Part shown: one piece after another, positions 1 through 64,000 of the stretch
How the letters are laid out: each line of letters starts with the position of its first letter
Numbering within the stretch: position 1 is the first letter of the stretch
Source of the DNA: Alphaproteobacteria bacterium
Lineage (GTDB): Bacteria; Pseudomonadota; Alphaproteobacteria; Micropepsales; Micropepsaceae
NCBI GenBank assembly: GCA_947473475.1
Contig: CANJBZ010000005.1
Coordinates: 62,001 to 126,000, forward strand
Direction of reading: 5' to 3'
DNA: 64,000 nucleotides
Made by a program: the position numbers and the translations under genes
Notes under the pieces: model-generated
Seen by the model: the letters and a program-made list of their open reading frames with translations, nothing else
Database searches by the model: none
What the model was told of the DNA's origin: nothing

Positions 1-627
1 GACCCCGCGCACAACGCCCGCCTGCGCGCCGCCGTTATCGCCGCCAAGGCGCAGAGCATGTCGAAGGACGTCATCGACCGCGCCATCAAGAAAAGTCAGG
101 GCGGTGAAGCCGAAAACTATGAAGAGGTGCGCTACGAAGGCTTCGGCGCCGGCGGGGTCGCGATCATCGTGGAAGCGCTGACCGACAACCGCAACCGCAC
201 CGCCGCCGATGTGCGCTCTGCCTTCTCGAAATATGGCGGGGCAATGGGCGAGAACGGCTCGGTGTCGTTCATGTTCAGCCGGGTGGGATCGATCATTTAT
301 CCCGGCACTGCGGGCGATGCCGATTCCATGCTGGAACTGGCGATTGACGTGGGCGCCGATGAATCCATCTCATCGAGCGACGGCCACGAATTTCTGACCA
401 AGGTTGAAGACTTCGCCGCCGTGCGCGAGGCGCTGGAAGCCAAGCTCGGTGCGCCGTTAAGCGCCAAGATCATCTGGCGTCCCGGCAATACCGTGCAGGT
501 GGGCGAGGATTCCGCCGAGACGCTGACGAAATTGCTCGATGCCCTGGACGATCACGACGATGTCCAGAACGTCTACGCCAATTACGAAATGAGCGAGGCG
601 CTGATGGAGAAACTCTCCGCCGCCTAA
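1..627 (+). CDS. yebC: YebC/PmpR family protein, 5' partial
   Basis: Frame 1 is open from the first base and ends at TAA 625-627, giving 208 residues. The family is about 245-250 residues long, so roughly the first 40 residues lie outside the window. Visible family features are the [10 protein letters not shown] stretch at the edge, the [10 protein letters not shown] helix, the [14 protein letters not shown] strand and the [12 protein letters not shown] segment. YebC-family proteins are cytosolic; they have been described as transcription regulators and, more recently, as factors that help ribosomes through difficult sequences. The gene precedes ruvC, the common alphaproteobacterial order. 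The family is certain; which role applies here is not. Confidence 0.96.
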
Positions 628-689
628 TGCTGTTGCACCGGCCGTAATGAATCGCGGACACTGCTGGAAGCGATTCTCCAGGTGCCGCA

Positions 690-1205
690 TTGGCCGTAAC
701 CATCCGCATTGCCGGCTTCGATCCGGGCCTGTCACGCACCGGCTGGGGCGTGATTGAGGTGACCGGCTCAAAACTGATGCATATCGCCAACGGCGTGATC
801 GCCACGGCGGCATCGCTGCCGCTGGCCGAAAGGCTGGCGATCCTGCACAGCGGTATCCGTGCGGTGCTGGTGGAATATGCGCCGCAGGATGTGGCCGTTG
901 AACAAGCCTTCGTTGCGAAAGACCCGCTGGCCGCTTTGAAGCTTGGCCACGCGCGCGCCATCGCTTTGCTGGCTGCGGCGGAAGCCGGTCTGAACATCGC
1001 CGAATATGCACCCAACCACATCAAGAAGTCGGTCGTCGGCGTCGGCCATGCCGACAAAATTCAGGTGCAAGCCATGGTGCGGCGGCTGTTGCCGACGGCT
1101 CGCTTCGAAACGGCCGATGCTGCCGACGCTTTGGCCTGTGCCATTGCCCACGCCCATCTTGCCGGTACCAACGCGCGAATGGCCGCGCTCCTCGCCCAAT
1201 GTTGA
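690..1205 (+). CDS. ruvC: Holliday junction endonuclease RuvC
   Basis: RuvC resolves Holliday junctions as a dimer, acting with the RuvAB branch-migration motor during recombinational repair. The 171-residue length matches the family (E. coli 173). The four acidic metal ligands are in place: D11 in GFDPG, E71 in VEQAF, and D143/D146 in ADAADAL. The start is a TTG at 690; no ATG lies nearby in frame and the alignment begins only a few residues later. It lies 62 bases after yebC. A large palindromic repeat separates it from ruvA. Confidence 0.96.
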   Translation: MAVTIRIAGFDPGLSRTGWGVIEVTGSKLMHIANGVIATAASLPLAERLAILHSGIRAVLVEYAPQDVAVEQAFVAKDPLAALKLGHARAIALLAAAEAGLNIAEYAPNHIKKSVVGVGHADKIQVQAMVRRLLPTARFETADAADALACAIAHAHLAGTNARMAALLAQC

Positions 1206-1253
1206 CGCCCATGATCCTCCAGCCCTTCGCAGGGCTATCGCATATTCCATTAC

Positions 1254-1397
1254 GTCCCCCTTGTGGGGAGGTCGAAATGCTGAAGCGGCTTCAGCCGCGA
1301 GGTATTTCGGGTGGGGGGATTGTTGCGGATAAGCTCCCCCCACCCGAAATTGCTCGCGGGAAGCGCGATCAATTTCGGCCTCCCCACGAGGGGGAGG
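1254..1397. repeat. Nested palindromic repeat between ruvC and ruvA
   Basis: The 262-base ruvC-ruvA gap carries a nested inverted repeat and no gene. The inner arms are perfect: 1304-1319 (ATTTCGGGTGGGGGGA) pairs with 1335-1350 across a 15-base loop. The outer arms, about 1254-1278 and 1371-1397, are imperfect inverted copies containing GTGGGGAGG and CCTCCCCAC. The design resembles a miniature palindromic mobile element. It would form a long hairpin in the ruvCAB transcript. Confidence 0.85.
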
Positions 1398-1442
1398 CAA
1401 TTTCGACCCAAAAGCCTTTCGCTCGGTCCGCATATGCGGCAG

Positions 1443-1463
1443 CCCCCGCTGCGCAGGGGAGGA
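1443..1463 (+). repeat. 21-base repeat that supplies the ruvA Shine-Dalgarno
   Basis: CCCCCGCTGCGCAGGGGAGGA lies directly before ruvA. Its GGGGAGG end sits 5 bases from the TTG start, so it serves as the ribosome binding site. Near-identical copies precede dapE (58335-58355) and truA (61260-61280, minus strand). A variant lies at the 3' end of fmt. Confidence 0.85.
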
Positions 1464-1467
1464 TTGT

Positions 1468-2088
1468 TTGATCGGCAAACTGACGGGGAAGGTCGACTCA
1501 GTGGCGGCCGATCACGCCATCATTGACGTTGGCGGGGTGGGCTATCTGGTGCATTGCGCAAGCGCGACGCTGTCGCGGCTTACCATTGGGGCGACGGTCA
1601 GTCTGGCCGTGGAAACCAAAATGTCGGATGAGGCCATACGGCTCTACGGCTTTCTGGCGGCCGACGAGCGGGAATGGTTCCGGCTGCTCCAGACGGTGCA
1701 GGGCGTGGGCGCTCGGGTCGCCCTGTCAATTTTGTCCGGGCTGAAGATTGCCGATTTGGAGCGCGCGGTCGTGCTCGGCGACAAAGCGGTGGTCGGACGC
1801 GCGCAGGGCGTTGGCCCCAAGCTTGCCACGCGCATCGTCACGGAGTTGAAAGACAAAGCCCCATCCATGGCCTTGCAGCGCGTGGCCGATACGGGTGAGC
1901 GCATTCCTAGCATGCAATCGCTGCGGCCCGTGGAAGCCGACGCCATCGGCGCCCTCGTAAAACTCGGCTATTCGCAGATGGCCGCCGCGGAATCCGTGGC
2001 CCGCGCCCAACAGAGCATGGGCCCCAATGCGGAATCCTTGCCGCTCGATGCATTGCTGCGCGAATGCTTGCGACAGCTGGCCCGCTGA
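1468..2088 (+). CDS. ruvA: Holliday junction DNA helicase subunit RuvA
   Basis: RuvA binds four-way junctions as a tetramer and loads the RuvB motor. At 206 residues it is of usual length. The N-terminal OB fold starts MIGKLTGKV. Two helix-hairpin-helix motifs are visible (VQGVGARVALSILSG near residue 75 and AQGVGPKLATRIV near 112). The C-terminal RuvB-binding domain contains GALVKLGYS. The start is TTG 1468, chosen because the family begins MIG and a strong AGGGGAGG site precedes it. ruvB does not follow directly: a toxin-antitoxin pair intervenes. Confidence 0.96.
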   Translation: MIGKLTGKVDSVAADHAIIDVGGVGYLVHCASATLSRLTIGATVSLAVETKMSDEAIRLYGFLAADEREWFRLLQTVQGVGARVALSILSGLKIADLERAVVLGDKAVVGRAQGVGPKLATRIVTELKDKAPSMALQRVADTGERIPSMQSLRPVEADAIGALVKLGYSQMAAAESVARAQQSMGPNAESLPLDALLRECLRQLAR

Positions 2089-2090
2089 CT

Positions 2091-2116
2091 TAGTCTGACT
2101 AGTCAGACTAGTCAGG
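2091..2116. promoter_or_regulatory. Probable operator of the toxin-antitoxin module
   Basis: A perfect 20-base palindrome, TAGTCTGACTAGTCAGACTA (2091-2110), overlaps a tandem 9-base repeat GACTAGTCA at 2097-2105 and 2106-2114. It begins 2 bases after the ruvA stop and ends just before the antitoxin ribosome binding site (AGGAG). Phd/YefM-type antitoxins bind such palindromes to repress their own operon, so autoregulation is the likely role (inference). Confidence 0.7.
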
Positions 2117-2123
2117 AGCGGCC

Positions 2124-2381
2124 ATGACCAAGCACTGGGCCTTGCAGGACGCCAAAGCGCGATTTTCGGAGCTTGTACGGGCCTCGGCCAAGGAACCGCA
2201 GCATATTACCGTCCGGGGAGAGCCCGCCGCCGTTCTTCTTTCCGAGGATGAATATCGCCGTCTGCGAGGGGATCCGGCGCCCACAAAGACCTTTGCCGAA
2301 ATCTGGAAATCCGCGCCGAAAGTTCCAGAGTTCGAACTTCCGCCGCGGAAACGCGAAAAAATGCGAAAGATCGATTTTTGA
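2124..2381 (+). CDS. Phd/YefM family antitoxin
   Basis: An 85-residue protein with the Phd/YefM N-terminal DNA-binding fold: WALQDAKARFSELVR, then ITVRGEPAAVLLSEDEY. The C-terminal tail is charged ([13 protein letters not shown]), as expected of the segment that wraps the toxin. Its stop overlaps the toxin start by 4 bases, the usual translational coupling. The family neutralises a partner toxin and represses the operon; the palindrome just upstream supports this. The pair is inserted between ruvA and ruvB and could influence ruvB expression. Confidence 0.92.
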   Translation: MTKHWALQDAKARFSELVRASAKEPQHITVRGEPAAVLLSEDEYRRLRGDPAPTKTFAEIWKSAPKVPEFELPPRKREKMRKIDF

Positions 2382-2788
2382 AATTTCTGCTCGATACCTG
2401 CGTGGTTTCCGAAGCGATCAAAGATACGCGCGACGCGGGTGTGCTTTCCTGGGTCGATGCAACAGCGGACGATTTGATCCTTCTATCGGCGGTCACGTTT
2501 GGTGAGCTGAAATTTGGAATCGACCGTCTGGCCAGAGGCGCCAAGCGTTCTCGCCTGGAAGCATGGCTCGACGATCTGCTATCCAACACGCCATCCGAGC
2601 GAATATTGCCGGTCACAAAGGAAATCGCTTTGAGATGGGCTACGCTCCGGATGGAACGGCCAAACACGCAGACCATCGACGCTCAAATTGCTGCAACAGC
2701 TCTCATCCACGGGCTGATCCTCGTCACGCGCAACGTGAAGGATTTCACCTTTGACGGGCTTACCGTCTTCAATCCGTGGTCCAAGTGA
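2378..2788 (+). CDS. vapC: VapC-like PIN-domain toxin
   Basis: A 136-residue PIN-domain ribonuclease. The acidic metal ligands are visible: D6 (LLDTCVVSE), E43 (FGELKFGI), D101 ([10 protein letters not shown]) and D122 (TRNVKDF). VapC toxins cut tRNA or rRNA and stop translation when free of antitoxin; the target here cannot be read from sequence. The start is TTG 2378, overlapping the antitoxin stop. The PIN domain looks intact. Pairing with a Phd/YefM rather than VapB antitoxin is a known combination. Confidence 0.92.
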
Positions 2789-2820
2789 CGCACAGTAACA
2801 AGCAGTCCGCGAGTCGATCC

Positions 2821-3894
2821 ATGGCGACGCCCAAACCCAAAGCGCAATCGGTGAAAGACGCGGAGCGTGTCGTCGCGCCGGAGTTGGCCGAAGAAGACGA
2901 GCTTGAATCGACACTGCGTCCAAAGCGCCTGTCGGAATTCGTCGGACAGCAGCAGGCGCGCGAGAATCTCTCGATCTTCATCGAAGCAGCCAAGTCCCGC
3001 GGCGAGCCGCTCGACCACGTGCTGTTTTCAGGGCCGCCGGGCTTAGGCAAAACCACGCTGGCGCAGATCGTGGCGCGCGAGCTTGGTGTTTCCATTCGCA
3101 CCACATCGGGGCCGGTTTTGGCGCGCGCAGGCGATCTGGCGGCGCTGCTTACCAATCTCGAACCGCGCGATGTGCTTTTTATCGACGAGATCCACCGCCT
3201 CAATCCGGCGGTGGAGGAAATCCTCTATCCGGCCATGGAGGATTTCGAGCTCGACCTTATCATCGGCGAAGGTCCGTCGGCCCGCTCCGTAAAAATCTCG
3301 CTCAATCCTTTTACGCTGGTGGGGGCTACCACGCGCTCCGGCCTTCTCACCACGCCGTTGCGTGACCGTTTCGGCATTCCGATACGGCTGGCGTTCTATG
3401 AGACCAAGGAGTTGATGCTGATCGTTGCGCGCGGCGCGCGTGTGCTGGGGCTCAATCTTACCGAAGATGGCGCGCGGGAAATCGCCATGCGCTCGCGCGG
3501 CACGCCCCGCATCGCGGGACGCCTGCTGAAGCGGGTGCGCGATTTTGCGGCAGTGGCCGGGCGGGTGCAAGTCGACCGGGCGGTGGCGGATGCGGCTCTG
3601 GCGCGGCTGGAAGTCGACAGCCGGGGCCTTGATGGCTTCGACCGGCGCTATCTCGCGCTGATTGCCGAAGGGTTTAACGGCGGCCCCGTGGGTGTCGAAA
3701 CGCTGGCCGCGGCGCTGGGCGAGCCGCGCGATGCGATAGAGGAAATTGTCGAGCCCTATTTGATTCAGCAGGGCTTGGTGCAACGCACCCCGCGCGGCCG
3801 CATGGTCACGGGGCAGGCCTATGTGCATCTGGGACTGCCCGGACCGGCCACGCGGCCGCAACAGCCACTGCTCTTTGGGGACGAAGGCGAGTGA
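2821..3894 (+). CDS. ruvB: Holliday junction DNA helicase subunit RuvB
   Basis: RuvB is the hexameric AAA+ motor of branch migration. From ATG 2821 the protein has 357 residues. Walker A GPPGLGKT is at 71-78, Walker B with DEIH at 122-125, followed by the [10 protein letters not shown] sensor region and the C-terminal winged helix (RTPRGRMVT). Earlier in-frame GTG codons at 2776 and 2785 overlap the vapC end. The one at 2785 overlaps the vapC stop as GTGA, so coupled translation from there is possible. I prefer the ATG because family similarity begins later. It overlaps the next gene by 4 bases. Confidence 0.95.
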
Positions 3895-4388
3895 GCATCG
3901 CTATCCGCGATGCTCTGCCCTCGGATGCGGACGCCATCTGCGCCATCTACAACCACCATGTGCGCGAAACGATTGTCACGTTTGAAGAGGTGGATGTGAC
4001 CGCGGAAGACATGCGCGGGCGCATTGCGCAGGTCACGCCGGTTCTTCCCTGGCTGGTGGCGGAGAAGGACGGGGATGTGGCCGGATACGCCTATGCGGGG
4101 CGCTTTATCGACCGCTCCGGTTACCGCTTCTGCGCTCTATCCAGTGTCTATGTCGACGAAGCTGCGCGGCGTTGCGGGCTCGGGACTGCGCTCTATTCCG
4201 CCCTTCTCGAACGCTTGCGGCTGAAATCCATTCACTCCGTTGTCGGCATCATCGCGCTGCCCAATCCGGCCAGCATTGCTTTGCATGAAAAGTGCGGCTT
4301 CAAAAAAGCTGGCCATCTGACCGAGGCCGGTTACAAATTCGGCCGCTGGATCGATGCCGGCTATTGGCAGGCGCTACTCTCACCATGA
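3891..4388 (+). CDS. GNAT N-acetyltransferase, phosphinothricin/methionine-sulfone type
   Basis: A 165-residue GNAT protein of the Pat/MnaT (YncA) group. Visible features are the [20 protein letters not shown] opening, the catalytic-core FEEVD, the [18 protein letters not shown] acetyl-CoA loop (R/Q-x-x-G-x-G/A) and the terminal IALHEKCGF motif. Members acetylate the amino group of methionine sulfone/sulfoximine-like compounds or other small amines; the substrate here is unknown. The GTG start overlaps the ruvB stop and its stop overlaps the ybgC start, so ruvB, this gene and ybgC form one tightly packed transcript. Confidence 0.88.
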
Positions 4389-4840
4389 ACGCGGAACCCC
4401 ACGAGCCGACGGGCGGCTGGTTTGAAGGAACGGCGCACGTCTTTCCGGTCCGCGTCTATTATGAAGACACGGATTTCTCCGGTTTCGTCTATCACGCGAG
4501 CTATCTGCGCTTCATGGAGCGTGGCCGCTCGGAGTTTCTGCGCCTTGCAGGGGCCGGTCATGCGGGAATGCTGGAGAGTTCCGAACCCCTGGTCTGGGTG
4601 GTGCGCCGGATGGATATCGGCTTTATGAAACCCGCCCGCATGGAGCAGGTCCTTTCCATCCGAACTGGCGTGCTGGACCTTGCCGGGGCCCGCATGCGCC
4701 TGGATCAGGTGGTTATGCGGGGAGACGAGGCCTTGGTGACCGCCAAAGTGGAGGTTTGCATCGTCACCCTTGACGGGCGGCCCCGCCGCGTGCCGGATTC
4801 CACACGGAAAAAATTGGAATTCTTTCTGACAAACCGATAA
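4385..4840 (+). CDS. ybgC: Tol-Pal-associated acyl-CoA thioesterase YbgC
   Basis: A hotdog-fold thioesterase of 151 residues. The YbgC signature is clear: RVYYEDTDFSGFVYHASYL with the catalytic Asp, then FMERGRSEFLR. It hydrolyses short or medium acyl-CoA and is usually encoded at the head of the tol-pal cluster. Here tolQ is separated from it by an acid phosphatase gene and a terminator. The ATG at 4385 overlaps the preceding stop as ATGA. An upstream in-frame extension to 4292 lies inside the acetyltransferase gene and is ignored. Confidence 0.94.
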   Translation: MNAEPHEPTGGWFEGTAHVFPVRVYYEDTDFSGFVYHASYLRFMERGRSEFLRLAGAGHAGMLESSEPLVWVVRRMDIGFMKPARMEQVLSIRTGVLDLAGARMRLDQVVMRGDEALVTAKVEVCIVTLDGRPRRVPDSTRKKLEFFLTNR

Positions 4841-4867
4841 TAACGCGAAACCGCAACGGAGGAATGC

Positions 4868-5578
4868 ATGCGCAAACTCGCTTTGGCTCCCGCCCTTTTC
4901 CTGTGCCTGGCTGCCGCCACGCCGTCCATGGCCCTTTCCGACAAGCCGTATATTACGGCTGCCGACCTCGATTTCGCGGCAATGCTGCCGCCGCCGCCCA
5001 AGGAAGACTCTCCGGCCGGCAAGCGTGACGTTCAGGCCATCCTCAATCTGCAGAAGGGGATGAATCCGCAGTTGGATGCCGCCATCCACAAAGACCTGGA
5101 TCAGAGCGTCTACACGGTTGCCGGCTCGGTCCTTGGCCCGAAATTCACCAAAGAGAATTTCCCGATGGCGGGCGCGTTCTTTGACAAGGTCGTCAAGGAT
5201 GGCGGCGTTGGCGTCGGTCCGATCAAGCAGAAATACAAGAAGCTGCGTCCCTTCCAGTACAGCAAAGAGATCAAGGCCGCCGAAGACATCGCCAAAGGGG
5301 CCGCCGGTCCGACCTATCCGAGCGGCCACAGCACGACGGCGGCTGAAGTTGCCCTCGTCCTCGGCATGATGGTGCCGGAGAAGCGCGATGCTTTGTATGA
5401 GCGGAGCGACGAATATGCCCAGCACCGCGTCGCCAGCGGCGCAGCCTATCCTTCCGATCGCATGGGCGGCTACATCGCGGCTTCGCTCGCGGTCAATCAG
5501 ATGATGAAGAACCCGGAATTCCGCGCCGACTTCGACGCCACCAAAGCGGAAATCCGCAAAGGTCTTGGCATGAACTGA
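4868..5578 (+). CDS. Class A acid phosphatase homologue lacking the nucleophilic His
   Basis: A 236-residue exported PAP2-superfamily protein. Residues 1-22 form a signal peptide ending SMA. Motif 1 is present as K120-x6-R127-P128 and motif 2 as PSGH at 151-154. Motif 3, normally SR-x5-H-x3-D, reads HRVASGAAYPSD at 186-197. The Asp (197) is kept, but the position of the nucleophilic His is Ala193 (codon GCC), and the Ser before Arg is His. Intact members are periplasmic non-specific phosphomonoesterases. This one may be inactive, altered, or a binding protein. It has a good GGAGG site and is followed by a strong terminator. Confidence 0.85.
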   Translation: MRKLALAPALFLCLAAATPSMALSDKPYITAADLDFAAMLPPPPKEDSPAGKRDVQAILNLQKGMNPQLDAAIHKDLDQSVYTVAGSVLGPKFTKENFPMAGAFFDKVVKDGGVGVGPIKQKYKKLRPFQYSKEIKAAEDIAKGAAGPTYPSGHSTTAAEVALVLGMMVPEKRDALYERSDEYAQHRVASGAAYPSDRMGGYIAASLAVNQMMKNPEFRADFDATKAEIRKGLGMN

Positions 5579-5619
5579 GCGGCCAAACGCTCGCTGAAGT
5601 TCCTGTTAGAACAGCATCG

Positions 5620-5650
5620 GCGCCGTGTCCCTTGGGGGCACGGCGCTTTT
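5620..5650 (+). terminator. Rho-independent terminator after the acid phosphatase gene
   Basis: GCGCCGTG (5620-5627) pairs with CACGGCGC (5639-5646). The stem continues inward through TCCC/GGGG with one wobble pair and is followed by TTTT at 5647-5650. It closes the ruvB-to-phosphatase transcript. The remaining 5651-5922 before tolQ holds no gene I can support and must contain the tolQ promoter. Confidence 0.88.
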
Positions 5651-5922
5651 GTTTTTGCCGTCTGCTTTTACGTGTTGCCTCGAATCAGGCAGAATCGTTC
5701 ATCGCCACGGCGGCGATGTTGCTGTACTACGCCTTCCAGATGGCCGATTCGCCTTGTTCGGAAGCAAGCCCAATGGCCGTTCCGATCAAGGGCAAGGCTG
5801 ACGTTTTACGCGCGCCAAGAAGCGGGTCAAAATTCAGCCATGTTGAATGCGTTCACTGGATTTCAGCTTTCTGCGTTCCCACTCACGAACATCCAAGGCA
5901 CACGCTGCTCCGGAATTCGGCA

Positions 5923-6825
5923 ATGACCCTTTTTCGTTTCGCCGCCATGCTCGTGGCGGTTTTGACTCTTTGCATGCTCTGCGACGCCCAGCGGGGGGCG
6001 TTTGCGCAATTTCAGCAGGCGCAGCCCGGTGGCGGCCGCCCGCCTGCCGCTGCACCCACGGGTCCCGCTGCGGATTCTGCTCCGCTGGCGGCGCCCGAGG
6101 GCGTTCCGGCCTCAGCGGCTCCCGGTGGGCAGACTGAGATTCAAGAGGCATTCACCCCGATTGGCCTGTTCTTGCGGGCCGACATCGTCGTGAAGGTGGT
6201 GTTGGGCGGGCTGATCCTGGTTTCGTTTTGGTCGTGGGTTCTGATCATCGACAAGGGAATTGCCTTCAGCAGCCTCAACCGCAAGGCCAAGCGTTTCGAG
6301 AAAAGCTTCTGGTCAGGCCGCTCGCTGGAAGAACTCTACGCGCAGCATCACAACCGCGCCGATCAGCCGTTCACCGCCGTGTTTGTGGCGGCGCTGCGGG
6401 AGTGGAAACGCTCGTTCGAGGGCGGTACGCCACGGGAAAATCAACTCGCGGGCGTCAAGGACCGGGTTGAGAAAGCCATGAATGTGTCCATCCAGCGCGA
6501 GGTGGAAAAGATCGAGCGCGGTCTGGGTTATCTCGCAACCGTCGGATCGACGGCGCCGTTTGTCGGCCTGTTCGGCACTGTCTGGGGCATCATGACGGCG
6601 TTTCAGGCGATTGCAGAGCGTCAGGACACGACACTCGCAGTCGTCGCGCCGGGCATTGCCGATGCGCTGTTTGCGACCGCCCTCGGCCTCGTCGCGGCTA
6701 TTCCCGCGGTCGTGGCGTACAACCGATTCGTCAATGAGCTTGGCCGTTACACCGGCCGGCTGGAAGCTTTTGCCGACGAATTCTCTTCGTTCCTGTCGCG
6801 TCAACTCGATGAGCGGTCGCGCTGA
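5923..6825 (+). CDS. tolQ: Tol-Pal proton-channel protein TolQ with exported N-terminal extension
   Basis: A MotA/TolQ/ExbB proton-channel protein, 300 residues from ATG 5923. The conserved TolQ part begins at about residue 74 (FTPIGLFLRADIVVK). It has the first TM helix (GGLILVSFWSWVLII) and two later TM segments with GLFGTVWGIM and GLVAAIPAVVAYN. Ahead of it lie about 28 residues that look like a signal peptide, then a Pro/Ala/Gly-rich linker, so the protein is about 70 residues longer than standard TolQ. ExbB proteins often carry such an extension. The tolR-tolA-tolB-pal context supports the Tol role. An open frame back to 5632 runs through the terminator and is not credible. Confidence 0.93.
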   Translation: MTLFRFAAMLVAVLTLCMLCDAQRGAFAQFQQAQPGGGRPPAAAPTGPAADSAPLAAPEGVPASAAPGGQTEIQEAFTPIGLFLRADIVVKVVLGGLILVSFWSWVLIIDKGIAFSSLNRKAKRFEKSFWSGRSLEELYAQHHNRADQPFTAVFVAALREWKRSFEGGTPRENQLAGVKDRVEKAMNVSIQREVEKIERGLGYLATVGSTAPFVGLFGTVWGIMTAFQAIAERQDTTLAVVAPGIADALFATALGLVAAIPAVVAYNRFVNELGRYTGRLEAFADEFSSFLSRQLDERSR

Positions 6826-7283
6826 TGCCGTCCGTTTTGTCCAGTCCGCGGGCGGCGCGGGGAGCACGCGGCGGCAGGCTCCGCGGCCGGCCGATGGCGG
6901 AAATCAACGTCACACCCTTTGTCGACGTGATGCTGGTGCTGCTGATCGTTTTCATGGTCACGGCGCCCCTGCTGACGGTCGGCGTGCCGGTGGACCTACC
7001 TCAAACCCGCGCCAAATCGCTCGGCGAAGACCGCGAGCCTCTGTCGGTCACCGTCGACAAGGCCGGACAGGTATTCCTGCAGAACACACCGATAGGCGTC
7101 GAGGAGCTGGTCCCGAAGCTCATGGCGATTTCAGAGAACGGTTACGCCCAGCGCATTTTCGTTCGTGGCGACAAGATGGTCGACTACGGCAAGGTCATGG
7201 AAGTCATGGGTTTGCTCAACGCAGCGGGCTTCACGCGCATCGGCCTTGTGACCGATGCCCCAAAAAAGCCGCCGGAGCGTTAG
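6825..7283 (+). CDS. tolR: Tol-Pal protein TolR
   Basis: A 152-residue ExbD/TolR family protein. A basic N-terminus (residues 1-24) precedes one TM helix, INVTPFVDVMLVLLIVFMV, which carries the proton-conducting Asp of the TPFVDVMLVLL motif. The periplasmic domain contains LSVTVDKAGQVFLQN and the RIFVRGDKMVDYG stretch. With TolQ it uses the proton motive force to drive TolA, linking inner and outer membranes at division. Its ATG overlaps the tolQ stop by one base. Confidence 0.95.
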   Translation: MPSVLSSPRAARGARGGRLRGRPMAEINVTPFVDVMLVLLIVFMVTAPLLTVGVPVDLPQTRAKSLGEDREPLSVTVDKAGQVFLQNTPIGVEELVPKLMAISENGYAQRIFVRGDKMVDYGKVMEVMGLLNAAGFTRIGLVTDAPKKPPER

Positions 7284-7353
7284 CTAAATGGCGAGGAAGG
7301 CAGCCTGAACGTGAGAGCGCGGCTGGCCCGGGCCAAAGGATGAACCCAAGCGC

Positions 7354-8139
7354 ATGCTGAAGCGGAGCATTATCGCGGCGGGAGCCTTGCACCTTGCGGT
7401 GATCGCGATTGCCACGGTGTCGTGGCCGCACGCTGTTGCTTTGTCCGACGAACAAGAATCCCCGGTGGTGCCCGTGGATTTGGTGACGGTCGCCGAAGAA
7501 ACAAACATCACACCGGCGCAAACCGAACAGAAGGCGCCGGAGCCGGAACCGCAGGCTCCGCCGCCTTCTCAGGCTGAGGTCGCGCCCGCCGATCTCAACA
7601 AGGATAAGCCGAAGGAACTGCCCAAACAGGCTGAGGCTTCGCCCGCTCCTCGCACGCCCGCCGTCCCTCGCCAGAAGCCCCGGCCCGATCCGCAAGCCGC
7701 GTTCAATGTGGACACGGTGTTGGCGCTTTTGGACAAGCGCGCGCCTAAAGCGCCAGCTTCCACGCCCGCCGCCAAACCTGCCGAGCAGCCGATCAAGGGC
7801 CTGGGGGCGCAGAGCGCGATGACATTGGACCTGCAGGATGCGCTGCTGGCACAAATGCGCGAATGCTGGAATGTACCTGTCGGGGCGCCCAATCCGGAGC
7901 AACTCATCGTGCAGGTACGCGTTTTTCTCGCGCAAGACGGAAGCTTGGCGCAGCTGCCGCAGCTGGAGCCCGCGACGCGCTCGGCGGCGGCGTCCAACCA
8001 ATTTATGCGTACGGCGGCAGAGGCGGCATTGCGGGCTGTCAATGTGTGCGAACCCTACAAGCGCCTCCCGCGCGAGAGATATGAGACGTGGCGGGAGGTC
8101 GTTATGACATTCGATCCCAGCAAAATGGCTGGCCGGTAA
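7354..8139 (+). CDS. tolA: Cell envelope protein TolA
   Basis: A 261-residue TolA/TonB-like protein: one N-terminal TM helix ([15 protein letters not shown]), a long Pro/Glu/Ala-rich linker (about residues 45-130), and a C-terminal domain (about 155-261) with the conserved MRECWNVP followed by [13 protein letters not shown]. TolA spans the periplasm and contacts TolB/Pal. It is short for the family because it lacks a long Ala/Lys helical domain. This is usual in many alphaproteobacteria. It lies between tolR and tolB. Confidence 0.92.
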
Positions 8140-8156
8140 TATTCGGGACTAAACCT

Positions 8157-9509
8157 ATGGCTCGATCTTCAAAACGTGGTTTCCGTTTCGTCCTTCACCG
8201 GCTTCTGCTTGCCGCGCTTCTGGCTGTGACGGACCTCTCTGCCACTGTCGTCCCCGCCGAAGCCGCCCTTCAGGTGCGCGTCGATCAGGGCGTGACCGAG
8301 CCCATTCCGCTGGCGATTCCCGATTTTCTCGGAGGCGGGCAGGCCGGACGCGACATTGCCGGCGTCGTGCGGGCCGATCTCGAACGCTCAGGCCTTTTCC
8401 GCTCTCTTAATCCAACCTCGTTCATCGAAAAGATCAACGATATCAACACCCCGCCGCGCTTCGGGGATTGGCGCACGATTCAGGCGCAAGGCCTCGTCAC
8501 CGGGCAGGCCACGATGCAGCCCGACGGCCGCCTGCGCGTGGATTTCCGCCTTTGGGATATTTTCGGCGAGGCCCAAATGGTGGGCCTGCAATTCATGACC
8601 ACGCCGGAGAACTGGCGGCGGATCGCCCATCTCGTTTCCGACGCCATTTATGAGCGCATCACCGGGGAGAAGGGGTATTTCGATACCCGCATCGTGTTCG
8701 TCGCCGAATCGGGCCCGAAGCTGAACCGCCGCAAGCGCCTTGCCGTTATGGATCAGGACGGGGCCAATCCGGTGTTTCTGACCCAGGGCGACTATCTTGT
8801 GCTGACCCCGCGCTTCAATCCGACGGCGCAAATGATCGCCTACATGTCGTACATTCAGGCCCGCCCGCGCGTTTATCTGTTCGATCTGGAGACGGGGCGG
8901 CAGGAGGTTTTGGGCAATTTTCCCAATATGACGTTCTCGCCGCGATTTTCTCCGGACGGCAAAAGTGTGGTCATGGCGCTGGAGACCAACGGCAATTCCG
9001 ACATTTATCTGATGGATTTGGCGACCCGGACCTCAAAGCGGCTGACCAACGATCCGGGCATCGATACCGCGCCGTCCTTCTCTCCCGACGGAAAGCAGAT
9101 CACATTCGAGTCAAGCCGCAGCGGATCGCAGCAGATCTACGTCATGAATGCCGATGGGACGAATGCGCATCGAATCAGTTTCGGCGCGGGCAAGAACGGG
9201 ACGCCTGTGTGGAGCCCGCGCGGAGACCTCATTTCGTTCACAAAGATCACACCGGGCTATTTCGGTGTTGGGGTCATGCGGCCGGACGGTTCTGGAGAGC
9301 GGTTGTTGACGCATGGCTGGCAGGATGAAGGCCCCACATGGGCCCCGAACGGCCGGGTCCTCATGTTCACGCGGACGTTACAGTCAGGTGCGAACGGGGT
9401 CGGTGGCGGTTCGCAAATCTGGTCTATCGATATTACGGGACGCAACGAGAGACGCGTACTTTCGCCGGGAGATGCATCCGATCCGGCGTGGTCGCCCTTG
9501 ATACAGTGA
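8157..9509 (+). CDS. tolB: Tol-Pal periplasmic beta-propeller protein TolB
   Basis: A 450-residue periplasmic protein with a signal peptide ending near residue 36 (VPAEA). An N-terminal alpha/beta domain (to about 165) includes [25 protein letters not shown]. It is followed by a WD40-like propeller with repeated SPDGK / [22 protein letters not shown] and SPRGDLISF motifs. TolB binds Pal and the TolA C-terminus. The start is ATG 8157, 17 bases after tolA. An earlier in-frame ATG at 8088 lies inside tolA and would spoil the signal peptide. Confidence 0.96.
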
Positions 9510-9643
9510 GTGGCATCCCGTAATTTTGTTTTATTCGAACGGCGGTTTTGGTTCGAAAAGGCATATTGAGGGGGGAGAATACCCTTGGAAGCGCATCGCC
9601 TACGCACCCAGGCGCGGCTTGCGCATAACGGAGGTTCAATAAC

Positions 9644-10213
9644 ATGAGAAAACTCACCACCAGCGCAAAATTGGCGTGCCTTTCCTTTGCAGTTCTACTG
9701 ACCGCGTGCGCGGAAGAGATGAAAGCGCCGCCGCCCGCGCCGCCACCGCCGCCGGCCGCGATGCCGCCTGCGCCGCCGCCGCCACCGCAACCCGCACCGC
9801 CGCCGATGCCGCCGCGTCCGATGCCGCAAGTGTCGATCGTCCCCGGCAGCATCCAGGATTTTCAGGTGAACGTCGGCGACCGTATCTTCTTCGATTACGA
9901 TAAGACCGATCTGACGGACACCGGGCGCGCGACGCTGCAAAAGCAGGCCGCCTGGCTGCAGCGTTTCGGCGCTGTCACGCTGGCCGTCGAAGGACATGCC
10001 GATGAGCGCGGTACGCGCGAATACAATCTTGCACTGGGTGCACGGCGCGCGCAGGCGGTGAAAGATTACCTCGCAAGCTTGGGCGTTTCGGCTGCCCGCC
10101 TCGACACGATCTCCTACGGCAAGGAGCGTCCTGTCTGCGTCGAATCGAACGACGCCTGCTGGGCGCAAAATCGCCGCGGTGTGTCGACAATCAAAAGCGG
10201 CAACATGTCGTAA
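9644..10213 (+). CDS. pal: Peptidoglycan-associated lipoprotein Pal
   Basis: A 189-residue outer-membrane lipoprotein. The lipobox is LLTAC with Cys22. A Pro/Ala-rich linker (about 28-62) leads to the OmpA-like peptidoglycan-binding domain (about 78-180) with FFDYDKTDLTDTG, EGHADERGTREYN, LGARRAQAVKDYL and the NRRGV end. Pal anchors the outer membrane to peptidoglycan and binds TolB. A GGAGG site precedes the ATG. A strong terminator follows, so cpoB is probably transcribed separately. Confidence 0.96.
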   Translation: MRKLTTSAKLACLSFAVLLTACAEEMKAPPPAPPPPPAAMPPAPPPPPQPAPPPMPPRPMPQVSIVPGSIQDFQVNVGDRIFFDYDKTDLTDTGRATLQKQAAWLQRFGAVTLAVEGHADERGTREYNLALGARRAQAVKDYLASLGVSAARLDTISYGKERPVCVESNDACWAQNRRGVSTIKSGNMS

Positions 10214-10233
10214 GGAATTTTCCTTGCGGGATT

Positions 10234-10272
10234 AAAAAGGACGGGAACCTTAGAGCGGTTCCCGTCCTTTTT
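10234..10272. terminator. Bidirectional-type terminator after pal
   Basis: GGACGGGAACC (10239-10249) pairs perfectly with GGTTCCCGTCC (10257-10267) across a 7-base loop. T5 follows at 10268-10272 and A5 precedes at 10234-10238. It should end the tolQRAB-pal transcript. Confidence 0.93.
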
Positions 10273-10353
10273 GTTGCGCCGGTTAGCCTGCCTTGGTTTT
10301 TCCTTTTTCTGATATTCTGATGGACATTCGATTTGCGATCGGAAGGCGAGGCC

Positions 10354-11355
10354 ATGAAAGCAACGCACGCACGATGGATGAAAGCGGGCGCAGTAGCCGC
10401 CGTGCTGCTTGGTCTTGGTTCTGCGGCGTCCGGGGCGCCCGTGACCGTGGACGCACGCGATCTTCTGCTCAGGCTGCAGCGGGTAGAACGGGACATGCGC
10501 GACTTGCAGTCGGAAACATTCCGCCAGACGGGTAAAACTCTGCCCTCTGCTGCGTCCGGCCCTGCCGATCCCCTGCCTATGCCGGAAGCGGCGCCGATGC
10601 CGGCGCCTGTTTTGCCCGATCTCGATCCGCTGATTCGACGGCTGGGCGAGCTTGAAGATTCCATCGGCCGCTTGACCGGGCAGATGGAGGAACTGGGACA
10701 TCAGGTCGAGCAAGTGTCTCAGAAAAACGACCGCCTTCAGAAGCAGCTTGATTTCCAGGCGGCAGAGGCGGCGATGACCGCTGCTGCCTCAGCGGCGGCT
10801 CCGGCCGCCGACGGAACGGATATGCCGCCCGATTCCAACGGGGAGAAGGCGGTCGCCTCGTTGACCCCGCCGGATGGTCCGCCGCAACTTCGGGGGGGGC
10901 CGCCCGCCAACCTTGGGCAGATTCCCTCCAACGCGCCGTTGCCCAAGCCGTCGCGTCCGGCGGCGGCCGATCCCAAGCGTGAATTCGATTCGGCGATGAA
11001 TCTGCTGGCGCGCGCGCAATACGATCCCGCAAGCCAGGCCTTCCGGAAATTCGCCGACGATCATCCGGACGAGGACAGGGCCTCCGACGCTCTGTATTGG
11101 ACCGGGGACATCGCCTATTCTGCCAAGAAGGATTTTCCGGAAGCCGCTCGGGATTTCGCCGAGCTGCTCAAGAAATATCCCAAGGCTCAGCGCGCGCCCG
11201 AAGGCATGTTGAAACTCGCACTCGCTTTGTTCGAGCTGGGCCAGATGAAAGAAGGTTGTGCCGCTCTTGCCGCGCTCCCCGCGAAATACCCCGACGCTTC
11301 CGCGGCGGTCGCAACCCGCGCCCGGGCGGAGCGCACCGGCAACAAGTGTAAGTGA
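10354..11355 (+). CDS. cpoB: Tol-Pal accessory protein CpoB (YbgF)
   Basis: A 333-residue periplasmic protein. The signal peptide ends near residue 28 (ASGA). A coiled-coil trimerisation segment follows (LLLRLQRVERDMRDLQ, then a second helix with EDSIGRLTGQMEEL), then a Pro-rich linker. The C-terminal TPR domain begins at about residue 210 (KREFDSAMNLLARAQYDPAS; LYWTGDIAYSAKKDFPEAARDF). CpoB coordinates peptidoglycan synthesis with outer-membrane constriction through Tol-Pal. ATG 10354 is preferred over TTG 10333 because GGAAGGCGAGG precedes it. Confidence 0.92.
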   Translation: MKATHARWMKAGAVAAVLLGLGSAASGAPVTVDARDLLLRLQRVERDMRDLQSETFRQTGKTLPSAASGPADPLPMPEAAPMPAPVLPDLDPLIRRLGELEDSIGRLTGQMEELGHQVEQVSQKNDRLQKQLDFQAAEAAMTAAASAAAPAADGTDMPPDSNGEKAVASLTPPDGPPQLRGGPPANLGQIPSNAPLPKPSRPAAADPKREFDSAMNLLARAQYDPASQAFRKFADDHPDEDRASDALYWTGDIAYSAKKDFPEAARDFAELLKKYPKAQRAPEGMLKLALALFELGQMKEGCAALAALPAKYPDASAAVATRARAERTGNKCK

Positions 11356-12493
11356 CCCTTTCGACGGCCTGCACCGCGCCTTTGCTGAAAGTTTAAACAG
11401 GCTTGGCTTTGTGCCTGGCATGAAGGCCGCGCTGGCCGTTTCGGGCGGCGGCGATTCGATCGCCCTCATGCATCTCTACGCGCATTGGGTGAAGCAGAAC
11501 GGCGGCTGTTTGCCCGCCATTCTCATCGTCGATCATGGGCTGCGCGAAGAATCGCGCATGGAAGCCGCCACCGTCGCTGGGTGGGCAGAGGAGCTTGGCT
11601 TCCCCTCGCATGTGCTTGCCTGGACGGGCGGTAAACCGCAGTCGAACATCGAGGAATATGCGCGAACCGCCCGTTACCGCCTGCTCGGCGGCTGGTGCGT
11701 CGCGCACGATATGTCCAATCTTTTCGTGGCCCATACGTCCGACGATCAGGCGGAGACTTTTTTGTTGCGGCTGGCGCGCGGCAGCGGGGTCGATGGCCTG
11801 TCCGGCATGGAAGCGCGTTCATCTCTGCCGTCTCAGGAGTTCCGGGCCGTCCAGGTGCTGCGGCCGTTGCTGGCGGTCAACCGGACGGAATTGCGGGCAT
11901 ATCTTACAGCCCTCGGGGCAAAGTGGATCGAAGATCCGATGAACGAGGACGAGCGATTCGCCCGTACGCGCATTCGCAAGATACTGCCTGCTCTTGAAGC
12001 TGCCGGGGTCCCCGTTGGGCGCATTGTGCAGGCGGCGGCGCATTTGCGCCGCGCCCGCGAGGCGCTGGACGCTGCCGCCGATGATTTTCTGTACTGCCAT
12101 GGGCGAATCGATTCGAGCCCGGTGCTTATCGACGGCGCCGCGTTCGCCAAAGTCCCACGGGAGATCGCCCTGCGCGCCCTCTCTCTTGTCCTGCTTCGCG
12201 TCGGCGGCGCGGCATTTCGGCCCCGCTTCGAGCGGCTGGAAGCTGTGCTGGATGCCGTTCTTGCCGAAAAAATCAGCGCCCGCACGTTAAGCGGCTGCCG
12301 GATTGGCCGGGCGCCGAAGGCCGAAGCGGCCTTCGGTCCGGCGACGCTCATCGTTACACGCGAGGCGGAGCGCATGTCTGGATTGGCACGCAGCGGCGCC
12401 GCTACGGCCGGGCCACCGGCCCCCGCGGAGGCTGAAGGGGGACAAGGCTCTATTCTTCTGCCCCAGAAAGGGCGTATTCGGCGGGTCAGATGA
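11258..12493 (+). CDS. tilS: tRNA(Ile)-lysidine synthetase TilS, start uncertain
   Basis: TilS converts the wobble C of tRNA-Ile(CAU) to lysidine, which lets it read AUA. The ATP-pyrophosphatase loop SGGGDS is visible near residue 65. HGLREESRMEA, NIEEYARTARYRLL and AHTSDDQAETFLLRL follow, all TilS signatures. Family similarity begins around DPFDGLHRAFAESLNRLGF, near base 11354. No ATG lies in frame close by, so the first usable codon is GTG 11258, inside the cpoB end. The true start therefore lies between 11258 and about 11370. The C-terminal accessory domain is reduced, as in many alphaproteobacteria. Confidence 0.9.
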   Translation: MPLLPRSPRNTPTLPRRSQPAPGRSAPATSVSDPFDGLHRAFAESLNRLGFVPGMKAALAVSGGGDSIALMHLYAHWVKQNGGCLPAILIVDHGLREESRMEAATVAGWAEELGFPSHVLAWTGGKPQSNIEEYARTARYRLLGGWCVAHDMSNLFVAHTSDDQAETFLLRLARGSGVDGLSGMEARSSLPSQEFRAVQVLRPLLAVNRTELRAYLTALGAKWIEDPMNEDERFARTRIRKILPALEAAGVPVGRIVQAAAHLRRAREALDAAADDFLYCHGRIDSSPVLIDGAAFAKVPREIALRALSLVLLRVGGAAFRPRFERLEAVLDAVLAEKISARTLSGCRIGRAPKAEAAFGPATLIVTREAERMSGLARSGAATAGPPAPAEAEGGQGSILLPQKGRIRRVR

Positions 12494-12605
12494 AATTCTT
12501 AACGGTTTCCTGACTGGCAAGGGCGTATACAAATACCTATCTGTTGGACGAATACCGCGCATCGGCGTTTAATTCTCGACGACGGGCCCGGAAAAGAGGT
12601 CGGCC

Positions 12606-14537
12606 GTGAATAATTTCCGAAATTTGGCACTCTGGATCATCATTGCGCTCCTGTTAGTGGCGCTGTTCAACCTATTCCAGGGGCCGACACAACGTCAGGG
12701 TCGATCGCCGATCTCCTTCAGCGAGTTCAATCAGCAAATCGTGGCTGATGGCGTGAAGTCGGTGAATGTCTCGGGCACGCATGTCGAGGGTCAGTTCAAG
12801 AACGGAACCCAGTTCTCGACGGACATTCCGGACGATCCGAGCCTGACCTCGCGTCTGCTTGAACACAATGTGGACATCAAGGTGCGGCCGGAGGGCGACA
12901 ACATCACGCTCCTCTCCGTCTTCATCAATTGGTTCCCGATGCTGCTTTTCGTGGCGGTCATGATCTTCCTCATGCGCCAGATGCAGGCCGGCGGCGGCAA
13001 AGCCATGGGCTTCGGCAAAAGCCGCGCGAAGATGCTGACCGAGCGTCAGGGACGCGTGACCTTTGAAGATGTCGCCGGTGTGGACGAGGCCAAGGAAGAT
13101 CTGGTCGAAATCGTCGACTTCCTGAAGGACCCGCAAAAATTCCAGAAGCTCGGTGGCCGTATTCCCAAGGGCGTTCTGCTGGTGGGACCTCCCGGTACCG
13201 GTAAGACGCTGCTGGCACGCGCCATCGCGGGCGAAGCCAACGTGCCGTTCTTTACAATCTCAGGTTCGGACTTCGTCGAAATGTTCGTTGGCGTCGGCGC
13301 GAGCCGCGTACGGGACATGTTCGAGCAGGCCAAGAAAAACGCGCCTTGCATCGTCTTTATCGATGAAATCGATGCCGTCGGCCGTCATCGCGGCGCCGGT
13401 TTGGGCGGCGGCAATGACGAGCGCGAGCAGACGCTGAACCAATTGCTCGTCGAAATGGACGGCTTTGAGGCCAATGAAGGCGTGATCCTGATCGCGGCCA
13501 CCAACCGGCCCGATGTGCTCGACCCAGCGTTGCTGCGCCCGGGCCGTTTCGACCGGCAGATCGTTGTTCCCAATCCCGATCTTTCGGGACGCGAGAAGAT
13601 TCTCAAAGTGCATATGCGCAAGGTGCCGCTGGCGCCCGATGTGGACGCCAGAGTCATCGCGCGCGGAACGCCCGGCTTTTCGGGTGCGGATTTGGCGAAC
13701 CTCGTCAACGAAGCGGCGCTGCTTGCAGCCCGCCGTGGCAAACGCCTTGTCGCCCGCAACGAGTTTGAGGACGCCAAAGATAAGGTCATGATGGGTGCGG
13801 AGCGCCGCTCCCTCGCCATGACCGACGAGGAAAAGAAACTTACCGCGTACCACGAGGGCGGCCACGCGCTGGTGGCTCTGACCGTCGTCGGCTCAGATCC
13901 CATTCACAAGGCGACCATTATTCCGCGCGGCCGTGCGCTCGGAATGGTGATGCGTCTGCCCGAACGCGATGTGGTTTCGTTGACGCGCCAGAAGCTTTAT
14001 GCGGACCTCTGCGTGGCGTTTGGTGGCCGTATCGCCGAAGAGCTGATCTTTGGCTACGACAAGGTCACAACGGGCGCGCAGTCCGATATCGAGATGGCGA
14101 CCCGCATGGCGCGGGCCATGGTGACACGCTTCGGCATGTCGGACGAGCTTGGCCCGATCTCCTATGGGGAAAACCAAGAGGAAGTCTTCCTTGGCCACTC
14201 CGTCTCGCGGACGCAAAGCGTGTCCGAAGCGACCGCCCAGAAGATCGACTCCGAAGTGCGCCGCATCATCGAGGAAACGTACTCGCGCGCGAAAAAGCTG
14301 CTGAGCGAGAAGATCGAAGATCTGCACACGATCGCCCAGGGACTTCTGGAATACGAAACGCTCACTGGCGAGGAGATCAAGGGGTTGTTGCGCGGCGAAC
14401 GTCCGGTGCGTACGCCCTATGAGGAGCCCGAGCCGCAAAATCCGGTTCCGCCGCGTCCCACTGCGACGGTTCCCTCGGCAGGCCGGTCGCGCGAGCCGGG
14501 CATCACGATTGCACCTGAGCCGCAACCCGGCACGTGA
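12606..14537 (+). CDS. ftsH: ATP-dependent zinc metalloprotease FtsH
   Basis: A 643-residue membrane AAA+ protease that degrades unfolded membrane proteins and regulators. Two TM helices (about 7-23 and 103-124) flank a small periplasmic domain. Walker A GPPGTGKT is at 194-201, Walker B FIDEID at 251-256 and the second region of homology ends RPGRFDRQ. The zinc site HEGGH is at 416-420. The start is GTG 12606 with an AAAAGAGG-like site. The stop overlaps the folP start by 4 bases. tilS-ftsH-folP-glmM is a common order in this class. Confidence 0.97.
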
Positions 14538-15385
14538 GTCAGAAAACGGAAAACGGAAAGCGGAAAGCGGACATCCGGCTTCCGGTTTCCGTTTTCGGCA
14601 TTCTCAACATCACGGACGATTCGTTTTCCGATGCCGGGCGATTTCTCGACCCCGAAGCCGCGCTGGCGCATGCGGAAAAACTAATCGATGACGGCGCCGG
14701 CGCGCTGGACCTTGGCGCGGCCTCCAGCAATCCGCGCTCCGAAACCGTGCCGCCCGATGTGGAGATTGGACGGCTTGCGCCGATCGTGCTCGCCGCCAAA
14801 GAGCGTGGCTGGAAAATCTCCGTCGACAGCTTTGCATCCGAAACACAGCTTTGGGCGCTGGAAGAGGGCGTCGCCTATTTGAACGACATTCAAGGCTTTG
14901 CCGATGTGTCGATGTATCCGCATCTGGCCGCAGCCGAGTCCAAGCTTATCGTCATGCATTCCGTACAAGGACTAGGCCGGGCGCAGCGGATCGACACCGA
15001 TCCGCGTGAGATCATGGGGCGCATCGCGGATTTCTTCGACGCGCGCATTCAGGCGCTCACGCACGCGGGCGTTGCGCGCGAACGGCTGATCCTCGATCCG
15101 GGGATGGGAATGTTTGTCGGGACTCGCCCCGAGGTTTCACTGACGATTTTGCGCCGTCTGCCGCAGCTTAAGTCCGCGTTCGGTCTGCCGCTTCTTGTCT
15201 CGGTCTCGCGCAAATCGTTTTTGCGCAAATTGGTGGGCCGCGAAGTCGCCGAGATCGGTCCTGGAACGCTGGCGGCCGAACTTTATGCCGCCCTCCACGG
15301 CGCGGACATTATACGGACTCACGAACCCAAGCCCCTTCGCGACGGTTTAACGATTTGGTCGCATATTGCGTCCTCGGGGTACTGA
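14534..15385 (+). CDS. folP: Dihydropteroate synthase, Sul-like chromosomal form
   Basis: A 283-residue DHPS, the folate-pathway enzyme that condenses pterin pyrophosphate with p-aminobenzoate. Anchors are [13 protein letters not shown] (N25), DLGAASSNP at 59-67, NDIQGF, DPGMGMF at 188-194, SRKSFL at 225-230 and RTHEP at 261-265. The [24 protein letters not shown]-x-F and IRTHEP-x-PLRDGL segments match what I recall of the mobile sulfonamide-resistance enzymes Sul1/Sul2 better than ordinary FolP, which has GGESTRPG at the pABA loop. GTG 14534 overlaps the ftsH stop. The first 17 or so residues are largely encoded by a palindromic repeat. glmM follows, as it does (truncated) beside sul2. Confidence 0.9.
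14549..14596. repeat. Imperfect palindrome within the first codons of folP
   Basis: The arm 14549-14571 (GAAAACGGAAAGCGG...) matches the inverse of 14574-14596 at 20 of 23 positions, with a 2-base centre. The left arm is itself built from short CGGAAA-type repeats. It lies within the first 21 codons of folP, where it lengthens the N-terminus and would fold at the start of the message. Confidence 0.8.
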
Positions 15386-15471
15386 AGATAGTCAGACTAC
15401 GGTAATATTCTCCCGCAAAGCCTTTCAGCGAAGCAGCCTCTTCCGGGTCTGAGTGGGGGAGCAGGAGTTCC

Positions 15472-16818
15472 ATGACGCGCAAACTTTTCGGCACCGATGG
15501 CATTCGGGGCCAAGCCAATAAATTTCCGATGACTCCCGATATCGCGCTCAAGGTCGGCATGGCCGCCGGGCGCATCTTCATGCGGGGCGACCATCGCCAT
15601 CGCGTGGTGATCGGCAAGGACACGCGCCTTTCGGGATATATGATCGAATCGGCCCTGGTGTCCGGCTTCACGTCGGTCGGCATGGAAGTGTTTCAGTTCG
15701 GACCGCTGCCGACGCCCGCCGTCGCCATGCTCACGCGCTCGCTGCGCGCCGATTTGGGCGTGATGATTTCCGCCTCGCACAATGCCTATCACGACAACGG
15801 TATCAAGCTGTTCGGCCCGGACGGGCAAAAGCTTTCCGACGAGCGCGAACTGGAAATCGAAGCTCTGATGGAAAATGGGGTCGACGGCGGACTGGCCGAA
15901 CCCACGAAGATCGGCCGTGCGCGCCGTATCGAGGATGCGCAAGCGCGTTACATCGAATTCGTCAAACGCACCTTCCCCAAGCATCTGCGGCTTGAAGGCT
16001 TGCGCATCGTGATCGATTGCGCGCATGGCGCGTCCTATCGCGTCGCGCCCGCGGTGTTGTGGGAATTGGGCGCGGACATCGTGGCCATCGGTGTCGAACC
16101 GAACGGCATCAACATCAATCAGGACGTCGGTTCGACGGCGCCAAACGCGATGATCGAAAAGGTGCGCGAGACGCGCGCGGATTTCGGCATTGCGCTGGAT
16201 GGCGACGCCGACCGCGTCTGCATGTGCGACGAAAAGGGCCAGATCATCGACGGCGACCAGATTCTCGCGTTGATTGCGCGTTCCTGGATAAAAAGCGGCG
16301 AGCTCAAAGGCGGCGGTGTGGTCGGCACGGTGATGTCGAACATCGGACTGGAACGCTATCTCGCGTCACAAAATCTCAAGCTGATTCGTGCGTCCGTCGG
16401 CGATCGCTACGTCATCGAGAAGATGCGCGAAGGCGGTTTCAATGTCGGCGGCGAGCAGTCCGGCCACATCATCTTCAGCGACTTCATCACCACGGGCGAT
16501 GGCTTGATTGCGGCCCTTCAGGTGCTTGCGGTCCTGGCCGAAGAACGCCGTCCGGCCAGCGAAGCGGCCCACATCTTTGAGCCCGCGCCGCAGATTCTCG
16601 AGAACGTGCGATTCAAACGTGGCGAGCCCTTGACCGATATCAAGGTCACGACGCGCATTAAAGATTGCGAAGCCCGCCTCAACGGCACCGGCCGCATTCT
16701 GGTGCGCAAATCGGGTACCGAGCCGGTGATTCGCATCATGGGCGAAGGCGAGGACGAAAATCTGGTGCGCGAAGTCGTGCGCGAGATCGCCGAAGTCATC
16801 CAGGAAGCCAGCGCGTAA
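15472..16818 (+). CDS. glmM: Phosphoglucosamine mutase GlmM
   Basis: A 448-residue alpha-D-phosphohexomutase that converts glucosamine-6-phosphate to glucosamine-1-phosphate for UDP-GlcNAc synthesis. The start [10 protein letters not shown] is diagnostic. The phosphorylated Ser102 lies in [13 protein letters not shown], the metal loop is LDGDADR, the sugar loop GGEQSGHI, and the C-terminal phosphate loop [15 protein letters not shown] 15472 is preceded by GGGGGAGCAGGAG. The 86 bases after folP hold only this leader. Confidence 0.97.
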
Positions 16819-16867
16819 GAGTGTGCTTCGCGAAGCACCTCACCATGACGAAGACTGAGCTTGGTTA

Positions 16868-16916
16868 GTGCCGCTTACCCCTCGCCCCCGTAAGGGGGAG
16901 AGGGTAGGGTGAGGGG
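16868..16916. repeat. GC-rich palindromic repeat between glmM and thiD
   Basis: CTTACCCCTCGCCCCCGTAA and its partner GGGGGAGAGGG...TAGGGTGAGGGG form an imperfect stem. The element belongs to the CCCTC/GAGGG-type intergenic repeats seen at 60368-60500 and elsewhere. No gene lies in the gap. Confidence 0.7.
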
Positions 16917-16936
16917 CGATCTCTCCCCATTCCAAG

Positions 16937-17767
16937 ATGTCTCTCCTTCTGCCTCCCCGCATCCTCATCATCGCGGGATCGGATTCCGGCGGCGGCGCCG
17001 GCATTCAAGCCGACATCAAGACCGTAACCGCGCTCGGCGGCTACGCGATGACGGCCATCACCGCCGTCACCGTGCAGGACACCAAAGGCGTGCATGGTTT
17101 TCACGCTGTTCCACCGGACATCCTGGCCGCTCAGATTCGCGTCACGCTTTGCGACATCGGCGCCGACGCCATCAAAACCGGAATGCTCGTCTCCGCCGCG
17201 CACGTAAACGCCATAGCGGATGCCCTCCTCTCAACCCTCCCCTTGAGGGAGGGTGGGATACCCCTCATCATCGACACTGTCATGATCGCCAAAGGCGGCA
17301 CCGCGCTTCTGGACGCAGCCGGTGTCGAAGCTATGAAACTGCGCCTCTTTCCACTGGCCGCGCTCATCACGCCGAACGCACCGGAAGCATCTGCGCTAAC
17401 TGGCATCGCCGTCGACACACCGGAAGATGCAATTCGCGCGGCAAACCTTTTGCGAGAGAGCGGCGCCCGTGCTGTTCTCGTCAAAGGCGGTCATCTCTCG
17501 GGCGATACGGTGACGGATGTGCTGGTCGATGACACCGGCATCTATCGCTTCACCGGCCCACGACTCGGAAATCCTGCAACACACGGCACAGGCTGCACGC
17601 TTGCTTCCGCGATTGCGACTCATCTTGGGCGAGGACTGTCCGTTCGCGATGCTGTCGAACACGGACGGGCTTTTGTGCAGGAAGCCATTCGCGCCGGGCT
17701 TCCCTTCGGCCATGGAGTCGGACCGGTCAATCACCTCTTCGGGATTGCGCCCCAACGCATCTCGTAG
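16937..17767 (+). CDS. thiD: Hydroxymethylpyrimidine/phosphomethylpyrimidine kinase ThiD
   Basis: A 276-residue ribokinase-fold enzyme that phosphorylates HMP and HMP-P in thiamine synthesis. Visible motifs are the substrate loop IAGSDSGGGAGIQADIKT, the VQDTKG loop, the KTGMLVSA segment and the catalytic anion-hole motif THGTGCTLASAIATHL. Near residues 98-108 the protein carries LSTLPLREGGI, encoded by a palindromic repeat, where other ThiD proteins run straight into the PVVLDPVM-like strand. The frame is kept. The repeat appears to have inserted into a surface loop. Confidence 0.93.
   Translation: MSLLLPPRILIIAGSDSGGGAGIQADIKTVTALGGYAMTAITAVTVQDTKGVHGFHAVPPDILAAQIRVTLCDIGADAIKTGMLVSAAHVNAIADALLSTLPLREGGIPLIIDTVMIAKGGTALLDAAGVEAMKLRLFPLAALITPNAPEASALTGIAVDTPEDAIRAANLLRESGARAVLVKGGHLSGDTVTDVLVDDTGIYRFTGPRLGNPATHGTGCTLASAIATHLGRGLSVRDAVEHGRAFVQEAIRAGLPFGHGVGPVNHLFGIAPQRIS
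17234..17254. repeat. Palindromic repeat in frame inside thiD
   Basis: ACCCTCCC (17234-17241) and GGGAGGGT (17247-17254) form a perfect 8-base stem over a CTTGA loop. The same style of element otherwise lies between genes. Here it is translated. Confidence 0.8.
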
Positions 17768-17773
17768 CTGCGC

Positions 17774-19069
17774 TCACCTGTTCGCGAAAGGGTCGCGGAC
17801 GAGAATGGTGTCTTCGCGCTCTGGGCTGGTGGACAGCAAGGCCACTGGGGCGCCGATCAGTTCTTCCACGCGACGCACATACTTCACCGCCTGGGCCGGC
17901 AATTCTGCCCAGCTTCGTGCGCCCCTGGTGGATTCCTTCCAGCCGTCCATGACTTCGAAAATCGGCACGCAGCGCGCCTGCTCTGTCGCATCGGCGGGCA
18001 GATGGTCGATCTCGCAACCGTCGAGCCGGTAGCCCACGCACAGTTTCACTTCGTCGAAGCCGTCCAGCACGTCTAGCTTCGTCAGCGCGATACCATCGAT
18101 GCCGCCCGTAATCACGGTCTGGCGCACCAAGACTGCATCGAACCAGCCGCAGCGGCGCTTGCGTCCCGTGACCGTGCCGAATTCGGCGCCGATTTTTCCG
18201 ATGCGCTCGCCGGTTTCGTCGGTCAGTTCGGTGGGGAAGGGGCCTTCGCCGACGCGCGTCGTATAGGCTTTGGCGATGCCGAGCACATAGCCGATGTCCC
18301 GTGGACCGATGCCCGATCCTGCGGCGGCTTGTCCGGCGACCGTGTTGGACGACGTGACGTACGGATAGGTGCCGTGGTCGATGTCGAGCAGCACCGCTTG
18401 CGCGCCTTCGAACAGGATGCGCTTGCCTTCGCGGCGCACTTGGTCGAGCCGCCGCCAGGCGCAGCCCGCAAATGGAAGAACCTTCGGCGCAATCTCTTTC
18501 AGCGATTCGAGCAGCGCGCCGCCATCGATCTCCGGCAGGTTGCTGCCCCGGCGCAGCGTGTTGTGGTGCGCGAGCAACCGGTCGATCTTTTTGGGCAGGC
18601 CTGCGAAATCCTTCAGGTCCACAACCCGCAAGGCGCGGCGGCCGACCTTGTCTTCGTAAGCCGGACCGATGCCCCGTTTCGTGGTGCCGAGCGCCTGCAC
18701 GCTGTTGGAGGATTCGCGCGCCACATCCAATTCGCGATGCAACGGAAGAATCAGCGCGGCGTTTTCTGCCAGCACCAAACTGTCCGGCGTGATGCGAACA
18801 CCCTGCGCCTGAACGCGCGCAATCTCGTCCAGAAATGCCCAGGGGTCGACGACGACGCCATTGCCGATAATCGCAAGCTTGCCGGGGCGCACTACGCCCG
18901 ACGGCAGAAGCGATAGTTTGTAGGTCACCCCGTCAATGACGAGCGTGTGGCCCGCATTGTGGCCGCCTTGGAAGCGCACCACGACATCGGCGCGGGCAGA
19001 CAACCAATCGACAATCTTACCTTTGCCTTCGTCGCCCCACTGAGCGCCGATTACCGCAACATTAGCCAT
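17774..19069 (-). CDS. purA: Adenylosuccinate synthetase PurA
   Basis: A 431-residue enzyme that makes adenylosuccinate from IMP, aspartate and GTP, the first step from IMP to AMP. The N-terminal [14 protein letters not shown] loop and GGHNAGHT are diagnostic. [27 protein letters not shown] and the aspartate/GTP-site residues near TKLDVLDG are also present. Length is normal. It converges with thiD, 6 bases apart, and its upstream region separates it from serA on the same strand. Confidence 0.97.
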
Positions 19070-19129
19070 AAGTGCTTGCTCGAAATTTTGCGCGCGAACC
19101 TACCCTTTTCGCTGCCCAAAGGGAATCAG

Positions 19130-19330
19130 CATAGGGACCCGCCGCGCATAGGATTCACATGCCGGTCCCACCTCAAGCGGCAGAAATCGCTCTTCCCGGC
19201 GCGTCTGCCACTAGAACCCTGGCCACCGGCCGGCTTTCCAGCCGTCCGGCTCACCCAAATGGCCGCCACTGCCCACGACCCGACCCACACGAACCACTCA
19301 AGTCCGATCGCAGCCAGCGGCGGTATGGCT
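19130..19330 (-). pseudogene. Possible remnant of an isoprenylcysteine methyltransferase-like membrane protein
   Basis: In the gap between serA and purA, minus strand, an open stretch without a start reads AAIGLEWFVWVGSW then AVAAIWVSRTAGKPAG. That hydrophobic WF-x-W...SW-x-x-A...W-x-x-RT pattern resembles the N-terminus of ICMT-family methyltransferases. The similarity ends within 40 residues and the stop comes at about 19126. No catalytic part exists. It is either a decayed fragment or chance; confidence is low. Confidence 0.3.
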
Positions 19331-20908
19331 TCAGAACGCGAGCGCGCGCGCTTGCTTAACCCACGGGAGGGCACGGATTTCCTGCAGGACCGCATCGGGA
19401 ACGCGTTCGTCCACCTGCACCACGCAAATCGCCTCTGCGCCCCGTCCGGCGCGGCCGAGATTGAAATTGGCGATGTTCACGCCGGCATTGCCGAGCAGCG
19501 AGCCAAGCCGGCCGATGAAGCCGGGCTTATCCTCATTGGTGATGTAGAGCATGTGGGGTGCGAACTCCGCATCCATATCGATGCCCTTGATCTGAATGAG
19601 ACGCGGGTGGTTGTTCGAGAACACCGTGCCTGCCACGCTGCGCGTCATTTCCGGCGTCGTGATTGAGAGCTTGATATAGCCTTCATACGCGCCTTGCTGA
19701 TCGCGGCGCACTTCGGAAATGCGGATGCCGCGTTCCTTGGCGACGATCGGCGCGTTGACCATGTTCACTTCCGACAGCGCCGGCTTCAGCAGGCCGCAAA
19801 TGGCGGCTTGCGTCAGCGCGCGCGTGTTCAGCATCGAGGCGGTACCCTCAAAGACGATCTCGACCGAGGTGATGCTTGTCTCGGTAAGCTGACCGGCGAA
19901 GGTGCCGAGGTTTTGCGCGAGCGTGATCCACGGCCGCACCCTCTGCGCTTCATCGCCGGAGATGGACGGCATGTTCAGCGCGTTGGTGACGGCGCCGGTG
20001 AGCAGAAAATCGGAAATCTGCTCAGCCACCTGCAGCGCCACATTTTCCTGGGCTTCCGTGGTGGAAGCGCCAAGATGCGGCGTGCAGACCACCTTTTCGT
20101 TGCCGAACAGCGGATTGGATTTGGCGGGTTCTTCTTCGAACACGTCAAAGGCCGCGCCTGCGAGTTGTCCCGTATCGAGCGCGGTTTTCACCGCGGCTTC
20201 GTCCACCAGACCGCCGCGGGCGCAATTGATGATGCGCGCGCCGCGCTTCATGCGGGCGATGGCTTCAGCCGAAATGATGTTGCGCGTCTCAGGCGTCAGC
20301 GGCGTGTGCAGCGAAATGAAATCGGCGCGCGGCAGCAGTTCGTTCAGCTCAACCTTTTCGATGCCGAGATCGGCGGCGCGTTCCGGCGACAAATACGGAT
20401 CGAACGCGATGACGCGCATTTTGAGCGCCTTGGCGCGGTCGGCGACGATCGAGCCGATATTGCCGCAGCCGATCAGGCCGAACACTTTGCCCGTCAGCTC
20501 CACGCCCATAAAGCGGTTCTTTTCCCACTTGCCCGCCTGTGTGGAGGCGTTGGCGGCCGGAATATCGCGGGCCAGCGCCATCATCAGGGCAATGGCATGT
20601 TCGGCGGTGGTGATGGAATTGCCGAACGGGGTGTTCATCACAATGATGCCGGTGGCGGTGGCGGCTGGAATATCGACATTGTCGACGCCAATGCCGGCGC
20701 GGCCAATGACTTTCAGTTTCTTCGCCGCGCGAAGAACCTCGGCGGTGACCTTGGTCGCCGAACGGATGGCAAGGCCGTCATAGTCGCCGATGATGCGAAT
20801 CAGTTCGTCCTTGGTCAGGCCGGTTTTGACGTCAGCTTCGACGCCACGGTCTTTGAAGATGGCGACGGCGGCCGGGGACAATTGGTCGGAAATCAGAACC
20901 TTGGGCAT
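19331..20908 (-). CDS. serA: D-3-phosphoglycerate dehydrogenase SerA, long form
   Basis: A 525-residue enzyme that oxidises 3-phosphoglycerate, the first step of serine synthesis. It has the N-terminal substrate domain (MPKVLISDQLSP), the NAD-binding GLIGCGNIGSIVADRAKALKM near 145, catalytic Arg and Glu regions (NCARGGLVDE), the HLGAST motif, an intervening domain from about 315, and a C-terminal ACT-type regulatory domain. ATG 20908 is chosen because GGAGAT precedes it and the family starts MPKVL; upstream codons to 20965 are spurious. It lies 77 bases after serC and is probably co-transcribed with it. Confidence 0.97.
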   Translation of the reverse strand: MPKVLISDQLSPAAVAIFKDRGVEADVKTGLTKDELIRIIGDYDGLAIRSATKVTAEVLRAAKKLKVIGRAGIGVDNVDIPAATATGIIVMNTPFGNSITTAEHAIALMMALARDIPAANASTQAGKWEKNRFMGVELTGKVFGLIGCGNIGSIVADRAKALKMRVIAFDPYLSPERAADLGIEKVELNELLPRADFISLHTPLTPETRNIISAEAIARMKRGARIINCARGGLVDEAAVKTALDTGQLAGAAFDVFEEEPAKSNPLFGNEKVVCTPHLGASTTEAQENVALQVAEQISDFLLTGAVTNALNMPSISGDEAQRVRPWITLAQNLGTFAGQLTETSITSVEIVFEGTASMLNTRALTQAAICGLLKPALSEVNMVNAPIVAKERGIRISEVRRDQQGAYEGYIKLSITTPEMTRSVAGTVFSNNHPRLIQIKGIDMDAEFAPHMLYITNEDKPGFIGRLGSLLGNAGVNIANFNLGRAGRGAEAICVVQVDERVPDAVLQEIRALPWVKQARALAF

Positions 20909-20985
20909 GTGTATCTCCATGGGGATGGGCGACAGCTTCCCCCCGTTGAGAGGGAAGCGCGCCAAACGCTGGACGGGATAAATCG

Positions 20986-22143
20986 TTAAGCGGCTTTGAC
21001 CTGTGCGAAGGCCCAGTCGAGCCAGGGCGTCAGCGCTTCCAGATCGGAAGTCTCAACCGTCGCACCGCACCAGATGCGTAATCCCGGCGGGGCCGCGCGA
21101 TAGCCGCCGATGTCCAGCGCAACGCCTTCTTTGTCCAGCAGGCTCGCGATCTTCGATGCGGCCGCGGCTTGCGCGTCTTTCGGCAGAGCGGTGAACCAGG
21201 GATCGACGACCTTGATGCACACGCTCGTGTTGGAACGGATGCTCGCGTCGCCGGCCAGGAAATCCACCCAGTCGGTTTGCGCGGCCCAATTGGCCAGCAC
21301 GGCGAGATTTTTATCGGCGCGCGCCATCAAACCGGACAAGCCACCGACCGACTCGGCCCATTTCAGCGCGTCGATATAATCTTCAACGCACAGCATGGAC
21401 GGGGTGTTGATGGTGTCGCCTTCGAAGATGCCTTCGACGATCTTGCCGTCCTTGGTCATGCGCGAAGTCTTCGGCATAGGCCAAGCGGGATTGTACGATT
21501 CCAGACGGGCAACCGCGCGCGGGGACAGGATCAGCATGCCGTGGCCGCCTTCGCCGCCCAGCACTTTCTGCCAGGAGAAGGTGACGACATCGAGCTTGCT
21601 CCACGGCAGATCCATCGCGAATGCGGCGGAGGTCGCGTCGCAGATGGTGAGGCCTTCGCGGTTGTCCGCGATCCAATCGCCGTTGGGTACGCGCACGCCC
21701 GAGGTCGTGCCGTTCCACAGGAAGACGATATCGTGCGTGGGATCGGTCTGGTTCAGATCGGGAAGCACGCCATAGGGCGCTTTCAGGATCCGCGTATCTT
21801 TCAGCTTCAACTGTTTGGCGACGTCCGTCACCCAGTCTTCACCGAAGCTTTCCCAGGCGAGCACATCGACGGGCTTTGGTCCCAACAGCGACCACAGCGC
21901 CATTTCCACGGCGCCGGTGTCCGAGCCAGCCACAATGCCGATGCGGTAATCGGCGGGCACGCGCAGCACGCTGCGGGTGCGGTCGATGGCTTCTTTCAGC
22001 TTGGCTTTGCCCGGTTTGGAGCGATGCGAGCGTCCAAGGCAGGCGTCTTTGAGAGCTTCAGGAGTCCAACCCGGGCGCTTGGCGCAGGGTCCGGACGAAA
22101 AAAAAGGCCGTGCAGGGCGCACAGCGGGAACGGTACCTGTCAT
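20986..22143 (-). CDS. serC: Phosphoserine aminotransferase SerC
   Basis: A 385-residue class V PLP enzyme that converts 3-phosphohydroxypyruvate to phosphoserine. It is of the alphaproteobacterial type: [14 protein letters not shown] opening, [19 protein letters not shown], the [14 protein letters not shown] segment and the PLP lysine in [14 protein letters not shown]. serC-serA forms an apparent operon, so the first two steps of serine synthesis are encoded together. The leader contains a hairpin close to the start codon; see the separate entry. Confidence 0.97.
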
Positions 22144-22167
22144 CGTTCATTCCTTCCAGAATGATGG

Positions 22168-22226
22168 CGCTCCGTTGGGGGAGCGTGGCCCGCGGGCGAT
22201 GTACCGATTCACCAGCCCCACGTCAA
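22168..22226 (-). promoter_or_regulatory. serC promoter and leader hairpin (candidate serC motif)
   Basis: On the minus strand TTGACG (22226-22221) and TACATC (22203-22198) are spaced by 17 bases, a plausible sigma-70 promoter. The short leader then contains a hairpin, CGCTCC/GGAGCG with a 6-base loop (22168-22185), followed by GGAAGGA near the ATG. A conserved RNA called the serC motif is known upstream of serC in alphaproteobacteria. Whether this leader fits its consensus I cannot verify here. Confidence 0.45.
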
Positions 22227-22294
22227 TTGCGGCAAAAGCTCACCGGGACAGTTTGGAAACTTGCCGTTTCCTTAGGATTGCGGAAACTAAGTGT

Positions 22295-22603
22295 ATGAAC
22301 GATTTCGCCGCCGTCGATGCCGTTTTGTATCCATGGGCCGAGGCTCGTGGGCTGCACGTCTATACGGGGCACCGCCAGAACGTCGTGCGCTCGGTGACCA
22401 TCTATGTGTGGATCGGCACCCATCACGATTCCACGGGGCACATCTGGCTCGACCCGCCGAACGAGTTGGGGCTGATCGGCTTGCACGCGGCCCACCGCGA
22501 TTTCCACATCAACGAAGCGGTGCCGGCGAGCGGTCTTACCGTGGCCCTCGACCGCCTCTGCGACCGCCTGGCCGAACACAAACATCTGGTCGATGCGGAA
22601 TAA
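22295..22603 (+). CDS. Hypothetical protein, 102 residues
   Basis: I do not recognise this small, probably cytosolic protein. It runs from MNDFAAVDAVLYPWAEARG to a charged helix (LCDRLAEHKHLVDAE). The middle contains TIYVWIGTHHDSTGHIWL and several His/Trp residues. No signal peptide or TM helix is seen. It is divergent from serC; the 151-base gap between them must hold both promoters. Codon use resembles its neighbours. Upstream in-frame extension into serC is ignored. Confidence 0.65.
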   Translation: MNDFAAVDAVLYPWAEARGLHVYTGHRQNVVRSVTIYVWIGTHHDSTGHIWLDPPNELGLIGLHAAHRDFHINEAVPASGLTVALDRLCDRLAEHKHLVDAE

Positions 22604-22804
22604 GGGCTTCTCCGGCGGCGCGATCTGTCGGCACAAACACGGCGAAAACTACCCGTAGCAAAATTCGCCTTTGGCGGCAGAAACGGAGATGAGCTTACAG
22701 GCTCAGAATTAACTCCCTATTACGGCCACAAATCCCGGTGCGCTTGGAAGTCCGTTTATGACCCATAGCGGTCGTGTCCCCGTGCGTGGTGCAGCCGGGC
22801 AATT

Positions 22805-22929
22805 CATCACTGTCGACAGCTATCGAACTTGAAAGGCACTGCTACAACTGCCTGCGCTCGTCCGATGATTTCCGTGAAGGCGTCCGCGCCTTCCAGGAAA
22901 AACGCCCGCCACAATTCCGTGGCGCCTGA
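22805..22929 (+). pseudogene. C-terminal remnant of an enoyl-CoA hydratase
   Basis: Frame +1 reads AIELERHCYN, then SSDDFREGVRAFQEKRPP and QFRGA before TGA 22927-22929. This is the typical end of crotonase-fold enoyl-CoA hydratases (SEDFREGVRAFLEKR-PP-F-G). No start codon or upstream hydratase sequence exists, so only the last 40 residues survive. The rest of the 22604-22955 gap contains nothing I recognise. Confidence 0.7.
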
Positions 22930-22955
22930 CGGAACTTCACTCCGGCTGCGGCGAT

Positions 22956-23342
22956 TTACCCGGCGGCCAGCTCGTACCGCTCGATGACGCTTGGGTGCGT
23001 GAGCTTTGCGTGCAGCGTGAGCAAGATGAGGCGCGCGTCCAAGCCATGCCCTGCTTCGATCGCGCCGGCGATGCGCGCTTCTACCGCGTCGATCAGTTCG
23101 ATGTCGTTGTTTTCGAGAAAAGCGCGCGGCCCCATAATGCAATAACCGAGCAGCTCCGCCGCCGCAGCCAAGTCCCGGCCGCCGGTCAGCGTCTCGCCAC
23201 CCCTCGCCTCCTTCAGCTGCTTCAGCGTTGTGAGCTTTACCGCTTCGGGAACGATGCGAGGGTGCAAGCCCACGGCGCGCACTGCGTCGTCCAAAAGCTG
23301 CATCTCACGAGAGCGGCCGAAGAGTCCGAATATGCCGAACAT
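22956..23342 (-). CDS. Hypothetical protein, 128 residues
   Basis: I do not recognise a family. The protein starts MFGIFGLFGRSREMQLLDDAVRA and is mostly helical, with AAAELLGYCIMGPRAFLEN and a C-terminal ARLILLTLHAKLTHPSVIERYEL. The opening resembles small helical proteins of unknown function in alphaproteobacteria, but I cannot name one. No signal peptide or clear TM segment is present. It lies just downstream of the ABC-F gene on the same strand, 36 bases from the ABC-F stop, and may be its operon partner. Confidence 0.7.
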   Translation of the reverse strand: MFGIFGLFGRSREMQLLDDAVRAVGLHPRIVPEAVKLTTLKQLKEARGGETLTGGRDLAAAAELLGYCIMGPRAFLENNDIELIDAVEARIAGAIEAGHGLDARLILLTLHAKLTHPSVIERYELAAG

Positions 23343-23378
23343 CGGTAAGGACTACCACCGCCGGATGATCACAGGAAG

Positions 23379-24989
23379 CTAAGCGGCGCGGGTCGGCTTC
23401 TTGGCTTCGCGGCGAGTCGGCGTGTTGTCTCCCGAGAGCAGAAAACGGCGGTAATCGTCGAGGTCGCCGTCGAACGGCTCCACGCGGCCGCCGGCAACGA
23501 GCAGGAAACGGTCGGCGGTCGCTTCCAGCAAGCGCCGGTCATGGCTGACCAGGATCACGGCCCCCTCGAAATTGTTCAGCGCATTGAGCAGTTCGCCACG
23601 CGCGTCGATGTCGAGATGGTTTGTCGGCTCGTCCAGGATGAGCATATTGGGCTTGTCCAGCGTGGCCAGCGCGAGCATCAGGCGTGCGCGTTCGCCGCCC
23701 GACAGATTGGCGACTTTCGTCGTCGCCTTATCGGAGGAAAAGCCAAAGCCGCCCAACTGCGCGCGTACCTGCTCCATGCGCAGCGTGCGGCGCAGATGCG
23801 ACAAGGTCTCGATGGGCGTCAGCGCGCCATCCAATTCCTCCAACTGATGCTGGGCGAAATAGCCGGGCACCCATTTGCGCGCCCGCACAAGTTCGCCATC
23901 CATCAGAGGAAGCTTGTCGGCAAGCAATTTGGCCAACGTCGATTTGCCATTGCCGTTCTTACCCAGCAGCGCGATGCGGTCGTCCGGGTCGAAGCGCATG
24001 GACATGCGCGTCAGGATGGGTTTGCCAGCTTCGTATCCGACCGAAGCATTGTGCATGGTGATGAGTGGCGGGCTCGCTTCCTGGGGCTTTGGAATCCGGA
24101 TCGGCGCCACATGCTCGTCGACCGGAAGCTCGATCGTCTGCATCTTGGCCAGCATCTTCATGCGGCTTTGGGCTTGACGCGCTTTCGAAGCCTTGGCTTT
24201 GAAGCGGTCCACAAAGGCCTGCATATGTTCGCGCGCGGCTTCCTGTTTTTTGGCGAATGCCACATCGAGCGCCCGCTTGGCCGTGCGCGTCGCGACGAAT
24301 GTGTCGTAGCCGCCGGTGTAAAGCGTGAGCTTGCCGTGTTCGAGATGCAGAATGAATTCGGCCGCGCTGTTCAGCAGGTCGCGATCATGGCTGACGATCA
24401 GCACCGTGCCCCGATAGCGGCGCAGGAAATCCTCAAGCCACAGCACGCCTTCGAGATCGAGGTAATTGGTGGGCTCGTCCAGCAGCAGAAGGTCCGGGCT
24501 GGCGAACAGAATCGCCGCCAATGCCACGCGCATCCGCCAACCGCCGGAAAATTCCGAACACGGACGCAATTGTTCTTCGGCGGAAAATCCCAAGCCCGCC
24601 AGAATTGCGGCAGCGCGCGCCGGCGCCGAATAGGCATCGATGTCGGAAAGCCGGGTGTAAATATCCCCCAGCGCATGCGGCTCGGCTTCGGTCTCTGCCG
24701 CGAGCAATAAAGCATGCCGCTCGTGATCCGCTGCCAGGACGGTGTCGAGCAGGCTGTCGGAACCGCCCGGCGCTTCCTGCGCCACCGCACCGATCTTCCA
24801 TTCCCGCGGCCACGACACATCGCCTCCGTCGGGCGTGAGCTGACCCAGAATCGCCTTCAGCAGCGTGGATTTGCCCGCGCCATTGCGGCCAACCAGGCCA
24901 ATGCGCCGCCCCGCCGGCACATTGGCCGTCGCCCCGGCAATGATGTCTCGCCCGGCGATGCGGACCGTGACGTTATCGAAACTCAACAT
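23379..24989 (-). CDS. ABC-F family ATP-binding protein
   Basis: A 536-residue soluble protein with two ABC ATPase domains and no TM segments. Walker A motifs are GRNGAGKST and GKNGNGKST. Signatures are FSGGWRMR and LSGGERAR, with LLLDEPTNYLD and LILDEPTNHLD Walker B segments. The linker between domains (about 240-310) is a charged helical pair with QEAAREHMQAFVDRFKAKA. ABC-F proteins act at the ribosomal E site or in translation quality control. It most resembles the YheS/Uup type; the exact role is unknown. ATG 24989 is the family start; an upstream extension to 25151 is not supported. Confidence 0.93.
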   Translation of the reverse strand: MLSFDNVTVRIAGRDIIAGATANVPAGRRIGLVGRNGAGKSTLLKAILGQLTPDGGDVSWPREWKIGAVAQEAPGGSDSLLDTVLAADHERHALLLAAETEAEPHALGDIYTRLSDIDAYSAPARAAAILAGLGFSAEEQLRPCSEFSGGWRMRVALAAILFASPDLLLLDEPTNYLDLEGVLWLEDFLRRYRGTVLIVSHDRDLLNSAAEFILHLEHGKLTLYTGGYDTFVATRTAKRALDVAFAKKQEAAREHMQAFVDRFKAKASKARQAQSRMKMLAKMQTIELPVDEHVAPIRIPKPQEASPPLITMHNASVGYEAGKPILTRMSMRFDPDDRIALLGKNGNGKSTLAKLLADKLPLMDGELVRARKWVPGYFAQHQLEELDGALTPIETLSHLRRTLRMEQVRAQLGGFGFSSDKATTKVANLSGGERARLMLALATLDKPNMLILDEPTNHLDIDARGELLNALNNFEGAVILVSHDRRLLEATADRFLLVAGGRVEPFDGDLDDYRRFLLSGDNTPTRREAKKPTRAA

Positions 24990-25200
24990 ATTGGCTCGTG
25001 TCCAAAAGAGTATGCACCGCGTCGTTTTGCGATGTGAAAGATGTGCCGATGCCGGAAATGACCGGTGACAAAGACCGTCACCGCGTGTCCTGAGCCACAA
25101 ACCCTGTTTGGAACAAATGGCGCAGGGCGCAGTCCCTGCCCTACTCTGCACTGGATGTCCAGGACGCTTTGGAGCAGCGTTTGCGAGACTTAACGACCCA

Positions 25201-25313
25201 TTCCCTGCCTAACAGGGAAATAGCAGCGAATTTACCAATTCTACCGGAGCCTGAGATCAGGGAATCCAAATCCGGCTATCAGGGACGAAATTCTGCAGAA
25301 CAGCGAACCCTGA
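25201..25313. repeat. CAGGGAA-type interspersed repeat
   Basis: TTCCCTG (25201-25207) and CAGGGAA (25213-25219) form an inverted pair with a 5-base loop. CAGGGAA recurs at 25258-25264 and CAGGGA at 25280-25285, with CCCTG near 25309. The arrangement resembles a dispersed non-coding repeat of alphaproteobacterial genomes. The whole 24990-25345 gap holds no gene that I can support. Confidence 0.55.
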
Positions 25314-25345
25314 AATGCGGGGGGCATACGCCCATCAATGGCGAC

Positions 25346-25894
25346 CTAGCTGGATCCACGCGACAGGGGCAGCATCCGCTGCAAAACCTGATCGCGAACG
25401 ACGAAATAATGATAGAGGGCCGCAGCGACGTGCAGGGCGATCAAAGCCAGCATGGTGTACACGGCGACGACGTGGATATCGCCCATTTCATTACCGATCT
25501 TTGATCCTTCGCCCACCAGCCTCGGCAATGGAAGAATTCCGAACAGACTCGCATCCCACCCGCGGGAGGACGCATTCGCCCAGCCGAGAACCGGCGCTAC
25601 AAGCAGGAGCGCGTAGAGAGAGTGATGGGTCGCGTGTGAGGCCATTCGCTGCCACGTTGGCAGCGTTGTGAGGGCTGGCGCGGGATGGAATGCACGCCAT
25701 GCAATCCGGCAAAGCACCAGCAGAATGATGAGAGCGCCAAGAGATAAATGGAGGCCTATCCAAAACTCGACTTTGGTGCCCCGGTGAATTTCCGGCATAA
25801 TAAGACCGACGGTGAATTGTGCGGCTATAAGGGCGGCAACACCCCAATGAAGAGCCATCGAAACCGTGCCATAACGAGCGGGTTCAGAGTTCAT
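25346..25894 (-). CDS. Cytochrome b561 family protein
   Basis: A 182-residue four-helix membrane protein of the bacterial di-haem b561 type. Candidate haem ligands are H16 (ALHWGV), H49 (GLHLSLGALI), a His in the HATHHSLYALL helix, and His residues in GDIHVVAVYTMLALIALHVAAALYHYF. Such proteins move electrons between quinol and periplasmic partners; some act on superoxide. It lies 8 bases after a truncated efflux adaptor gene, downstream of a two-component system, so redox or metal stress is a reasonable guess. Confidence 0.88.
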   Translation of the reverse strand: MNSEPARYGTVSMALHWGVAALIAAQFTVGLIMPEIHRGTKVEFWIGLHLSLGALIILLVLCRIAWRAFHPAPALTTLPTWQRMASHATHHSLYALLLVAPVLGWANASSRGWDASLFGILPLPRLVGEGSKIGNEMGDIHVVAVYTMLALIALHVAAALYHYFVVRDQVLQRMLPLSRGSS

Positions 25895-25902
25895 GGTTTT
25901 TC

Positions 25903-26379
25903 CTATTCGTTTTCATCATGCAGAACCCACAGTTCGTGGCCGTCAATCTGCAATTGGAGGGTTGCGCGCTGCGCGGTTGCACGCAACGCCAATTCGGCCC
26001 GCTGCGCGTCGTAATATTGCCGCGACGCCGCGTTAGCACGGGAAAAGGCTGCCTCAGCAAGATCGGCATCGCGTTGCGCCGCGTCCTGAAGATCGCGGCT
26101 GAAGATCGTTCCGAGGCGCGTGCCTCGGGTAACATATTGTCCTTCCAGGGCAGATATGTCCGTCACCGTTCCTGAGAATGGCACGACCAAAACGAAGCGC
26201 GAGTCGCGCGCCGGCCCAACGGTTGCCGGAATCGCTGCGACGGGATGTTCTGTGACGGTCTGAACCGGAGCCGTGTCGATGCCGAGATTTCTCTGCTGTT
26301 CCCATGTAACCGGCACGGTCTTCGCCAATACGGGGGAGGCCGGGAACGCCAAGACAACTACCAAGCCTGGGATAAATCT
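25903..26379 (-). CDS. Truncated efflux RND periplasmic adaptor (CusB-like N-terminal part)
   Basis: A 158-residue protein matching only the first part of a metal-efflux membrane fusion protein. It has a signal peptide (FIPGLVVVLAFPASPVLA), the VTWEQQRNLGIDTAPV opening, half of the lipoyl-like domain (VVPFSGTVTDISALEGQYVTRGTRLGTIFS) and the descending coiled coil (LQDAAQRDADLAEAAF...). The family is about 400 residues. The second half of the barrel and the membrane-proximal domain are missing, and no RND pump or outer-membrane channel is nearby. GTG 26379 is chosen because GGGAGG precedes it and the signal peptide starts there. It may be non-functional or may have been repurposed. Confidence 0.75.
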   Translation of the reverse strand, partial: RFIPGLVVVLAFPASPVLAKTVPVTWEQQRNLGIDTAPVQTVTEHPVAAIPATVGPARDSRFVLVVPFSGTVTDISALEGQYVTRGTRLGTIFSRDLQDAAQRDADLAEAAFSRANAASRQYYDAQRAELALRATAQRATLQLQIDGHELWVLHDENE

Positions 26380-26542
26380 CACGGCAAGGCCCTCCCAAGG
26401 CGCGCATACGCAACTCTGCGCACGCCGCTGACGTCCCCTCGGTTCACTTTGAAAGATTTCATATCCGCGCATCCCGATTCGCCGATTGTCTCAACGCGAA
26501 GGGAAAGCTATCGGCGCTTTCTGAATGGCGCCTGTCATGCGC

Positions 26543-27925
26543 TCAAATAAGAGGTGACGTTTCACTCTCGATGGCGGCAGAGCGCGCTTTTGGGAGCACG
26601 AGTACAGCCGCCAAGCCGCCGATCTCAGATCGCGTCAACTGGATTTCACCGCCGTACAATTGCGCGAGATCGCGCACAATCGGCAGACCTAGCCCAGAAC
26701 CCGGAACGCTGTCGTCCAGACGCTCACCAATCCGAAACACCGTTTCCATCGATTCCGGGGGCACACCAGGGCCGTCATCCTCAATCCTGATAATGACCTT
26801 CTTCGCGTCCGCTGTGGCGCGGATTCGAACGCCAGCCGTCGCCCATTTACATGCGTTGTCGATAAGGTTCGCGAGCATTTCGTTGAGGTCGACATGATCG
26901 CAGGCCGTCACGCAACCCTCACCGACCGATACATCTATGACGAGGTTTTTTTCGCAATAGAGACGGTTCATCGCGCTGATGATCCGATCCAATGCCGGAG
27001 CCACGGGAGCGATTACGCCTGGCACCTGATGCGACGCCGCCGCGCGTGCTCGCGCGATCTGATAATCGATCTGCTGCTGCATCCGGCGCGACTGCTGCAG
27101 GATAAGCGAAGCGGACTTGCTCTCCCCCAGACTTTCAAGGCGATAGCCTTCATTGGTCATTACGGCGAGCGGCGTTTTCAACGCATGGGCCAAGTTTCCT
27201 GCCTGCGTCCTCGCGCGTAAGATCATCTCGGCATTAACGCTCAGCAAATTGTTGAGGTCGTCGACGAGCGGCTGGATTTCAACCGGAAATCCTTCCGGCA
27301 GCTTTTCGGCCTTTCCCGATTCGACAGCTTTAAGGGCGTGCTTCAATCGTCTTAGGGGCCGCAAGCCGAACGCGACCTGCAACACGGCCGCCGCTATGGA
27401 AGCCAAGGAGAGCAGCAGCATCGAGAACGTCAACGGGGTGCGGAATCTCGGCAAGAGACGGTCTACGACCGCCGCCTCGGTCTGGATCTGCAGCCGCAGT
27501 GGCGTCGGCAAAAGCGATTGCTCAAATGCAATTAGCGGCCCCCGCGGACCGGAAAGAGTCAGTTTGCGGATTTCGCCGCCATTCAAAGCATCATTAGGAA
27601 CCGGAATCGCTTCTTTGGCGATCGAGGCGGATTTCAGAAGAACTTGTCCGTTCCGGCTGATCTGCCACGAAAAGCCTGACTTCGCATCGTTGAAGCGCGG
27701 ATCGCTGATAGGACGGCTAAGTTTGGGCGTGCCGTCGGGCATGATTTCGAGCAGCGAAACCAGCTCGTTCAGATGCTCATTGAGCTCGTCGTCGACGAGT
27801 TCGTAGGTGTAGTTATAGAAAAGCCCATAGATGAAAAATCCGGCCGCAGCCACGCTGATGGCGGTCCAGATAGCCGCGCCGACTACGAGCCGCGCGCGCA
27901 AGCTGCGGAAAATTCTCGGTTTCAT
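26543..27925 (-). CDS. Sensor histidine kinase, PhoQ/QseC-like
   Basis: A 460-residue inner-membrane kinase. TM helices at about 12-37 and 165-188 flank a periplasmic sensor of about 125 residues. A HAMP-like linker follows, then the H-box NLAHALKTPL with H247, the N-box NLIDNACKWA, and G-boxes EDDGPGVPPE and GSGLGLPIV. It phosphorylates the OmpR-type regulator encoded just upstream, whose stop overlaps this ATG. The signal is not evident. Downstream adaptor and b561 genes suggest metal or redox sensing (inference). Confidence 0.93.
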   Translation of the reverse strand: MKPRIFRSLRARLVVGAAIWTAISVAAAGFFIYGLFYNYTYELVDDELNEHLNELVSLLEIMPDGTPKLSRPISDPRFNDAKSGFSWQISRNGQVLLKSASIAKEAIPVPNDALNGGEIRKLTLSGPRGPLIAFEQSLLPTPLRLQIQTEAAVVDRLLPRFRTPLTFSMLLLSLASIAAAVLQVAFGLRPLRRLKHALKAVESGKAEKLPEGFPVEIQPLVDDLNNLLSVNAEMILRARTQAGNLAHALKTPLAVMTNEGYRLESLGESKSASLILQQSRRMQQQIDYQIARARAAASHQVPGVIAPVAPALDRIISAMNRLYCEKNLVIDVSVGEGCVTACDHVDLNEMLANLIDNACKWATAGVRIRATADAKKVIIRIEDDGPGVPPESMETVFRIGERLDDSVPGSGLGLPIVRDLAQLYGGEIQLTRSEIGGLAAVLVLPKARSAAIESETSPLI

Positions 27926-28575
27926 CCGAAACGGTATCCAAGCCCGCGCATCGTCTTGATCGCGTCTCGTCCGAGTTTCCGCCGCAACCGGCTGACATAC
28001 ACTTCGATGGTGTTGGGACCGCGCTCGCTTTCAAGCTGATAGATATGGTCAAGCAGCTCCGACTGGGAAAGAATTCGTCCTGGCCGGTGCATAAAATAAT
28101 TCAGAATCCGGAATTCCTGACCGGTCAGTTCAACGGGATTTCCCGATACCGTCACCGTTCCCGACGCCGGGCAGAGTTCGATCTCGCCGTGAACGAGAAT
28201 CGGCGTCGATTTTCCTGCCGAGCGGCGGATCAGAGCACGCAAGCGCGCCGCGATTTCCTGAGCATGCGCGGGTTTAACCACGAAGTCGTCCGCCCCTGCA
28301 TTCAGCCCATCGACCTTGTCCATCCAACTTCCCCGTGCGGTGAGGATAAGAACAGGCATCGCTCGCCCGGCTTTGCGCCAACGCTTGAGGATTTCGCCCC
28401 CTTGAATGTCCGGCAAACCGAGGTCCAGAACGACGGCGTCGAAGTCCTCACTAAGTCCGAAAGCGAGGCCTGTATCGCCATCATGGGCCTGCTCGAGGGT
28501 AAATCCGAGATCGTTCAAAGCCATAGCGATCTGCCCGGCGAGTTCTAAATTGTCCTCTACGAGCAATATTCTCAT
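27922..28575 (-). CDS. OmpR/PhoB-family response regulator
   Basis: A 217-residue regulator. The receiver domain starts MRILLVEDN, the phosphoacceptor is D51 (VVLDLGLPD), and the switch residues lie in LILTARG and VVKPAHA. The C-terminal winged helix (about 125-217) has the LTGQEFRILNYFMHRPGRILS and SNxIEVYVSRLRRKLG-type recognition segments. ATG 28575 fits the family start and is preceded by GAGG. It is coupled to the kinase gene by a 4-base overlap and is divergent from the giant RTX gene, which it may control. Confidence 0.95.
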   Translation of the reverse strand: MRILLVEDNLELAGQIAMALNDLGFTLEQAHDGDTGLAFGLSEDFDAVVLDLGLPDIQGGEILKRWRKAGRAMPVLILTARGSWMDKVDGLNAGADDFVVKPAHAQEIAARLRALIRRSAGKSTPILVHGEIELCPASGTVTVSGNPVELTGQEFRILNYFMHRPGRILSQSELLDHIYQLESERGPNTIEVYVSRLRRKLGRDAIKTMRGLGYRFG

Positions 28576-28719
28576 GGCCGCCTCCTCCTGAACCGGCATG
28601 CCTATGCGACGAAGCTGAATAGCGCCTGAATTAGGTGAATCGCGTCGTACGCAACAGTCAGATCATGACGCGACTGCGCCGCCCTGAGAAGGACTATGCG
28701 ACGCAATTGCAGAATTGAC

Positions 28720-28733
28720 TTGATTTAGATCAG
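28720..28733. promoter_or_regulatory. FNR/FixK-type box between the response regulator and the RTX gene
   Basis: TTGATTTAGATCAG matches the FNR/Anr/FixK consensus TTGAT-N4-ATCAA at 9 of 10 positions. It lies in the 267-base divergent gap, 110 bases before the RTX start and 145 bases before the regulator start. Oxygen-dependent control of one or both genes is possible. A 7-base-stem hairpin (TCCTGAC/GTCAGGA) lies nearer the RTX start. Confidence 0.5.
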
Positions 28734-28842
28734 CGTTTGCGGCGTCGGCGCGTGAGGAAAAAGTGAATCCTGACAGGTGTCCGTCAGGAAGTGCGCCGAT
28801 TCTCCAAGCAACGATAATAATTCGTTTACGGATTGACGCGCC

Positions 28843-31800
28843 ATGCCTATTCCCGCCACCAAAATTTATATCTCTTCGGCCATTGCCTCTGGCGACGCCT
28901 ATGAATTGTTGGCGCCGGCGCCGGGCGATCTTTTCCAAACGGTAACGGGCACTCCCGCTGCCGCATGGGTCGCAGGGATAACCGATCTCAATGGCGATTC
29001 GATTCCGGACTTCATCGTCGGCGCGCCGGGCAGTGACGATAAGGATGTCAATGCGGGCCGCATTTTTGCGGTGTTTGGAAGCGCAACCGGCGGCACGACA
29101 GCAACGCTCGGCGATATTGTTGGAGAAGTCATCCTCGACGGCATCGCCATCGGAGATTTGGCGGGCGCTACCGTCGGAAGCGTAACGAACCTCAACTCGG
29201 ACTCCAGAGCAGAAATTCTCGTCGGTGCGCCTTACATGGAAAACGGCGCCCTCACGGACGCCGGTGCGGCCTTCGTCATATGGGGTCTGTCGACGGGCGG
29301 CGTTGACCTCGGCGATCCAGCCAATGGCGACGGTAAGGGATACAGTATTAAGGGTCAGGCGGCGGACGACCATGCAGGCACCACGCTTACCTCCATCACC
29401 GACCTTAATGGCGATGGCAAGGCCGATATCCTCGTCGGCGCTCCTGGAAATGATGCGGCAGGCAACGACGCCGGCGCGGTCTATGTCGTGTGGGGCAAGA
29501 GCACCACGTCAATCGTCAATCTGAGTTCGGTCGCAGTTGGCGCCGGCGGATTTCGCATCCTTGGACAAGGAAACCACGACCGCGCAGGTGAATCGCTGAG
29601 CTCAGTTTCAGACCTCAATGGCGACGGGAAGGCCGAAATTCTGATTGGTGCGCCGGGCAACGAAGACGGAGGCGCGGATGCCGGCGCGGTCTATGTGGTT
29701 TTCGGTAAATCCACGGGCGCAGAAGTAAATCTCGACAACATCGCATCGGGAGTCGGTGGGTTCCGGATTACGGGAAGCACTGGCGATCAGGTTGGCGCAG
29801 CTGTGTCGGGCATCGGCGACATCAACGGTGATGGTAAAGCGGATATTCTTGTTGGCGCACCCGGCTCGGGCGCGGTTTACGTGGTCTACGGCAAGGCGAC
29901 GACGGCGGAAGTATTGCTGTCCGATGTCGCATCCGGCGTGGGCGGATTCATCATCGTGCCGGAAGCGGCAGGCGACCTCAGCGGAATGTCCATCGCGGCC
30001 GGGGGCGACTTCAACCGCGACGGCATCAACGACATCATCATCGGCGCGCCAAACAACGAGGAAGGCGGCGTTGACGCGGGAGCCGTCTATATCGTCTGGG
30101 GCGGCATAAACAGCATTGTGAACCTGTCCCTCGTGTCCGAGGGCATTGGTGGCGCCAAAATTGTCGGCGATGCGGGGACACTGTTCGGCAGCAGCGTCGC
30201 CACACTCGGCGATTTAAACGGAGACGGCACGCCCGATCTCCTGATCGGCAGTCCGGGCGCCGCGCATGAGTCGGTGAGCGTCCTCTTCGCGCCCGATAGC
30301 TGGCAGCCAGACAACAACATCTATGGCACCAACGGGGCCGACAACATCGGCCCGGGCTATGGCGGCGTTCATACCGTTGGCACAGGCAACGATACGATTC
30401 TCGCGCTCTCCGGCGACGACACCGTGTCTGCCGCTAGTGGCAACGACTCCATCGAAGGTAATGACGGCAACGATTCACTCGATGGCGGCGCGGGCGCCGA
30501 CTCGCTCGATGGCGGAACGGGCGCCGATACGATCGCTGGCGGCTCAGACAATGACGTCTACTATGTCGATGATGCAGGCGACGTCACAAGCGAAGACGCA
30601 GCCAGCGGCGCCGACACGGTCGTCGCCAGCGTCGATTACGCCCTTGGCGACAATATCGAGGCCTTGCAGCTTGCAGGCTTTGCACAAACAGGAATCGGAA
30701 ACGATCTCGCCAACGCTATCTCGGGTACTGGCGGCGATGACTATATCGACGGTGGCGCGGGCGCCGATACCATGGCCGGTGGCGATGGCTCGGATGTCTA
30801 TGTCGTCGATGAAGCTGGAGACTTGGTTCAGGAAGACTTGAACGGCGGTTTGGATACTATCATTTCCGCCTTGGATTATACGCTTGGCGACAATATTGAA
30901 GGCTTGCAGCTTGCCGGAACCGCTCATACCGGCAGCGGCAATTCCTTGAACAACACGATTGCGGGCGGAACCGGTGACGATACGCTCGATGGCGCATCGG
31001 GCGCAGACACCATGGCCGGCGGTGACGGCAACGATCTGTACTATGCCGATACTGCCGCGGATGTGGCGCAGGAAGGCTTTGGCGGCGGCAGCGATACCGT
31101 CATCGCCAGCGTTGCTTACACGCTTGGCGTTAATGTCGAAGAGTTACAGTTGACCGGCAGCGCACATTCCGGCACCGGCAACACACTCGCCAATACGATA
31201 ATCGGAACGGTGGGCGACGACAGCCTGGACGGCGCGGGCGGTAACGACACCATGGCCGGCGGGCTCGGCAACGACACCTACAAAGTCGACAGCGCAAGCG
31301 ATGCGGTCACGGAAATCTCCGGCGGTGGCAACGATACCGTAATTGCGAGTGTAGACTACACGCTGGGTGGCAATATCGAAGGGCTGCAGCTCGCGGGCAG
31401 CGCGCATTCCGGCACGGGCAATTCAGACATCAACAGCATCGCAGGCGGCACTGGAAGCGATTCGCTGGACGGCGCGGGCGGTGCGGGCAACGACAACTAC
31501 CAAGTCGACGACTCGGGCGACGTTGTGACCGAACTAGCCGGACAAGGTGTGGATACGGTCAACACAAGCCTTAGCAATTACACGTTGACCAACGAAGTTG
31601 AGAACCTTGTTCACAGCGGCGCCGCTGATTTTTCGGGCAGCGGCAATGCGGCGGACAATTCGATTGTCAGCGGCGGTGGCAATGACAGTCTCTCCGGTCT
31701 ATCGGGCAAAGATACGATCGACGGCGGCGACGGGGCGGATACGATCGATGGCGGCGACGGCAACGATTCACTTATCGGTGGTGCAGGCGCCAGCAATGAC

Positions 31801-34800
31801 TCGCTCATCGGTGGCGCGGGCGACGATACGCTCGATGGCGCGTCCGGAGCCGATACGATGGCGGGCGGCGACGGTAACGACACCTATTACATCGACAATA
31901 TCAACGACGTCGTCATCGAGAATGACGGCGGCGGCACAGACACCGTCTTCGTGAATTTCGATTGGACGCTGAATCCCAATATCGAATCGGTCCAGATCAC
32001 CGGCAGTGGTCATACCGTCACCGGAAATGACGCCGCCAATCGTCTGTCGGGCGGTTCTGGCAGCGACACCATCGACGGCGGCGCGGGAGACGACACCGAA
32101 CTTGGCGGCGACGGCAACGATGAGCTGCGGTCCGGCTCCGGGCACGACACGCTCGCGGGCGGCAGCGGCGACGACCGTTACGTCTTGACGGGCGGAAGCG
32201 CCCATATCGAAGACTTTCTGGGCAACGACACCATCGACGCAAGCCAGGGCGTAGGCGACAACAGCATCGATCTTTCCGGCGATACGATTTCCCATGTCGA
32301 AGGCCAGGATTGCGATCTGGGTAATGGCGGGACCACCGTCCTGCCGCTCGATGTTCAGTTTCTGCAGGATCTCAGCGGTTCATTCGGCGACGACATCGCC
32401 AATGTTCGCACCCTGGTTCCGCAGATCGTTTCGGCGCTTCAGGCCGTGCAACCGAATATCGAGTTCGGATCCTCGACTTTTGTCGATAAGGCCGTGTCGC
32501 CGTTCGGTGCGTCCGGCGAATGGGTCTACCAGACGTATTTGCCGCTGACGACGAACGTCGCCGCGCTGACCACGACCTACAACAACATGATTATCCGTTT
32601 CGGCAATGACGAGCCGGAGGCGCAGATCGAGTCTCTTATGCAACTCGCTCTGCACAGTTCCGAGGTCGGATTCCGTGTGGACTCCGCACGTTTCGTGGTG
32701 CTGTTTACCGATGCGCCGTTCCACAACGCCGGTGACGGTGTGGCGGGCGGCATCGTCACGCCCAACAATGGCGATGCCATCATGGATGGCACTCCGGCCG
32801 GGACCGGCGAAGACTATCCCTCCATCACTCAGGTAACGAACGCCGTCATCTCGGCGAACATCATCCCGATTTTCGCAATCGCCAACAATTACGAGTCGGT
32901 CTATCAGACTCTTGTGACGCAACTTGGCCGAGGCGCGGTCGTCACACTGACCTCCAACAGCTCCAATGTTGTTTCCGCGATCACCAGCGGGCTGACCGCG
33001 GCGACGGTGACGACCATCGAGAACGCCATCGGTGGCGCCGGCAATGACAGCCTTACCGGCAACGCGGTCGCCAACGATCTGGCCGGCAATGACGGCAATG
33101 ACGTGCTTAGCGGCGCTGCAGGCGCGGATTCACTGCATGGCGGTGCAGGAAGCGACACTTTAACGGGCGGGACCGGCAACGATTCGATCGATGGCGGTGA
33201 CGGCTCCGACAAGGCTGTCTTCTCAGGTTCGATTGCCGATTACACGGTCACGACGCTTGGCGGCACGACGACCGTAACCGACAATCGGGGCGGCACGCCG
33301 GACGGCACGGACACGCTTACCAATGTTGAGGTACTTCAATTCTCGGACGGCACGGTGTCCCTGGTTTCCGGTGGCAATCACGCGCCGCAACTCGATACCC
33401 CGATCTTCGATCAGGCGGCGACGGAGGACGCACCGTTCCTCTTCACCCTTCCTGCGAACACATTCTCCGATGTTGACCTCGGCGATGCCCTGACCCTGTC
33501 GGCCACGCTTGCCAATGGCGACGCGCTTCCCACGTGGCTGTTCTTCAACGCAGCAACCGGCGCGTTCTCCGGCACTCCCGTCAATGGAGATGTCGGAACA
33601 ATCTCGGTCAAAGTAACCGCGACCGACACAGCGGCAGCTACCGCTTCCGACGTGTTCGACCTCGCTGTGGCGAACGTCAACGACGCACCTACGGCAGTGG
33701 GAACGTCGGGGACACTGACTGAGAACTTGCCCGCAGGCGCTTATGTTGCGACCGTTTCCGCCACCGACGTCGATAGCGCGGTTCTTTTCTATTCCATCAC
33801 CGGCGGCGATCCCGGCGGTTTGTTCGCCATCGACAGCGCTGGTGTCATCACGACAACGGCGCCCCTCGATTTTGAAACCGCCAGCGCCTACAGCCTCACC
33901 GTTACGGTCAGTGACGGGGCGCTGAGCGACACGGCTATTGTGGCCGTAACCGTCACAGACGTAGTCGCCGGCGATACTGTTACACTTCCTGACGGTGGTG
34001 CATCGCTCGCCGTAGGACCGAGCCTCGGCTTCGATCAGGTGAATGGCGGCTCCGGCATCGACACTTTGACGGTGACGTTGCCCGCAACCGACTCTGCTCA
34101 TCCGGCGACTGTGAAAGCGAGTCTGGATGGCACAAAGATGCTCATCGACATCAATGGAGATGGGACGACCGATCTTAGTGTCGCGGGCGTCGAAGAGCTG
34201 GTCTTGAACGGACCCTATGTGAAAGTGTCGGGTGATCTTTCCGGCACGGGTTTGGCCCTTCACACGATAACCTACAATGGTGATACCGGCGCCAATGTCT
34301 TCGATGCGTCGGGGTTGACCTCCGCTGAGGATGTTGTCGCGAATGGTTTTGCTGGCGCCGACACATTGATCGGAGCCGGAGGCAACGACGCCCTCAGCGG
34401 CGGCGATGACGCAGACTCCCTGACGGGGAACGCCGGCAACGACACATTGGACGGAGGCGCAGGTACAGACCGCATGACCGGCGGCCTCGGCAATGACGTT
34501 TATGTCGTCGACAATGCCGGCGATGTGGTGACGGAGGCGAGCGCATCGGGAACGGACACGATCCTGACGACACTTTCTGCCTACACACTCTTTACCAATG
34601 TGGAGAACCTCACCTATGCCGGTTCGGGCGATTTCACCGGCATAGGCAACACCGCCGGAAATTTGCTTACGGGCGGATCAGGCAATGACACCTTGAGCGC
34701 CCTCTCCGGCAACGACACACTTCTGGGCGGCGACGGCAACGACACGCTGGATACCGGCACGGGCAATAACAGCGTGCAGGGCGGTATCGGTGATGACTCC

Positions 34801-36762
34801 ATATTAGGGGGCACCGGCAACGACACGCTTGATGGCGGCGATGGTGCGGACACCATCGATGGCGGAGCCGGCAACGACTCCATCGAAGGCGATTCAGGCA
34901 CTGGAAATGACGTGCTGTTGGGCGGGCTCGGAAACGACACACTGAATGGCATGGCTGGCGCCGATACGATGACCGGCGGCGCAGGAAACGACACCTATGT
35001 CGTGGACGATGGTGGCGATCTCGTAACCGAAAATCCTGGCGAAGGCACTGACACCGCTAAAACCACGCTTTCCAGTTACCAGCTCACAGCCGATGTCGAA
35101 AACCTGACCTTCATCGGTAGTGGCGACTTCTTCGGCACGGGTAACGACGCCGGCAACAGCATCATCGGTGGAACGGGTAACGACACACTGGATGGCGGTA
35201 GCGGCATCGACAGACTGGCAGGCGGCGCGGGCAACGACGCCTACATCGTCGACAATCTTCTGGATGTGGTGACGGAAGGGACGGCTGCGGGAAATGACAC
35301 GGTCTTCACCGCGCTCGACGCCTACACACTCGGCAAGAATGTTGAGACGTTGACCTATACCGGGGTGCATGGGTTTGCCGGCACAGGCAATACGTTGGCG
35401 AACGCTATTAACGGCGGCAACGGCAATGACACGCTCTCCGGCGGCAAGGGCGCCGACACCATGACGGGCGGGCTCGGCGACGATGTTTATGTTGTCGACA
35501 ATATCGGCGATGTGGTGACGGAAAATTCCGGCGAAGGAACCGACATGGTGCAGTCGTCGATCGCCTACACCCTATCCAGCGATGTCGAAAATCTGCAGCT
35601 CACGGGCGCATCCGGGATCGGCGGTACAGGCAATGCCGGCGGCAACGTCCTTACCGGAAACGCCGGCAACAACGTTCTGGCCGGTCTTGGCGGTGCTGAC
35701 ACGGTCGACGGAGGCGGCGGGATCGACACCGCCACCTATGCTGCTTCGTCCTTCGCGGTGAATGTCAGCCTCGCCACGGGTTTAGCCAGCGGCGGCGATG
35801 CGGAAAGCGATAGCCTTATCAGCATTGAAAATCTCATCGGGTCCGGTCTGAACGACACGCTTGAGGGTGACGCAGGCAACAACGTGCTCAACGGAGGCGC
35901 GGGTATCGACACCGTCTCTTATGAGCACGCATCGGGAGCAGTTGCCGTCAGTCTGGCAGTCGGCGGCGCGCAAATCACCGGCAACGCGGGAACTGACACG
36001 CTGACTCTTTTTGAGAATCTCAACGGGTCCAGCTTCAGCGATTCACTAACCGGCTCGACCGCAAACAATGTGCTGACGGGGCTGGACGGTAACGACACAA
36101 TTTCTGGCGGCACTGGAGCGGACACTATGGCCGGCGGTTTCGGCGATGACGTCTTCATCGTCGATAATATCGGCGACGTCGTCAGCGAAAACTACAGTGA
36201 AGGAACGGACGCAATCCAGTCCACGGTTTCTTATGCGCTGAACGACAACATCGAAAATCTGCTCCTCACGGGCAGCGGCGGCACCAACGGCACGGGAAAC
36301 AACGATGACAACATCCTTACGGGCAACGCGAAGAACAATGTCCTCACCGGCCTCGACGGCAACGACACCCTCAACGGCGGCCTGGGCAACGACACGCTCA
36401 ATGGCGGCACCGGGACCGATCTGATGACGGGTGGCCTGGGTGCCGACCGGTTCGTCTTCACTGCCAACGACACCCCGGCAGGGGGCGCGCTCATCGGCGA
36501 GATCACCGATTTCAGCCATGCGCAGTTGGACAAGATCGACCTCTCGGCGATCGACGCCAACGGGACGGCCGGCTCCGCCTTTACCTTTCCGGGCGGCTCT
36601 CCGGCCAACGGCTTCACGCACATTGCCGGCCAACTCCACTATGTCGTGAATGGCATCGGCGGGGTGAACGTGGAGGGCGATACCGATGGTGACGGGACCG
36701 CCGACTTTATAATCCAGGTCGATGGGGTCGCATCGCTGACAGCATCAGACTTCGTTCTCTAG
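28843..36762 (+). CDS. Giant RTX adhesin-like protein with FG-GAP, integrin-type VWA and cadherin-like domains
   Basis: A 2639-residue protein without a signal peptide. Residues about 45-485 hold seven FG-GAP blades (DGKADILVGAPG type). About 490-1160 are RTX nonapeptides (GGxGxDxLx). A VWA/integrin-beta-I-like domain (about 1167-1390) has the MIDAS motif DLSGS at 1176-1180. After more RTX come a dystroglycan-type cadherin-like domain (about 1513-1616) and a cadherin domain (1620-1710). Another RTX block follows to about 2530, then a serralysin-type C-terminal segment. Eleven units carry a Y-x-VD-x-x-GDVVTE box. RTX proteins bind Ca2+ and leave by type I secretion; no HlyB/HlyD/TolC genes are in the window. 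It is probably a surface adhesin (inference). Confidence 0.93.
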   Translation: MPIPATKIYISSAIASGDAYELLAPAPGDLFQTVTGTPAAAWVAGITDLNGDSIPDFIVGAPGSDDKDVNAGRIFAVFGSATGGTTATLGDIVGEVILDGIAIGDLAGATVGSVTNLNSDSRAEILVGAPYMENGALTDAGAAFVIWGLSTGGVDLGDPANGDGKGYSIKGQAADDHAGTTLTSITDLNGDGKADILVGAPGNDAAGNDAGAVYVVWGKSTTSIVNLSSVAVGAGGFRILGQGNHDRAGESLSSVSDLNGDGKAEILIGAPGNEDGGADAGAVYVVFGKSTGAEVNLDNIASGVGGFRITGSTGDQVGAAVSGIGDINGDGKADILVGAPGSGAVYVVYGKATTAEVLLSDVASGVGGFIIVPEAAGDLSGMSIAAGGDFNRDGINDIIIGAPNNEEGGVDAGAVYIVWGGINSIVNLSLVSEGIGGAKIVGDAGTLFGSSVATLGDLNGDGTPDLLIGSPGAAHESVSVLFAPDSWQPDNNIYGTNGADNIGPGYGGVHTVGTGNDTILALSGDDTVSAASGNDSIEGNDGNDSLDGGAGADSLDGGTGADTIAGGSDNDVYYVDDAGDVTSEDAASGADTVVASVDYALGDNIEALQLAGFAQTGIGNDLANAISGTGGDDYIDGGAGADTMAGGDGSDVYVVDEAGDLVQEDLNGGLDTIISALDYTLGDNIEGLQLAGTAHTGSGNSLNNTIAGGTGDDTLDGASGADTMAGGDGNDLYYADTAADVAQEGFGGGSDTVIASVAYTLGVNVEELQLTGSAHSGTGNTLANTIIGTVGDDSLDGAGGNDTMAGGLGNDTYKVDSASDAVTEISGGGNDTVIASVDYTLGGNIEGLQLAGSAHSGTGNSDINSIAGGTGSDSLDGAGGAGNDNYQVDDSGDVVTELAGQGVDTVNTSLSNYTLTNEVENLVHSGAADFSGSGNAADNSIVSGGGNDSLSGLSGKDTIDGGDGADTIDGGDGNDSLIGGAGASNDSLIGGAGDDTLDGASGADTMAGGDGNDTYYIDNINDVVIENDGGGTDTVFVNFDWTLNPNIESVQITGSGHTVTGNDAANRLSGGSGSDTIDGGAGDDTELGGDGNDELRSGSGHDTLAGGSGDDRYVLTGGSAHIEDFLGNDTIDASQGVGDNSIDLSGDTISHVEGQDCDLGNGGTTVLPLDVQFLQDLSGSFGDDIANVRTLVPQIVSALQAVQPNIEFGSSTFVDKAVSPFGASGEWVYQTYLPLTTNVAALTTTYNNMIIRFGNDEPEAQIESLMQLALHSSEVGFRVDSARFVVLFTDAPFHNAGDGVAGGIVTPNNGDAIMDGTPAGTGEDYPSITQVTNAVISANIIPIFAIANNYESVYQTLVTQLGRGAVVTLTSNSSNVVSAITSGLTAATVTTIENAIGGAGNDSLTGNAVANDLAGNDGNDVLSGAAGADSLHGGAGSDTLTGGTGNDSIDGGDGSDKAVFSGSIADYTVTTLGGTTTVTDNRGGTPDGTDTLTNVEVLQFSDGTVSLVSGGNHAPQLDTPIFDQAATEDAPFLFTLPANTFSDVDLGDALTLSATLANGDALPTWLFFNAATGAFSGTPVNGDVGTISVKVTATDTAAATASDVFDLAVANVNDAPTAVGTSGTLTENLPAGAYVATVSATDVDSAVLFYSITGGDPGGLFAIDSAGVITTTAPLDFETASAYSLTVTVSDGALSDTAIVAVTVTDVVAGDTVTLPDGGASLAVGPSLGFDQVNGGSGIDTLTVTLPATDSAHPATVKASLDGTKMLIDINGDGTTDLSVAGVEELVLNGPYVKVSGDLSGTGLALHTITYNGDTGANVFDASGLTSAEDVVANGFAGADTLIGAGGNDALSGGDDADSLTGNAGNDTLDGGAGTDRMTGGLGNDVYVVDNAGDVVTEASASGTDTILTTLSAYTLFTNVENLTYAGSGDFTGIGNTAGNLLTGGSGNDTLSALSGNDTLLGGDGNDTLDTGTGNNSVQGGIGDDSILGGTGNDTLDGGDGADTIDGGAGNDSIEGDSGTGNDVLLGGLGNDTLNGMAGADTMTGGAGNDTYVVDDGGDLVTENPGEGTDTAKTTLSSYQLTADVENLTFIGSGDFFGTGNDAGNSIIGGTGNDTLDGGSGIDRLAGGAGNDAYIVDNLLDVVTEGTAAGNDTVFTALDAYTLGKNVETLTYTGVHGFAGTGNTLANAINGGNGNDTLSGGKGADTMTGGLGDDVYVVDNIGDVVTENSGEGTDMVQSSIAYTLSSDVENLQLTGASGIGGTGNAGGNVLTGNAGNNVLAGLGGADTVDGGGGIDTATYAASSFAVNVSLATGLASGGDAESDSLISIENLIGSGLNDTLEGDAGNNVLNGGAGIDTVSYEHASGAVAVSLAVGGAQITGNAGTDTLTLFENLNGSSFSDSLTGSTANNVLTGLDGNDTISGGTGADTMAGGFGDDVFIVDNIGDVVSENYSEGTDAIQSTVSYALNDNIENLLLTGSGGTNGTGNNDDNILTGNAKNNVLTGLDGNDTLNGGLGNDTLNGGTGTDLMTGGLGADRFVFTANDTPAGGALIGEITDFSHAQLDKIDLSAIDANGTAGSAFTFPGGSPANGFTHIAGQLHYVVNGIGGVNVEGDTDGDGTADFIIQVDGVASLTASDFVL

Positions 36763-36817
36763 CGGCTTGGGCTTAGGCCAACGGGATCGGGAGGCACTTA
36801 TTCATATCAGCTGTTTG

Positions 36818-36857
36818 TCAGGGTCCACCGCCAACACTCCACGCCGTTGGACCCTGA
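36818..36857. terminator. Hairpin downstream of the RTX gene
   Basis: TCAGGGTCCA (36818-36827) pairs perfectly with TGGACCCTGA (36848-36857). No T tract follows, so it may terminate weakly or protect the 3' end. The 276-base gap to the DUF6152 gene holds nothing else I can name. Confidence 0.5.
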
Positions 36858-37038
36858 ATCTCGGGCAACCTCCACCTCGTTTTCCGACAACTGCCGACCC
36901 CGATTTGCCGCTACAAAAATCTAACTGTACCCGGAGCGATCGGCGGCAAGGAAAGAGGAAACAGCCAGCGTAGGTTTGAGTGCATGGCTGCAATTCGCAG
37001 ACTGCAGGTTTTCTTACTATCAAACTCGGAGAGAAACC

Positions 37039-37410
37039 ATGAATTCCAAGGCTCTAGGACTTGCCGCTAGCATTGCATTGGCAGCGATAGTTCCGGCTTC
37101 GGCGCATCATTCTCATGCGAATTATGAAGCCATCAAATGGATGGATATCAAAGGCAAAGTTACGGAAATGCAGTGGCTGAATCCCCATGTGTGGGTCTAC
37201 CTCGACACAAAGGATTCTAAGGGTGAAACCGTTCAGTGGGCGCTTGAAGGCGGCAGCCCGGCGGCTCTGACCCGCGGCGGCTGGAAGAAGGACACCGTCA
37301 AGGTTGGCGATGAGATCAACGTTAAGTGCCACGTCGCCAAGGACAGCAGTAACAACTGCCTTCTCGGCTTTCTCACGACGCCGGGTGGTCAGCCCAAAGA
37401 GTTCGACTAA
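37039..37410 (+). CDS. DUF6152 family exported protein
   Basis: A 123-residue periplasmic protein. The signal peptide (about 1-23) ends VPASA, followed by HHSHANYEA, the His-rich start of mature DUF6152 proteins. The rest is a small OB-like domain: DIKGKVTEMQWLNPHVWVYLD, GETVQWALEGGSP, VGDEINVKCHVAKD. The function of the family is unknown; members are often near cytochrome or alcohol-oxidation genes. ATG 37039 has GGAGAG upstream. A terminator follows. Confidence 0.85.
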   Translation: MNSKALGLAASIALAAIVPASAHHSHANYEAIKWMDIKGKVTEMQWLNPHVWVYLDTKDSKGETVQWALEGGSPAALTRGGWKKDTVKVGDEINVKCHVAKDSSNNCLLGFLTTPGGQPKEFD

Positions 37411-37441
37411 CTACGTGTTCACCGAGCCTGTCTAGGCGCTC

Positions 37442-37489
37442 GCTTCCGGACCGTCTGTCAATTTCGCATGGCGGCGGTCCGGAGCTTTT
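37442..37489 (+). terminator. Rho-independent terminator after the DUF6152 gene
   Basis: CCGGACCG (37446-37453) pairs with CGGTCCGG (37475-37482). Three more pairs extend the stem beyond a single-base bulge, and TTTT follows at 37486-37489. Confidence 0.82.
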
Positions 37490-37501
37490 CTGCATACGAT
37501 A

Positions 37502-37636
37502 GGTGAGACGGCTACGGCGCCTGAGGATCTGCACGCGCTGCTCAAACCCGCGACGCCCGATCAGTTACAGATGTGGCCGGTCGACAAGCGTGTCGGCAAT
37601 GTGAAGAACGAGGGAGCGGAGTTGGCTCTTAGCGTG
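37502..37636 (+). pseudogene. C-terminal remnant of an SOS response-associated peptidase (SRAP/YedK)
   Basis: The frame reads APEDLHALLKPATPDQL, then QMWPVDKRVGNVKNEGAEL. This matches the end of SRAP/HMCES-family proteins (LL-P-P-x-x-L-x-x-YPVSxRVNxxxNDGPEL). The N-terminal catalytic Cys part is absent and the upstream terminator leaves no room for it. The frame stays open to 37795 without further similarity. The remainder of the 37411-37814 gap contains only this remnant and the terminator. Confidence 0.65.
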
Positions 37637-37814
37637 ATGAGCGATAGAGCCAGGGCCGTTCTTGTCCACGATCTGCCCGCAGGTGGGGCACACGTCGGGA
37701 ATACGGCTCACGGGGTGTTAGGCGTTTTTCTTCAGCATAATCGCTACAAACCAGCCGAAATCAGCGGCATTATGGCTGCGGAGATTTGGGCTTAGCGGAT
37801 TTAACCTAAGCCAA

Positions 37815-37891
37815 TGGCGCACCGGGCAGGATTCGAACCCACGACCCCCAGATTCGTAGTCTGGTGCTCTATCCAGCTGAGCTACCGGTGC
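37815..37891 (-). tRNA. tRNA-Arg(ACG)
   Basis: The minus-strand cloverleaf has acceptor GCACCGG pairing with CCGGTGC. The anticodon stem CCAGA/TCTGG holds loop CTACGAA with anticodon ACG, the T-loop is GTTCGAATC, and an encoded GCCA end lies at 37815-37818. It is 77 nt including CCA and decodes CGU/CGC/CGA after A34 is converted to inosine. tRNA genes are frequent integration sites; the remnant just beside it fits past exchange here. Confidence 0.96.
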
Positions 37892-38156
37892 GTTCAGGGC
37901 CGCCGAAACTAGTGACGCGCGGACCAATTGGCAAGAGAGGCTTTTTCGGCTTGTTCAAGCCCGCTTAGCAAGCTTCCCGAGGTGCGGCCAAGTAGCCGCT
38001 CAGCGGGAGCCAGAGCTGTGCACGCCCATTGTAGGCCTTGCCGGAGCGCCCCCCTGCGGCAGGCAGCTCCACCTTTTCACTCCACCGTCAGTCCGTCCAA
38101 GAAGGCTGGGCAGATCGGGGCGGTGTGCGTTAGGTTCGGCTTGGTCCGGCACGAGT

Positions 38157-39878
38157 ATGGTCATGAAGCGGTTTGCATCGGCGGCGAAGGGTTTCTGGGG
38201 CGCTTGCGCTATGGCGGCCCTGCTGGCTCCCTGCGCACCCGCAGGCGCTGCCACGGCTGCCCATCGCATGATTGTCGCCGCGGAGCCCGACGCGGCCCAG
38301 GCGGGGCTGGATATGCTTCGCGCGGGCGGCTCCGCCGTGGATGCGGCTATAGCGGCCCAAATGGTGCTTACCCTTGAGGAGCCGCAGTCCTCTGGAATCG
38401 GCGGGGGCGCCTACCTGATCGTCTCGGACGGGGCTGAGCTTCGCGCCTATGACGGCCGCGAGACAGCACCGGCTTCCGCCAAGCCCACCATGTTTCTGGA
38501 CAAGGACGGCAAGCCGCGCCGCCACTTCGATGCCGTTCCGGGCGGGCTGTCGGTCGGGGTGCCCGGCGCGGTCCGCGTGCTCGCCATGGCGCATGCGGCG
38601 CACGGCAAGCTGCCATGGGCGAAATTGTTCGAGCCGGCCATTAGGCTTGCCGAACAGGGATTCAAAGTCCCACCCAGGCTAGCCATCGAACTTGCCGAAG
38701 GCGGCCCCCGCCTGGCGGCAATGCCCGACATACGCGCCAATTTCCTTCATCCCGACGGCACGCCCATCAAGCCGGGAGAGATGTGGCGCAATGAAAAGCT
38801 TGGCCGCAGTTTTCGCCAAATCGCGCAGGGCGGGCCGGACGCCTTTTATTCCGGCGTCATAGCCGACGACATTGTGAACGCGGTCGCGATGGCGCCGGTC
38901 AATCCCGCCGTGATGACGCGGGCGGACCTCGCCGGCTATCAAGCCAAGGAACGCGCCCCGCTGTGCGGCGACTACCGCCGCTATCGCGTCTGTTCGGTGC
39001 CCCCTTCTACATCGGGCGGCGCGACGGTCCTGCAAATTCTCGGGCTCCTCCAGCGCTTCCCGTCGTCCGACCTGCAACCACGGACGCTAACCGCGCTCCA
39101 CTTGATTTCAGAAGCGGAACGCCTCGCCTATGCCGATCGCGCACAATGGCTCGGCGACCCCGATTTTGTCCCCGTGCCGCTCGCTGGACTTATGGACCGC
39201 GCGTACCTGGATTCCCGCTCCCGCCTTATCGACCCGATGCGTGCGATGGGAACCGCGCCGGCCGGCGTGCCCTTGCTGCAAAAGACGGAGCTGCCCGTCT
39301 ATGCGCCGATGCGGCCACAGATCGAACAGGGCACCAGCCACCTTGCTGTGGTGGATGACCGAGGCGAAGCCGTCTCGATGACGACCTCCGTGGAAGCGGC
39401 TTTTGGCGCTCAGATTGCCGCGGGCGGCTTTCTGCTGAACAATCAGCTTACGGACTTTTCGTATGAGCCCATCATCGACGGCAAGCCCGTCGCCAACGCG
39501 CCTGCACCGGGAAAGCGGCCACTTAGCGCCATGTCGCCTACGATCGTTTTCGACCCCGACGGAAAGTTCTTCGCAGCGGTCGGTTCGCCCGGCGGGCGGC
39601 AAATCATCGGCTATGTAGCGCAAGCCATCGTCAATTTGATCGACGCGAAATTGTCCATGCCCGAAGTCGCGGCGGCCCCGCGCCATATCAATTTGAACGG
39701 CGCCACGCTGATCGAGCGCGGCATGCAGCTGGAAACGCTGACGCCCGCTTTGACCGCGATGGGACATCAGGTGCGGCCCGTAAAATTCGATTCGGGGGTG
39801 AACGGCATTCGCCGTGTCAGCGGCGGATATGAGGGCGGCGCCGATCCACGGCGCGAGGGCGTGGCGCTTGGCGATTGA
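38157..39878 (+). CDS. ggt: Gamma-glutamyltransferase
   Basis: A 573-residue N-terminal nucleophile hydrolase, exported by a signal peptide (about 1-32, ending AGA). It cleaves and transfers the gamma-glutamyl group of glutathione and similar peptides in the periplasm. The self-processing site is T393 in GTSHLAVVD. The large subunit carries GGSAVDAAIAAQ and SSGIGGGAYLIV; the small subunit carries NNQLTDFS and the PLSAMSPTIVF and GSPGGRQII oxyanion loops. Length is normal. It stands 58 bases before the TPR/OGT gene and could act on the same pathway, but no link is shown. Confidence 0.94.
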   Translation: MVMKRFASAAKGFWGACAMAALLAPCAPAGAATAAHRMIVAAEPDAAQAGLDMLRAGGSAVDAAIAAQMVLTLEEPQSSGIGGGAYLIVSDGAELRAYDGRETAPASAKPTMFLDKDGKPRRHFDAVPGGLSVGVPGAVRVLAMAHAAHGKLPWAKLFEPAIRLAEQGFKVPPRLAIELAEGGPRLAAMPDIRANFLHPDGTPIKPGEMWRNEKLGRSFRQIAQGGPDAFYSGVIADDIVNAVAMAPVNPAVMTRADLAGYQAKERAPLCGDYRRYRVCSVPPSTSGGATVLQILGLLQRFPSSDLQPRTLTALHLISEAERLAYADRAQWLGDPDFVPVPLAGLMDRAYLDSRSRLIDPMRAMGTAPAGVPLLQKTELPVYAPMRPQIEQGTSHLAVVDDRGEAVSMTTSVEAAFGAQIAAGGFLLNNQLTDFSYEPIIDGKPVANAPAPGKRPLSAMSPTIVFDPDGKFFAAVGSPGGRQIIGYVAQAIVNLIDAKLSMPEVAAAPRHINLNGATLIERGMQLETLTPALTAMGHQVRPVKFDSGVNGIRRVSGGYEGGADPRREGVALGD

Positions 39879-39936
39879 CGATGCGGGTTGATGCCGCGCA
39901 AAACCCTGCCGGCGCAACCTGACTCTGCGGGCATGA

Positions 39937-42900
39937 ATGAACGACAGCGTCTTCCAAGCGGCAGCGCGCGCCCATCGCTCGGGCAATTTTGCCGAAGCGG
40001 CCCGGCTCTACGGGGAAGTTCTGCGCGCCAATCCGCGTCACTTTCCGGCGTTGTTTGGGCTCGGCTATCTCTATTTTCAAAGCGGGCATTTCGCGGAAGC
40101 CGAGCGCCTGACCGCGGAAGCATTGCGTCTCAATCCGGCATCGCCTGAAGCGTACTTTACCCGCGGCTCGGCGCTGATGCGCCTGGACCGGGCGGCGGAG
40201 GCGCTGGCCTGCTTCGACGCAGCGCTCGCCCACAAGCCGGATTTTGTCGAAGGGCAGCTGAGCCGGGCCACAGCGCTGACGGCGCTGGGACGCTTCGACG
40301 CCGCGCTCGAGAGCGTTGACTTGGTTCTCATGCTCAATCCAAAGAATGCATCGGCCCTAAACAATCGTGGCCGCATCCTGCAAGCCATTGGCCGGACAGA
40401 CGATGCGATCTCCGCCTTCACCAAGGCGGCCGCGGCTGAACCGCGTTTTACCGACGCGCTGATCAATCGCGCGGCGTTGCATGCGAGCCGGAAACAGTTT
40501 TCGGAAGCGGCCGCCGACGCGGCCAAGGCGCTCGCTATAGATCCAGAGCTTGCATACACGCGGGGCCATTTGTGCCTGTATCGCCTAAGCGTTTGCGATT
40601 GGCGCCAATGGGATCAGGACACGCTTGCGATTTCTTCCGGCCTCGCCGCGGCAAAGCGCGTTTGCGACCCGTTCATCAATCTCCTGATCTCGTCGTCTCC
40701 GGCAGAACAGCTCCAATGCGCGCGCATTTGGACGGCCTATGAAGCCCCTGCGGCCGCCGCTCCCTTATGGCGCGGCGGCCGGTACCGGCATGAAAAAATT
40801 CGCGTGGCCTATGTGTCGGGGGACCTCCATTCGCATGCGGTCGCAGCACTCATCGCCAACGTCATTGAGACGCATGACCGGCAGCGATTTGAAATCATCG
40901 CCATCTCGTTCGGGCCGGACGACAAAAGCACCATGCGCGCGCGTCTCGTTTCGGCCTTTGACCGCTTCATCGATGTGCGTGGCCGCACCGATGCCGAGAT
41001 AGCGCAGATCATGCGCCAGATGGAAATCGACATTGCCGTCGATCTGAAGGGCTACACGCAAGACAAGCGCCCGCGCATTTTTGCCTTCCGCCCGGCGCCG
41101 ATCCAAGTGAATTATCTGGGTTATCCCGGCACGATGGCGGCGCCCTATATGGACTACCTCATCGCCGACCGCGTGGTTATTCCAGAGGAACAGCGTTCCT
41201 TTTACAGCGAGCGGATCGCCTTTCTTCCCGACACGTACCAGTGCAACGATTCCAAGCGCGTGCTTACCGTCGAGCCGCCTTCGCGCAAAGACGCCGGACT
41301 GCCTGAAAGCGGCTTTGTATTTTGCTGCTTCAACAACAATTTCAAGATCACGCCGCCGATCTTCGCGATCTGGATGCGGCTGCTGCACAACGTTGAGGGC
41401 AGCGTTCTTTGGCTGCTCGAAGACAGTGCAGAGGCCATCGCAAATCTCAAACGGGAAGCAGAGGCCGCAGGCGTCGACGCCGATCGCATCATCGCCGCGC
41501 CACGTGTCAATGCCGCTCAGTATCTGGCCCGGCAACGTCTGGCGGATCTGTTCCTCGACACGCAACCCTATGGCGCGCACACCACCGCAAGCGACGCGCT
41601 CTGGATGGGGCTTCCGGTTTTGACGACTCTCGGGCCGGTCTTTGCATCGCGCGTTGCCGCAAGTCTGCTCTCGGCACTGAACGTGCCAGAATTGATCACG
41701 CACTCCTTGGACGAATACGAAAACGCCGCCTTGCAGTATGCGCGCGCGCCAGACCGGCTCGCTGCCGTGAAAGCAAAGCTTGCCGCGAACCGCGATACGG
41801 CGCCGTTGTTCGATACCGCCCGCTACACGCGAAATCTGGAAGCCGCTTTCGCCACCATGTGGGAACGATGGCAGAGGGGCGAGCCGCCCGCCGACTTCGT
41901 AGCGAATACAGCGCCACCGCGTCAGCCTGCCAGCGTCCCGCAAAGCGCGGCGACGGCCTATATGCGCGCGTGCTCGCTGGCGCAGGCAAACCAGATCGAA
42001 CAGGCCCTTGCCGAATTCGACCGGGCCATCGAAATTGCGCCGCACTTTGTCGAAGCCTTATGCAACCGCGGCGCAATCTTGCTGGCGTTGAAGCGGCACG
42101 CAGAAGCTTTGCAAAGCTTCGATGCGGCGCTTGGCATCAATCCCTCTTTGTTTGAAGGCTGGAACAATCGCGGCAACGCGTTATCGGAGCTGGGACGCTT
42201 TGAAGAGGCCATCGCCTGTTACGACCGCGCGCTCACGCTTCGCCCGCAAACCTTTCAAGTCCTGCTGAACAGGGGGAATGCGCTGATCGGAGCACAGCGC
42301 GCGGCCGATGCGCTCGCCAGCTACGAGCAAGCGTTGGCGATTGAACCCGGCAATGCGGGAGCGCTCAAGGGCCGCGCCAACGCGCTGTTCGAACTGAGCC
42401 GCTTCGAAGAAGCGATTGGCGGCTTTGAGGCCGTGATTGCTCGCGAGCCGTTCCATCCCTACGCGTTCGGAGATCTCGCTTTTTCAAAACTGCAATGCTG
42501 CGACTGGCGAAACCTTGACGAGGAACGTGCGCGTATCGTTGCGAGCGTGCGGAACCATGCGCCGGTCATCAACCCTTTCGAGTTTCTGGCGCTGTCCAAT
42601 AGTCCGGAGGAACAACAAGCCTGCGCGGGCATTTGGATTACAGAAAAATTTCCTCCCGCCGCTGCACCCTTGTGGCGCGGCGAAACCTACCGGCACGACA
42701 AAATTCGCATCGCGTACGCGTCCGCCAATTTCCACAACCACGCGGTGGGCCAGGCTCTTGCCAGTGTTCTGGAACGGCACGACCGCACGCGTTTTGAGAT
42801 TACGGCGATTTCCTGGGGCCCCGATGACAAAAGCGCATTGCGGGGCCGCCTTGAACGCGCCTGCGATCGATTTGTGGATGTCAGCCGTCACACCGATGCG

Positions 42901-43797
42901 GATGCCGCGCGGCTTATGCGGCAGATGGAAATCGACATTGCCGTCGATCTGATGGGTTTCACGGCCGACCACCGCACCGCAATCTTTGCCGCGCGTCCCG
43001 CGCCGGTTCAGGTGAACTATCTCGGATTCGCCGGCACCATGGCGGCACCCTATATGGATTACATTGTTGCCGACGATATCGTTATTCCGAATCCCGACCG
43101 ATCCCGCTACAGCGAGAAGGTGATCGCACTGCCGGGCAGTTATTTGCCTATCGACGATAGCCGGATCGCGGAAAATAGCATCGACCGCGCGATGGCCGGT
43201 CTGCCGGACAATGCTTTCGTCTTTGCCTGTTTCAACAACAGCTACAAAATCTCGCCGGACGTTTTCGCGATCTGGATGAATCTCTTGCGCCAGACGAATG
43301 GCAGCGTCCTGTGGCTATCGCGCGCGAATGCGGCAGCGGCGCGAAATCTGGCGCGGGAGGCGCAAGCCCGCGGCGTTGATCCTTCGCGCCTGATCTTTGC
43401 GCCGCTTGTCGCCAGCCCATCGGATCATCTCGCGCGGCTGGCTTGCGCCGATCTGTTCCTCGACACGCTGCCCTACAATGCGCACGCGACGGCGGTCGAT
43501 GCACTGCTGGCGGGACTGCCCCTGATTACATGCAAAGGGCGCAGCTTTGCAGGCCGGGTCGGAGCAAGCCTGCTGCACGCCGCCGGCCTACCGGAACTGG
43601 TAACGGATTCGCTGGCCTCATATCAGGCGCTTGCGCTGGAGCTTGCCAACAACCCGCGCACACTCAACGACCTGAAAGCGAAGCTCGCCGCCAACCGGCA
43701 AACGCAGCCCTTGTTCGATACCGCCCACTACACGCGGCAGCTCGAACAAGCCTTCGTCGATATGCTGGAGCGTTCGGGCCGGCGCGCTATTTCCTAA
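39937..43797 (+). CDS. Tandem TPR/O-GlcNAc-transferase-like protein (two complete units)
   Basis: A 1286-residue cytosolic protein made of two repeats of TPR array plus SPINDLY/OGT (GT41) catalytic domain. Unit 1: TPRs about 1-215, catalytic part 283-648. Unit 2: TPRs about 675-865, catalytic part 915-1280. Both keep the GT41 landmarks: HSHAVA/HNHAVG near the base His, K470 in FNNNFKI and K1104 in FNNSYKI, and the UDP-loop HTTASDALWMGLP/HATAVDALLAGLP followed by SRVAASLL/GRVGASLL. Single-unit homologues are about 600-700 residues. It probably glycosylates protein Ser/Thr. It converges with a methyltransferase gene, the two overlapping by 11 bases. Confidence 0.92.
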   Translation: MNDSVFQAAARAHRSGNFAEAARLYGEVLRANPRHFPALFGLGYLYFQSGHFAEAERLTAEALRLNPASPEAYFTRGSALMRLDRAAEALACFDAALAHKPDFVEGQLSRATALTALGRFDAALESVDLVLMLNPKNASALNNRGRILQAIGRTDDAISAFTKAAAAEPRFTDALINRAALHASRKQFSEAAADAAKALAIDPELAYTRGHLCLYRLSVCDWRQWDQDTLAISSGLAAAKRVCDPFINLLISSSPAEQLQCARIWTAYEAPAAAAPLWRGGRYRHEKIRVAYVSGDLHSHAVAALIANVIETHDRQRFEIIAISFGPDDKSTMRARLVSAFDRFIDVRGRTDAEIAQIMRQMEIDIAVDLKGYTQDKRPRIFAFRPAPIQVNYLGYPGTMAAPYMDYLIADRVVIPEEQRSFYSERIAFLPDTYQCNDSKRVLTVEPPSRKDAGLPESGFVFCCFNNNFKITPPIFAIWMRLLHNVEGSVLWLLEDSAEAIANLKREAEAAGVDADRIIAAPRVNAAQYLARQRLADLFLDTQPYGAHTTASDALWMGLPVLTTLGPVFASRVAASLLSALNVPELITHSLDEYENAALQYARAPDRLAAVKAKLAANRDTAPLFDTARYTRNLEAAFATMWERWQRGEPPADFVANTAPPRQPASVPQSAATAYMRACSLAQANQIEQALAEFDRAIEIAPHFVEALCNRGAILLALKRHAEALQSFDAALGINPSLFEGWNNRGNALSELGRFEEAIACYDRALTLRPQTFQVLLNRGNALIGAQRAADALASYEQALAIEPGNAGALKGRANALFELSRFEEAIGGFEAVIAREPFHPYAFGDLAFSKLQCCDWRNLDEERARIVASVRNHAPVINPFEFLALSNSPEEQQACAGIWITEKFPPAAAPLWRGETYRHDKIRIAYASANFHNHAVGQALASVLERHDRTRFEITAISWGPDDKSALRGRLERACDRFVDVSRHTDADAARLMRQMEIDIAVDLMGFTADHRTAIFAARPAPVQVNYLGFAGTMAAPYMDYIVADDIVIPNPDRSRYSEKVIALPGSYLPIDDSRIAENSIDRAMAGLPDNAFVFACFNNSYKISPDVFAIWMNLLRQTNGSVLWLSRANAAAARNLAREAQARGVDPSRLIFAPLVASPSDHLARLACADLFLDTLPYNAHATAVDALLAGLPLITCKGRSFAGRVGASLLHAAGLPELVTDSLASYQALALELANNPRTLNDLKAKLAANRQTQPLFDTAHYTRQLEQAFVDMLERSGRRAIS

Positions 43798-44941
43798 GCA
43801 CCGCGAAAAGACCGGTCACCACCGCACCGTATTCCATGCGCAGGAACGCTTCTTCCAGATTCGCGACGTGAAGTCCCGCAGCAGCAGCGGCGTCGCGAAC
43901 GTGATCGGGATGGTGCTCGTAGCGGCCCGTATCGGTGATGCGGAAGGGATAGGTCTGACCGCGTTCCATCGAGAAGACAAAATGCCCGCCGGGCACCAGC
44001 CGGCTCTTTGCCAACGCGACAAGCTCATGCAGATCGCCGAAATAGATAATCACGTCGCAGGACACGATCATCTCAAAGGGCTCGGCGCTCGCCTTGAGCC
44101 ATTGCGTGATCTCGCCGACTTCCAGCCGGTCGTAGATTTCGCGCTTCCTGGCGATCTCCAGCATTTCCGGGGAGAGATCGACGCCGGTCAATTCGCGAGC
44201 CCACGGTTTAAGCGTGATCCCGGAAAGACCGGAGCCGCAACCGAGATCGAGAATCTTCAGGTTTGACGGCTCGGGCATGACCGCGTGAACGGCATCGGCA
44301 ATGCGTTCGGGACCCTTATATTCGAGGTCCTCACGCATGCGCGTTTCATAGTTCCAGGCGAAGTCCTTGTAGATCTGCTGGATGGTGCGATCGGACGCGC
44401 GCGCGGGCGGCGCCTCGTCACGCAATGCAATCAACAGATGCTCGATTTCCGCATCCTCGGGGTGGGTATCGAAATATTTCTGATAGGCCTCGCGAGCCTC
44501 CTCACGGCGGCCAACCGACTGACACAGATCGCCCAGATCGTACCAGGCGTCCCAATCCGCCGGATTGAGTTCGACGGCCCTTTTTGTGCAGAGATAAGCC
44601 GGCTGCACATTTCCATATTCTTTGAGGCGTTTGGCGAGAGCGTAAAGTTCCGCGCCCGTAAATTCGCGATGCGCGCCAAGCGCAGCATCGCTGGAGACGA
44701 GAAGACCGGATTTCGCGCCTTCGTCGAACCAGCGTTTGACGGCGTCCACGCCATCGGGCGGCAGCAGCGGCCGCACCAGATTTTCGACGTCTTCCACGCT
44801 GCGGTCGCCATCGCTCAGTTCCGCAAGCAATGCCGCCATGGGATTGAGCTGATGCAGTTTGTCGGAAGCGGGATCGTAGGCAACGTATCCATTCTCGACA
44901 GGCGACAGGAGAATGGCAGGGTGGATTTTCGGATTGGCCAT
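43787..44941 (-). CDS. PqqD-like/TPR/SAM-methyltransferase fusion
   Basis: A 384-residue protein. Residues about 5-85 (PAILLSPVENGYVAYDP, LHQLNPMAALLAELSDG, then a winged helix ending SGLLV) look like a PqqD-type RiPP recognition element. Residues about 100-175 are TPRs (AVELNPADWDAWYDLGDL, GRREEAREAYQKYF). The rest is a class I methyltransferase of the TPR-methyltransferase group (COG4976-like): ILDLGCGSGLSG, TGVDLSPEMLEIA, SCDVIIYFGDL. ATG 44941 is preferred over TTG 44959. The gene follows the 64-residue peptide gene on the same strand. A recognition domain beside a small peptide gene suggests the peptide is its substrate (inference). Confidence 0.88.
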   Translation of the reverse strand: MANPKIHPAILLSPVENGYVAYDPASDKLHQLNPMAALLAELSDGDRSVEDVENLVRPLLPPDGVDAVKRWFDEGAKSGLLVSSDAALGAHREFTGAELYALAKRLKEYGNVQPAYLCTKRAVELNPADWDAWYDLGDLCQSVGRREEAREAYQKYFDTHPEDAEIEHLLIALRDEAPPARASDRTIQQIYKDFAWNYETRMREDLEYKGPERIADAVHAVMPEPSNLKILDLGCGSGLSGITLKPWARELTGVDLSPEMLEIARKREIYDRLEVGEITQWLKASAEPFEMIVSCDVIIYFGDLHELVALAKSRLVPGGHFVFSMERGQTYPFRITDTGRYEHHPDHVRDAAAAAGLHVANLEEAFLRMEYGAVVTGLFAVLRK

Positions 44942-44974
44942 CGATGAGCTTCTGGGCAAACGTCAGAAAGTAAG

Positions 44975-45016
44975 AGACGACCGTGCATCCCCTTGGGAAT
45001 ACACGGCCGTCTTTTT
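44975..45016. terminator. 18-base-pair hairpin between peptide and methyltransferase genes
   Basis: AGACGACCGTGCATCCCC (44975-44992) pairs with GGGAATACACGGCCGTCT (44995-45012), with three G-U wobbles in the minus-strand RNA. TTTTT follows on the plus strand. On the minus strand, along which both genes are read, it is not followed by a T tract. It may cap the peptide mRNA or give partial termination, so that peptide exceeds enzyme. Confidence 0.75.
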
Positions 45017-45047
45017 ACGCAATTCAAAAGAAAAAGACGTCAGACGA

Positions 45048-45242
45048 TCACTCGCCTTCTTTCTTCTTTTTCTTCTTCTTCTTGCCTTCTTCGCCTTCGC
45101 CTTCCTGAGCAACGGCCTGCGTGGTCATCGCCGGGATCGCCGCAACGGCAGAGCCGACCAGCATCGTGCGGAGGAAACCGCGACGGTCCTGCTGGACATT
45201 GGCAAGGGCATTGTCGAGCGACTTCAAGATGTCATTAGCCAT
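45048..45242 (-). CDS. Small Tat-signal peptide with Lys8 tail, candidate modified-peptide precursor
   Basis: A 64-residue protein with a very strong AAGGAGG site. Residues 1-18 form an amphipathic helix (MANDILKSLDNALANVQQ). DRRGFLR at 19-25 is a twin-arginine motif. A hydrophobic stretch ends AVAQ at 43-46. The remaining 18 residues are EGEGEEG, eight Lys and EGE. I know no family with an assigned function. If exported by Tat and cleaved after AQ, only this charged tail would remain. Its neighbour downstream carries a PqqD-like domain, so it may be a ribosomally made, modified peptide. Alternatives are a metal- or DNA-binding periplasmic peptide. Confidence 0.75.
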   Translation of the reverse strand: MANDILKSLDNALANVQQDRRGFLRTMLVGSAVAAIPAMTTQAVAQEGEGEEGKKKKKKKKEGE

Positions 45243-45298
45243 TAATGGCCTCCTTGGTTGAGACCTTGAATATGCCCAGATCGCGAGCGGCGTCCCCG

Positions 45299-45312
45299 TT
45301 ACATTTTTGTAA
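45299..45312. promoter_or_regulatory. Palindrome upstream of the small peptide gene
   Basis: TTACATTTTTGTAA has perfect TTACA/TGTAA arms over a TTTT centre. It lies 57 bases before the peptide ATG, in the 130-base gap after the tam-like gene, where a promoter would be. It may be an operator; no regulator is assigned. Confidence 0.4.
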
Positions 45313-45372
45313 GTGTTCAAGCGAAAAATGCGCCAGCTTTGCCACAATCGCGTGATGAAACTCGCGGTACCA

Positions 45373-46164
45373 TTACGTGACTGTAATGTCGGTCGATTTT
45401 TGCGCGACCAAAAAGAGCCGCAGAAACCGGTGGATTGTCTTCCCATCCGCGCGCGGACGATAGGCGGTCGACAGCAGACCTTTGTAATGATTGAGAAATT
45501 CTTCTCGTAGCGGTGACGCGAGCGCCGCCGCAAAGGGTCGCAAACTTGTCCCCATCATCCAGTGGAAGACCGCGTCCTCGCCGGCAACAACATGAAAGTA
45601 GCGGGTCTCCCACAGGTCGACCGACTGAGCCTGCCGCGACAGCAAGTCGTAGTAGTTTTCCGGCGCCAACCCGTTCCACCAGTCCCGAACGCCCACGAGA
45701 TGGCCGGACCAGCGAGAATCGGCCGCCGCTTCCCGCACGAGCACTTGGCAGAGTTCGTCGTAATTTCTGGGCACCTGGAAGGCTAAAACCCCGCCTGGAC
45801 GGACGAACGAGAACAGGCGCGGGATCAACCCGTCATGGTCGCCCAGCCATTGCAGGACGGCATTGGAAAAGATGACGTCACAGGGCGCATCGGGCGTCCA
45901 GTTCCGGATATCGCCTTCGACAAAGTCCGCCTTCACCCCGCTGACACGCGCGTCGCGCAGCATTTCGGGTGAGGAGTCGACGCCAGTGATATGTGCATCG
46001 GGCCAGCGCGCTCGCAGCAGGGCCGTGGAATTGCCCGGGCCGCAACCCAGATCGACGACGCGTTGCGGCGACGGCAAATGAATGCGCGCCAGCAGATCTG
46101 CGGCGGGGCGTGTGCGCTCCGCGCAGAAGGCGAGATAGGTTTGCGGGTCCCAAGCCATGTTCAT
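45373..46164 (-). CDS. tam: Trans-aconitate 2-methyltransferase-like protein
   Basis: A 263-residue class I SAM methyltransferase. It opens MAWDPQTYLAF-x-x-ERTRPA, the typical Tam start. VVDLGCGPGNSTALL (motif I), GVDSSPEMLRDAR (motif II), DVIFSNAVLQWL and FVRPGGVLAFQVPRN follow. In E. coli Tam methylates trans-aconitate, an aconitase inhibitor. ATG 46164 is chosen; 46158 is an alternative. It is upstream of the peptide and PqqD-methyltransferase genes on the same strand, with a 130-base gap, so membership in that unit is uncertain. Confidence 0.85.
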   Translation of the reverse strand: MNMAWDPQTYLAFCAERTRPAADLLARIHLPSPQRVVDLGCGPGNSTALLRARWPDAHITGVDSSPEMLRDARVSGVKADFVEGDIRNWTPDAPCDVIFSNAVLQWLGDHDGLIPRLFSFVRPGGVLAFQVPRNYDELCQVLVREAAADSRWSGHLVGVRDWWNGLAPENYYDLLSRQAQSVDLWETRYFHVVAGEDAVFHWMMGTSLRPFAAALASPLREEFLNHYKGLLSTAYRPRADGKTIHRFLRLFLVAQKSTDITVT

Positions 46165-46229
46165 TCTTTGCTGCGATTTCGTCTCAGCTGTGCTCTCATT
46201 TGCGGCATCACCGCAATGGGGGCGCAGCA

Positions 46230-46859
46230 ATGGCCGAATTGGAAATCATCGGACGTCCGATCAGCACTTACGTCTGGGCGGCGCGTATCGCCTGCGAAGA
46301 AAAATGCGTTCCGCATAAACTGGTTGTAGCCGCCGCTCATTCGCCGGAAATCTCAGCCATTCATCCCTTCGGAAAGATGCCCGTGCTGCGTCATGGCGAC
46401 GTCAGGCTTTGCGAGTCGCGCGCCATCTACTTCTACATCGACCATGCCTTTGACGGACCGCCGCTTGCGCCGCGCGACGCAGTGGCGGGCGCGCTGGCCG
46501 AACAATGGATTTCGCTGGTCAACACCAGCATCGATCCGGTTTGCGTGCGTCAGTACCTGCTCGGCTATATTTTTCCCGGCACGCCCGACGGCAGTCCGAA
46601 CCGCCCGCAGATCGAAGGCTCGCTCGCGAGGATGGAGGCGCAGCTCACGATTCTCGACAAGGCGGTTGCGAAAACCGGCTACCTCGTGAATGCGTCGTTC
46701 ACGCTGGCCGACATCAACTTGCTGCCCATTCTCTTCTATCTTGCGCGCATGCCCGAAAGCGGTCCCATGCTGGCGAACAACCCGCATCTTTCAGCCTATC
46801 TGCAACGGCATATCACCCGGCCAAGCGTAACAGCGACCATGCCCAAACTGCCGGCGTAG
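46230..46859 (+). CDS. Glutathione S-transferase family protein
   Basis: A 209-residue cytosolic GST. The thioredoxin-like N-terminal domain has the S/Y region (GRPISTYVWAARIACEEK), HPFGKMPVLRHGD with the cis-Pro, and the ESRAIYFYID glutathione-binding motif. The helical C-terminal domain has the conserved ASFTLADINLLPIL N-capping box. Members conjugate or reduce substrates with glutathione; the substrate is unknown. ATG 46230 follows a GGGGG run. It is divergent from the tam-like gene. Confidence 0.92.
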   Translation: MAELEIIGRPISTYVWAARIACEEKCVPHKLVVAAAHSPEISAIHPFGKMPVLRHGDVRLCESRAIYFYIDHAFDGPPLAPRDAVAGALAEQWISLVNTSIDPVCVRQYLLGYIFPGTPDGSPNRPQIEGSLARMEAQLTILDKAVAKTGYLVNASFTLADINLLPILFYLARMPESGPMLANNPHLSAYLQRHITRPSVTATMPKLPA

Positions 46860-46901
46860 TCTGATCGTTCATAAAATCTTCGCGCTGTCACAAAACCCAT
46901 T

Positions 46902-46934
46902 TCACCATGGCCGCCCTTGAGGCGGCCATGGTGA
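46902..46934. repeat. CACCATGG-type palindrome between GST and histidine kinase genes
   Basis: TCACCATGGCCGCC (46902-46915) pairs perfectly with GGCGGCCATGGTGA (46921-46934). The GST and kinase genes converge here, so the hairpin may end both transcripts although the T tract is weak. A related CACCATGGGCGGCC element follows argB at 55876. Confidence 0.75.
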
Positions 46935-46971
46935 GGGATAGAATTTTCTCTTAACCTACTAACTCCAGCCT

Positions 46972-48453
46972 TCAGACGCCCTTGCGGTCCGGCACGGTCA
47001 GTTTGAACCGCGTTCCGGCTGCGCTGGAAGCAACCAGCGCGAGTTCGCCGCCATGGGCTTGAATCAGCTCACGCGAAATGGCGAGGCCGAGGCCGGAACC
47101 GCCGCTTCGCGTTGTGCCCGAGAACGGAAGAAACAGCCGCTCACGCACATTCGCGGGAATACCTGGGCCGTTGTCGGCAATCTCGATGACAACCGTGTCG
47201 AACTTGCGCCACGCCTCCACAAGAATACCCTTCTTGCTCTTCCCATCCGCAGGCATCGCTTCAAGCGCCTGCCGCGCGTTGCTGAGCAGATTAAGCAGCA
47301 CGCGAAAGAGCTGCTCGGAATCGGCGTCGATTTCCAGCTCTTGCGGAATGCGCTTCTCCAGCGCGATTTCTCCTTCCTCGGGAAGCGCCGATGATGCGAC
47401 TTCGTCCATCAAGGGTCCCAGCAGAAGCCGCATGCGTTGCGGCTTGCGCTCCTCGGCGCGGCCATAACGAAGCGTGTTGGTTGCGAGATTGATGGCGCGA
47501 TCCAAAGCAGCCACCAATCGCGGCGCCACGCGCCTAACGACGGGATCGTGGCTTGCGACGAGACGGTCCGATGCGATCTGGGCGCTGGACAGAATGTTGC
47601 GCAGGTCGTGCTGTATCTTTGCGACCGCAAGACCCAACGTGGCGAGCCGCGTCTTCTGCTGCAGGAAGCCATAAAGCTCGTGCTGCAGCGTCGACAATTC
47701 CCGTTCGGCCGTGCCGATTTCATCACGCCGCGTCGAGGGCGTGAGAATACGCGCCGGGTCTTCGGGATTGTTGCGAAAGTTGATCATGGCGGCGGTGATG
47801 CGCTGCATCGGCCGCACCAGGATCAGATACAGACTGACGAAAACCAGAAGCGACGTCAGCGCCGAAACAAAAATGGAAAGCGCCAGGACACGCGTCGAGA
47901 ACACAAACAGCGCGGCGCGAATGGGTTCTTCATTAGCGACCACAACGATGCTGGCGCCCTGACCGATACCGGTCTGGGCGGTGATGCTGATCGTGCGGCG
48001 CGGCGCGGCGAACATTGCGCCGATCACATCCTCAATTTGTTCGATCAGGTCGGTTTCGCCGCCATCATATTCGGCCTGGATGTCCGGCGGCTGAGGCCCC
48101 ACTAGAAACAGTTCGTGCTGGCCCCCACCACGCAAAATCACCGCTTCGACACCCGCGCGATCGAGCAGCTGCTTGCGCAAGTTTGCCGACAATTGTTGTC
48201 CCGGCGCCTCTGTGAACGGGAGGATGACGAGCTGCGCCGAGTTGATCCGGTCTTGCAGCAACTGATGATGGTAGCGGGCGACCGAAGGAAAATAGATCAG
48301 CGCCACGCTCAGCATGACGAACAGAATGGTCAGCAGAAGGAGCCGGCCGGACAGGCTGTACATCGCCAGCCGCCACCCCGTTCTGGGCCTTTCCAGTTCC
48401 TTCAACATTCCGTCAGGTAACACCAGATTCCGGGCAAAATCATGCCGCTTCAT
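46972..48453 (-). CDS. Orphan sensor histidine kinase
   Basis: A 493-residue membrane kinase. TM helices at about 36-55 and 185-212 flank a periplasmic sensor of about 130 residues. A HAMP linker (LVRPMQRITAAMINF) is followed by the H-box KIQHDLRNILSS with H282 (an HDLRN-type box, as in NtrB-like kinases), the N-box LLSNARQAL, and G-boxes DNGPGIPANVRERLFLPF and GSGLGLAISREL. No response regulator gene is adjacent. A good start is M1 or M16; I keep the longer form. The signal sensed is unknown. Confidence 0.9.
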   Translation of the reverse strand: MKRHDFARNLVLPDGMLKELERPRTGWRLAMYSLSGRLLLLTILFVMLSVALIYFPSVARYHHQLLQDRINSAQLVILPFTEAPGQQLSANLRKQLLDRAGVEAVILRGGGQHELFLVGPQPPDIQAEYDGGETDLIEQIEDVIGAMFAAPRRTISITAQTGIGQGASIVVVANEEPIRAALFVFSTRVLALSIFVSALTSLLVFVSLYLILVRPMQRITAAMINFRNNPEDPARILTPSTRRDEIGTAERELSTLQHELYGFLQQKTRLATLGLAVAKIQHDLRNILSSAQIASDRLVASHDPVVRRVAPRLVAALDRAINLATNTLRYGRAEERKPQRMRLLLGPLMDEVASSALPEEGEIALEKRIPQELEIDADSEQLFRVLLNLLSNARQALEAMPADGKSKKGILVEAWRKFDTVVIEIADNGPGIPANVRERLFLPFSGTTRSGGSGLGLAISRELIQAHGGELALVASSAAGTRFKLTVPDRKGV

Positions 48454-48676
48454 AAAAATATGGTGCCTCAGCGGGCCGGAGCCATCCCCGCCCTCCGGCG
48501 TTGGGGAGGGGGTGTCCGGGCCGGACGAATATCCGCCAGAAGTAGGACAAATGACCGATAGGGCGGCACCTCGCGCATTTTTGCACAGCGAGGCCCGAGC
48601 CTCACGCTCCCGTGATTACCGCAAAGCCCCCCGAGTTGCGGTAAAAAAGCACGCACACATTTTACGGGGAACACCC

Positions 48677-49912
48677 ATGTCCAGAACCGCGCTCCTCGGC
48701 GCTGTCGCCTGCCTCGGCCTGATCCTGCCCGCTTTGGCGCAAAATGCCGCCGACCCTGATCTGAACAAGCTTCCTCAAGGGCCGGAGCGGGAGATCATGC
48801 AGCGCGCCTGCACCGTCTGCCACACGCTGGAGCGCGTGGTGACGGCCGACCATGACGCCCAGGAATGGAACCATGTCGTCGATGGGATGACAAACGTCGG
48901 CGCCCCGGTTACGCCGGAAGAGAAAGCACAACTGAAGAAATTCCTGGCCAAAATCCCGGCGCATAAAGAGCCGGTGCTGAAGATGGTTTCCGGCCCGGCG
49001 AAGGTTGAGGTCAAGGAATGGGACCTGCCGACCGCCGGCACGCGCCCGCACGACCCGCTGGCCATGACGGACGGCACGATGTGGTACACCGGTCATCGCA
49101 GCAGCCTCCTCGGCCATCTCGACCCGAAGACCGGCAAAATCACGGAATACAAGACCAAGACGCCGATCTCGGGCCCGCACGGCCTGGCCGCCGATAAAGA
49201 CGGCAACGTCTGGTACACGGGTAATTTCAAAGGCTACATCGGCAAACTCGACGTCAAAACCGGCCAGTTCACCGAATATAAGATGCCGGACCCCAAGGCG
49301 CGCGACCCGCACACGCCGATGTTCGACAAGCAAGGCCGCCTCTGGTTCACCGTGCAGGGCTCCAACATGGTCGGCCGGCTCGACCCGAAGACGAGTGAAA
49401 TCAAGCTCGTCACCGTGAAGACGCCGAAGGCGCTGCCTTACGGCACGGTCTTCGACACCAAGGGGACGCTCTGGATCGACCTGTTCGGCACGAACAAGCT
49501 CGCCAGCCTCGACGAGAACATGAACATTACCGAGTATCCATTGCCGGAAGGGGCGCGTCCGCGCCGTATCGCGATCGATGCCAATGACGTCATCTGGTAC
49601 ACGGATTTCGACTGCGGCTATCTCGGGAAATTCGACACCAAGACCGGCAAGCTGGTGAAGGAGTATCTTTCGCCCAGCGGCGCGAAGTCTGAGCCCTATG
49701 GCATCACCGTCATCGACGGGATCGTCTGGTATTCGGAAAGCCATTCCCATCCGAATGGGCTGGTACGCTTCGATCCGAAAGCCGAAAGCTTCCAGACCTT
49801 TGTGATCCCCAATGGCGGCGTGGTGCGCAACATGATGCCCACAGCTGACAAGAAGGGCATCGTCATGGCCGAGAGCGGAGAGAACAAAGTCGCGATTGCT
49901 TACATTCAGTAA
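48677..49912 (+). CDS. Secreted cytochrome c / Vgb-like beta-propeller protein, copy 1
   Basis: A 411-residue periplasmic protein. The signal peptide ends near residue 22 (LPALAQ). A small haem domain with C45-x-x-C48-H49 (ACTVCH) covers about 25-95. The rest (about 110-411) is a propeller of virginiamycin-B-lyase type, with repeated NVWYTGNFKGYIGKLD, DPKTGK and IDANDVIWYTD units. Vgb lyase opens a streptogramin ring, but fusion to a cytochrome suggests a redox or binding role instead. A near-identical-length paralogue follows. The upstream 223 bases hold the divergent kinase promoter and no gene. Confidence 0.88.
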   Translation: MSRTALLGAVACLGLILPALAQNAADPDLNKLPQGPEREIMQRACTVCHTLERVVTADHDAQEWNHVVDGMTNVGAPVTPEEKAQLKKFLAKIPAHKEPVLKMVSGPAKVEVKEWDLPTAGTRPHDPLAMTDGTMWYTGHRSSLLGHLDPKTGKITEYKTKTPISGPHGLAADKDGNVWYTGNFKGYIGKLDVKTGQFTEYKMPDPKARDPHTPMFDKQGRLWFTVQGSNMVGRLDPKTSEIKLVTVKTPKALPYGTVFDTKGTLWIDLFGTNKLASLDENMNITEYPLPEGARPRRIAIDANDVIWYTDFDCGYLGKFDTKTGKLVKEYLSPSGAKSEPYGITVIDGIVWYSESHSHPNGLVRFDPKAESFQTFVIPNGGVVRNMMPTADKKGIVMAESGENKVAIAYIQ

Positions 49913-49952
49913 AGTTTAGCGGCCAGTTTCGGTCGAATCGTGCGAGCGTTGG

Positions 49953-49992
49953 GCTGAGATGCGCGGAAACCCGTGCGTCTCAGCTTAACTTT
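49953..49992 (+). terminator. Terminator between the two cytochrome c/propeller genes
   Basis: GCTGAGATGCGCGG (49953-49966) pairs with CCGTGCGTCTCAGC (49971-49984) with two wobble pairs. TTAACTTTT follows. It implies separate or reduced transcription of the second copy. Confidence 0.78.
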
Positions 49993-50073
49993 TCTCTGCC
50001 GTATTGGCAGGCAGGGACGCTTCCTCTAAATTCCGCGCGGCTTTGGCCGGAAACGCTTCCCAAAGGGGACCCC

Positions 50074-51309
50074 ATGACGAAATTGATATTCGCTGCCGCC
50101 ATTGCGGCCGCCGCCGTGCTGCCCGCCGCGGCACAGACCAACGATCCTGACGTCGGCAAGCTTCCGGCAGGCCCGATGAAGGCCGTTGTCGAGCAGAACT
50201 GCACGACGTGCCATGAACTGGGCCGCATCGTGTACGGCAACTACAACGCCGCTGAATGGGCCAACAATGTTCACATGATGATGAATGCGGGCGCCTCTCT
50301 CACGCCCGACCAAGTGCAGCCCATGATCGATTATCTGGTCAAAAGTTTCCCGGAAAAGCCCGGCAACCCGTTCAAGGCTGTTGCCGGCCCGGTGAAGGTC
50401 AGCATCAAGGAATGGGAACTGCCGGTTCCGGGTTCGCGTCCGCACGATCCGCTGGCCGCGCCCGATGGCACCATGTTCTACACCGCCCACATGGGCAGCT
50501 ATATCGGCCATCTCGACCCGAAGACCGGCAAGTTCGACGTCTTCAAGACCAAGACCCCCATTTCCGGCCCCCATGGCCTGACCATGGATAAGGAAGGGAA
50601 CGTTTGGTACACGGGCAACTTCAAAGGTTATATCGGCAAGCTGAACCCGAAGACCGGCCAGTTCACCGAATATAAGACCGGCGCTGCCCGCGACCCGCAC
50701 ACCCCGCTTTTCGACAAGAACGGCATCCTCTGGTTCACCAGCCAGAACAGCAACATGGTGGGCCGTCTCGATCCGAAGACCGGCGACGTGAAGCTGGCCG
50801 TTGTTCCGACCGAAAAGGCGGCCCCCTACGGCATGGTGTTCGATTCCAAGGGCAAGCTCTGGTTCAGCGAATGGCAGAAGCCGAAGCTGGCCTGGATCGA
50901 CGAAAAAACCATGGAAATCCATGAAGTTAACCTGCCGAACACCGCCACGCGCCCGCGCCGCATCGCCATCGACGCCAACGACGTGATCTGGATTTCGGAT
51001 TACTCGCGCGGCTATCTGGGCATGTACGACACCAAGAACGGCGCGACCAAGGAATGGGCCTCGCCGGGCGGTCCGAAGTCCCAGCCCTATGGCATCACCA
51101 CGCTGAACGGCATCGTCTGGTACGACGAAGGCAACACCAAGCCGAACGGCCTTGTCCGCTTCGATCCCAAATCCGAGAAGTTCCAGACCTTCCCGGTCCT
51201 GCCTTCCGGCGGCGGCGTCGTGCGCAACATGATGCCCACGGCCGACGGTAAAGGCCTTGTTATGGCGGAAAGCGGCGTCAACCACGTCGCCATCGCCACC
51301 ATTCAGTAA
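50074..51309 (+). CDS. Secreted cytochrome c / Vgb-like beta-propeller protein, copy 2
   Basis: A 411-residue paralogue of the preceding gene with the same architecture. Signal peptide to about 20 (LPAAAQ), haem site C43-T-T-C46-H47, and a Vgb-like propeller with GPHGLTMDKEGNVWYTGNF, PRRIAIDANDVIWISD and the shared end GGGVVRNMMPTADGKG. Both copies end VAIAxIQ. The strong similarity and adjacency show tandem duplication. Divergence lies mostly in the cytochrome domain and single propeller loops. The role is unknown. Confidence 0.88.
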   Translation: MTKLIFAAAIAAAAVLPAAAQTNDPDVGKLPAGPMKAVVEQNCTTCHELGRIVYGNYNAAEWANNVHMMMNAGASLTPDQVQPMIDYLVKSFPEKPGNPFKAVAGPVKVSIKEWELPVPGSRPHDPLAAPDGTMFYTAHMGSYIGHLDPKTGKFDVFKTKTPISGPHGLTMDKEGNVWYTGNFKGYIGKLNPKTGQFTEYKTGAARDPHTPLFDKNGILWFTSQNSNMVGRLDPKTGDVKLAVVPTEKAAPYGMVFDSKGKLWFSEWQKPKLAWIDEKTMEIHEVNLPNTATRPRRIAIDANDVIWISDYSRGYLGMYDTKNGATKEWASPGGPKSQPYGITTLNGIVWYDEGNTKPNGLVRFDPKSEKFQTFPVLPSGGGVVRNMMPTADGKGLVMAESGVNHVAIATIQ

Positions 51310-51319
51310 TGCCTCGTGT

Positions 51320-51355
51320 AACCGGAAGCGGTGGGTGTACCCGCCGCTTCCGGTT
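51320..51355. terminator. Long hairpin before rpmH
   Basis: AACCGGAAGCGGTGGG (51320-51335) pairs with CCCGCCGCTTCCGGTT (51340-51355), 16 pairs with one wobble and a TGTA loop. It ends the second propeller gene although no T tract follows. Its last two bases are also the first two of the rpmH -35 box. Confidence 0.72.
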
Positions 51356-51382
51356 GACACCGCCAGTCCAGCCGCTTAGAAG
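51354..51382 (+). promoter_or_regulatory. rpmH promoter
   Basis: A perfect -35 TTGACA (51354-51359) and a -10 TAGAAG (51377-51382) are separated by 17 bases. Transcription would start about 40 bases before the rpmH GTG. Confidence 0.72.
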
Positions 51383-51429
51383 CACGGCTCTTTTGTCGAT
51401 AAACCGGCCTTTTTGCGGAGATCCCCGTC

Positions 51430-51564
51430 GTGAAGCGCACCTATCAGCCGAGCAAAATCGTCCGCAAGCGCCGGCATGGCTTCCGGCATCGCATGGCCAC
51501 CAAAAAGGGCCGCCAAGTGATTTCGCGCCGCCGCGCCCAAGGCCGCAAGCGGCTTTCGGCCTGA
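51430..51564 (+). CDS. rpmH: 50S ribosomal protein L34
   Basis: A 44-residue very basic protein, [19 protein letters not shown] to GRKRLSA, a perfect L34. It starts with GTG 51430 and ends TGA 51562-51564. L34 is a late-assembled protein of the large subunit. It heads the conserved rpmH-rnpA-yidD-yidC-engB order. A good promoter lies just upstream. Confidence 0.97.
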
Positions 51565-51578
51565 TCACCGACGCCTCT

Positions 51579-52028
51579 GTGCCGCCACTGCCAGCGGCGC
51601 CCGCCAAGCTGACACTCGAACACATGAAAACCCGCGCCGATTTCCTGCGGGCGCAGAAGGGCCGCCGCCAATCCCAGGCTGCGCTCGGGCTCGAACTTTG
51701 CGGATCGCCTGTGCCGAAGCTTGGCGCGCTGCGCGTGGGGTTCACCGCCAGCCGCAAAGTGGGCGGCGCCGTCCAGCGCAACCGGGCCAAGCGGCGCCTG
51801 CGCGCGGCAGCGGCAGCCACCCTTCCTCTTTTAGGCCGCGAAGGGCATGACTATGTTCTGGTCGCCCGAACCGCGACCCTGTTGCGTCCCTTTGCCCTAC
51901 TCACCCAGGATATGGAGAAAGCGATCAACGCTGCCCATGCCGCTCTTGACCGGGCCGCTCTTAACCGTGATGGGGCGCGTAACGCCGCGGCAAGGGCCGA
52001 AGGCGAAAGAGGGCCGCGCGATGCTTAA
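51579..52028 (+). CDS. rnpA: Ribonuclease P protein component RnpA
   Basis: The protein subunit of RNase P, which with the RNA subunit removes 5' leaders from pre-tRNA. From GTG 51579 it has 149 residues. Signatures are [41 protein letters not shown] (the RNR motif) and [16 protein letters not shown] 51624 is an alternative start, but it would cut the first aligned residues ([10 protein letters not shown]), so I prefer the GTG 15 bases after rpmH. The C-terminus is longer than usual and Ala/Arg-rich. It overlaps yidD by 8 bases. Confidence 0.9.
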
Positions 52029-52296
52029 GACATTGCAGCGTCTGCCGCGCCGCCTGGCCATCGCGATGTTGGGCGCACCGATCCACGCCTACCGCTACGC
52101 GCTCTCTCCGTTTTTACCGCCCGCCTGCCGCTTTAGCCCGTCCTGTTCCGCTTACGCGCTTGAAGCCTTGACCCTTTACGGGCCATTGAAGGGCAGCTGG
52201 CTTGCAGCGAAGCGGCTTGCACGCTGCCATCCCATCAAATGGCTGGGTAGCGGTTCGGGTTACGACCCCGTTCCGCACCAAAGCCATAAGCACTGA
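52021..52296 (+). CDS. yidD: Membrane protein insertion efficiency factor YidD
   Basis: A 91-residue protein of the YidD family. It has an amphipathic N-terminal helix and the diagnostic Cys-rich core [16 protein letters not shown], then [15 protein letters not shown] and a short GYDPVP tail. YidD sits at the inner membrane and aids YidC-dependent insertion. ATG 52021 overlaps the rnpA end. A longer upstream frame is the shadow of rnpA. Confidence 0.95.
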
Positions 52297-52311
52297 CCGA
52301 CCGGAGACAGC

Positions 52312-54108
52312 ATGTCCGAACAGCGCAACCTGATTCTTGCCATCGTGCTGTCCATGGCCGTGGTCTTCGGCTGGCAATATTTCGTGGGCCCACAGAAGCC
52401 GACGCCCGAACAGCTTAAGCAGCAGGAAATTGCCCAGCAGCAGAAAGCCAATCCCTCGGCGCAACCCGGTGCGGGAGCAGTGCCGCAAGCGGGGCAAAAA
52501 CTGGTGCGCGATGCCGCGCTGAAAGCGGCATCGGAACGCGCTTCGATCGACACACCGACCCTCGCCGGGTCGATCAATCTGACCGGCGGCCGTTTCGACG
52601 ATTTGCGGCTGAAGCACTACCACGTGACACCCGACCCTAAGAGCCCTGAGATCGAGCTGCTGTCCCCGCTGCAAGCCGAGCATCCCTATTTCGCCGAGTT
52701 CGGCTGGATCGCCGATGCGGGCGCGCAGCAAAAAGGCGCGGATGCGAACACCCAATGGCGCTTGGTGCAGGGCGACCAGCTCGCCCCCGGCAAGGACGTC
52801 GAGCTGGCTTACGACAACGGTCAAGGCCTCGCGTTCACGCGGCGCATTTCGGTCGACCAGAACTACATGTTCACGGTCACCGATTCCGTGGACAACCACT
52901 CGGCCCAGCCGGTCACGATGTATCCGTATGGGTTGGTCTCACGTCACAATCTGCCGCCGGAGCAGCGCTATTGGGTTGTGCATGAAGGCTTTATCGGCGT
53001 ACTCGGCGGCACGCTGAAGGATCCGACCTATGACGATCTTGGCAAGACCAACGAGACGCAGCGTTTTGACAGCATGGGCGGCTGGGTCGGCATCACCGAC
53101 AAATATTGGATGGCCGCCGTCGCGCCACCGCAGTCGGAACAACTGACCGCAACCTACAAGGCCTATGACGCAAACGGTGTGAAGGCCTATCAGTCCGACT
53201 TCACCATGAAGCCGAAGACCATCGCACCGAACGGTTCGCAGACCGTCGTGCATCATCTTTTTGCCGGCGCCAAGGTCGTGGACCTCGTCAACGATTATTC
53301 GCGCACGCTCGGCATCCAGCGTTTCGATATGGCGGTGGATTGGGGCTGGTTCTCGTTCATCACCAAGCCGATGTTTATGGCGATCGACTTTCTCTATCGC
53401 TATGTCGGAAATTTCGGCATCGCCATCCTGATCTTCACCGTCTTCGTGAAGGCGCTGTTCTTCCCGCTCGCGAACACTTCGTATCGCTCGATGAGCAAGA
53501 TGAAGAAGCTGCAGCCTGAAATGGAACGGCTGCGCGCCCGCTTCAAGGACGACAAGGCCAAGCAGCAGCAGGAGATGATGGCCCTTTACGCCAAGGAGAA
53601 GGTCAATCCTCTGGCGGGCTGCCTGCCGATGCTGATCCAGATCCCGGTGTTTTTCTCGCTGTATAAGGTTCTGCTCGTCACCATCGACATGCGGCACGCG
53701 CCCTTCTTCGGCTGGGTAAAGGACCTTTCCGCGCCAGACCCGACCTCGATTTTCAATCTGTTCGGGCTCATTCCGTTCACGCCTCCGTCGTACCTGATGC
53801 TCGGCGTCTTCCCCATCGTCATGGGCGCCACGATGTGGGTTCAGACCAATCTGAATCCGCCGCCGGCCGACCCCGCGCAGCAGAAGATTTTCGCCTTCAT
53901 GCCGCTCATCTTTACCTACATGATGGCCAACTTCCCGGTTGGGCTGGTGATCTATTGGAGCTGGAACAACTTCCTTTCGATCATCCAACAGGTCGTCATC
54001 ATGCGCTCCACCGGCACGCCGGTCGATTTCCTGGACCGCTTGAGCGGCATGGGCGCGCGATTGAGGCGCGGCGCAGCACCGGAAAAGCCGGCCGGACCGC
54101 CGGATTGA
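52312..54108 (+). CDS. yidC: Membrane protein insertase YidC
   Basis: A 598-residue inner-membrane insertase. TM1 (about 5-20: LILAIVLSMAVVFGWQYF), a large periplasmic beta domain (about 60-340), then five TM helices from about residue 360. The conserved core includes NFGIAILIFTVFVKALFFPL, a cytoplasmic hairpin with MSKMKKLQPEMERL, and MLIQIPVFFSLYKVLL. It inserts membrane proteins alone or with SecYEG. Length matches alphaproteobacterial members. It lies between yidD and engB. Confidence 0.97.
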   Translation: MSEQRNLILAIVLSMAVVFGWQYFVGPQKPTPEQLKQQEIAQQQKANPSAQPGAGAVPQAGQKLVRDAALKAASERASIDTPTLAGSINLTGGRFDDLRLKHYHVTPDPKSPEIELLSPLQAEHPYFAEFGWIADAGAQQKGADANTQWRLVQGDQLAPGKDVELAYDNGQGLAFTRRISVDQNYMFTVTDSVDNHSAQPVTMYPYGLVSRHNLPPEQRYWVVHEGFIGVLGGTLKDPTYDDLGKTNETQRFDSMGGWVGITDKYWMAAVAPPQSEQLTATYKAYDANGVKAYQSDFTMKPKTIAPNGSQTVVHHLFAGAKVVDLVNDYSRTLGIQRFDMAVDWGWFSFITKPMFMAIDFLYRYVGNFGIAILIFTVFVKALFFPLANTSYRSMSKMKKLQPEMERLRARFKDDKAKQQQEMMALYAKEKVNPLAGCLPMLIQIPVFFSLYKVLLVTIDMRHAPFFGWVKDLSAPDPTSIFNLFGLIPFTPPSYLMLGVFPIVMGATMWVQTNLNPPPADPAQQKIFAFMPLIFTYMMANFPVGLVIYWSWNNFLSIIQQVVIMRSTGTPVDFLDRLSGMGARLRRGAAPEKPAGPPD

Positions 54109-54109
54109 C

Positions 54110-54760
54110 ATGGAAGACCTGAACGCGCGCCGGGCGCGCACCGAAGCTTTAGAAACGGGCCGTATGCTGTTCGCGCAGGAATGCGTGTTCGAGCGTGGCG
54201 CTGCCGACCTGTCCGGCATACCCCCAACCCGGATTCCGGAGGTGGCCTTTGTCGGCCGCTCCAATGTCGGCAAGTCGAGTCTGGTCAATGCGCTCACCGG
54301 CCGCAAAACGCTGGCGCGCGTGTCCAACACGCCGGGCCGCACCCGCGAGATCAACTTCTTCCGCCTGGGCGGGCGGCTGATGCTCGCCGACCTGCCCGGC
54401 TATGGCTATGCGAAGGTGTCCAAGGCCGAGTCCGACAAGTGGACGGAGCTGATCTTTGCCTATCTGTGCGGGCGGCCGAGCCTGCGCCGCGTCGTGTTTC
54501 TGATCGACTCGCGCCGGGCGCCCCTGCCCCACGATGTGCTGGTCATGGATATGCTCGACCGCGCGGCTGTCTCGTATCAGCTTGTCCTGACCAAGACCGA
54601 CAAGCTTAGCCCCGGCGAGCTTACGGCGATCGCGGCGGAAACCAAGCGCGAGGCCGACCGCCACACCGCGGCGTACCCTGAGCTGCTCGCCACCTCGGCC
54701 GAGAAAGGCACGGGGATCGCGGATTTGCGCGCCAGCCTTGCGGCGCTGGCGCTCCATTAA
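54110..54760 (+). CDS. engB: Ribosome biogenesis GTPase EngB (YsxC/YihA)
   Basis: A 216-residue GTPase needed for large-subunit maturation and cell cycle progression. G1 GRSNVGKSS (about 49-57), G2 TPGRTREINFF, G3 DLPGYGYAKVS, G4 TKTDKL and G5 TSAEKGTG are visible. The start ATG 54110 is one base after the yidC stop. A GC hairpin (GGCGCGGAG/CTCCGCGCC, 54793-54818) follows without a T tract and may terminate the rpmH-engB transcript. Confidence 0.96.
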   Translation: MEDLNARRARTEALETGRMLFAQECVFERGAADLSGIPPTRIPEVAFVGRSNVGKSSLVNALTGRKTLARVSNTPGRTREINFFRLGGRLMLADLPGYGYAKVSKAESDKWTELIFAYLCGRPSLRRVVFLIDSRRAPLPHDVLVMDMLDRAAVSYQLVLTKTDKLSPGELTAIAAETKREADRHTAAYPELLATSAEKGTGIADLRASLAALALH

Positions 54761-54822
54761 CCCTGCGGCGCATGTTTGCCTTTGACGCAGAAGGCGCGGA
54801 GCTTTAAGCCTCCGCGCCAATT

Positions 54823-54918
54823 AGAGCGCAATCCGACGAAGTGGACGCCGGTTCGTCGATAGATTGCGCGCCAAACTAAGGAATCTACAGCATGATCCGA
54901 TTCATCGGATCGTGCTCT
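54823..54918. repeat. Compound palindromic repeat before argB
   Basis: A 96-base element bounded by AGAGC (54823-54827) and GCTCT (54914-54918). One internal hairpin is GCGCAATC...GATTGCGC, with CGACGAA/TTCGTCG inside. Another is GATCCGAT-TC-ATCGGATC. I recognise this as a dispersed intergenic repeat of alphaproteobacteria. It contains the first codons of an apparent longer argB frame, which is why a later start is chosen. Confidence 0.8.
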
Positions 54919-54933
54919 GGCAGGGGTGGGTCG

Positions 54934-55866
54934 ATGAGCGTTCCGGAAGACACCACGCGCGGCAACGATGGCAATTTGCGTCAGATCGCGCGCTTGCGTG
55001 CGACGGCCCGCGTGCTGGTCGAGGCGCTTCCCTTCATCCTGAAATACGACAACAAGACGATCGTCGTGAAGTATGGCGGCCACGCCATGGAAGGCGGCGT
55101 CCCGACGGAATTCGCCCAGGACATCGTGCTGATGAAAATGACCGGCATCAATCCGGTCGTCGTGCATGGCGGCGGTCCGCAGATCGGCGCGATGCTGAAG
55201 CGGCTCAATATCGAATCGTCCTTCGTCGACGGCCTGCGCGTGACCAATGAAGCGGCGATGGAAGTCGTCGAGATGGTGCTCTCGGGCAGCATCAACAAGC
55301 AGATCGTCGCCGGCATCAATGCCGAGGGCGGCCGCGCCGTCGGCATTTCCGGCAAAGACGGCAACATGATCGTTGCCCGCAAGGTCGGGAAGACCAAGAT
55401 CGATCCCAAGACCGGCGAGAAGACCACCATCGATCTGGGCTTTGTCGGCGAACCGGAGCGCGTGGACGCCGAAGTCCTCAGGATGATCCTGAACTCCGAT
55501 CTCATCCCGGTGGTAGCGCCCATCGGCGTCGGCCCCAAGGCGGAGAGCTACAACATCAACGCTGATACGGTCGCAGGCGCGGTTGCCGGGGCGATTGCGG
55601 CAGAGCGGCTTATCCTTCTGACGGATGTGGAAGGCGTGATGGACCGCGAAGGCAAAGTGGTCCCGCATTTGTCGGTCAGCCAGGCGCGGGCGCTGATCGC
55701 GGACGGCACGATTTCCGGCGGGATGATCCCCAAGATCGAAACCGCCATCGACGCGGTGGAAATGGGTGTTCATGCGGCCGTGATTCTCGACGGCCGTATC
55801 CCCCACGTGCTGCTGCTCGAACTCTTCACCGAACTCGGCGCCGGCACCATCATCACCCCGGACTGA
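54934..55866 (+). CDS. argB: Acetylglutamate kinase ArgB
   Basis: A 310-residue amino-acid kinase that phosphorylates N-acetylglutamate, the second step of arginine synthesis. [12 protein letters not shown] (phosphate loop with the catalytic Lys), [44 protein letters not shown] and [14 protein letters not shown] are diagnostic. The N-terminal helix (about 1-35) is typical of the arginine-inhibited hexameric form. ATG 54934 follows GGGGTGGG; codons back to 54892 lie in the repeat. Confidence 0.95.
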
Positions 55867-55875
55867 TCTTTTACT

Positions 55876-56031
55876 CACCATGGGCGGCCTCCGAGCCGCC
55901 CACCCAGCGGCGCGGCGTCTGCCGCGCCAATGACTCGCTGGGCAGAACGTTGTTTGTGGAGAGTTACCCCCACCCGGCCTGCTACGCGCGCAAGCGCGCT
56001 TCGCAGGCCGACCTCCCCCGTGCGGGGAGGT
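55876..56031. repeat. Cluster of GC hairpins between argB and the DUF2336 gene
   Basis: GGGCGGC/GCCGCCC (55882-55888 with 55895-55901) begins a CACCATGGGCGGCC-type element. Then come GGCGCGGC/GCCGCGCC and an outer CCCAGCG/CGCTGGG pair. Nearer 56000 CGGCCTGC...GCAGGCCG and CTCCCC...GGGGAG form two more. The genes converge, so these may stop both transcripts. No gene lies here. Confidence 0.7.
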
Positions 56032-56040
56032 GATTCAAAA

Positions 56041-57300
56041 CTACCCCTTCTCAAATCCGAAATACGACAGGTGCCAGCGCATCTCGTCTTCGCCGAGCGG
56101 GAATGAAACTCCCGCGCGCGCCGGCAGCAACTCGTCGTGGGGAAGCTTAAGCACCATCGTTTGCGTCTTGAACGCGATGCGCATGGGCAGGCCCGCCTTC
56201 CAGACAAGCGCCGTCACTGCCTTGGCGCTGCGCGCGGAAAATATTTTCTCGATCATCGGCCGCTCGGCTTCCGTCAGCACGGCAAGCGCTTCAATGACGA
56301 CGTCCCGCCGCCCGGCTTCCACCGCCTCTTCGACATAACTCTCGTTCAGCGTGCCCTTGGCTTTCGCGGCCATCACTTCTTTACGCGCTTTATCTTCCTT
56401 GCTTTCGGCGGCTTCGTCATCGCTGTCCAGCCGCTCGCGCAGAGCGCGCTTGATGACTTTCTCCGTTTCCGCGTCGAGCCCATGCCGCTCCGTCAAGTCC
56501 CGCAGCAAAGCCGTGCCGACGAACCCGGCGATGCGGCGCAGCGCGCGAAGCGACAGGTCGCTACGCTTTGTCAGCGGACCATGCCAGGCGACGATCTGTT
56601 CCGCGTTCTCGATAACCCGGTCCATCGTACTTTCGCGAATGTGGGCACTCGGGTTGGAGAGCAGCGCCGAAACCGCTTCCACATCCAGCGAGGCGACAAT
56701 GGCTTCTGAGATTTTCTCGCTGACGCCGCGCCGGCGGGCCACCGCGGCCAGCGCGCTTTGCGCCCGCGCGCTGGACATGATCTCGCTCAGGTCGGCATCA
56801 GAAAGCAGCGGCGAATATTCCAAAATCGGAACGCTGACGGTCTGTTCCACATCCCGCGCCAGGGCCAGCACGACGTCTTTGGGCACGCATTCGAACGATT
56901 TGATTTCGTTCGCCAGAATCGAACGCACGCGGACGAGTTGATCGGCCGCGATCTTCCGCAAGGTTTCCAAGGTGAGCGTACAGACGCGATCGCGTTCGGA
57001 ATTCAGAAAATCCGGCAGCAACCGGCCGATTTTCCCGGCCAGCTCCGCACGCACATCATCGTCGGCATCGTCGGCCAGAAAGCGGTTGGCTTCGGCGGGC
57101 GTAGCCGGATTGGCCGCCACTTTCCGGCGGACCTTCGGCGCGCCCCGCTCCGCCAGATAATAAAGCATCTCCGGTTCGGCATCGGCGCGCGAAGCCAGTT
57201 CTTCCTCGCCGGACCGCTTGCTGGATTCCAGAACCGCACGTGCCTCTTCATAGGACAGCTCATCGGGCAGCTTCCCCATCAGGCGCTTCCAAAGTCCCAT
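56041..57300 (-). CDS. DUF2336 family protein
   Basis: A 419-residue soluble, all-helical protein of the DUF2336 group, with HEAT-like features: YYLAERGAPKVRRKVAANPATP, FLADDADDDVRAELAGKIG, then LSNPSAHIRESTMDRVIE. A charged stretch (about 300-325, DSDDEAAESKEDKARKE) leads to a C-terminal domain with PMRIAFKTQTMVLKLP and GEDEMRWHLSYFGF. DUF2336 proteins are typical of alphaproteobacteria; their function is unknown. The start is ATG 57300, with GGAG 5 bases upstream; 57312 is an alternative. Confidence 0.87.
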   Translation of the reverse strand: MGLWKRLMGKLPDELSYEEARAVLESSKRSGEEELASRADAEPEMLYYLAERGAPKVRRKVAANPATPAEANRFLADDADDDVRAELAGKIGRLLPDFLNSERDRVCTLTLETLRKIAADQLVRVRSILANEIKSFECVPKDVVLALARDVEQTVSVPILEYSPLLSDADLSEIMSSARAQSALAAVARRRGVSEKISEAIVASLDVEAVSALLSNPSAHIRESTMDRVIENAEQIVAWHGPLTKRSDLSLRALRRIAGFVGTALLRDLTERHGLDAETEKVIKRALRERLDSDDEAAESKEDKARKEVMAAKAKGTLNESYVEEAVEAGRRDVVIEALAVLTEAERPMIEKIFSARSAKAVTALVWKAGLPMRIAFKTQTMVLKLPHDELLPARAGVSFPLGEDEMRWHLSYFGFEKG

Positions 57301-57462
57301 ACCGAGCTCCATCCCAGGCCTTAACGTCTGGGGGGAATGTGCACGGTTCGGCTTAAGGGACCTCTAAACGGGGGATTGGGGTGACACGGCCCTTGCCAGA
57401 AACGGGCCGCTCGCCCATGTTCCGCCCCGCATTTTCTGCCCCCCGTTAACGGACCATTCGCC

Positions 57463-58290
57463 ATGACCGACAGCACTTTGCAGCAAACCATCGATGCCGC
57501 CTGGGAAGCCCGCGACAAGCTTTCCCCCACCTCTCGCGGCCCTGAGCGCGATGCCGTGGAAGCGGCCCTGGAAGCGCTGGATTCCGGCAAGCTGCGCGTC
57601 GCCGAAAAGGTAAATGGCGAATGGCAGGTGCATCAATGGCTGAAGAAGGCCGTGCTGCTGTCGTTCCGCCTGAACGACATGTACCCGATCGAAGGCGCCC
57701 CCGGCGGCGCCAATTGGTGGGACAAGGTCGATTCCAAATTTAGGGGCTGGGACGCGGACCGTTTCCGCACGGCCGGCTTCCGCGCGGTGCCGGGCTCCAT
57801 CGTCCGCCGCTCGGCCCATATCGCCAAGGGCGTGGTGCTGATGCCGTCCTTTGTGAATGTCGGCGCCTATGTCGATGAAGCCACCATGATCGACACCTGG
57901 GCCACCGTCGGCTCCTGCGCCCAGATCGGGAAGAACTGTCACATCTCCGGCGGCGCCGGCATCGGCGGCGTGCTGGAGCCGCTGCAGGCGGGCCCCGTCA
58001 TCATCGAGGACAATTGCTTCATCGGCGCGCGCTCGGAAGTGGCCGAAGGCGTCGTCGTCGGCACAGGCTCGGTGCTTTCGATGGGCGTGTTCCTGGGCGC
58101 CTCGACCCGCATCATCAACCGCACCAATGGCGACGTGTATTACGGCAAGGTCCCACCCTATTCCGTGGTGGTGCCCGGCAGCCAGCCCGGCGCCAGCGGC
58201 GGCCCGGCGCTCTATTGCGCGGTGATCGTCAAGCAAGTGGACGAACGCACGCGGTCGAAGACGTCGATCAATGAGTTGCTTCGTGACTAG
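57463..58290 (+). CDS. dapD: Tetrahydrodipicolinate N-succinyltransferase DapD
   Basis: A 275-residue left-handed beta-helix acyltransferase that succinylates tetrahydrodipicolinate in lysine and peptidoglycan synthesis. It has an N-terminal helical domain (to about 95), hexapeptide repeats ([37 protein letters not shown]) and the conserved GGVLEPLQA and [12 protein letters not shown] segments. Length matches the family. It is followed by dapE in the same pathway, with a palindromic repeat between. Confidence 0.96.
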
Positions 58291-58334
58291 CATCGAGCGC
58301 GCGGCGGCCCCCTCCACCGCTTCGCGGTCCCCCT

Positions 58335-58355
58335 CCCCCGCTTCGCAGGGGAGGA
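58335..58355 (+). repeat. 21-base repeat that supplies the dapE Shine-Dalgarno
   Basis: CCCCCGCTTCGCAGGGGAGGA lies in the dapD-dapE gap. Its GGGGAGG ends 8 bases before GTG 58363. It is the same element, with one base change, as that before ruvA, and identical to that before truA. A second palindromic piece (CCCCCTCCACCGCTTCGCGG) precedes it. Confidence 0.85.
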
Positions 58356-58362
58356 ATATTCG

Positions 58363-59517
58363 GTGACCGATCCTATTATCCTGTCGCAAGCCCTGATCCG
58401 CTGTCCGTCGGTGACGCCCGATGATGCAGGTGCGCTTGGCGTGCTGGAAGACGCGCTCAAGCCGCTGGGGTTTGTGTGTCACCGTTTGCGCTTCGAAGCG
58501 CCGAATACCGACCCCGTCGAAAATCTGTACGCGCGGCTGGGCGATAGCGGCCCGAATTTCTGCTTTGCGGGGCATACCGATGTTGTGCCCGTTGGCGAGG
58601 CAAGCGGATGGCGGCACGATCCGTTCGCGGCAGACATCGACGGCGGTATGTTGTGGGGCCGCGGCGCGTCCGACATGAAGTGCGCCATCGCGGCGTTCGT
58701 CGCAGGGTTGCAGCGTTACATTGAGAAGAACGGCAAGCCGCAGGGCTCCATCAGCCTGCTGATAACCGGCGACGAAGAAGGCATTGCGATCAACGGCACC
58801 GTGAAGGTCTTAAGCTGGCTGAAAGAGCGCGGCGAGAAACTGGATCATTGCATCGTCGGCGAACCGACGGCGGTGGCGAAAACCGGCGACATGATCAAAA
58901 TCGGCCGCCGCGGCAGCATGAATTTCCGCGTCGCCGTCAGAGGCACACAAGGCCACGCCGCCTATCCGAAGCGCTCGCTCAACCCCATTCCCATCATGGC
59001 CGATCTGATCGCGCGCATTTGCGCGTGGCGGCTGGACGAAGGCAGCGAGCATTTCGAGCCTTCGACGCTGGCCTTCACCACCGTTGATGTCGGCAATCCC
59101 ACGGTGAATGTGACGCCGGCCGAGATACGCGCCGGCTTCAACATCCGCTTCAACGATTTGCACACACCCGATTCGCTGATGCGGCGCATTGAGGAAATCG
59201 CTGCGGAGGTGAAAGCCACGCATGGCGGCGAAATCGGCATCGCCAACAGTGTCAGCGGCGTGTCGTTCGTCACCAAGCCCGGTCCCTTTATCGGGCTTCT
59301 GGAGCAAGCCATTACGCACGTAACCGGCACAAAGACCGAACTGTCCACCACCGGCGGCACATCGGACGCGCGCTTCATCAAGGATTTTTGCCCGGTGGCG
59401 GAACTCGGCCTGCCGGGCGTTACCATGCACAAGACCGACGAATGTGCGGCGCTCACGGATATAGAATCGCTCACGCGCATTTATGAAACGGTGCTCGAGC
59501 TCTATTTCGCGCAATGA
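58363..59517 (+). CDS. dapE: Succinyl-diaminopimelate desuccinylase DapE
   Basis: A 384-residue M20 zinc hydrolase that removes succinate from N-succinyl-LL-DAP. Zinc ligands and catalytic residues lie in [27 protein letters not shown] and VGEPT, with the final His in HKTDECA. The dimerisation domain (about 180-290) has [13 protein letters not shown] and [20 protein letters not shown] 58363 is chosen because the alignment begins [16 protein letters not shown] and the repeat-derived site fits. It overlaps murI by 4 bases. Confidence 0.96.
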
Positions 59518-60344
59518 CCGATTTAAGCAATCGCCCCATCGGCGTATTCGATTCCGGTATGGGCGGGCTCACCGTCATGCGCGCGCTGATGGAGCGCCTG
59601 CCGAACGAGAGCTTCGTTTATCTGGGAGACACGGCACGCCTTCCCTATGGCAGCAAAAGCGCCGACACCGTCCGCCGCTACGCCGTGCAATGCGCCCGCG
59701 CGCTGATGAAATACGACATCAAGGTGCTGGTGGTCGCCTGCAACACGGCATCGGCCACCTCGTTGCCCGCGCTGACAGAAGCGCTTTCCCCGACGCCCGT
59801 GATCGGCGTTATCGAACCCGGCGCCGATGCTGCCGTTGCCGCCGCGCCGTCGGGACGCATCGCGGTCATAGCCACGGAAGGCACCGTGAAAGGCGGCGCC
59901 TACGAACGCGCCATCCATGCGCGCAACCCGTCGGCCTCCGTCACGCAGCAACCGTGCCCGTTGTTCGTCGCCCTCGCGGAAGAAGGCCTGACGGACGGCC
60001 CCATCGCGGAGCTTGTGGCAAAGCGTTACCTAGACCCGCTGCTTGCGAGAGACACCGCTCAACCGGAATGCCTGGTGCTCGGCTGCACCCATTTTCCGGC
60101 GCTGAAAGACGTCATCGCGCACGTCGCCGGACCAAACATCCGCTTGGTCGATAGCGCCGCAACCACTGCTGCTGCGGTGGAAGCGTTGCTACAACAAAAT
60201 GGCCTCGCCGCGAACGGCGCGTCAACGCCACCACGCTTCCTCGCCACCGATGCCCCGGAACGCTTCGCCCGCGTCGGCGAAATCTTTCTCGGCCGCAAAA
60301 TCTCCCTGGATGCTGTCGAACAAATCGACCTGCAGCAGCTGTGA
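59514..60344 (+). CDS. murI: Glutamate racemase MurI
   Basis: A 276-residue cofactor-independent racemase that makes D-glutamate for peptidoglycan. The [13 protein letters not shown] start with the substrate-binding DSG, the catalytic Cys in [10 protein letters not shown], the GVIEPGA segment and the second catalytic Cys in [10 protein letters not shown] are all present. ATG 59514 overlaps the dapE stop. Both genes serve cell-wall precursor supply. It converges with truA across a palindromic region. Confidence 0.96.
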
Positions 60345-60367
60345 CGCAGGAAGTGGTGTGCAAACCC

Positions 60368-60500
60368 CTTCTCCCCTTTTCGGGGGAGAAGGTCGGGTTG
60401 AGGGGGCGGTCTCTCAACCACAGCGATCGTAGCAACGGATAGAACTCCCCCTCACCCCGACCCTCTCCCCCAGGTGGCCGGGTCAAGCCCGGCCATGGAG
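60368..60500. repeat. Palindromic repeats between murI and truA
   Basis: CTTCTCCCC/GGGGGAGAAG (60368-60391) forms a hairpin. CCCCTCACCCCGACCCTCTCCCCC and GGCCGGGTCAAGCCCGGCC follow, both familiar dispersed alphaproteobacterial motifs. The genes converge here and no coding sequence is present. Confidence 0.75.
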
Positions 60501-60511
60501 GGCGAGGGAGG

Positions 60512-61252
60512 TTAGGGATAATCAACGCGGAGCAGCGTCAGCCCGTCGGGCGGAGCGACGGTGCCGCAGCGTGTGCGATCGCGGGCTTCGAGCGCGCGGG
60601 CGACATCGGACGGCCGCCATTTGCCTTCGCCTACCAGCTTCAGCGTTCCGGTCATCGAACGCACCTGATGATGCAGAAACGACCGCGCGCGTGTGTACAA
60701 GACAATCTCATCGCCCTGCCGCGAGACATCGAAGCGATCAATCGTTTTCACCGGCGATTTGGCTTGGCATTCCGATGAACGGAACGTCGTGAAATCGTGC
60801 TGGCCGGCAAAGCACTGCGCCGCTTGCTGCATGGCGTCCGCGTCCAGCGCGCGCGACACATGCCAGACATGGCCGCGATCCAAAGCCGGCGGCGCGCGGC
60901 GGCAGAGGATGCGATATTCGTAATGCCGCCCGATAGCCGAAAAACGCGCGTGAAAATCGGGCGCGGCAACTGCCGCTTCCAGAATGGCAATTGGTGCGGG
61001 TCGTAGATGCGCGTTCAGGGCATCGCGCACCTTGTCGCCGGAAAATTCCTTCACCAGATCGAAATGCGCCACCTGCCCGCGCGCATGCACACCGGCGTCC
61101 GTGCGTCCGGCTCCGGTTACGCCAACACGCTCAGCCGAAAGTTTGAAAATCGCCTCTTCCAACGAACCCTGAATGGAAGGCCCATTGTCCTGCCGCTGCC
61201 ACCCTGCAAATGGCCCGCCGTCATATTCCACCGTTACCCGATACCGAGGCAC
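60512..61252 (-). CDS. truA: tRNA pseudouridine(38-40) synthase TruA
   Basis: A 246-residue enzyme that makes pseudouridine at positions 38-40 of t[22 protein letters not shown], the catalytic Asp in [18 protein letters not shown], the [15 protein letters not shown] loop and [12 protein letters not shown] are diagnostic. GTG 61252 is chosen because the family starts just before RYRV and a repeat-derived GGGGAGG lies 8 bases upstream. The open frame back to 61510 is repeat sequence. It follows fmt and def on the same strand. Confidence 0.95.
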
Positions 61253-61259
61253 TACGAGA

Positions 61260-61460
61260 TCCTCCCCTGCGAAGCGGGGGAGAGCCTGCCCCGGACTTGA
61301 TCCGGGGGGGACCATGCGCAGCATGGTGGAGGGGGCTGCCGCGAGTACGAATGTGGAGAGGGTGGCGTGCTTATGAATTTTAGATGGCGCGTGGGGTCGC
61401 CCCCTCCACCGCCTGCGGCGGTCCCCCTCCCCCGCTCCGCATACGCTTCGCAGGGGAGGA
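61260..61460. repeat. Repeat cluster between fmt and truA, including the truA Shine-Dalgarno
   Basis: The reverse complement of 61260-61280 is CCCCCGCTTCGCAGGGGAGGA, the same as before dapE. Next to it lies CCCCGGACTTGATCCGGGG, a common alphaproteobacterial palindrome, then an inverted CATGCGCAGCATG piece. At 61432-61460 another CCCCCGCT...CTTCGCAGGGGAGGA copy, on the plus strand and enlarged by 9 bases, abuts the fmt stop codon. The 208-base gap holds no gene. Confidence 0.8.
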
Positions 61461-62375
61461 TCATTGCAGCTTGTCTCCGGCTTGCAGCGGGAAGCCGCGC
61501 AGGAAGGCATTCCAGTCCGCGGCGCCGCGGCCAGCGCGTTGGACCGTGACGGGTTTCAGCGCGCCTTGGCCGCATGCGATGGAGAAATCCGGCAGCACTT
61601 CACCGGGCGCTCCCGTTCCGGCGACCGGCTCGGCCAATAGCAGTTTAATCCGTTCGCCCTTCGCTTCGAACCAAGCACCGGGAGCAGGCGATAGCCCGCG
61701 TATCTTGCAATCGATCTCAGTTGCGGGACGCGTCCAATCGATACGCGTTTCCGCTTTGTCGATCTTCTTGGCGTACGTCACACCATCGCTGGACTGCGGC
61801 ACCGGCTCGATACCGCCGCGCTCCAGTGCGCCTAGCGCGCGTCCCATCAAATCGGCGCCCAGCCGCGCCAATTCGTCGTGCAGCTCGCCATAGGTCCGGC
61901 GGCCAATCGTGACACGCTCGGCCATCAGCACCGGGCCGGTATCCAGTCCCGCTTCCATCTTCATGGCCATGACGCCGGTTTCGGCATCGCCCGCCATAAT
62001 GCTGCGCTGAATCGGCGCCGCACCGCGCCAGCGCGGCAGCAACGAACCATGCAGATTGATGCATCCCAGTTTCGGCGCGTCCAGAACCGCCTGCGGCAGC
62101 AGCAGCCCATAGGCCACCACAACCGCCGCATCGAGCTGCAACGCGGCAAACGCCTCCTGCTCTTCGGCGCCCTTCAACGACACCGGCGTGCGCACGGGAA
62201 TGCCGGCACTGTCCGCGAATTTATGGACGGGGGATTTTTCTTCCGCGAGCCCGCGCCCCTTCGGACGCGGCGGCTGCGAGTAGACGCAGGCAATGTCGTG
62301 CCCGGCGCCGATCAGTTCGGCCAGCGTTGGCACGGCAAAGGCCGGTGTTCCCATGAAAGCGAGGCGTAGGCTCAT
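61461..62375 (-). CDS. fmt: Methionyl-tRNA formyltransferase Fmt
   Basis: A 304-residue enzyme that formylates initiator Met-tRNA from 10-formyl-THF. The [15 protein letters not shown] start, the catalytic N107/H109 in [19 protein letters not shown]145 in [10 protein letters not shown] and the C-terminal OB fold (from about 205) are present. It follows def by 26 bases, the usual def-fmt pairing: Def later removes the formyl group. The last codon and stop lie against a repeat. Confidence 0.96.
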
Positions 62376-62401
62376 CGGCCAGCCTTATCACAAGGCACAA
62401 G

Positions 62402-62917
62402 CTAATCCTTATCCTGACGCTTCAGCTTGGCCGATTTACGCAAGGCAATGGACCGCTTCAGCTTGGACAGATGGTCGATGAACAACATGCCGTTGATGTG
62501 GTCGATCTCGTGCTGCAGGCAGGTCGCGAATAACCCGTCCGCCGTCACAGTCTGCACTTTGTTATTTTCATCGGTGTATTCGACCGTCAGGCTGGCGGGG
62601 CGCTTCACGTCGTCCCACACTTCCGGCACCGAGAGGCAGCCCTCATTATAGGTCGACAGTTCGCCCGACGCGCCCACGATGCGCGGGTTGACCATGTAGA
62701 TGACCTTGCTCTTGGGGCCACCCGGATCGAGGTCGATGACCGCAACCCGCTTGGCGATGCCCACCTGGATGGCGGCAAGCCCAATGCCGTTGGCGTCGTA
62801 CATGGTTTCCACCATGTCTCTCATGAACCGGCGGAGCTTGGAATCCACCTCCGGAACGGGATCGGAGATCAGCTTCAGCCGCGGATCGGGCGCTTTGACG
62901 AGTTGAAGAATAGCCAT
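62402..62917 (-). CDS. def: Peptide deformylase Def
   Basis: A 171-residue metallohydrolase that removes formyl from new proteins. The three motifs are GIGLAAIQVG, EGCLSVPEV (metal Cys) and LQHEIDHINGMLF (HExxH). The C-terminus is basic, as usual. ATG 62917 fits the family start MAILQLVKAPDPRL; the frame to 62956 adds 13 unsupported residues. It heads the def-fmt-truA group, divergent from rmuC. Confidence 0.96.
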   Translation of the reverse strand: MAILQLVKAPDPRLKLISDPVPEVDSKLRRFMRDMVETMYDANGIGLAAIQVGIAKRVAVIDLDPGGPKSKVIYMVNPRIVGASGELSTYNEGCLSVPEVWDDVKRPASLTVEYTDENNKVQTVTADGLFATCLQHEIDHINGMLFIDHLSKLKRSIALRKSAKLKRQDKD

Positions 62918-63008
62918 GGCGGCGCCGGACATAGGAGAAGAACAAAGAGGGGTCAAGCCACCCCCGAATCACCGTAAGGTAACCGCCTGTGCAAAGGGAG
63001 TCGCGGCC

Positions 63009-64000
63009 ATGATGATATGGGTTTTTCTCGTGGCGATTGCCGCGGTTCTGGCCGGGCTTGGGTTTACCGTTTATGCGGTCAGCCGCATGGGCGCGACGCT
63101 CAACCATTCCCAGCAGCAGGGGCAGGTCAGAGATGGGGCGGAAGCCGCCCTGTTGGACGCCAAGCTGCGCGAGCTTACCGCCGCACAGAACGAAATCGCC
63201 GGCCGGTTCAGCCATGTCATCGAAAGCCAGATTAAGAGCCAGTCCGACTTGCAGCGCGCGGTGGCCGAGCGGCTCGAAGCGCTCGACAAGCGCCTGGGCG
63301 ACAACCTTAAGGACACGGCTGCCAAGACCGCGGAAACATTGGGCGGCCTGCATACGCGCCTGACCGTGATCGACGAGGCGCAGAAAAATCTAACCGACCT
63401 TTCGGGACAAGTGGTGTCTCTGCAGCAGATACTCGCCAACAAACAGGCGCGCGGCGCCTGGGGTCAGGGCCAGATGGAAGCCATTATCCGCGATGCGCTG
63501 CCGCCGGGAATGTACGAATTCCAGGCCACGCTCTCCAACCGTAACCGGCCCGACTGCCTGATCCGCATGCCGGGCTCGCAGCAGGCCATCGTCATCGATT
63601 CCAAGTTTCCGCTGGAATCCTTCGCGGCGCTCAAAGCGGCCTCGAGCGAACTCGAAAAGCGCGCCGCCGAACAGCGCGTTCGCATAGACATCGGCAAGCA
63701 TGTCCGCGACATCGCGGACAAATATCTCATCCCCGGCGAGACGCAGGCGCCGGCGATCATGTTCGTGCCATCCGAGTCGCTGTATGCGGAACTGCACGAG
63801 TCCTTCTCCGACGTGCTTCAGAAGGCGCAGCGCGCCCAGGTGATCGTGGTCTCGCCGAACATCCTCTTGCTGGCGATCAACACCGTGCAGACGATTATGA
63901 AAGACGCGCGCATGCGCGAGCAGGCGAGCTTGATTCAGAAAGAAGTCGGTACACTTCTCAACGATGTGCGCCTGCTGTCGGAACGCGTGGGCAAATTGCA
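63009..64000 (+). CDS. rmuC: DNA recombination protein RmuC homologue, 3' partial
   Basis: Open from ATG 63009 to the window end (330 codons). An N-terminal TM helix (about 3-24) is followed by a long coiled coil (about 30-150), then the RmuC nuclease-like domain: GAWGQGQMEAIIRDALP, ATLSNRNRPDCLIRMPG, IVIDSKFPLESF and IMFVPSESLYAELHES. RmuC limits certain recombination and rearrangement events; its biochemical activity is unsettled. The C-terminal 50-100 residues lie beyond the window. It is divergent from def. Confidence 0.93.
   Translation, partial: MMIWVFLVAIAAVLAGLGFTVYAVSRMGATLNHSQQQGQVRDGAEAALLDAKLRELTAAQNEIAGRFSHVIESQIKSQSDLQRAVAERLEALDKRLGDNLKDTAAKTAETLGGLHTRLTVIDEAQKNLTDLSGQVVSLQQILANKQARGAWGQGQMEAIIRDALPPGMYEFQATLSNRNRPDCLIRMPGSQQAIVIDSKFPLESFAALKAASSELEKRAAEQRVRIDIGKHVRDIADKYLIPGETQAPAIMFVPSESLYAELHESFSDVLQKAQRAQVIVVSPNILLLAINTVQTIMKDARMREQASLIQKEVGTLLNDVRLLSERVGKL

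Follow-up and report, generated by a model that had tools for sequence, protein, structure and literature searches.

An RRE-TPR-methyltransferase paired with lysine-rich Tat-signal peptides: a candidate RRE-guided peptide-modification module in three bacterial phyla

The two genes and their products

In the window, the whole 64,000-nucleotide stretch of DNA that was analysed, a short gene for a Tat-signal peptide is followed on the same strand by the gene for a methyltransferase with a PqqD-like RiPP recognition element (RRE). The features of the pair are as follows, with the evidence in brackets.

45249..45255, minus strand: Shine-Dalgarno sequence AAGGAGG of the peptide gene (sequence)
45048..45242, minus strand: peptide gene, precursor-like, 64 aa, MANDILKSLDNALANVQQDRRGFLRTMLVGSAVAAIPAMTTQAVAQEGEGEEGKKKKKKKKEGE (ORF with Shine-Dalgarno sequence; 15 homologues at RRE-methyltransferase loci)
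45108..45242, minus strand: leader, conserved L..[VI]...RRgF pre-region and Tat signal, up to A-x-A (16-leader alignment, three phyla)
45051..45107, minus strand: core QEGEGEEG-K8-EGE, species-variable, lysine-rich throughout (lysine counts of 16 cores)
44975..45012, minus strand: strong 17-bp hairpin, attenuator- or processing-like, between the two genes (RNA folding)
43787..44941, minus strand: RRE-TPR-methyltransferase, 384 aa (sequence, Pfam, homologue starts, one clade with support 100/99)
44687..44941, minus strand: predicted RRE (PqqD-like) domain, residues 1-85 (model pLDDT 88.5; best matches TbiB1 and TfuB1)
44417..44656, minus strand: TPR region, residues about 96-175 (TPR_14 34 bits, and others)
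43790..44389, minus strand: class I SAM methyltransferase domain, residues about 185-384 (Methyltransf_23/25/11/12 over cut-off; motifs)

An earlier note, made from the letters of this DNA, had described a 64-residue peptide with a Tat motif and a Lys8 tail preceding a methyltransferase on the same strand, and the open reading frames, the Shine-Dalgarno sequence and the Pfam domains bear this out. The peptide ORF runs from an ATG at 45242 to a stop codon at 45048, with the AAGGAGG sequence 6 nt upstream. Its product contains the Tat motif DRRGFLR, and the A-x-A at residues 43-45 is the putative cleavage site. The methyltransferase begins 106 bp downstream, at the ATG at 44941; a TTG at 44959 is a possible earlier start, but the homologues begin at the ATG. 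The intergenic RNA folds with -38.9 kcal/mol (z -4.6 against shuffled sequence). Strong hairpins separate the two genes at 9 of the 13 adjacent loci (z -3.5 to -6.5), and folding is weaker at L085, L077, L080 and L082 (z -1.05 to -2.2). In L054, L062 and L084, a U run follows the hairpin. Bacteriocin-type operons commonly have an attenuator between the precursor gene and the gene for its modification enzyme. The hairpin at the present loci may keep the substrate peptide in excess over the enzyme.

The likeness of the methyltransferase N-terminus to PqqD, also pointed out in the earlier note, holds at the levels of sequence and predicted structure. On its own, the window protein stays below the cut-off of the Pfam PqqD model (PF05402; 18.3 versus 23.4 bits, residues 19-52), and the model matches all 14 full-length homologues that were scanned (best E 3.4e-8). 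An initial model built on two sequences had low confidence (pLDDT 57), and the fold claims rest on a later model of residues 1-92, which has a pLDDT of 88.5 and predicts a winged fold of three strands and three helices (bbb-aaa), as in PqqD and the RREs. The fold check that the earlier note had proposed has thus come out in favour of its assignment. In a Foldseek comparison with the PDB (top 3.8e-4), the model fits the leader-bound structures of TfuB1 and TbiB1 best, and then PbtF, LynD and TruD. A second aligner gives Z scores of 11.3 for TbiB1 (5V1V) and 10.5 for TfuB1 (6JX3), 7.9 and 6.1 for PqqD itself (5SXY and 3G2B), and 9.6, 8.5 and 7.2 for the C-terminal domains of the lysine methyltransferases Rv2067c, PKMT2 and PKMT1. 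TfuB1 is also the top match when the PDB sequences are searched with the RRE profile, though at an E value of no better than 0.026. As a model-based prediction, the PqqD/RRE fold of the enzyme's N-terminus is therefore solid. The TPR matches of the enzyme span residues of about 96-172. In the methyltransferase domain, the Pfam matches over cut-off cover residues of about 210-325, and the motifs IYFGDL and D.GR[YF].H are invariant.

The peptides share a leader and differ in their cores. In the leader alignment, which spans three phyla, an invariant leucine and a conserved valine or isoleucine precede the RR-x-F motif, which is followed by a hydrophobic stretch and usually by A-x-A. The Tat signal model TIGR01409 matches 13 of the 16 peptides; the window peptide is below its cut-off (13.9 versus 16.7). 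TatC is encoded in 15 of the 17 genomes, including that of the window. The exceptions are G002, a fragmented assembly of 86% completeness, and G121, for which completeness is not stated. Tat function partly accounts for the conservation of the leader.

All 16 cores are rich in lysine (7-22 residues) and devoid of histidine, and every core has acidic residues in variable number (2-11). The lysines form runs of eight or nine in the window and in G002 and of six in L060, GGK repeats in L085, and GK repeats in most cores. Cysteine is absent from 11 of the 16 cores, and the other five have one or two, with a two-Cys form in G083 and G094. In one planctomycete group (L062, L077, L083, L084), a single EF hand sits within the core, between Gly-Lys repeats (Pfam EF-hand, 2e-6). 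A lanmodulin model weakly matches two peptides of the set (E 0.016), and metal binding is thus possible for the EF-hand cores. Whole-peptide dN/dS ratios for four pairs of sequences are 0.034, 0.069, 0.155 and 0.52. In the first three pairs, the core alone has a dN of 0.012-0.036 against a dS of 0.42-1.4. Selection thus maintains the core lysines in these pairs, and low-complexity DNA does not account for them.

Occurrence, descent and neighbours of the pair

Among 96 genomes of the window's order, the five in which the RRE domain was found are also the five with the peptide, and the two adjoin on one strand (hypergeometric P 1.6e-8, uncorrected for kinship). A weak sixth RRE match, in G005 (E 4.5e-5), has an internal stop codon and lies in a separate small ORF. 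A first contig scan with the single window protein as the query gave no matches. When the RRE profile was run against 84,980 species genomes, two more loci came from outside this group, and class-wide samples added further loci in Planctomycetota and Acidobacteriota. Two class-wide matches, L087 and L088 (E about 1e-6), were excluded from the family as low-scoring and devoid of such a peptide. The plasmids that were searched gave no match. In 385 sampled genomes of other Alphaproteobacteria and 398 of other Pseudomonadota, only weak PqqD-like matches were found, a soft absence with about 13 candidates scored per genome. Class-wide scoring covered only some twelve candidates in each genome, so the occurrence frequencies are lower bounds, and because the RRE profile was used to find the homologues, those whose RRE has diverged escape notice. 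The taxonomy of the loci is that of database records and genome-collection groups, and the related loci are mostly contigs of metagenome-assembled genomes. At several planctomycete loci, the flanks encode DUF1559-like prepilins and DUF1501-like proteins (recognised by eye). These flanking genes agree with the phylum assignment, which makes contamination an improbable explanation for the whole set of planctomycete loci.

The RRE-methyltransferase is accompanied by the peptide at 16 of 17 loci from Alphaproteobacteria, Acidobacteriota and Planctomycetota; that its homologues normally adjoin such a gene agrees with what the earlier note had expected of the neighbourhoods. At 15 of the 17, the peptide gene is on the same strand within 1.5 kb, in L083 downstream of the enzyme gene, and in L060 the distance is 4.7 kb. 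Such a peptide is missing from 28 loci in the window's class whose TPR-methyltransferase lacks the RRE. The comparison of 15/17 with 0/28 gives a Fisher P of 4e-10, but the loci are not independent, and the P values for the pairing therefore overstate the case. The acidobacterial L060 has a short tandem-like repeat coding stretch just 5' of the RRE-methyltransferase, at 7805-7999 (in another frame: ...HNATEDPSYTADNATGR...). The remaining locus, L081, has the enzyme but not the Tat peptide. Beside this enzyme, at 7653-8411, a Sec-type, Gly/Pro-rich EF-hand protein is encoded, which could be a replacement substrate, since some of the Tat cores also have EF hands.

In a tree of the TPR-methyltransferase part, all 16 RRE forms fall into one clade (support 100/99), within which Alphaproteobacteria, Acidobacteriota and Planctomycetota are interleaved, a pattern suggestive of horizontal transfer of the pair. 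The simplest reading of these sequences is that the RRE fusion arose once, that the pair spread horizontally, and that the peptide was lost or replaced in L081. In the window's own genome (G000), at least three more TPR-methyltransferase matches lack the RRE region, and two of these lie close together on one contig; such matches include C20:53036-54838 and C15:3467-4312.

The RRE-methyltransferase and the peptide are the only genes found to recur widely when unrelated neighbourhoods are compared. Sequence similarity links four loci through a histidine-kinase-like ORF; a gamma-glutamyltransferase links three, and the position of neither is fixed. The window has a gamma-glutamyltransferase gene at 38157-39878, not far from the pair, and a double TPR-GT41 (OGT-like) protein of 1286 aa is encoded tail-to-tail with the methyltransferase (39937-43797). 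The hint in the earlier note that these two make further modifications is not supported. The OGT was rejected as a part of the system, as it is found only in two congeners, with a GT41-like gene at the same position in the second (L055:4354-5376). The gamma-glutamyltransferase was rejected with 3 of 17 loci, two of them from near relatives. Its gene adjoins the pair in the related planctomycete loci L078 (4440-6128) and L079 (8466-10202). Its place beside the pair is probably due to chance, although it may be an occasional partner. On the other side of the pair, at 48314-49912 and 50074-51309, two tandem genes each encode a CxxCH heme motif and then, judged by eye, a Vgb-type-like propeller.

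Chance or operon-level co-location of the enzyme with an ordinary small Tat protein, without a functional link, appears very improbable. One candidate for such a protein is the formate dehydrogenase region TAT target (TIGR02811), which is likewise a small Tat peptide of similar size, and the TIGR02811 model weakly matches 10 of the 16 peptides. However, the window peptide scores 24.5 bits, far under the curated cut-off of 48.45 bits, and the pair has no further widely recurring neighbour, so the identity was rejected. The pairing itself is kept over three phyla and in interleaved lineages.

A proposed function and its alternatives

We propose that the pair is a two-gene, RRE-guided peptide-modification module, in which the enzyme would N-methylate the core lysines before Tat export, and we put the probability of this reading at roughly 0.55. 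The RRE would capture the leader, by its pre-RR motif, its signal region or both, and thereby hold back export, while the TPR stretch would help to position the peptide chain and the methyltransferase would N-methylate the lysines of the core. The peptide would then be exported by Tat, and signal peptidase would cut off the leader. The product would be a polycationic peptide that carries methyl groups and resides in the periplasm or on the cell surface; most directly, its role would be that of a methylated envelope polycation. The bufferins offer a precedent for the idea that binding hides the export signal as long as modification goes on: their signal peptide apparently contributes to recognition by the RRE partner complex (PMC12452194). 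RREs are, on the other hand, regarded as vestigial in certain pathways (PMC7470986). Other points against the proposal are the share of Tat function in leader conservation, the enzyme without the peptide in L081, the 4.7-kb distance in L060 and the origin of most related loci from metagenome-assembled contigs.

The choice of lysine as the likely target comes from core composition and from analogy with lysine methyltransferases: it is the only reactive side chain that is abundant in every core, which favours it over glutamate as well, and RRE-like folds occur on known lysine methyltransferases. An RRE-guided system with another chemistry, such as methyl-esterification of Glu or Asp, methylation of the alpha-N-terminus or backbone, or transfer of another SAM-derived group, seems rather unlikely. 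Such a system would fit the acidic residues of every core, which flank the lysine run in the window, and a methyltransferase domain whose generic class I fold matches many unrelated methyltransferases. Nevertheless, acids are few and scattered in the (GK)n and GGK cores, where lysine abounds (12 lysines and two acids in L085), and the known class I methyltransferases with RRE-like folds include lysine methyltransferases.

These same enzymes suggest another reading, to which we give a similarly low probability: the RRE-like domain could be a structural winged helix as in the PKMTs and Rv2067c, the enzyme could methylate another envelope protein, and the peptide could merely be a co-inherited exported partner or effector. 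Lysine methyltransferases with RRE-like winged domains do act on large proteins (PMC11784438), and the L081 enzyme adjoins an EF-hand protein in place of the Tat peptide. Yet the domain of the present enzymes is N-terminal and nearer to the leader-binding RREs, its top matches, than to the PKMT domains, and the peptide is the sole protein that recurs widely beside the enzyme.

At the gene level, the pair looks like a RiPP system, with a short precursor gene beside a modification enzyme, a conserved leader and a variable core. We speak of a candidate class because we infer both the modification and the binding. The wider claim, a new RiPP-like class of RRE-guided lysine (poly)methylation of Tat-exported polylysine or Gly-Lys-repeat peptides, with the Tat signal as the RRE leader and horizontal distribution over at least three phyla, is tentative, at slightly under even odds.

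Relation to known systems

No description of a system that joins an RRE, a methyltransferase and a Tat-exported lysine-rich peptide was found in the open papers searched; supplements of RRE mining papers may hold an unnamed entry. A structure-based RRE survey of 2025 reports RREs fused to many unstudied domains, and its supplementary tables possibly include unnamed members (PMC12710340). If our proposal is correct, it adds a methyltransferase-only, RRE-guided modification system with a Tat-signal leader, would explain highly specific methylation of a lysine stretch on one exported bacterial peptide, and links RiPP logic to protein-lysine methylation. With only two genes, the pair lends itself to direct tests in which it is co-expressed and the peptide mass is measured, and the (GK)n, K8 and EF-hand cores supply a natural series of substrates.

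The discrete lasso-peptide RREs TbiB1 and TfuB1 resemble the present system in the winged fold and in an adjacent short peptide with a conserved leader and a variable core. In contrast to them, the RRE is here fused to a TPR-methyltransferase, the leader is a Tat signal, and no further modification gene recurs. In bufferins and related MNIO RiPPs, the leader is an export signal, and a DUF2063-RRE partner is proposed to recognise it and to delay export (PMC12452194). The present precursors share the export-signal leader and the RRE-bearing partner. However, bufferins have a Sec signal, an MNIO oxidase and cysteine cores, whereas the present system has a Tat signal and a methyltransferase. Identity with bufferins was rejected in view of the mostly Cys-free cores and the lack of a recurring third enzyme, which for an MNIO (DUF692) gene was judged from gene recurrence across the neighbourhoods.

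Protein lysines are methylated by the outer-membrane protein lysine methyltransferases, the rickettsial PKMT1 and PKMT2 and Acinetobacter KmtA, and by Rv2067c (PMC11784438, PMC10739865). These enzymes likewise combine a class I methyltransferase with an RRE-like wing fold, but their wing is C-terminal and their substrates are large proteins, whereas the present enzymes have an N-terminal wing, TPRs and, as the putative substrate, a small paired peptide. Identity with the PKMTs was rejected on domain order, which is RRE, TPR, methyltransferase here and N-terminal methyltransferase, middle domain, C-terminal wing there. Related enzymes are also the TPR-repeat methyltransferases, which we take to be COG4976-like and which are widespread in Alphaproteobacteria. 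They share the TPRs and the methyltransferase family, most of them with the motif Y-x-GDL, but have neither the RRE nor the peptide, and the RRE forms stand out among them as a distinct clade.
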